This document shows, piece by piece, positions 1 through 20,754 of a stretch of DNA of 20,754 bases (position 1 is its first letter; the number at the start of each line of letters is the position of its first letter). Both the position numbers and the translations under genes were made by a program. Below the pieces are notes generated by a model. That model ran no database searches. It was not told the origin of the DNA and was given only the letters and a program-made list of their open reading frames with translations. Origin of the DNA: a virus; IMG/VR virus record IMGVR_UViG_3300046791_000175, positions 1 through 20,754 of that record; one strand, written 5' to 3'.

Positions 1-293
1 TCTTCGCCCTTGAACGGATGCATGGTCCAACCGCTCTCGTCCCACATGATGAACGTCCGATCGTTGTCGTACTGCTCCATCGCCCACCGGAGCAGGATCG
101 CGGCGGTCGCTTCATCTTCCAGATCGATGAGTGGATGGTCGGGACCTTTCTGTCGAGGACGGCCCAGATCGATGCGCCCCCAGAACGGACCGGTCCCGTC
201 CTTGTCGAAGTAGCCGAACGAGCATCCCGCCACCCATCGCCAACGCGGGTGTGCGACGAGACGGCGGGCGAGCTCGGTCTGTTCCGGCGTCAT
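1..293 (-). CDS. Hypothetical phage protein, partial (C-terminus outside window)
   Basis: The reading frame opens with ATG at 293 and runs off the left edge after 97 codons, so the C-terminus is missing. The start is set by a 4-nt ATGA overlap with the stop of the gene ending at 290. The product begins MTPEQTELARRLVAHPRW and continues with WVAGCSFGYFDKDG, DLEDEATAAILLRWAMEQYD and FIMWDESGWTMHPF. The many aromatic residues and alternating acidic/hydrophobic pattern look like a real folded protein. I do not recognise the family. It is the most distal gene of the leftward operon that can be seen. Confidence 0.75.
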   Translation of the reverse strand, partial: MTPEQTELARRLVAHPRWRWVAGCSFGYFDKDGTGPFWGRIDLGRPRQKGPDHPLIDLEDEATAAILLRWAMEQYDNDRTFIMWDESGWTMHPFKGE

Positions 294-505
294 GGCGACC
301 TCCCCCACTTCCGTTCGCGACCGTTCCACACGACGTCTTCCAGTTCCTTGAGGTCCTTGTCGATCTCGCCTTCGTACTGGTCGTCTGGGACACGCTGGTT
401 GCGGTGCCATGCCCAGCGCTCGACGATCTCGATGATCGTCTGGCGGCGTTTCCGCTCGGACATCGGCTTGGGCTGCTCGGCAATCGGGTTCCAGCGACGT
501 GCCAT
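290..505 (-). CDS. Small basic hypothetical protein, 71 aa
   Basis: ATG at 505 follows a strong SD (GGGGGAGGG, a few nt upstream); an in-frame GTG at 508 is an alternative. The product is rich in Arg, Lys and Trp: MARRWNPIAEQPKPMSERKR, then a predicted helix RQTIIEIVERWAWHRNQRV, then an acidic helix EGEIDKDLKELEDVVW. The stop overlaps the next gene's ATG by 4 nt. The charge pattern suggests a small helical, possibly nucleic-acid-binding protein, but that is inference and no family is recognised. Confidence 0.7.
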   Translation of the reverse strand: MARRWNPIAEQPKPMSERKRRQTIIEIVERWAWHRNQRVPDDQYEGEIDKDLKELEDVVWNGRERKWGRSP

Positions 506-555
506 CACGCCCTCCCCCTACCACGCTCCACCGCGCGGGCGCCGGCCTTGGTCAC
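505..555 (-). CDS. Candidate 16-aa micro-ORF bridging two operon genes
   Basis: The GTG at 555 overlaps the upstream gene's stop as GTGA, and the TGA at 507-505 overlaps the downstream ATG as TGATG. The 16 codons read MTKAGARAVERGRGRA, and the last codons contain the SD of the next gene. The peptide has no recognisable function. The likely role, if translated, is to carry ribosomes across a gap that would otherwise break translational coupling. The same 51-nt arrangement recurs at 10983-11033. Without ribosome profiling this is only a candidate. Confidence 0.35.
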   Translation of the reverse strand: MTKAGARAVERGRGRA

Positions 556-782
556 GGCTTACGCCCCTTCGGCCTTGCCGTGTGCGTCCACTCCATGCGA
601 GATGTGACTTCCAGTTCGGTCACGCTGTCGTCGCGAGTGTCCCGGACCACGACGTGAGAGCGCTCGTCGCCATCGTGCGTCTGGTAAACAAACAGGACCG
701 CCGCCTGCTCTGCGCTGGAGGCGGTGACGATCGTCTCATCGCCATCTTCGATCTCGTCGTACCAGCACTCGAAGACAGCCAT
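552..782 (-). CDS. Hypothetical acidic protein, 76 aa
   Basis: ATG at 782 shares one base with the upstream stop (TGATG); GTG at 785 is an in-frame alternative. The product starts MAVFECWYDEIEDGDETIVTAS and continues AEQAAVLFVYQTHDGDERSHVVVRDT, which reads as alternating beta strands with an AAVLFVYQ helix. The C-terminus is basic (HTARPKGRKP). It looks like a small alpha/beta phage accessory protein. I cannot assign a function. It sits in the middle of the leftward early operon. Confidence 0.7.
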   Translation of the reverse strand: MAVFECWYDEIEDGDETIVTASSAEQAAVLFVYQTHDGDERSHVVVRDTRDDSVTELEVTSRMEWTHTARPKGRKP

Positions 783-1042
783 CACCCACCCCCGCCCGTC
801 TCGGGCTCTGTCGCGCGGCCGTCTCCGGCGAGGAGGGCCGCGATCCGTGCGCGCATCTTGTCGTGGTCGCGCCCCGCGATGCCGAGCAGTGCCGGCGTCA
901 TGTCGCGCACGAAGTCTTCGAGAGCGCGCACCCGTGCGGCGAGCGCGTCGACCTCGGCGCGTGCTTCGTTCCGCTCACGGGAGATCCGTTCAATGAAGGC
1001 GAGCAGCTCGTCGTACTTGGCGTTGAGGCGTTCCGGCGTCAT
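782..1042 (-). CDS. Coiled-coil hypothetical protein, 86 aa
   Basis: The start chosen is ATG at 1042, because it overlaps the upstream gene's stop by 4 nt (ATGA). A longer open frame upstream to 1462 is only a GC-rich extension. Residues 5-50 (LNAKYDELLAFIERISRERN, then ARAEVDALAARVRALEDFV) have the heptad-like pattern of a coiled coil. The tail is Gly/Glu-rich. A structural or oligomerising role is plausible, but no family is recognised. A second coiled-coil protein is encoded at 2402-2845 in the same operon. Confidence 0.72.
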   Translation of the reverse strand: MTPERLNAKYDELLAFIERISRERNEARAEVDALAARVRALEDFVRDMTPALLGIAGRDHDKMRARIAALLAGDGRATEPETGGGG

Positions 1043-1284
1043 GTCCGCCCCGAGCGCTCGGTCCAGAACGTCCACCACACACCGACAACCCACCGAGGCG
1101 CACCCCATCGCTCGAAGCGCAGGGCCCAGCCCTTGATCCACACGAACTCGGCCCATGCTTTCTCGTGGCATGGGGCGCATAGGAGTGAGACGGTCATCGG
1201 GCCCTCGTCGGTCGGCAGGATGGACGGCGCCGTGGGCGCACCGCACTGGGCGCAGTCGGGTGCTGAGATGGAACAGGCGCTCAT
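1039..1284 (-). CDS. Small zinc-binding-like protein, 81 aa
   Basis: ATG at 1284 overlaps the preceding stop as ATGA, which fixes the start. The N-terminal half has two CxxC pairs, C11-AQ-C14 and C36-AP-C39 followed by H40, spaced as in a small zinc ribbon. The C-terminal half is very rich in Trp (WAEFVWIKGWALRFERWG, then VVGVWWTFW). Zinc binding is inferred from the cysteine spacing only. The partner and function are unknown. It is one of several cysteine-cluster proteins in this operon. Confidence 0.7.
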   Translation of the reverse strand: MSACSISAPDCAQCGAPTAPSILPTDEGPMTVSLLCAPCHEKAWAEFVWIKGWALRFERWGAPRWVVGVWWTFWTERSGRT

Positions 1285-2405
1285 CGGCCACCGCCCGCGC
1301 GCTCGGCGTCTTCGACCGCCAACAGCCAAGACTCTTCGGCGCGCTTGAGCATGACCGCGCACTCCGCGAGCGAGTCACCTTCTGCGAGACAGCCGGGACG
1401 TTGCGGGATGCGTCCACTGAGCCGGCCGTCGGCCTCGGCCGTGATGATGTACTCGACACCATCGCGGATCGTGCCGCCCTGCGCGGGCGCGGCCCCTTTG
1501 GCCTTCGCGTAGGCTTCCAGCGCTTCGAGCTTCGCCCACTGTTCAGGGCTCACCGCGGGCGCGGCTGGCCTTTGGGTAGAGCTTGGCGAGCTTTGGGTAG
1601 AGCCGCCCGGCTCTTTGGGTAGAGCTTGGGACGCGGGCGCGGCCGGCTCGCTCGTGTCGTATGGCTTCCAGTAGGTGTCGGCTGGCTCGCGGGAGGCGCG
1701 GTCCTTCGCCAGCCGTTCGTGCTGTTGCCGCGTACACCAGTCGGCCACATCCCGTAGAGCCGTTCGGTAGCCGGCCGCCATGCGGTCCACGTCGCGGGCC
1801 TCAGCCGCCGCGCGCTCGTTCGCGGAGAGCGGGGCGCCCATGCCGGACGGCTCTCGGGGCGGGTCGGTGTGGACCTTCCAGCACTTGAACCCGCCGCACA
1901 GCGAGCACCACACGGGCTGGGCCTGCGCGCTCTCCGTGCTCGGCGGGGCGGGGGGCGTCTGCCAGATGGGGCGCGGCGGGATGTGCTCCCCCCACGCTTT
2001 CAGTGCGTCGAGTTCCTTGCGGTGCGCCTGATCCCACGGCGTCGGCGTGATCGAGCTACTCGACAGGCGTAGCGACTTCGTGTGTACGTGGGCCTCCAAG
2101 TACGCCAGCGCCAACGGGTGCAGGCTGGGCGCCGAGTCGCGGGCGCGGAGTCTGCGGGCGGCTTCGTGTGCGTAACGGTCGAGAAGCTGGTCGGCGCTGG
2201 CGTACAGTTGCAGCCGTGCGGAAAGCTCCTCATCTGTGAGGCGTGACAGCTCGGGGGCGCTCACAACGCTGACGGCCCCGACGCGGAGCCGACGGTCGTA
2301 CTCGCTGAAAATGGCGAAGAGCGCCGGATCGTCGAGGCTGTCGCGCATGTTCCACTGGGCGAACAGTTGCACCGCCGTGAGTGTCGACAGATCGGTGGCG
2401 TTCAC
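1281..2405 (-). CDS. Multidomain protein with C-terminal HicB-like domain, 374 aa
   Basis: This is the largest gene of the operon. The start is GTG at 2405, overlapping the upstream stop as GTGA. Residues 1-110 are helical (DLSTLTAVQLFAQWNM, ELSRLTDEELSARLQL). Residues 167-175 form a C-x2-C-x4-C knuckle (WCSLCGGFKCW). A Pro/Ser/Ala-rich low-complexity linker (about 240-285) follows. Residues about 316-370 match the HicB antitoxin N-terminal fold pattern: VEYIITAEADGRLSGRIPQ, then PGCLAEGDSLAECAVMLKRA. In HicAB systems this fold neutralises the HicA mRNase, but no HicA-like gene is seen beside it. The domain is also used as a stand-alone module. The linker DNA carries a three-fold 13-bp repeat. 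Confidence 0.75.
   Translation of the reverse strand: MNATDLSTLTAVQLFAQWNMRDSLDDPALFAIFSEYDRRLRVGAVSVVSAPELSRLTDEELSARLQLYASADQLLDRYAHEAARRLRARDSAPSLHPLALAYLEAHVHTKSLRLSSSSITPTPWDQAHRKELDALKAWGEHIPPRPIWQTPPAPPSTESAQAQPVWCSLCGGFKCWKVHTDPPREPSGMGAPLSANERAAAEARDVDRMAAGYRTALRDVADWCTRQQHERLAKDRASREPADTYWKPYDTSEPAAPASQALPKEPGGSTQSSPSSTQRPAAPAVSPEQWAKLEALEAYAKAKGAAPAQGGTIRDGVEYIITAEADGRLSGRIPQRPGCLAEGDSLAECAVMLKRAEESWLLAVEDAERAGGGR
1570..1625. repeat. Three direct copies of a 13-bp repeat
   Basis: CTTTGGGTAGAGC (plus strand) occurs exactly at 1570-1582, 1591-1603 and 1613-1625, with starts 21 and 22 nt apart. The 22-nt step changes the reading frame, so the copies encode different peptides (ALPKE versus SSTQ) in the low-complexity linker of the overlapping gene. 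Either slippage expansion or a DNA-level binding site could explain it. Confidence 0.8.
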
Positions 2406-2845
2406 TTCTTCACCTCCGGGCCGGCGGCGGGGGGCGGCGGGATGAGGGCGCGGAAGCGCTCGATCAGTTTGCGGAGCGCCACGATCGCCTCATGGTCGGC
2501 AGGCCAGCCGTCAGTCACGAATCGCTGACGAAGGAAATCGTTGTACGCCTTGACGTCAAGGATGCACTCCTCGATCGTGTCCATGCGAGCGGTCGCGAGA
2601 GAAGCGATGGCCGTGTCGCGCTCGGCCTCGGCGCGGTTTCGGTCACGCTTCGCCATGTCGCACTCGACCGCCAACTGGTTGGCTTCGAGGCTCTTCGCGT
2701 CGAGGGCGGCGCGCAGGGCGTCCCGTTCCGCCGTGAGGCGATCGAGGCTCTGGCCGTCGTAGAGGTCGACGATCACGTCCTCCATCTCCATGCCGGCGAA
2801 GCGTGGCAGGCGCATGATCTCGTTCAGGCGGGCCAGAACGCTCAT
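2402..2845 (-). CDS. Coiled-coil hypothetical protein, 147 aa
   Basis: ATG at 2845 overlaps the upstream stop by 4 nt, which rejects the longer open frame up to 3328. The N-terminus is MSVLARLNEIMRLPRFAGME. Residues about 35-90 form a strong predicted coiled coil (SLDRLTAERDALRAALDAKS, then KRDRNRAEAERDTAIASL). A globular C-terminal segment follows (CILDVKAYNDFLRQRF, IVALRKLIERFRALI) and ends in a Pro-rich tail. The architecture resembles phage accessory or scaffolding-type helical proteins. No function can be given. Confidence 0.75.
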   Translation of the reverse strand: MSVLARLNEIMRLPRFAGMEMEDVIVDLYDGQSLDRLTAERDALRAALDAKSLEANQLAVECDMAKRDRNRAEAERDTAIASLATARMDTIEECILDVKAYNDFLRQRFVTDGWPADHEAIVALRKLIERFRALIPPPPAAGPEVKK

Positions 2846-3075
2846 CGCCCCGCCTTTCGCGCGGGCGCTTGCGCTCGAAGCGCAATCCACGCCGCGGCTT
2901 CGGTCAGCCACGCGGCCAACCGCACGGCCTCGTCGGACGTCACGCCCGGCGACCAGAGGAAGATCGCGTGTCTGTCGATGCCGTCGAAGATGTTGGCGAT
3001 GACGTAGCCGCGCACCTTGAAGTCGCGCGGCTTGCGAGGGGCGCGCGGCTTGCGCCGTTTCGTCTGAGCCTTCAC
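2842..3075 (-). CDS. Small basic hypothetical protein, 77 aa
   Basis: The start is GTG at 3075, overlapping the SSB-like gene's stop as GTGA. The first 20 residues are strongly basic (KAQTKRRKPRAPRKPRDFKV). The core is VRGYVIANIFDGIDRHAIFL followed by the helix SDEAVRLAAWLTEAAAWIAL. The combination of a basic tail and a small alpha/beta core suggests contact with nucleic acid, which is inference. Its translational coupling to the SSB-like gene may mean that they work together. Confidence 0.68.
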   Translation of the reverse strand: MKAQTKRRKPRAPRKPRDFKVRGYVIANIFDGIDRHAIFLWSPGVTSDEAVRLAAWLTEAAAWIALRAQAPARKAGR

Positions 3076-3713
3076 GCCCACACCCCGAGCACCGGCCCCA
3101 CCGCGAGCCACGCCGAGAGCAGGCCACCACCGAGAGCGGCGAGCAAACCGAACGGGATGTCATCGCCACCGCCGCCCTCGTAGCTGTCCGAGGTATCGTC
3201 ATCGCTGTCGCCGCCGTCCTCCTCGATCCGGTGGTAGACACGCTCGGCCTGGGCCACTTCATGCGCCTCGTCCTCGACGCGGGCTGACCGCATCTTGAAC
3301 TCCCACACCTTCTTGTCGGCCCCACCACCCGCGGACTTCTCGTCTTTGATGTATGTGATCTTCACGACGTCGCCGACGTTCAGGGCCCCGAGCGCCTTCT
3401 TGGCTTCGATCCACGACCCAAACTTGTGGCCGTTCAGGTAGAGCCTGACCTCGGACCCGAGCTCTGGCGTCTCGTCCTTGCGTGCCTCCTTCGGGCCCGT
3501 TGTGATGACACCGGTTCCACCCATGAACATGCCTGTGATGACCAGTTCCTTGCGTGGGTTGCCGTCGTCCTTGAGCTTCGGCTTTCTGGTCCCGAACTCC
3601 AACAGATCCCGGACCTGTTGGTGACAGAGCCGGATGATCGCGTGGTCCCCCTTGTTCTTGAGCTTCAATCCTGGCGCGGAGTTACCGCCGCCTTGGTCGA
3701 GTGCGATTGGCAT
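3072..3713 (-). CDS. Putative single-stranded DNA-binding protein with extended C-terminus, 213 aa
   Basis: ATG at 3713 has a strong SD (AGGAGG, four nt upstream). Residues 15-145 are strand-rich and fit an OB-fold (LKLKNKGDHAIIRLC, KELVITGMFMGG, VRLYLNGHKFG, DVVKITYIKDE, KVWEFKMRS). Residues 164-183 are acidic and Gly/Ser-rich (EEDGGDSDDDTSDSYE). DDIPF follows at residues 184-188. An acidic tail ending in DDIPF is the partner-binding tip of bacterial SSB proteins. Here the motif is not terminal: 25 mostly hydrophobic residues follow (GLLAALGGGLLSAWLAVGPV and on), enough for one membrane-spanning helix. The SSB call rests on the tail and the general fold pattern. A sequence search would be needed to confirm it. 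Confidence 0.55.
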   Translation of the reverse strand: MPIALDQGGGNSAPGLKLKNKGDHAIIRLCHQQVRDLLEFGTRKPKLKDDGNPRKELVITGMFMGGTGVITTGPKEARKDETPELGSEVRLYLNGHKFGSWIEAKKALGALNVGDVVKITYIKDEKSAGGGADKKVWEFKMRSARVEDEAHEVAQAERVYHRIEEDGGDSDDDTSDSYEGGGGDDIPFGLLAALGGGLLSAWLAVGPVLGVWA

Positions 3714-3982
3714 TGTGCCTCCTGTGACGTGTTGTCTCTGATGGCGTTCAATGTGTCCGCATCCCCGGACACTGGGATTGGTTCTTGCTCATTCCTCCAA
3801 GCCTCAGCCCGGAGCGCCTGGTCGATCGCCTCACGCCCGAACTGCTCCACGAGCTCGATGGCCGCGTGGAGCTGATGCCGCTCGAGCAGGTCGAGGATCG
3901 CCCTGAACGCTGTGGCGGCTCCGAACTCCTGGCCCACGACTGCGATTCTGCCGAGGGCTGTAGTGAAGGCGTGATCGCTCAT
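3665..3982 (-). CDS. Hypothetical protein, 105 aa, overlapping the SSB-like gene
   Basis: ATG at 3982 overlaps the upstream stop as ATGA. The product is helical: MSDHAFTTALGRIAVVGQEF, TAFRAILDLLERHQLHAAIE, LVEQFGREAIDQALRAEAW. A polar, low-complexity C-terminus follows. The last 49 nt overlap the start of the SSB-like gene in another frame, so that gene's SD lies inside this coding sequence. The family is not recognised. The position directly ahead of the SSB-like gene hints at a role in DNA metabolism, but only by context. Confidence 0.7.
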   Translation of the reverse strand: MSDHAFTTALGRIAVVGQEFGAATAFRAILDLLERHQLHAAIELVEQFGREAIDQALRAEAWRNEQEPIPVSGDADTLNAIRDNTSQEAQCQSHSTKAAVTPRQD

Positions 3983-4206
3983 GGCTCGAAGCCCCAGCGC
4001 GCGCTCTCGACCTTGGCCTTGGCGTCTTCGAGGTAGTCGTAAGGCCCACCGAGGGCGGCGTACGGGTCGCGGGCGAAGCAGTAGAAGGCGCCCGAGACTT
4101 CGAGGATCCCGTACTTGGTATCCGTCGAGACCCACATCCCGCTCTGACGCTCGACCCAGCGCGTGCCCTTGGGCCTTGTGAGCTTTGCCGTCGTGCCGGT
4201 TGTCAT
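3979..4206 (-). CDS. Hypothetical protein, 75 aa
   Basis: ATG at 4206 overlaps the stop of the 34-aa membrane gene as ATGA. The sequence MTTGTTAKLTRPKGTRWVER, then GMWVSTDTKYGILEVSGAFY, CFARDPYAALGGPYDYLEDA and KAKVESARWGFEP looks like a small single beta-sheet domain with a closing helix. No conserved catalytic motif is visible. The function is unknown. Confidence 0.72.
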   Translation of the reverse strand: MTTGTTAKLTRPKGTRWVERQSGMWVSTDTKYGILEVSGAFYCFARDPYAALGGPYDYLEDAKAKVESARWGFEP

Positions 4207-4307
4207 CGTGTGGTCCGTTCCAAGGCGAGGGCGTGAGCATCGACGTAGACCCAGGTGCAGACGCCCATCGAGGCCACCAACAGCGCGAAGAGAACGAACC
4301 GCGTCAT
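4203..4307 (-). CDS. 34-aa single-span membrane protein
   Basis: ATG at 4307 and TGA at 4203-4205 overlap both neighbours by 4 nt, which is the main support for such a short gene. The product MTRFVLFALLVASMGVCTWV followed by YVDAHALALERTTR has one hydrophobic segment (residues 4-21) after a single N-terminal Arg, with a short polar tail. This fits a one-span inner-membrane peptide or an uncleaved signal anchor. Its role is unknown. Confidence 0.6.
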   Translation of the reverse strand: MTRFVLFALLVASMGVCTWVYVDAHALALERTTR

Positions 4308-4591
4308 GGCTTCGGCCTGGCCCGACACGCTGACAGGTGCTGGTCGGCGACCAGGCCGCACCACTCGCAGGGTTCCAGCTCCTCGGTGGGCGGTCGGGCT
4401 GGGTCCTTGAACTCTTGGCCGTCCATCGTGAGGCCGCAGAAGCCCATCCCGGAGTCCTCGTCGAACTCGTCCGCCACCTGCCTTGGCACCCAGGCGGCAC
4501 ACCGAGAGCCGATGCACGGTAGGCCGGTGAGCTCGATGGTCGAGCCACTGTAGTGACGCTCCAGGGTCTTGTGACACAGGGGCGTGGTCAC
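4304..4591 (-). CDS. Cysteine-rich zinc-binding-like protein, 95 aa
   Basis: GTG at 4591 overlaps the stop of the 49-aa gene as GTGA and is the best start. Cysteines are arranged in clusters: LPCIGSRCAAW, GFCGL, and a C-terminal C-x2-C-x7-H-x3-C knuckle (CEWCGLVADQHLSACRARPK). The last cluster is a plausible zinc-binding site. The N-terminal TTPLCHKTLERHY segment may add ligands. No family is recognised. It is probably a small protein- or nucleic-acid-binding module. Confidence 0.7.
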   Translation of the reverse strand: MTTPLCHKTLERHYSGSTIELTGLPCIGSRCAAWVPRQVADEFDEDSGMGFCGLTMDGQEFKDPARPPTEELEPCEWCGLVADQHLSACRARPKP

Positions 4592-4737
4592 CACGGCTTC
4601 CGCTTCGGCGGCTCGCCAGGCTCGATGACCAGAGGCGGGATGGGCTCGTCGCTCACGCTCGGGATGTCGACAGTGACCGAAGTGACGTCGTCGTTGTCCT
4701 CGGCCTGGTCGGGGACGGGTAGGTCTTGCGGGTTCAT
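4588..4737 (-). CDS. 49-aa acidic, proline-rich hypothetical protein
   Basis: ATG at 4737 overlaps the upstream stop as ATGA, and the TGA at 4588-4590 overlaps the next GTG. The product MNPQDLPVPDQAEDNDDVTS continues VTVDIPSVSDEPIPPLVIEP and ends GEPPKRKPW. It is acidic, Pro-rich and probably unstructured, with a basic C-terminal tip. Tight coupling on both sides is the evidence that it is translated. The function is unknown. Confidence 0.58.
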   Translation of the reverse strand: MNPQDLPVPDQAEDNDDVTSVTVDIPSVSDEPIPPLVIEPGEPPKRKPW

Positions 4738-4979
4738 TCGGCAGCCTCGGCGTCAGGGATGAAGGTGTCGTCGCGGTCGCGGTCCTCTTGCGCCTGGGCG
4801 CGCGCTTCGCCCTCGGCGAGCTCGCGGTCCTCGTCGGACTCGTCCGGGTCGAACTCGTCGGGCAAGGGCTCACCGAAGCCGGCGAGCACCATCTCCCGCG
4901 CGTGTCGGTAGCTGTAGCCGCCGTCCTCGATGAGACTCGCGACCTGCCGCTGCTCGTACTTCGAGAGACGCCGGCTCAT
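4734..4979 (-). CDS. Hypothetical protein with N-terminal helix-turn-helix-like segment, 81 aa
   Basis: ATG at 4979 overlaps the preceding stop as ATGA. Residues 1-32 (MSRRLSKYEQRQVASLIEDG then GYSYRHAREMVLAGFG) have the spacing of a short helix-turn-helix or UBA-like pair of helices. The remainder is highly acidic and disordered (DPDESDEDRELAEGEARAQA and on). An acidic tail on a small helical domain can act as a DNA mimic or adaptor, but this is inference. No family is recognised. Confidence 0.68.
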   Translation of the reverse strand: MSRRLSKYEQRQVASLIEDGGYSYRHAREMVLAGFGEPLPDEFDPDESDEDRELAEGEARAQAQEDRDRDDTFIPDAEAAE

Positions 4980-5284
4980 GGTTTCCCCCACTGGCACGCG
5001 CACTTGACGTTCTCGACGATGACCCCGAACCCGTGGCCATACGGGTGGGTCTCGTAGGGGATGGTCCCTCGGTCTTCGCAGATGGGGCAGGAAGGCTCCT
5101 CGCCCTTCACTGAGGCCGGGACGGTCTCGAGGTAGGCCTGGGCCTGGGCGACCAGCTCAGCCCAGCGGGACGGGGGCGTGGGCGGCTCGCCTCGGCACTC
5201 GTCGCACGAGCAGTCGATCCGGTGGTTGTTGTAGGGGGGCGGCTGGTCGTTCGCGGGGTCGTCCCGGTCCCACCAGACGCTCAC
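4976..5284 (-). CDS. Zinc-ribbon-like protein, 102 aa
   Basis: GTG at 5284 overlaps the stop of the 52-aa membrane gene as GTGA. Cysteines occur as C25-x-C27-x2-C30 (DCSCDEC) and as C66-x2-C69 with C95-x-C97 (CPICEDRG ... VKCACQWG). The latter resembles a zinc ribbon in which the ligands flank a GFGV beta hairpin. Residues 81-88 (PYGHGFGV) are repeated as PYGAGFGV in the first gene of the operon (5436-5627), suggesting common ancestry of that segment. Molecular function is unknown. Confidence 0.7.
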   Translation of the reverse strand: MSVWWDRDDPANDQPPPYNNHRIDCSCDECRGEPPTPPSRWAELVAQAQAYLETVPASVKGEEPSCPICEDRGTIPYETHPYGHGFGVIVENVKCACQWGKP

Positions 5285-5439
5285 AGGGCACCAGCCAGCC
5301 ACACAAGGGCGGACACGAGCACGCAGCCGGCCAGCACGCCAGCCACGGCCACGCCGAGGGCCTGGGCCACTGGGCGGGGCGTGAGCGGGAGGCGAACGCT
5401 GATGCCGAGGAAGTCGAAGGCGAGAACCTGGGGGGTCAC
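5281..5439 (-). CDS. 52-aa membrane protein
   Basis: GTG at 5439 and TGA at 5281-5283 overlap both neighbours by 4 nt. The product starts MTPQVLAFDFLGISVRLPLT and then has one long hydrophobic stretch, residues 25-52 (VAQALGVAVAGVLAGCVLVS followed by ALVWLAGAL), giving one transmembrane helix at the extreme C-terminus. This fits a tail-anchored small membrane protein of the early operon. It is too short for a functional assignment. Confidence 0.58.
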   Translation of the reverse strand: MTPQVLAFDFLGISVRLPLTPRPVAQALGVAVAGVLAGCVLVSALVWLAGAL

Positions 5440-5627
5440 GCGGTCACCATGTCGACCACGCCAAACCCGGCGCCGTAAGGGCTACAGAGGTCCTGCTCCT
5501 GGTCCTCGAATAGCCGCGCTTCCGTCTCGAGCGCGTCGAAGACTTCGGCCACGATGGCCTCGAGGTCGTAGGGGTCGGCCCATTCCGAGCAGTCGCAGAT
5601 GAAGAGGTCGAACTGGTGAGCGGTCAT
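5436..5627 (-). CDS. First gene of the leftward operon, hypothetical acidic protein, 63 aa
   Basis: ATG at 5627 was chosen because the alternative GTG at 5669 lies inside the promoter and operator described below. The product MTAHQFDLFICDCSEWADPY continues DLEAIVAEVFDALETEARLF and ends with CSPYGAGFGVVDMVTA. It is acidic, with a C-x-C pair at 11-13 and a PYGAGFGV motif at 50-57 shared with the zinc-ribbon-like protein two genes on. It would be the first protein expressed when the leftward promoter is released. The function is unknown. Confidence 0.68.
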   Translation of the reverse strand: MTAHQFDLFICDCSEWADPYDLEAIVAEVFDALETEARLFEDQEQDLCSPYGAGFGVVDMVTA

Positions 5628-5639
5628 GACGTGAACCCC

Positions 5640-5665
5640 GTGAGACTCTCTCAAGTTAGTCTCAC
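5640..5665. promoter_or_regulatory. Palindromic operator candidate over the leftward -10 box
   Basis: GTGAGACT (5640-5647) and AGTCTCAC (5658-5665) form a perfect 8+8 bp inverted repeat with a 10-bp centre. The right arm touches the -10 box of the leftward promoter. Two imperfect copies of the right arm lie upstream in the same orientation, ACGCTCAC (5686-5693) and AGCCTCAC (5715-5722). This is where a lysogenic repressor would be expected to bind. Binding itself is inferred. Confidence 0.55.
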
Positions 5666-5682
5666 TCACAGGGTCAGGTCAA
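5653..5682 (-). promoter_or_regulatory. Leftward early promoter (PL-like)
   Basis: On the minus strand TTGACC (5682-5677) is followed after 18 bp by TAACTT (5658-5653), a fair match to sigma-70 boxes. It would start transcription about 20 nt before the ATG at 5627 and drive the whole leftward operon. It is the only good promoter seen between the operon and the repressor region. The call is by eye only. Confidence 0.5.
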
Positions 5683-5811
5683 GTCACGCTCACGGGTCCA
5701 AATGTCAAATCTTGAGCCTCACTCCAATCCGGGCCCCTGAATGCCTTCCGGCCTTGTCCGGATTCCCAGAATCGTGCCACATTGTGACGCGATGGCGTGG
5801 AGGAACGGTCG

Positions 5812-6096
5812 ATGGGACGGGTGGTTCTCTTCCCCGATGGCGGGGCGTGCGTTGACTCGGCCGAACTCGTGGCCCACCGGTGCAACCTGGCCGCCCGCAT
5901 CTGCGACCTCAGCCTAGACCAGCTCGCAGTCGTCGAGGCGTGTCTCAGCTTCGTAGAGAGGACCGCTGACCCCGCCCTCCTCCAGACGTTTCTGGCGATG
6001 GCTGGAGAGCACACGAGGCTTAGAGCCAGCCGGCCAGATGTGGCCTACCTCGAGGTGGTCAGTGACGCCCTCGACCGCCTCGGCCGGCTCCTGTAG
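5812..6096 (+). CDS. Hypothetical protein in the immunity region, 94 aa
   Basis: ATG at 5812 follows GGAGGAA (5799-5805) at good spacing; GTG at 5797 is a poorer alternative. The product begins MGRVVLFPDGGACVDSAELV and is mainly helical (LAARICDLSLDQLAVVEACL, ALLQTFLAMAGEHTRL, LEVVSDALDRLGRLL). It contains no lysine. It points toward the repressor gene, and its last 38 nt overlap that gene's 3' end on the opposite strand. It may take part in the lysis-lysogeny decision because of its position, but no family is recognised. Confidence 0.65.
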   Translation: MGRVVLFPDGGACVDSAELVAHRCNLAARICDLSLDQLAVVEACLSFVERTADPALLQTFLAMAGEHTRLRASRPDVAYLEVVSDALDRLGRLL

Positions 6097-6496
6097 TCGT
6101 GGGCTCGTCGTCCACCTCGGCCGTTGAAGCCTCGCCGGCCGGGCGTTGGGCCTCGGCCCGCTTGAGGATCTCGGCCGTCTTGATTGCTTGCCGGAGTAGC
6201 TTCCGCGCATCGGGGGAGGCCCAGGGGAGCACGTCGATCAACCGTTGAATCAAGGCGGCTTCCGCTTTCGGGACCACCTCGAGCACGAGGGACGCGTCGA
6301 TGGCCTCACAGTACATCTCGAGATTGTGGATGCGGACGCGCGTGGTGCCAGTCTCGAAGAACGAGATCGCCGAGGCGGTCTTCTTCACGAGAGCGCCGAC
6401 CTCATCCTGGCTCAAGCCGGCCTCGACTCGGAGTGCTCGGAACCGTGTCCTGATCCGTTCCCAGTCCACCGCTCCCGTGTACACCAGAGTCAGCAT
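6059..6496 (-). CDS. XRE-family transcriptional repressor (CI-like), 145 aa
   Basis: This is the likely prophage repressor. Residues about 13-66 form a helix-turn-helix of the XRE/lambda-repressor type (IRTRFRALRVEAGLSQDEVG, ALVKKTASAISFFETGTTR, IHNLEMYCEAIDASLVLEVV). A helical C-terminal region (EAALIQRLIDVLPWASPDAR) and a Gly/Arg-rich tail follow. No LexA-type Ser/Lys protease domain is visible, so induction by RecA-driven self-cleavage is unlikely. ATG at 6496 faces the rightward Cro-like gene across about 50 bp. The palindrome at 5640 is a candidate binding site. The gene converges with the 94-aa gene at 5812. Confidence 0.82.
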   Translation of the reverse strand: MLTLVYTGAVDWERIRTRFRALRVEAGLSQDEVGALVKKTASAISFFETGTTRVRIHNLEMYCEAIDASLVLEVVPKAEAALIQRLIDVLPWASPDARKLLRQAIKTAEILKRAEAQRPAGEASTAEVDDEPTTTGAGRGGRGRH

Positions 6497-6505
6497 GAGT
6501 GAATC

Positions 6506-6533
6506 TTGACGACAGGGGTGGACTCGATATACG
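6506..6533 (+). promoter_or_regulatory. Rightward early promoter (PR-like)
   Basis: TTGACG (6506-6511), a 16-bp spacer and TATACG (6528-6533) lie in the 50-bp divergent gap between repressor and Cro-like genes. The transcript would begin only a few bases before the ATG at 6547, so the message may be nearly leaderless. GTGAATCT (6499-6506), GTGGACT (6518-6524) and GTGAGTA (6534-6540) resemble the operator half-site GTGAGACT and could be repressor sites. Confidence 0.5.
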
Positions 6534-6546
6534 GTGAGTAAGGCTC

Positions 6547-6843
6547 ATGTTCGCACCGAAGCCACTCTCCGAGATCGTCCAGACCGCCGCCAGGGCGAAG
6601 GACTGCCCGGACTCCGAGGCGCTTTGGACCGCACTCGAAAAGGCTGGGTTCCACTTCACGCTTGCCGCGGTTCACTCCTGGTGGATCGGCCGGTACGCAC
6701 CGCAACGTGAAGCGGCCTCGGGCCTTGCGGACTTCTTCGGCTTCGACGCCGGGGACCGGCTCGCCCTCTACGAGGCCAGGCCCGACTACTTCGTGAAGAG
6801 CCCCGGCGCGCCACGTAGACGTAAGCGGGCTCGAGCCGCGTAG
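6547..6843 (+). CDS. Cro-like small DNA-binding protein, 98 aa
   Basis: ATG at 6547 is the first start after the divergent promoter, with a weak AAGG just upstream. The product has a helix-turn-helix-like core at residues about 23-75 (ALWTALEKAGFHFTLAAVHS, WWIGRYAPQREAASGLADFF, GFDAGDRLALYEARPDYFV). This pattern is close to XRE/Cro proteins, where the second helix reads AAVHSWWIGRYAP and the LADFFGF helix follows. The C-terminus is basic (PRRRKRARAA). By position it should be the antagonist of the XRE repressor. The role is inferred from context plus fold pattern. Confidence 0.62.
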   Translation: MFAPKPLSEIVQTAARAKDCPDSEALWTALEKAGFHFTLAAVHSWWIGRYAPQREAASGLADFFGFDAGDRLALYEARPDYFVKSPGAPRRRKRARAA

Positions 6844-6970
6844 CCCCTTCGACCTTCCGCCCAGTCCACCCACCTATTTCCCCACCCACAGGCGTCCATG
6901 CTTTCCCGAAGTCGGCCGACCGTCTGTGACATTCGTGCGCGCCAACCTGCGCTATTGACAATCCAAGAGG

Positions 6971-6979
6971 TTATTCACA
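6971..6979 (+). promoter_or_regulatory. DnaA-box-like site
   Basis: TTATTCACA is an exact match to the DnaA box consensus TTATNCACA. It lies in the 149-bp gap between the Cro-like and excisionase-like genes, 14 bp before the GTG at 6993. A single box can be chance. TTGACA at 6955-6960 has no matching -10 box at proper distance. Nothing else clear was seen in this gap. Confidence 0.35.
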
Positions 6980-6992
6980 GGGGGATGGCCCG

Positions 6993-7265
6993 GTGACCTC
7001 CCGCACCCCCACCCGAGCCCAGCTCGGTCAGGCCGCCGTCTTCTCGCCCGAGGAGGCAGCCGAGCTGCTCCCCTGGCGCGACGCTGTAGGCCGCGCCTGG
7101 CTTCGACGGAAGGGGCTCGTCCGCGAGGAGATGATGGAGGGCGGCGAGGTGGCCGAGTACGTCCTCTGGGACGAGGTACTCCGGGCCCTTCGCGCCGAGC
7201 ACGGTGCGGAACGAACGGCACGCCTTCCGGCTACCCTCGACGGGCTCAAGAGGAGAGCCCTATGA
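6993..7265 (+). CDS. Excisionase-like winged-helix protein, 90 aa
   Basis: GTG at 6993 is preceded by GGGGGA. The last codons overlap the integrase start as ATGA, so the two genes are translationally coupled. Residues 14-70 (AAVFSPEEAAELLPWRDAVG, RAWLRRKGLVREEMMEGGEV, AEYVLWDEVLRALRAE) follow the MerR/Xis-type small winged-helix pattern often found just ahead of phage integrases. A directionality factor for excision, or an integrase regulator, is the best reading. The family is inferred from pattern and context, not from a search. Confidence 0.6.
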   Translation: MTSRTPTRAQLGQAAVFSPEEAAELLPWRDAVGRAWLRRKGLVREEMMEGGEVAEYVLWDEVLRALRAEHGAERTARLPATLDGLKRRAL

Positions 7266-8386
7266 CCCAGCGCCCCAAGACCCTCAGCCTCCCACCCTTT
7301 CGGGCTGTACCCAAGCGCTACTCGGAGGCCCAGGGCTGGTACTGGCAGATCGTCTACCAGGGCCGGAAGGGCGAGACCGCATGGAGTGGCTACGGCACGG
7401 AGGAGGCGATCGCCTCCGTCCTCGCCGAGCTTCGCGTCGGACTCGACCGACCCGAAGGTGGCGTGGTCATCAAGACCGTAGCCGACCTCCTCGAGTACTG
7501 GGTGGGCTCGAGCGTGGAGCTCCGAGGCGAGACCGGGGCCCTCGCCAAGTCCTCGGTCACCTCCTACACGCAATGGGCTCGCACGCTCAAGCGGCACCTG
7601 GGCTCCGTCGACCTCCTGGCCCTCGACCAGCGGATCCTCGACCAGTACGACCTCGACCGCGTACGCGAGGGGGGCGACAAGGCTCGGAACACCATCTTCC
7701 AGGAGCGCGTGGCACTGAAGGCCGCATGGCGATGGGGTCAGTCCCGGAACGTCTGCCCGAACCGAGCACTCCCGAGGACGACGATCAAGAAGCGCGAGTC
7801 CGATCGGCACATCCCCACGCGGAAGGAGGTGGCGCTGGTCCTCGACGCCATGGGGGAGTGCTGGCAGCGGGAAGCGCTCCGGCTCCAGTTCGCGACCGGT
7901 GCGCGCATCGGCGAGATCGTCTCGCTCCGGGTTCAGGACGTCGACCTCGACGCCGGGATCGTCCGGATCTGGAAGTCGAAGACCGGCAAGCGGGAAGTCC
8001 CTCTGGCTCCCGTGGCCGTCCGTGCTCTCCGTCAGTGGATCACCTCGACGGGCCGGGGGCAGGCCGAGCCTGGACGCACGCTCTTCCTCGACGAGCCCCC
8101 GACCCATCCGGCCGCCTGGTGTCGGGACCGGATCCTCCGAGCCTGCGAGGCCACAGGCGTCACGTCCTGGACGACTCACGGCCTCCGCTACCGGGCCGTC
8201 ATGGACATGATGGATGCCGGGATCGACCCGAAGACCGTCTCGGAGATCACGGGCCATAGCGTCGAGACCATGCTGGGTGTGTACCGGAAGGTGACCGGGC
8301 ACTCGAAGCGCGCCGCCATCCACCTTGCCCGCCTCGGCTACCTGCCCGAAGGCGAGGACGTGATCCAGTTCCCTAAGGAGAAGTGA
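7262..8386 (+). CDS. int: Tyrosine recombinase / phage integrase, 374 aa
   Basis: This enzyme would catalyse site-specific integration and excision. An arm-type N-terminal region (residues about 18-60, YSEAQGWYWQIVYQGRKGE), a SAM-like core-binding domain (about 70-165, TVADLLEYW ... SYTQWARTLKRHLGSV) and the catalytic domain (about 185-350) are visible in order. Catalytic residues are R215 (ATGARIGEI), K240/K243 (WKSKTGKREVPL), H306 and R309 (HGLRYRAV), H332 (ITGHSVETM) and nucleophile Y341 (GVYRKV). The usual HxLRHT box reads HGLRYRAV. Length is typical. ATG at 7262 overlaps the excisionase-like stop. The gene is oriented with the lytic rightward genes rather than with the repressor. Confidence 0.93.
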   Translation: MTQRPKTLSLPPFRAVPKRYSEAQGWYWQIVYQGRKGETAWSGYGTEEAIASVLAELRVGLDRPEGGVVIKTVADLLEYWVGSSVELRGETGALAKSSVTSYTQWARTLKRHLGSVDLLALDQRILDQYDLDRVREGGDKARNTIFQERVALKAAWRWGQSRNVCPNRALPRTTIKKRESDRHIPTRKEVALVLDAMGECWQREALRLQFATGARIGEIVSLRVQDVDLDAGIVRIWKSKTGKREVPLAPVAVRALRQWITSTGRGQAEPGRTLFLDEPPTHPAAWCRDRILRACEATGVTSWTTHGLRYRAVMDMMDAGIDPKTVSEITGHSVETMLGVYRKVTGHSKRAAIHLARLGYLPEGEDVIQFPKEK

Positions 8387-8715
8387 TGTCCGACAAGTAC
8401 CAGATCCTTTCCGCGCGGGTTCGCATGCAGCCAAACGAGTACGGAGGTGAGCGATCACTCGTGGTCGAGGCCGACCACGTGATGAGCGGCGAGGCCAAGT
8501 TTGCCTGTGACCTCGTGGAGCGGTGGGGCATGGTCGCCGGACAGCCGGACGGGGAGGACAGCGCGGGCCGGGCCAAGATCCGGCTGGCTACCGCGGAGGA
8601 GCTGGTCGACCGCGCCGTGGACGTCACGGCCAAGCTCTTCCAACGGTTCAAGGACGACGGCTGGTTGATCGAGGTCGCGTACCCGCCAGCCGAAGTCGTG
8701 TCGAAGACCGCATGA
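8386..8715 (+). CDS. Hypothetical protein, 109 aa
   Basis: ATG at 8386 shares a base with the integrase stop (TGATG) and follows AAGGAG at five nt. The product MSDKYQILSARVRMQPNEYG continues ERSLVVEADHVMSGEAKFAC, with a later helix EELVDRAVDVTAKLFQRFKD and the end segment GWLIEVAYPPAEVV. A small alpha/beta fold is likely. No motif identifies it. It is coupled upstream to integrase and downstream, by ATGA, to a 54-aa ORF. Confidence 0.7.
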   Translation: MSDKYQILSARVRMQPNEYGGERSLVVEADHVMSGEAKFACDLVERWGMVAGQPDGEDSAGRAKIRLATAEELVDRAVDVTAKLFQRFKDDGWLIEVAYPPAEVVSKTA

Positions 8716-8876
8716 TCACTCGGTGGGTACGCCTCTCGGTACAGATCGCTACGATGCTGTGCCCGTGCGGCTCGTATAGAACCAGGAGTTCTTACAGACG
8801 TAGAGCCAGTGCGGATCTGTACCCACCGAGCGTAGTCAGGAAGCGGCCCAATCAGGCCCCAGTGGGTACAGCGTGA
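8712..8876 (+). CDS. Candidate 54-aa basic ORF
   Basis: ATG at 8712 overlaps the previous stop as ATGA, and its TGA overlaps the next GTG as GTGA. The product MITRWVRLSVQIATMLCPCG continues SYRTRSSYRRRASADLYPPS and ends with a basic tail. It is Arg-rich with a CPCG motif. The DNA underneath holds long inverted repeats, so selection here may act on DNA rather than protein. Coding status is uncertain. Confidence 0.4.
   Translation: MITRWVRLSVQIATMLCPCGSYRTRSSYRRRASADLYPPSVVRKRPNQAPVGTA
8719..8871. repeat. Nested inverted repeats with three GTGGGTAC sites (candidate attP or operator)
   Basis: CTCGGTGGGTAC (8719-8730) and its exact reverse complement GTACCCACCGAG (8819-8830) lie 88 bp apart. 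A second pair, GGTACAGATC (8738-8747) and GATCTGTACC (8814-8823), overlaps the first. GTGGGTAC occurs again at 8862-8869. The cluster is about 330 bp after the end of the integrase gene. Repeats of this kind are seen at recombinase or regulator binding regions. No tRNA gene fragment was recognised in it. Confidence 0.55.
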
Positions 8877-8974
8877 GGTTCACCGAGCAGGACGCCGAGT
8901 CCGTCGAGACAGCACGGGAACGGCTTCGACGTCTGAGCCCGGAGCCTCTTCCATTGTTCGGGAGGTCGGCGTGA
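8873..8974 (+). CDS. Candidate 33-aa ORF coupled to rusA
   Basis: GTG at 8873 overlaps the preceding stop (GTGA), and the TGA at 8972-8974 overlaps the GTG of the resolvase gene. The product reads MRFTEQDAESVETARERLRR then LSPEPLPLFGRSA, a short amphipathic helix with a Pro-rich end. The SD of the next gene (GGGAGG) is inside its last codons. Coupling on both sides supports translation. No function can be stated. Confidence 0.42.
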   Translation: MRFTEQDAESVETARERLRRLSPEPLPLFGRSA

Positions 8975-9423
8975 TCCGCCTCGCCTTCGTCGTCCTCGGC
9001 GAGCCCGTAGGCAAGGGTCGGCCCCGCTTCAACGGCACGACCGGACGCGCCTACACACCGAAAGCGACCAGCGAATACGAGCACGACATCTGCGACCGGG
9101 CCGCCTACGCGGCGGTCAGTCAGCAATGGCCGCGTGCCTTCGACGCGCCCTGTCGGGTCGTGATCGATGCCATCTTTCAGCGGCCGAAGAACCGCTACCG
9201 GAAGGCTGACCCGGTGGGCCGCATGCCGCGCGAAAGCGGCCGTATCGACTGCGACAACTGCGGAAAGATCGTGCTCGATGCGCTCCAGAAGGCGGGCGTG
9301 TTCCGAAACGACTCGTGTGTTGTCGACCTTCACGTCCGGCTCTGGTGGGCAGCGGTCGACGAGACGCCATGCGTGGAGATCGAGGTCACCACGCTCGAGG
9401 CTGAGGGCGAGGTGGCGGCATGA
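8971..9423 (+). CDS. rusA: RusA-type Holliday junction resolvase, 150 aa
   Basis: RusA enzymes cut four-way DNA junctions formed in phage recombination and replication. The N-terminus has the family signature GEPVGKGRPRFNG (residues 10-22), then AYTPKATSEYEHDI. The acidic catalytic core is R-I-D93-C-D95-N-C-G-K99-I-V-L-D103 with a further acidic position in FRNDSCVVDL (D114, D119). Length is slightly above the 120 aa of the E. coli protein. GTG at 8971 follows GGGAGG and overlaps the previous stop. The stop overlaps the replication gene's ATG as ATGA. Confidence 0.88.
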   Translation: MIRLAFVVLGEPVGKGRPRFNGTTGRAYTPKATSEYEHDICDRAAYAAVSQQWPRAFDAPCRVVIDAIFQRPKNRYRKADPVGRMPRESGRIDCDNCGKIVLDALQKAGVFRNDSCVVDLHVRLWWAAVDETPCVEIEVTTLEAEGEVAA

Positions 9424-10433
9424 GCGGCTGGTTCGCCGCCGACGCTGGCACATGGGAGGTCGTAGTCGAGCAGATGCAGGCACACGGCCCGCTGTCGGAG
9501 GAGATGGCCGGGCTCGACCTCCGGCACTTCGAGAACCTTGTACGGGCAGGGGCGCGCCCCTTCCCGTCTCGTCGCGAGCTCCAGAAGCGATGGGGCTGGA
9601 CCGAGCGCGAAGTGCGTACCGTGCTTTGCCGAGACGACTGGCACGATCCCAACCATCCCGTGTCGAGGGAGGAGCTCCTTGACCGGAAGGGGGGTCGCTT
9701 CAGTGTGACGAAACGTCCCGGTGAGGGTCCCGGTGACCGTCCAGCCAATGTCCCGGTGACCGTCCCGGTGGAGAACGGACCAACCTACACAATCGACGTA
9801 TCCACGTCCAGCCAATGTCCCGGTGACCGTCCCGGTGAGGGTCCCGGTGACCGTCCACACGCGCGTTCTATACTAGAACCAGAGAACCAAGGAACCAGGA
9901 ACCAGCTAGAGCGCACGCGCGCGGACTCGCTCCCGGCACAGGCTCGACCCCGAACCTTGGTCTCGTCCATCTGGGAAGCCATCCAACGGCTCTACGTCGA
10001 CTCGGGACACGGCAACGTCGCCCTCGACCTCGACAGCTCGGGCCGACGCCAAGCCCTGGATGCCTGCCTTCGGAAGCTCCACAGGGATCCCCTCGTGGCT
10101 GCTCGAGCGCTCATCAAGGTGCTCGCATTCTGGCTCTACGGGCCGAATGACTGGTACCGCGAACACCTCCACGGATCCGAGCTCATCGCCGCCCTCCTGA
10201 GGCCCACGAAGATCGGGGAGAACCACACGAAAGCCGAGTCTTGGGACTGGGATGGCGAGGTCCATGAACGAGCTGGACCGACCACGGGTGCCCGCAAGGA
10301 ATCCAATTTCGCTCGGCAGCTTCGTGAACTTGAACGTGAGTGGGAGGAACCAAGTGGCATCTCGGCAGGGGATCTCGAAGGCCCTGAAGCATCTCCGAGC
10401 CTCAGGTTGCTACAACAGCCACCTCGAGGATGA
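9420..10433 (+). CDS. Replication initiator-like protein carrying in-gene iterons, 337 aa
   Basis: ATG at 9420 is fixed by a 4-nt overlap with rusA. Residues about 30-85 hold a winged-helix-like segment (FPSRRELQKRWGWTEREVRT, VLCRDDWHDP), as in phage replication initiators or organisers. Residues about 99-144 are a Gly/Pro/Val linker encoded by DNA iterons. The C-terminal part, residues about 180-280, is helical (SSIWEAIQRLYVDSG, RQALDACLRKLHRDPLVAAR, ALIKVLAFWLYGPNDWYREH, SELIAALLRPTKI). This layout, an initiator whose own gene contains the origin repeats, is that of lambda O and its analogues. The assignment is from architecture and context, not from a family match. Confidence 0.6.
   Translation: MSGWFAADAGTWEVVVEQMQAHGPLSEEMAGLDLRHFENLVRAGARPFPSRRELQKRWGWTEREVRTVLCRDDWHDPNHPVSREELLDRKGGRFSVTKRPGEGPGDRPANVPVTVPVENGPTYTIDVSTSSQCPGDRPGEGPGDRPHARSILEPENQGTRNQLERTRADSLPAQARPRTLVSSIWEAIQRLYVDSGHGNVALDLDSSGRRQALDACLRKLHRDPLVAARALIKVLAFWLYGPNDWYREHLHGSELIAALLRPTKIGENHTKAESWDWDGEVHERAGPTTGARKESNFARQLRELEREWEEPSGISAGDLEGPEASPSLRLLQQPPRG
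9715..9849 (+). repeat. Seven GTCCCGGTG iterons, candidate phage replication origin
   Basis: Exact copies of GTCCCGGTG start at 9715, 9727, 9750, 9762, 9817, 9829 and 9841, at 12-bp steps within clusters. A 32-bp block (9739-9770) is repeated exactly at 9806-9837, shifted by 67 nt and so read in another frame. Several copies contain the palindrome CGGTGACCG. The adjacent 9866-9904 stretch is richer in A/T and holds four AACCA repeats. Confidence 0.78.
9866..9904 (+). repeat. A-rich AACCA repeat tract beside the iterons (candidate unwinding element)
   Basis: AACCA occurs at 9877-9881, 9885-9889, 9893-9897 and 9900-9904, steps of 8, 8 and 7 nt. It is preceded by the small palindrome TTCTATACTAGAA (9866-9878). 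The tract is clearly poorer in G+C than its surroundings. Phage origins often place such a tract next to initiator iterons as the melting site. Confidence 0.5.
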
Positions 10434-10986
10434 GGGCTCCTTGCGCATCCTGATCGATGATTGGTTCTCGTCGTTCCTCGACTTGACCGATGCGCAACTG
10501 ACCCTCGCCTGTGCCCTCTGGCTCGAAGGCGAGGATGGCCGCAAGTGGCCCACCAAGTACGACCTCAGGGAGAGCATCAAGGTCGCCAACGCCCACACCA
10601 CCAAGGCCTTCGAGGGCTGCCCTGCATGCGACATGACCGGCTGGCGTGAGCTCATCCGGATCGACCCATCGGGCAAGCGGGAACGGCACGTAGCCCCCTG
10701 CTCCTGCCCCAAAGGCTACCACTTCAGCCACCCGCCACCCGTGCCAGCGAACTACACAGGGCCCAAGTGGCCACCCCCTGAGCCTTGGGACGTGGTGGTC
10801 CAGAGGTGGGAAGCCAAGCGCTATCAGGTACTCATCGCCTCCGAGGACGAGCCCCACTTCGACCTCGAGAGCCTCGATACCAGCGAGGCCACGAGGGACA
10901 GGCTCATCGAGGCGCGCAAGCACACGAAGGAGCTCGAGGCAATGGTGGCCAAGCTCGTAGACAAGTTCCGGATGGACGCCCCATGA
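10354..10986 (+). CDS. Putative helicase-loader-like zinc protein, 210 aa
   Basis: GTG at 10354 is chosen because GGGAGGAA (10342-10349) lies four nt upstream; the open frame extends to 10252 but deep inside the previous gene. An 80-nt overlap remains. Residues 30-80 (LRILIDDWFSSFLDLTDAQL, TLACALWLEGEDGRKWPTKY, DLRESIKVA) resemble the N-terminal helical domain of phage replisome organiser or helicase-loader proteins. A zinc motif follows, C89-x2-C92 and C116-x-C118 (CPACDMTGW ... CSCPKG). The C-terminus is a charged helix (EARKHTKELEAMVAKLVDKF). There is no Walker motif, so it is not a DnaC-type ATPase. Function is inferred from pattern and its place after the initiator. Confidence 0.5.
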   Translation: MASRQGISKALKHLRASGCYNSHLEDEGSLRILIDDWFSSFLDLTDAQLTLACALWLEGEDGRKWPTKYDLRESIKVANAHTTKAFEGCPACDMTGWRELIRIDPSGKRERHVAPCSCPKGYHFSHPPPVPANYTGPKWPPPEPWDVVVQRWEAKRYQVLIASEDEPHFDLESLDTSEATRDRLIEARKHTKELEAMVAKLVDKFRMDAP

Positions 10987-11033
10987 CCCGCCGTACCCCG
11001 ACCCAGCGTCAGGGCGAGAGGCGGGAGGCGTGA
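10983..11033 (+). CDS. Candidate 16-aa micro-ORF bridging two genes
   Basis: ATG at 10983 overlaps the previous stop as ATGA, and the TGA at 11031-11033 overlaps the next ATG as TGATG. The peptide MTRRTPTQRQGERREA is Arg-rich. Its last codons contain GGGAGG, the SD of the next gene. Length (51 nt) and architecture match the micro-ORF at 505-555 on the other strand. It may serve ribosome hand-over rather than make a functional peptide. Confidence 0.35.
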   Translation: MTRRTPTQRQGERREA

Positions 11034-11239
11034 TGCTCGAAGCCATTGGCCGCAAGGTGGTCGAGAACCTGATGCGTCGTCTGCGCGACTGGGACGTGAA
11101 CGGCAATGTCCAGTCGCCTGAGCTCACGGCGCTACTCGACGAGTGCTGGATGGTCCTCTCGGCCATCGACCGGGCCGAGCATGGCGAGACGTCAGAGGCG
11201 GAACGGCAAGCGATCGATGCCTTGCGACGGGAGACCTGA
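11033..11239 (+). CDS. Small hypothetical protein, 68 aa
   Basis: ATG at 11033 has a strong SD (GGGAGG) and shares a base with the preceding micro-ORF's stop. The product is helical: MLEAIGRKVVENLMRRLRDW, a short loop DVNGNVQS, then PELTALLDECWMVLSAIDRA and a charged C-terminal helix. It may be a small helical-bundle protein. No family is recognised. It closes the replication segment before the packaging genes. Confidence 0.68.
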   Translation: MLEAIGRKVVENLMRRLRDWDVNGNVQSPELTALLDECWMVLSAIDRAEHGETSEAERQAIDALRRET

Positions 11240-11241
11240 GG

Positions 11242-11457
11242 ATGCCCTACAATCGCTCCAAGCCTTGGGCGTCCTGCCCCCAGGGTCATGGGTCCGGGGC
11301 CCGTGGGGGAGCCGTGGGGGCAGGCGCAAGGCCCATCAGGCGTGAGGCTGTGAGGGTGTGCCCGAGGCCCATAGGCCGGGACGTGACCACCTCGATCTTT
11401 TCGCGCGAACAGTGCCAGAAAACCCGATCTGCTACGATTGCAGAGGGGGTTTCGTAG
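11242..11457 (+). CDS. Doubtful 71-aa ORF before the small terminase gene
   Basis: An ATG at 11242, two nt after the previous stop, opens a frame ending with TAG at 11455-11457, one base before the next ATG. The tight fit supports a gene. The composition argues against it: a Gly/Ala/Arg-rich stretch (SGARGGAVGAGARPIRREAV) encoded by G-runs, and no recognisable fold. The same stretch could be an untranslated leader. Its G-tract at 11283-11320 meets the canonical four-run quadruplex pattern. No HNH endonuclease motif, common at this position in phages, is present. Confidence 0.3.
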   Translation: MPYNRSKPWASCPQGHGSGARGGAVGAGARPIRREAVRVCPRPIGRDVTTSIFSREQCQKTRSATIAEGVS

Positions 11458-11458
11458 C

Positions 11459-11851
11459 ATGTCGAACAAGGGAGGCCGTCCGCGTCAACAGAAACGCCGG
11501 CCCTCCATCGCCACGGCCGATCTCGACTCGAAGCCGAAGCTCGAGTGGCTCCAGCTCCAGCTACGCGAGACGCGGAAGGCCACGAAGGCCGCCTGGGAAG
11601 ACCGGTCCTGGGTGGCCGTCCAACAGCTCAAGCGTCAAGAGCGGGAGATCTACGACGCCATCGCACTGGCCAAGGCCGCGAAAGAGGTCCGGGATCCCGA
11701 CGAAGGCCTCACGGAAGACCAGGCACTGCACCAGATCATCCTGCCGGCGATCCGATCCTTCGGCCGTCCACTCGTCGAGGAGGTCTACCGGGTCTGTCTC
11801 GAGGCGCTCGGCATGCACGACCAGGACGGTGAAGGCGAGACCGCCAACTGA
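11459..11851 (+). CDS. Probable terminase small subunit, 130 aa
   Basis: The small terminase recognises the packaging site and loads the large subunit. ATG at 11459 is selected because the protein then begins MSNKGGRPRQQKRRPSIATA, the basic N-terminus common to such proteins, and GGGGG lies upstream as a weak SD. Residues about 25-75 are helical (LEWLQLQLRETRKATKAAWE, VQQLKRQEREIYDAIALAKA). The C-terminal part (ALHQIILPAIRSFGRPLVEE, VYRVCLEALGM) is also helical. The function rests mainly on position, three genes before the large terminase, and on size. A direct family match cannot be claimed. Confidence 0.5.
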   Translation: MSNKGGRPRQQKRRPSIATADLDSKPKLEWLQLQLRETRKATKAAWEDRSWVAVQQLKRQEREIYDAIALAKAAKEVRDPDEGLTEDQALHQIILPAIRSFGRPLVEEVYRVCLEALGMHDQDGEGETAN

Positions 11852-12141
11852 TGGACAAACGATACGGCGAGCTATGGTGGAAAGTGAGCGACCAACCGAT
11901 CAAGGCCCCGTGGGCCGACCTGCGCGACCTCGCCACCGTCGCTCGTCCTGACGGCGTGCTCACCAACGTGCCAGGCGCGCGCATCCGGGCCTGGTGGTCG
12001 GACGTTGAGCACATCATGCGAGAACGAGACGCGCTCCGGATCGAGGTGGACCATCTGCGCGCCGAGATGGACGCCCAGCGGGCGAGGGCCAACCGATACC
12101 TTGACGTCGTATACGGCAAGACTCCGAAGGAGACCCCATGA
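11851..12141 (+). CDS. Hypothetical protein, 96 aa
   Basis: ATG at 11851 shares its A with the previous stop. The product MDKRYGELWWKVSDQPIKAP continues WADLRDLATVARPDGVLTNV with a conserved-looking GARIRAWWSDVEHIM and a coiled-coil segment (ERDALRIEVDHLRAEMDAQR). It could be a packaging accessory protein or part of the small terminase complex because of its place, but nothing in the sequence proves this. Confidence 0.65.
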   Translation: MDKRYGELWWKVSDQPIKAPWADLRDLATVARPDGVLTNVPGARIRAWWSDVEHIMRERDALRIEVDHLRAEMDAQRARANRYLDVVYGKTPKETP

Positions 12142-12353
12142 CCGAAACGGAACAGGCATACCTGGCCGCCGCGGTTGGCTTGCATCTACCAGCAGTCGAG
12201 CTCATCGACCAGATCGACCAGTACGGCGAACCATCGCTCAGCACACGGGACGATCTGGAAGAGGCCATCGCCAGGTTCGAGAAGGCTCGCGCCGCTGTGA
12301 TCGATGAAGCCTGGGCACAGGTGCAGACCGAAACGCCTGGGACAAAGGAATGA
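12138..12353 (+). CDS. Small helical hypothetical protein, 71 aa
   Basis: ATG at 12138 overlaps the previous stop as ATGA. The product starts MTETEQAYLAAAVGLHLPAV and continues ELIDQIDQYGEPSLSTRDDL then EEAIARFEKARAAVIDEAWA. It is acidic and almost entirely helical. The large-terminase ATG lies one base after its stop. The function is unknown. Confidence 0.65.
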   Translation: MTETEQAYLAAAVGLHLPAVELIDQIDQYGEPSLSTRDDLEEAIARFEKARAAVIDEAWAQVQTETPGTKE

Positions 12354-12354
12354 C

Positions 12355-13797
12355 ATGGACCCCACCCGCCGGTTCTTCCTTGGCGGACTCGCAACCCTAA
12401 TGGTGACCACCCAGGCTATCCGCGCCTTCCGGACACTCGGCCTTCGGTCTCGAGCCGACCCGCTCAACCACTGGCGACCGACCCCACCTGTCAAAGACTG
12501 GATGCGGGACACGGGCCGCTACAAGGGGCTACGCGGACCCAACCAATCCGGGAAAACTGAGGGAGGAGCGGCAGAACTTCTACATCGTATGCGAGGCACC
12601 CACCCCTTTGCAAGGACCCACGCCCCGCCGATCGATTGCTGGGTGGTCTGCTCGAGCTGGTCCCAGTCGCTCATCATCCAGCGGAAGATCCATGCCCTCA
12701 TCCCGAAGGAGGAGCTCGACCCCACCGTCAAGTTCTCTACCAAGAATGGGTTCAGTGGCCGGTGGTTCGCGCTCCGGAACGGCTCGACCTGTACGATCGT
12801 GACGGCACAACAGGACACGATCGATCTGGCCTCGGCGACCCTCCACTACGTCTGGTGCGACGAGCCCCCGCCGGAAGCCATCTGGTCCGAGCTCGTGGCC
12901 CGTGTCACCGCCATGCGCGGGACGATCGCCATCACCTACACGCCCATCGGGCGGCCGGTCGATTGGCTGAAGGAGAAGTGCGAAGCCGGCGAGATCAGCG
13001 ACCACCACTACACGCTCACGGTCGAGAACTGCACCCCCGTGGGCGGGATGGCCTTCCGCTCGAGGAAGGCGATCGATGAGTTCCGGCAATCGTGTCTGGC
13101 CATCGAGCGGGCCCAACGCTGTGACGCCGCCTGGGAGGGCGTGGCCGGGGAGCGGATCCTCGAGGCCTTCGACGAGCACCTGATCCGGGACGACTGCCCG
13201 CCGGGGCTCACGGTCGAGTTCGCGGTGGGCATCGACCACGGCGCCAAGGCGGGCCGTCAGTCGGCGGTCCTCGCGGCGTGTGCCGTCATCAACGGCAAGC
13301 CCCGGCTCTGGCTCCTCGATGAGGCCTATAGCGACGGCCGGACCGGGACCGAGGAGGACGCCCGGAACATCCTCCACATGCTGAGCCGCAACGGCCTCAC
13401 CCTCCAGAACGTGGACTACTGGCGAGGGGACCGGCCGCACTCGGGCGACTGGCGCGGGAACCAGAAGTCGAACCGCGACATCAAACGTGCTTTCGCCACC
13501 ATCCTCGGCATCTCGGCCGAGCGGCTACCGCAAGCGCTTCAGCGCATCTCGGTCCCGAAGAAGTGGGCGGGGTCCGTGGCCTACGGCTGCCGGCTCCTGA
13601 ACAAACTCATGGCCGAGGATCGGTGTACGGTGAGCCCCAAGGCGGTGGGCGTGATCGAAGCCTTCAAGGGCTGGGAGGGGGCGCTCCAGGATCCGCTCAA
13701 GGACCGGGTGGACGCAGCCCGCTACGCGGCCGAGTGTCTCGTGGACGCGCGGCTCGTGTGGGGATCCGGGCATACTTTCGCCCTGAACGCGGCTTAG
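12355..13797 (+). CDS. terL: Terminase large subunit, 480 aa
   Basis: This is the ATP-driven DNA-packaging motor and nuclease. ATG at 12355 follows an AAGGAA site; an earlier in-frame alternative would overlap the neighbour. The ATPase domain shows Walker A at 61-68 (GPNQSGKT), Walker B at 166-170 (VWCDE, followed by PPPEAIW) and a coupling-motif segment ITYTPIG (193-199). The nuclease domain shows D294 (VGIDHGAKAG), D359 (YWRGDR) and the C-terminal D450/D453 (LKDRVDAARYAAECLV). Length is typical. Oddly, residues 4-20 (TRRFFLGGLATLMVTTQ) match a twin-arginine signal pattern, unexpected for a cytoplasmic motor. Confidence 0.93.
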   Translation: MDPTRRFFLGGLATLMVTTQAIRAFRTLGLRSRADPLNHWRPTPPVKDWMRDTGRYKGLRGPNQSGKTEGGAAELLHRMRGTHPFARTHAPPIDCWVVCSSWSQSLIIQRKIHALIPKEELDPTVKFSTKNGFSGRWFALRNGSTCTIVTAQQDTIDLASATLHYVWCDEPPPEAIWSELVARVTAMRGTIAITYTPIGRPVDWLKEKCEAGEISDHHYTLTVENCTPVGGMAFRSRKAIDEFRQSCLAIERAQRCDAAWEGVAGERILEAFDEHLIRDDCPPGLTVEFAVGIDHGAKAGRQSAVLAACAVINGKPRLWLLDEAYSDGRTGTEEDARNILHMLSRNGLTLQNVDYWRGDRPHSGDWRGNQKSNRDIKRAFATILGISAERLPQALQRISVPKKWAGSVAYGCRLLNKLMAEDRCTVSPKAVGVIEAFKGWEGALQDPLKDRVDAARYAAECLVDARLVWGSGHTFALNAA

Positions 13798-13805
13798 AGG
13801 ATCAC

Positions 13806-14054
13806 ATGCCCAACATCGACGAGATGCTCACACTGAGCGGCACGGGTCTGTCGCTCCGGATGGGCGGCACGCTCCCACCGACCTGGAGCTTGACCCTGGA
13901 CGCCGAGGTCATCGCCGACCTGATGAGAAACGGCGGCAGCCTGGAGTGGAAGAACCAGGACACCGGTCGCGTGGCCCTCCGCATGACGGTGGACCTGGCG
14001 GGAGCAGAAGTCACCTTCTGGTCAGACACCGGAGCCATAAGCGCTGAACCCTGA
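13806..14054 (+). CDS. Small hypothetical protein between terL and portal, 82 aa
   Basis: ATG at 13806 has a clear SD (GAGGATCAC, 13797-13805). The product starts MPNIDEMLTLSGTGLSLRMG and continues TWSLTLDAEVIADLMRNGGS with strand-rich later parts (VALRMTVDLAGAEVTFWSD). It looks like a small beta-rich protein. No function is recognised. About 100 bp without a gene follows; no clear promoter was seen there. Confidence 0.65.
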   Translation: MPNIDEMLTLSGTGLSLRMGGTLPPTWSLTLDAEVIADLMRNGGSLEWKNQDTGRVALRMTVDLAGAEVTFWSDTGAISAEP

Positions 14055-14157
14055 AAGTCCCTGGCTATCGACACGGCAACAGTGATAGGCTGCGCGCACA
14101 CCTGTCGCCGCTGCCCTCGAGCTCGCAACTCGGACCTGCCTCGGTAGGTTGAATCGC

Positions 14158-15618
14158 GTGAAGGGCAAGCCGGAAGTCACCTTGGCTTGGGAGCCCCGTC
14201 TCGACCACGAGCCAACGCCCAAGGACTACGCCGAGCGGATGCGCTGGGAGGAGACGCGGCTGCGGGCCCGCATCCTCGAAGAAACCCACCGCCAAGATCT
14301 GATCGACCGGCAGATCTCCCAGTACGGCGCGCCACGCGCCAAGATCATCGGCGAGCCTGACCGCTCGGTCAACTTCCTCAAGGGCACGTGCCGACAGCTC
14401 TCGGTCCTCTACATCGACCGCGGATCGATGTCCCACCCGGACGGCCCACTCCCCGAGCTCCTGGGCGAAGACGTCCCAGACCCCACGGCAGACGGCCAGA
14501 CGATCCGGCGGCCGGGCTTCATCGAGAAGGCGGGTTTCTGGTCCATCATGTCTCGCGTTCAGCTCTGGACGCTCGGCCTGAATGAGATGCTCCTCCACCC
14601 GTGCGTGGTCGACGCCGACACCACGCCGCGGGTGGTCTACCGCGTGGTCGAGCCATCATGCGTCACGGCCATCGCCGACTACGAGGATCCCACCCGGCCG
14701 GTCGCTCTCCGCTGGCTCACGAAGCGCCGGGATCCTGTGACCGGCAAGATGGGCTGGTGCTGGGACGAGTGGGACATCCAGGACCCAGAGAACCCGAGCT
14801 ACCGGATCGTGGCCGCCGAAGCGACTGGGGACGACGGTGACGACGTGACCGATCGGTTCCTACCGGACGGGACCTCGAGGGCCAACGTCTACGACCAGTG
14901 GCGGAAGGCGGACGGGACCCCGGTGCTCCCGTGGGTCATCTACCACAAGCAATGGCCGGACCGGCTCTGGGACCCGAACGACTCCCACGCCGCGGTCGAG
15001 GGGACGCTCCGGCTCTCGATCGATTGGGCTTACGCCGACCACTGTTTCCACGATGCCGCCCATCCACAGCGCTGGACGATCGGCTGCCGCGTGCTCGCCG
15101 ACACCGTGGCGCCGGCCGTGGGCTCCTCGCCCGCCGTGGGTCACTACATCAGCGACCCCACCCGGATCGTGGAGTTCTCGGTCGACGACAATGCGACCAA
15201 CCCGCAAGTGGGCCAGTTCGATCCGGGCGCCGACGTCAAAGTGCTGGGCGAGTACCTGGCGGCGAGGACCGCACAGCTCGGCCAACAGATGGGCGTCGAT
15301 GCGTCTGACCTCGTGAGGACCAGTGGCGACCCGCGGTCCGGCTACGCGCTGGCCATCAGCCAGGAAGCCAAGCGCCAGGCACAGGTGACCTATAAACCCC
15401 AGTTCGAACGCTCCGACCAGGAGACCATCGCGCTGACGGCGATCCTCCTCAACCGGGCCACGGGCTCGAGCTTCCCGGAAAGCGACTACTCGATCCGCTA
15501 CGCCGACGTCTCCGCTCCTTCGGCCCTGTCCTCAGGCGCCGAGTCCGACCCCACCGCATCGAAGCCCGAGCCCGCCCCCAAGGCTCAACCGATGCAGAGT
15601 CCCGCCCAAGCCAAGTAG
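14158..15618 (+). CDS. Phage portal protein, about 486 aa
   Basis: The portal forms the ring at the capsid vertex through which DNA enters. GTG at 14158 is taken as start; TTG at 14149 is an in-frame alternative and neither has a strong SD. The N-terminal part (DYAERMRWEETRLRARILEE, YGAPRAKIIGEPDRSVNFLK) and the long C-terminal helical region are typical. The segment at about 375-440 (QLGQQMGVDASDLVRTSGDP, RSGYALAISQEAKRQAQVTY, KPQFERSDQETIALTAILLN) matches the portal stem/crown pattern around the conserved RSGYAL. The C-terminus is Pro/Ala-rich. It directly precedes scaffold and capsid. Confidence 0.85.
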   Translation: MKGKPEVTLAWEPRLDHEPTPKDYAERMRWEETRLRARILEETHRQDLIDRQISQYGAPRAKIIGEPDRSVNFLKGTCRQLSVLYIDRGSMSHPDGPLPELLGEDVPDPTADGQTIRRPGFIEKAGFWSIMSRVQLWTLGLNEMLLHPCVVDADTTPRVVYRVVEPSCVTAIADYEDPTRPVALRWLTKRRDPVTGKMGWCWDEWDIQDPENPSYRIVAAEATGDDGDDVTDRFLPDGTSRANVYDQWRKADGTPVLPWVIYHKQWPDRLWDPNDSHAAVEGTLRLSIDWAYADHCFHDAAHPQRWTIGCRVLADTVAPAVGSSPAVGHYISDPTRIVEFSVDDNATNPQVGQFDPGADVKVLGEYLAARTAQLGQQMGVDASDLVRTSGDPRSGYALAISQEAKRQAQVTYKPQFERSDQETIALTAILLNRATGSSFPESDYSIRYADVSAPSALSSGAESDPTASKPEPAPKAQPMQSPAQAK

Positions 15619-15636
15619 CAGGAGGATCACCCACCC

Positions 15637-16257
15637 ATGGCCTACGACTGTCCGCACTGTCAGAAGGCGATCCCCGATGCGATCCCCAAGGAACGTTTCG
15701 ACGAGATCTACAACGAGCGGAAGACGCTGAAGACCCAGCTCGATGAGGTCCAGAAGAACGGCAAGTCGGCGGACGCGTTGGCTCTCGCCCTCCAGGCGCG
15801 GGAGAAAGAGCTCGCCGACACGCGGCTCGGCTACTCGCTCGACCTCACCATGCGGGACGCCAAGATCGAGGACGAGGCCACCCGCACGTCCATCCGTGAC
15901 GTCATGGAGTGGCAATACAGCCGACTGCCGGAAGCCGACCGGCCCCCGCTCCAGGACATCGCCAAGACGTGGCTCACGGAACCCGACAAGGCCCCGCTAC
16001 CCGTCCGGAGCCTCATCCCCAAGGCCGCGGCCCCCGTAGCCACCCAGCAGGCCGCCTCGGCTGCCGACGCAGCCAAACCGAACGGCGCGGCCCCTCTTCG
16101 CCCTGGCTTCGCCCGGCACACGAACGGGCTCGAGGGCTCGGGGACCACGACGGCCTTTCAGCCCGGAAGCCTTCGGGCCAAGCTTGCCGCCGGGACCTTG
16201 ACCCAAGCCGACATCGACGCAGCGGCCAACGCACTCAGCGGGAAGCAAACCGAGTAG
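15637..16257 (+). CDS. Capsid scaffold protein, 206 aa
   Basis: Scaffold proteins guide capsid assembly and leave before maturation. ATG at 15637 follows AGGAGGATCAC. Residues 1-10 carry a CPHC motif (MAYDCPHCQKAI), unusual for a scaffold. Residues 15-60 are a coiled coil (PKERFDEIYNERKTLKTQLD, EVQKNGKSADALALALQARE). Residues 65-120 are helical (RDAKIEDEATRTSIRDVMEW). A disordered Ala/Pro-rich region (130-170) and a C-terminal helix (LRAKLAAGTLTQADIDAAAN) follow, the usual place for contact with the capsid protein. The position between portal and capsid supports the call. Confidence 0.75.
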   Translation: MAYDCPHCQKAIPDAIPKERFDEIYNERKTLKTQLDEVQKNGKSADALALALQAREKELADTRLGYSLDLTMRDAKIEDEATRTSIRDVMEWQYSRLPEADRPPLQDIAKTWLTEPDKAPLPVRSLIPKAAAPVATQQAASAADAAKPNGAAPLRPGFARHTNGLEGSGTTTAFQPGSLRAKLAAGTLTQADIDAAANALSGKQTE

Positions 16258-16259
16258 TC

Positions 16260-16392
16260 TTGACGCGCCGAGGCCGCTCGGTGTACTGATAGGCACAGGC
16301 AATCTGAAAGCCCCCAGGATCGCATCCTGGACTCTCACCGAGTCGAACGCGGAAGGGGTCACGAAACCTTCTTCCCTTCACGGTGAGACAAC
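16260..16392 (+). promoter_or_regulatory. Capsid gene leader with promoter-like boxes and RNA hairpins
   Basis: TTGACG (16260-16265) and TACTGA (16284-16289) are 18 bp apart. Downstream, CCAGGAT (16314-16320) and ATCCTGG (16324-16330) form a perfect 7-bp stem with loop CGC. CTCGGTG (16277-16283) and CACCGAG (16336-16342) can close an outer stem. The 135-bp leader is the longest untranslated stretch within the late genes, consistent with separate control of capsid protein dosage. Confidence 0.45.
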
Positions 16393-17307
16393 GTGGCTCA
16401 GGAAATCCTCTACTCCGGTCTTGGCGATCAGCGCCTCACGGAGATCCTCGACTCCCAGATCCAGCTCATCCTCGCGGACCGCGGATCGTTCTTCAACCAT
16501 CCCGCGATCGTGAACCTGGGCGACAAGTCCGGGCTCGGCTCGACGGCATCGAAGGTGCCACTCGTCGGCCTCGACGGCTACGACGTCATGGGCGCCATCA
16601 ACGAAGGCTCGGCCACGTCGAACACGGCCTTCACGGACGCCTCGGCGGTCTGTACCGTGGCCCGTCAGGCGCTCCAGTACCAGATGAGCGACCTGGCCCG
16701 TGGAACCGACTCGCTCGGGATCACGAACCACCAGCGGTTCGCCCAGAGCCTCGTGGTCTCGGGGGCCATGCGCCTCCAGGACATGCTCGCGAACCTCGTG
16801 GACAACTTCGCCACGGTCGTGGGTACGACCACGGTCGACCTCACGCTCGACGACTACGTCGACGCGACCATCTCGCTCGACCTCCTGAGCGTGCCGGGTC
16901 CCTACCTGGCGATGCTCCATCCCCGCCAGTACGGCGATTTCCGGAACGCGCTCCTCAGCGCGGGTGGTGCGGTCCAGTGGATGGACGCCACGGCCCAGCA
17001 GCTCCAGCTCAACGGCCAGGGCTTCAAGGGTAGCTTCCTCGGCGTCGACATCGTCCAGTCCTCGAAGGTCCCGACCGCCAACGGTGGTGCGGACCGCGCG
17101 GGTGGGATGTTCGGCCGTGGGGCACTCGCCTACGCGACGCTGACGGTGCCGCCGGATCCGTTCGTCCCGGCGATCTACAGCGGGATGTTCATGATCGAGT
17201 TCGAGCGTGACGCAGCCTACGCGCTCTCGAAGATCGTCGGGAACATGTACGCGGGCGCGGTCGAGGTCGAAGATCTCCGCGGCGTGTCGATCATCACCGA
17301 CGCCTGA
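16393..17307 (+). CDS. Major capsid protein, HK97-fold type, 304 aa
   Basis: This should be the main head subunit. GTG at 16393 follows GGTGAG (16382-16387). The sequence opens MAQEILYSGLGDQRLTEILD. The features of the fold are an N-arm, an extended loop (LVGLDGYDVMGAINEGSATS), a spine helix region (RFAQSLVVSGAMRLQDMLAN), a segment with AMLHPRQYGDFRNALLSAGG, and a C-terminal beta part (GSFLGVDIVQSSKVP, FMIEFERDAAYALSKIVGNM). The AMLHPRQYGD motif is typical of capsid proteins of this type. Position after scaffold agrees. The fold call is from pattern only. Confidence 0.85.
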   Translation: MAQEILYSGLGDQRLTEILDSQIQLILADRGSFFNHPAIVNLGDKSGLGSTASKVPLVGLDGYDVMGAINEGSATSNTAFTDASAVCTVARQALQYQMSDLARGTDSLGITNHQRFAQSLVVSGAMRLQDMLANLVDNFATVVGTTTVDLTLDDYVDATISLDLLSVPGPYLAMLHPRQYGDFRNALLSAGGAVQWMDATAQQLQLNGQGFKGSFLGVDIVQSSKVPTANGGADRAGGMFGRGALAYATLTVPPDPFVPAIYSGMFMIEFERDAAYALSKIVGNMYAGAVEVEDLRGVSIITDA

Positions 17308-17308
17308 T

Positions 17309-17384
17309 TCCGGGGCCGGCGTCCCGGAGAGGGTCCGTTCCGTGATCCTTCTTCGGGCCGCCCTCCGGGGCGCTCGCCCTTTCT
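17309..17384 (+). terminator. Weak terminator or attenuator after the capsid gene
   Basis: TCCGGG (17309-17314) and CCCGGA (17323-17328) form a 6-bp stem right after the capsid stop. GGGC-GCTC-GCCC (17368-17379) is followed by TTTCT. Neither has a long T-run, so termination would be partial. A partial stop here would keep capsid mRNA above the downstream genes. Both hairpins were found by eye only. Confidence 0.3.
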
Positions 17385-17404
17385 AACAAGGAGGATCACA
17401 CCCA

Positions 17405-18136
17405 ATGGCCGGAACCATCCAGGCCCCACCCGGTAGCTCCGGTGTTCTCCAGTCCCAGGCGACGCAGGCACCCGAGACGGCGGCCACGCTCCCGAACAAG
17501 CCGCCGGAGCCCGACTTCATCTACTTTGCGAATCCAGCCCGGTGGGATGTGTTCGCCTGGGAGGACGGCACGCAAGAGCTCCTCCCCGTGCTCTCGAAGC
17601 TCAAGCTCGAGGCTGGCGTGGGTGGCGTGACCGAGACCGGGGACTACGCCCTCGCGCGCGCTGCCAGGATGCGGAAGGGCGAGATCGAGATCCCCCGGAA
17701 CTACGGGCCCGACGACTACGTCCAGCGGCTCAAGGTCCGAAACGGCTGGCTCTACCACGAGCGCTGGCGGACCTTCCTCCGGAACGGGTCCCAGGTCATC
17801 GAGCGGACAGACCCGGACGGCTTTCTAGGCTTCCTCCACGAAGTGGCGAAGACGCTCCCGGCCCCCATCCCCGAAGTGCTCGAGGGCCGGGAGGAACTCT
17901 ACCGCGCGAAGCTTCAGCGCCAGGTCGAGGCCGCCGGGTCGAACCCGCTCAAGCTCGGCTCGGTCGAGCAGACACAAGCCAAGATCGAGACGCTGGCCGA
18001 GTTCAAGGAACAGCTCGAGCAGGGCAAGACCACCGTGGCGGCCAAGCCCGGCAAACAGACCCTCGCCCAGAAGATCAAGGCGATGGGCAAGTCGAAGAAG
18101 GCCGACCCGACTGAGGTTCCCGATGCCGAAGGGTGA
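17405..18136 (+). CDS. Hypothetical virion or head-morphogenesis protein, 243 aa
   Basis: ATG at 17405 follows AGGAGGATCACACCCA. Residues 1-35 are low-complexity Ala/Pro/Thr. A globular part follows (PDFIYFANPARWDVFAWEDG, LPVLSKLKLEAGVGG, GEIEIPRNYGPDDYVQRLKV, GWLYHERWRTFLRNG). The C-terminal third is a long charged helix (EELYRAKLQRQVEAAGSNPL, QTQAKIETLAEFKEQLEQGK) and ends basic. No family is recognised. Its location right after the capsid gene fits a minor head or internal virion protein. Confidence 0.72.
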   Translation: MAGTIQAPPGSSGVLQSQATQAPETAATLPNKPPEPDFIYFANPARWDVFAWEDGTQELLPVLSKLKLEAGVGGVTETGDYALARAARMRKGEIEIPRNYGPDDYVQRLKVRNGWLYHERWRTFLRNGSQVIERTDPDGFLGFLHEVAKTLPAPIPEVLEGREELYRAKLQRQVEAAGSNPLKLGSVEQTQAKIETLAEFKEQLEQGKTTVAAKPGKQTLAQKIKAMGKSKKADPTEVPDAEG

Positions 18137-18305
18137 TCAGGGCGACATCAAGCGGGCCGAGGAGCAGACCTACGAGCGCTTCCGGAAGCACGGCGGATCT
18201 GATCCCGACTTCTCGAAGGCTCAGGCCGAACGGGCCCGCGATCGGTTGGAGCGGAAGCTCGACCAGGGGAAGGGCCCAGGCCAGGCGAAAGATTCCAGCA
18301 AGTAA
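18123..18305 (+). CDS. Small charged hypothetical protein, 60 aa
   Basis: ATG at 18123 overlaps the previous gene by 14 nt, with GAGG seven nt upstream. The product MPKGDQGDIKRAEEQTYERF continues RKHGGSDPDFSKAQAERARD with a long charged helix (RLERKLDQGKGPGQ). It is highly hydrophilic and probably partly disordered. It could be a small internal or accessory head protein. No family is recognised. Confidence 0.62.
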   Translation: MPKGDQGDIKRAEEQTYERFRKHGGSDPDFSKAQAERARDRLERKLDQGKGPGQAKDSSK

Positions 18306-18308
18306 GCA

Positions 18309-18349
18309 ACTCCCGCCGGGAGACCGGCGGACTTTCAAAAGTCGGGAGT
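18309..18349 (+). promoter_or_regulatory. Predicted three-way RNA junction that can hide a Shine-Dalgarno site
   Basis: ACTCCCG (18309-18315) pairs perfectly with CGGGAGT (18343-18349), which contains the GGGAG SD of the gene starting at 18354. Between the arms, CCGG-GAGA-CCGG (18316-18327) forms a GNRA-capped hairpin that can extend to 7 bp as CCGCCGG/CCGGCGG (18313-18330). ACTT-TCAA-AAGT (18331-18342) forms a second hairpin. The longer first hairpin competes with the outer stem, so two states are possible. Confidence 0.55.
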
Positions 18350-18353
18350 GTGA

Positions 18354-18947
18354 ATGGGTCAGCCCTGGTATCCAGTCAACAAGAACCCCAGCGGGATCGC
18401 GGCGCCGAAGCTGCAAGTGAAGAAGAGCGCGAAGTCGCTCGCTACGAGCGTCCCCGCCTTCTTCAAGGTCTGCACCTCGGCGAGTGACACGCTCCTGGCT
18501 TCGGCCGGGGCCTCTGCCCACGTCGACTTCGCCCAGACCCTCGTGCTCGAGGCTGGGCTCCTGAACGCCGGATCGGTCGTCCGGATCCGCGGTTGCGTGA
18601 ACGTGGCCGATGCGAGCGGGACCGACACCCTCGAGGTCAAGGTCTACATCGGCTCGACCACGCTCCTCACCACGACAGCCTTCGACCCAGACGGGACGAC
18701 GGATATCGTGACCTTCGACTTCACGCTGGTCGCTCGAGCCAACGCCTCGGCCACAAGCTCGTGCATCGGCTTCGGAGCCTGGACGACGATCGACGGCTCC
18801 ACGGTGGTCACCACCCCGGTCAAGATGGCCGCAACGAACCTGGCCACGGATGGCGCCTTGACCATCAAGGCCTCGGCCAAGTGGAGTTCGACCACGGCCA
18901 GCACGGCGGCGAACCTTCTGGCCTTCAACGTGGAGGTCGCACCGTAA
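18354..18947 (+). CDS. Beta-rich virion (head decoration-like) protein, 197 aa
   Basis: ATG at 18354 has SD GGGAG five nt upstream. The product begins MGQPWYPVNKNPSGIAAPKL. It is then strongly beta-rich with Ser/Thr/Ala repeats (SLATSVPAFFKVCTSASDTL, GSVVRIRGCVNVADASGTDT, LEVKVYIGSTTLLTTTAFDP, DIVTFDFTLVARANA, AATNLATDGALTIKASAKWS). This composition is typical of jelly-roll or Ig-like phage surface proteins. The next gene has a similar composition and size. The exact role is unknown. Confidence 0.6.
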   Translation: MGQPWYPVNKNPSGIAAPKLQVKKSAKSLATSVPAFFKVCTSASDTLLASAGASAHVDFAQTLVLEAGLLNAGSVVRIRGCVNVADASGTDTLEVKVYIGSTTLLTTTAFDPDGTTDIVTFDFTLVARANASATSSCIGFGAWTTIDGSTVVTTPVKMAATNLATDGALTIKASAKWSSTTASTAANLLAFNVEVAP

Positions 18948-19498
18948 TGGCAACCAAGACGGGCGTAACCGGCAAGCTCAAGATCCTCGCGGAGATCTTC
19001 GACGACGACGCCGCGGGCGCAGGGGCCGAGAACTTCAACCTCGCCGGGGCCAACCACCTCATCGAAGCGTTGATCCCCTGGGCCACTGGGACGAGTGACG
19101 GCCAGATCAATCTCGTGTGGTCGGACCGGATCGCCTTGGCGGCGAGCGGGACCACGACCCTCGATCTGGCGGGCGGACTCACCGATGCCTTCGGCCACAC
19201 GTTGACCTTCACGGTCATCAAGCTCCTGATCGTCCGGAACCGGAACATCGTGGCCGGCGACAACCTGAAGGTGGGGCCTGCGGCCTCCAACGGTTGGGTG
19301 GGCTTCTGGCTCGACGCCACGGACCGCAACCTCGTGAAGGCCGGGATCGCCGGTCACCCTGGGCTCCTGATCCTCTACGAGCCGGCGGGAATCGCGGTCA
19401 CGGGTGGGACGGGGGACAACCTCATCATCACCGAGCTCGGAGCTGCGAACACGCTCAACTACGACATCCTGATCGCGGGCGAAGGGACTTACACGTAG
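18947..19498 (+). CDS. Beta-rich virion protein, 183 aa
   Basis: ATG at 18947 shares a base with the previous stop; GGAGGT lies somewhat far upstream. The sequence MATKTGVTGKLKILAEIFDD is followed by alternating strands: GQINLVWSDRIALAASGTTT, LDLAGGLTDAFGHTLTFTVI, KLLIVRNRNIVAGDNLKVGP, PGLLILYEPAGIAVTGGTGD, NLIITELGAANTLNYDILIA. The LDLAGGLTDAFG and NYDILIAG segments recall a beta-sandwich structural protein common in tailed phages. It is likely a decoration or head-surface protein, from pattern and context. Confidence 0.6.
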   Translation: MATKTGVTGKLKILAEIFDDDAAGAGAENFNLAGANHLIEALIPWATGTSDGQINLVWSDRIALAASGTTTLDLAGGLTDAFGHTLTFTVIKLLIVRNRNIVAGDNLKVGPAASNGWVGFWLDATDRNLVKAGIAGHPGLLILYEPAGIAVTGGTGDNLIITELGAANTLNYDILIAGEGTYT

Positions 19499-19499
19499 G

Positions 19500-20255
19500 A
19501 TGTCGTCCTCGGAGCTCCTCTACAGCTTCCCGTTCTCGACGCCGGACTACATCCAGCGGGCGAGAACGCAGGTGCTTCGGATGCCGGCGTACTACCAGGG
19601 TCAACTGGTAGCGCCGAGCGCCGGGACCTTCACGCTGTTGGATGCCTCCGGTGTGGCGATCGTGAGCGCGGCTGCCGTGACGATCACTGGCTCGGTCGCG
19701 ACCTACTCCCTGCTCAACACGGCCATTCCGTCTACCATCCCGTTGGGCGATGGCTGGGTCGAGTTCTGGGCTCTCACGATGCCCGATGGCACGGTGCGGA
19801 CTGCGCGACGCACCGCTGCCATCGCTCTCTACGAGCTCTTCCCGACCGTGAGCCTGGCCGATGCGCGGGCGCTCCAGTCGAATGTCGACCAGCTACTCCT
19901 GAACGCGCAAGACCCCACGGGCCAGGACAAGCTCGCGTTCATCTGGGGGATGGTGAACCGCAAGATCGGGCAGGGCGGGAAGAAGCCCTACCTGATCCTG
20001 AACCCGGAAGCCTTGGTCGAGATCGTCTTGAACGGCTGGCTCTGGCTCATCAACCGGGACAACCGATCGAGCGTCGGCGATGGGACCTACAAGGAGCTCG
20101 CCCTCGAGTACAAAGAAGCCTTCGACACCGCCCTCAAAGAGACCCAGATCCTCTATGACGTCGAGGAGGACGGGAGGCCGGAAGCGGACCAGTCGACCGA
20201 GACCGTCCAGCCTCCAGTGTTCCTGTCGGCCATGAAGCCCGGCCGGTGGTTCTGA
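19500..20255 (+). CDS. Hypothetical head-tail region protein, 251 aa
   Basis: ATG at 19500 comes one base after the previous stop. The N-terminal half is beta-rich (SFPFSTPDYIQRARTQVLRM, AGTFTLLDASGVAIVSAAAV, TITGSVATYSLLN, DGWVEFWALTMPDGTVRTAR). The C-terminal half is helical (RALQSNVDQLLLNAQDPTGQ, DKLAFIWGMVNRKIGQGGKK, ALVEIVLNGWLWLINRDN, TYKELALEYKEAFDTALKET). A beta domain joined to a helical domain between decoration and neck genes fits a connector or adaptor. No family is recognised. Confidence 0.65.
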   Translation: MSSSELLYSFPFSTPDYIQRARTQVLRMPAYYQGQLVAPSAGTFTLLDASGVAIVSAAAVTITGSVATYSLLNTAIPSTIPLGDGWVEFWALTMPDGTVRTARRTAAIALYELFPTVSLADARALQSNVDQLLLNAQDPTGQDKLAFIWGMVNRKIGQGGKKPYLILNPEALVEIVLNGWLWLINRDNRSSVGDGTYKELALEYKEAFDTALKETQILYDVEEDGRPEADQSTETVQPPVFLSAMKPGRWF

Positions 20256-20683
20256 TGAGCTTCGTGGACTTGCACGACCGGATCGAGCACGCGCTGGAGC
20301 AGGTGAAGACCCTCGAGCCCAGTGGCCTCCCGATCGATCCGGACGCGGCTCCGGGCCTCATCCTCGATGGGTCCTACTCCTGGAAGCTCGAGATGGGTCC
20401 GCAGTCCGGGGCCGAGGAGCGTCAGCGGGACCGGACCCGGATCCGGGCCACGCTCGCCATCAACTGGGCCCGGAAGGTCAACCCGAACTTCCCGCTCAAG
20501 ACCCAGCGCGACATGGCCGCCGACAGTGACGCCATCCACAGGGTTTTCATGGAACCGAACTCCGACTGGTGCCGCATGTTCGCGACCTGGTTCGTGAGCG
20601 GTCCCGGTTGGCGCGTCCCGGCCCCCCGTGAGTGGTTCTTCGGTCAGCACATCTACGCCCTCGACTTCTACTTGGAGCACTGA
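20255..20683 (+). CDS. Putative neck / tail-completion protein, 142 aa
   Basis: ATG at 20255 shares its A with the previous stop (TGATG). The N-terminal helix MSFVDLHDRIEHALEQVKTL leads to a strand-rich core (GLILDGSYSWKLEMGPQS, RTRIRATLAINWARKVNPNF) and the C-terminal segment SDWCRMFATWFVSGPGWRVP, then HIYALDFYLEH. Size, fold pattern and position before the tail gene fit the neck or tail-terminator proteins of siphoviruses. The specific role is inferred from order. Confidence 0.55.
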   Translation: MSFVDLHDRIEHALEQVKTLEPSGLPIDPDAAPGLILDGSYSWKLEMGPQSGAEERQRDRTRIRATLAINWARKVNPNFPLKTQRDMAADSDAIHRVFMEPNSDWCRMFATWFVSGPGWRVPAPREWFFGQHIYALDFYLEH

Positions 20684-20686
20684 CCG

Positions 20687-20754
20687 ATGACGCTCTCCGC
20701 TGTCGCCAAGACGAAGAGGGATGGCCTCATCACCCTCACGGACGGAACTGCCAT
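20687..20754 (+). CDS. Probable tail protein, N-terminal fragment (truncated by window edge)
   Basis: ATG at 20687 starts a frame open to the right edge, giving MTLSAVAKTKRDGLITLTDG then TA. Only 22 codons are present. The strand-turn-strand beginning and the position after the neck-type gene suggest a tail tube or tail-associated protein, but the fragment is too short to confirm this. Confidence 0.5.
   Translation, partial: MTLSAVAKTKRDGLITLTDGTA

Follow-up and report, generated by a model that had tools for sequence, protein, structure and literature searches.

Genomic context and domain organization of the 337-aa ORF

The window analysed here is the whole of virus record IMGVR_UViG_3300046791_000175 (20,754 bp), in which genes for an integrase, a RusA resolvase, a terminase and later functions follow one another in phage order. 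Directly downstream of the RusA gene, and joined to it by an ATG that overlaps the RusA stop codon (ATGA), lies an ORF of 337 codons with the following organization:

8971-9423, + strand: RusA Holliday-junction resolvase, directly upstream of the 337-aa ORF (Pfam PF05866, 2e-21)
9420-10433, + strand: 337-aa initiator-like ORF containing the putative origin (homologues identified by HTH motif)
9444-9644, + strand: N-terminal winged-helix-like DNA-binding domain, residues ~9-75, with the motif PSRRELQKRWGWTEREVR (AlphaFold2 pLDDT ~90 or more; alignment with relatives)
9657-9950, + strand: predicted disordered linker, residues 80-177 (pLDDT <50), the coding DNA of which holds all of the putative origin elements
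9957-10244, + strand: C-terminal helical domain, residues ~180-275 (predicted structure)

The protein was modelled by AlphaFold2 with 13 sequences, and its C-terminal helical domain was modelled better alone (pLDDT 81.6). Neither the whole-protein model nor the separate C-terminal model had a PDB match with E <1, and no fold match was strong enough to name a function for the C-terminal part. A likeness of this domain to lambda P (Z 5.4) was dropped because the better model, that of the domain alone, did not show it, and the best BFVD match, a ‘putative replication protein’ of Ralstonia phage RSK1 (E 0.02), was too weak for use. The 337-aa protein matched no family model above threshold in Pfam or PHROGs, and gave no match to Phage_rep_O or to the DUF1376 or DnaT domains at E 0.1 or E 1. 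By tblastn it matched neither any of 50,697 phage records at E 1 nor a plasmid, and protein searches of viral contigs with the 337-aa, 244-aa, RusA and terminase proteins found no relatives.

Elsewhere in the window, the downstream ORF at 10252-10986 (its start may be later) has a CPAC...CSC zinc-ribbon-like motif and no family match, and is a possible replication partner; a minus-strand ORF at 1281-2405 contains a 21-bp tandem repeat at 1570-1629.

An array of short direct repeats in the linker-coding DNA

The DNA that encodes the linker contains a dense set of elements:

9715-9773, + strand: iteron block A, with GTCCCGGTG at 9715, 9727, 9750 and 9762 and the variant GTCCAGCCAAT at 9739
9774-9805, + strand: spacer between the blocks; last unit of A to first unit of B, 44 bp start-to-start
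9806-9864, + strand: iteron block B, with the variant GTCCAGCCAAT at 9806, GTCCCGGTG at 9817, 9829 and 9841, and a final slot (9853) that merges into the junction box
9738-9770, + strand: 33-nt exact repeat, copy 1
9805-9837, + strand: second copy of that 33-nt repeat, offset from the first by 67 nt and read in a different codon phase
9855-9865, + strand: conserved junction box CCACACGCGCG (from comparison across lineages)
9866-9910, + strand: putative DNA unwinding element, the weakest 45-bp duplex of the 20,754-nt record (nearest-neighbour stability, rank 1/20,710)
9876-9905, + strand: 7-8-bp repeats of the GAACCAG type
9914-9921, + strand: second CACGCGCG, on the far side of the weak element and the sole other + strand copy in the record

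The original prediction described seven exact copies of the repeat at steps of about 12 bp inside an initiator-like gene. Exactly seven copies of GTCCCGGTG were confirmed in the window, all on the + strand and all within the 337-aa ORF (span 9715-9849). Four of the steps between them are indeed 12 bp, the others being 23 and 55 (in order 12, 23, 12, 55, 12, 12), with partial units in between that share the GTCC start (GTCCAGCCAAT at 9739 and 9806; a further partial unit, GTCCACACGCGC, lies at 9853). Once these are counted, the array resolves into two blocks of five units with steps of 12, 12, 11, 12 / 44 / 11, 12, 12, 12, an arrangement that the prediction lacked. The longer block that it reported as repeated 67 nt apart is identical in both copies and measures 33 nt rather than 32, and the same DNA is read in different frames, as had been stated (codon phases of the seven copies: 1, 1, 0, 0, 1, 1, 1).

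Repetition of this degree exceeded what base composition or the encoded protein would give. Across 200 Markov resamplings of the window, no 9-mer occurred more than 3 times per 150 nt, compared with the 7 observed; across 2000 synonymous recodings of the linker, the maxima were 4 copies and a longest repeat of 29 nt (7 and 33 nt observed), and none of these protein-preserving recodings (0/2000) reproduced the GTCCCGGTG copies or the 33-nt repeat. The units, each 9-12 bp long, are asymmetric and repeat directly; no inverted repeat was reported within the array, and there is no clear switch in GC skew at the site. The DnaA boxes found near the array were two-mismatch sites (9767, 9798, 9851) and are not claimed. 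The exact double iteron GTCCCGGTGNNNGTCCCGGTG matched 44 viral contigs, none of which encodes relatives of the nine window proteins tested, and the match contexts inspected were mostly PVPV/GPGG low-complexity coding; judged from these matches, the GTCCCGGTG iteron itself is not shared.

Relatives carry different repeats at the same place

When the HTH motif of the 337-aa protein was written as degenerate DNA and searched for in viral contigs, four ORFs belonging to its domain family were found, and an alignment of them was used to add further members. This yielded ten diverged, non-redundant relatives (L050, L057, L058, L059, L060, L061, L063, L066, L067 and L069; L061, L063 and L066 form a close subgroup), all retrieved by the protein winged-helix motif PSRRxLxxRWGW only and not by their repeats. 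Among genome contigs, the strict HTH motif had 23 matches, none with an ORF resembling the initiator family.

All ten relatives possess direct repeats of 10-12 bp directly after the HTH domain. The repeat sequences differ among phages (GGGTCCCACTG, TCGCCCACTC, CTCGCCCAA, CGTCCCAGT, CCTCCCAA, CCGGACCCA), with a CCC[A/G] core common to most of them (not L050), while the steps stay at 10-12 bp, mostly exactly 11, and the copies occupy all three codon phases. In the window and seven relatives, out-of-frame 8-mer pairs outnumbered those in every synonymous recoding (0/2000 each). The observed value was reached by 3/2000 recodings for L061, 18/2000 for L066 and 66/2000 for L063, three genes that have only 3+3 degenerate repeat units; L066 and L063 are weak members, the latter not standing out clearly from its recoded sequences. 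In L057, L058 and L059, which are GC-rich, another two or three of the listed ORFs have equally high scores, and we tentatively take these to be that one stretch of repeats read in overlapping frames. The blocks lie 44 bp apart start-to-start in the window, L059 and L067, a distance of four 11-bp slots; the step is 43 bp in L060 and 56 bp in the L061/L063/L066 subgroup. The inter-block spacer of this last subgroup also holds a conserved AAGTAGTTGAAATCACTA-like stretch (a CAAGTACTTG palindrome in L063).

The family shows several links to replication genes. The order RusA-then-initiator recurs in L069, the L061 gene sits directly before a DnaB helicase gene (PF03796, 2.4e-86), and relatives weakly but concordantly match ‘replication initiation’ PHROGs (phrog_16167, E 0.003; for one relative, the O-like phrog_345, E 0.04). 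Neighbouring genes differ among relatives, and the array stays with the HTH gene.

A conserved box joins the array to a weak duplex

At its downstream end the array runs into a second element absent from the original prediction. In 5 of 8 lineages the 9-mer CCACACGCG is found no more than 60 nt from the last iteron; across 2000 resamplings, no 9-mer was shared in this way by more than 3. In three phages the last iteron slot is fused to the box (GTCCACACGCGC in the window, GGGTCCACACGC in L059 and TCGCCACACGCG in L067), while L069 has the form CCCACGCGCG; the box is absent from L060, L061 and L050. It is read in three codon phases and so encodes different peptides (PHAR, HTRV, STRA). L067 also has CGCGCGCG about 75 nt beyond its box. 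The open-access literature searched yielded nothing on such a box in phage origins, although it may be described elsewhere.

The weakest duplex of the record begins one base past the box, at 9866, a coincidence likewise new to this analysis. The original prediction placed an A-rich AACCA tract directly after the array; the tract is there, in the form of the GAACCAG-type 7-8-mers, and is A/C-rich rather than simply A-rich. At the corresponding place the stability rank is 1/8,794 in L058, 28/6,186 in L069, 50/10,202 in L067 and 62/10,208 in L059, and only 299/10,211 in L057; in L061 and L063 no weak element adjoins the array and the region is unremarkable (ranks 923 and 707), and L066 is not among the ranked members. 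In most family members the weak element is made of 6-8-bp repeats.

A probable replication origin nested in its initiator gene

Taken together, these features make it very probable that the segment 9715-9910 is a phage replication origin lying within the gene for its own initiator, the reading that the original prediction had put forward and that all of the evidence obtained here, which is of sequence, supports. The prediction had further held that selection must act on the DNA. The window by itself does not justify that conclusion, since a recent duplication out of frame would leave an identical picture; what sustains it is the relatives, whose repeats are unrelated in sequence, occupy the corresponding position and fall in every codon phase. 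The comparison of iterons in related phages that had been proposed found repeats in 10/10, different in sequence, with two weak members.

If slippage in a linker of low complexity had recently produced a tandem or segmental duplication, without any role for the DNA as such, the complete identity of the two 33-nt copies would be expected, as they would be young; linkers are often repetitive. Such an event would not lead the unrelated repeats of the relatives to keep 11-bp steps, two blocks and a place after the HTH, nor bring the box and the weak element next in register. Selection on the peptide cannot explain the repeats either, because steps of 10-11 bp rotate the reading frame. The duplication reading is already disfavoured, and we regard it as very improbable.

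It is somewhat easier to imagine, though still unlikely, that the repeats are an operator array through which the 337-aa protein or another repressor regulates the operon, since a winged-helix protein beside its own cognate array also fits the logic of autoregulation. The array, however, lies about 300 bp inside the gene, 3' of the sequence coding for the DNA-binding domain, a conserved box and the record's weakest duplex come next, and the genes around it function in replication and recombination. ParB-like proteins and terminases also bind arrays of direct repeats, and the array here might in principle be a partition (centromere-like) or packaging (pac) site that happens to be in the 337-aa gene; yet no par genes were recognised among the window proteins tested, and in relatives the array keeps company with the HTH gene despite differing neighbours, leaving a site of this kind a scarcely credible explanation.

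For the favoured origin, we propose that the N-terminal winged helix would bind the 11-12-bp direct iterons head-to-tail, at roughly one monomer per helical turn. Binding would span both blocks, which are set at the observed 44-bp step, and the conserved CCACACGCG box, which ends the array, may mark its boundary. Strain from the nucleoprotein array could then open the adjoining A/C-rich repeats at 9866-9910, where the duplex is weak, and the C-terminal helical domain, the presumed helicase-recruiting part, would bring in host or phage helicase machinery. An origin could sit inside the gene in this way because the segment encodes a predicted disordered linker tolerant of varied sequence; for the same reason, the constraint on the DNA would set the amino acids of the linker. 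The locus would then clearly illustrate how constraints on DNA and on protein can overlap, with the origin dictating the linker amino acids; the conserved box is a directly testable candidate origin element.

Occurrence of the box outside the PSRRxLxxRWGW family

Viral contigs were also searched with a DNA-only pattern consisting of the box plus 7-mers. Four of its nine matches lie in initiator-type genes (L094, L095, L099 and L101), and the other five are read as chance. L099 and L101 are L059 and L069 found again and L094 is a close relative of L069, leaving the DUF1376/DnaT-type gene of L095 as the sole independent find, because L059 and L069 had helped to define the pattern. In 658 bacterial genomes (two classes) there were no matches, compared with 2 for a reversed control pattern. 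The Acetobacter phage phiAX1 also has the box ahead of short repeats in a DnaT-type gene, and several annotated initiators (F10, LESphi2, Marvin and dwieneke) do not have it. On this sequence comparison the box recurs outside the PSRRxLxxRWGW family and is not universal.

The L095 gene (10124-10894, - strand) has repeats spaced by about 22 bp, the CACGCGCG box and AGAACCA 7-mers, and a weak element of rank 3/12,250. In L015 (2197-3009, reverse complement), the linker DNA of a 271-aa ORF has AAAAAC-type repeats and then CGCACGCGCGCG, with the box on the opposite flank of the weak element; the protein is of a different kind. In Pseudanabaena phage Pam5 (L110:1440-1600), a short distance before an annotated gene, TGTGACCCC repeats give way to GGGAAAAGGAACC-type repeats and CACGCG. 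A gene that precedes dnaB in Saccharomonospora phage PIS 136 (L117:1226-1400) contains four in-frame 21-bp repeats (TACCCGGAATTCCG) and, after them, CAAGAACGTCTA repeats of 12 bp.

One tentative extension, which we consider possible but would not expect to hold, is that an iteron array, a CACACGCGCG box and 6-8-bp weak repeats form a signature common to unrelated initiator families, a modular unwinding device whose box is kept whatever the reading frame. By analogy, such a signature, set in the coding sequence of both PSRRxLxxRWGW and DUF1376/DnaT types, might be comparable to the DnaA-box/GC/DnaA-trio system. The suggested sequence-only rule for phage origins in unannotated genomes would be out-of-frame short repeats after a winged helix, the CCACACGCG box and a weak element.

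Comparison with known origins

The original prediction likened the locus to lambda O/ori. In lambda O, the DNA-binding part comes before, and the recruiting part after, a linker encoded by the origin. The lambda origin contains four iterons, each an inverted repeat of 19 bp to which O dimers bind (PMC5043065, PMC7466680); they lie in the O gene and are followed directly by an easily melted element (PMC5043065). The window shares, at the level of sequence, iterons within the initiator gene and a melting element directly downstream, a likeness that is functional only; it differs in having about ten asymmetric, non-palindromic direct repeats at 11-12-bp steps, in two blocks with a GC box, and in a protein that has no O-family Pfam match. 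SPP1 oriL consists of direct repeats within gene 38 (PMC6316719) and, in layout and by that description, gp38/oriL resembles the window in its direct repeats in the initiator gene and its AT-rich element. A second origin, oriR, is also present in SPP1.

Plasmid origins usually lie beside rather than inside the initiator gene and have longer iteron steps. Iteron plasmids (P1, F, RK2) combine helically phased direct repeats, initiator monomers and an adjoining AT-rich element (PMC5043065), and the window resembles this general kind of origin, at the sequence level, in having direct repeats close to helical phase beside an easily melted element. Basal unwinding at bacterial oriC uses DnaA-boxes, a GC-rich spacer and DnaA-trios (PMC8287927). 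The likeness to the window is of architecture only, with double-strand initiator sites, a short GC-rich gap and short opening repeats, whereas the window initiator has no detected DnaA-type domain and its repeats are of 6-8 nt rather than trinucleotides. The DUF1376/DnaT-type initiators of L095 and Acetobacter phage phiAX1 are alike in their N-terminal domain and repeat-bearing linker and, like the window, have the CACGCGCG box and then short repeats, but belong to a different protein family (L095 PF07120, 5e-11; the 337-aa protein is unmatched).

By analogy, the best reading is that the 337-aa system works like lambda O/ori or SPP1 gp38/oriL, and we assign it to neither. Origins within initiator genes are a kind already known, since lambda and SPP1 have them; what is new here is a protein family without a Pfam or PHROG model, asymmetric repeats of one helical turn, a two-block register and a junction box.
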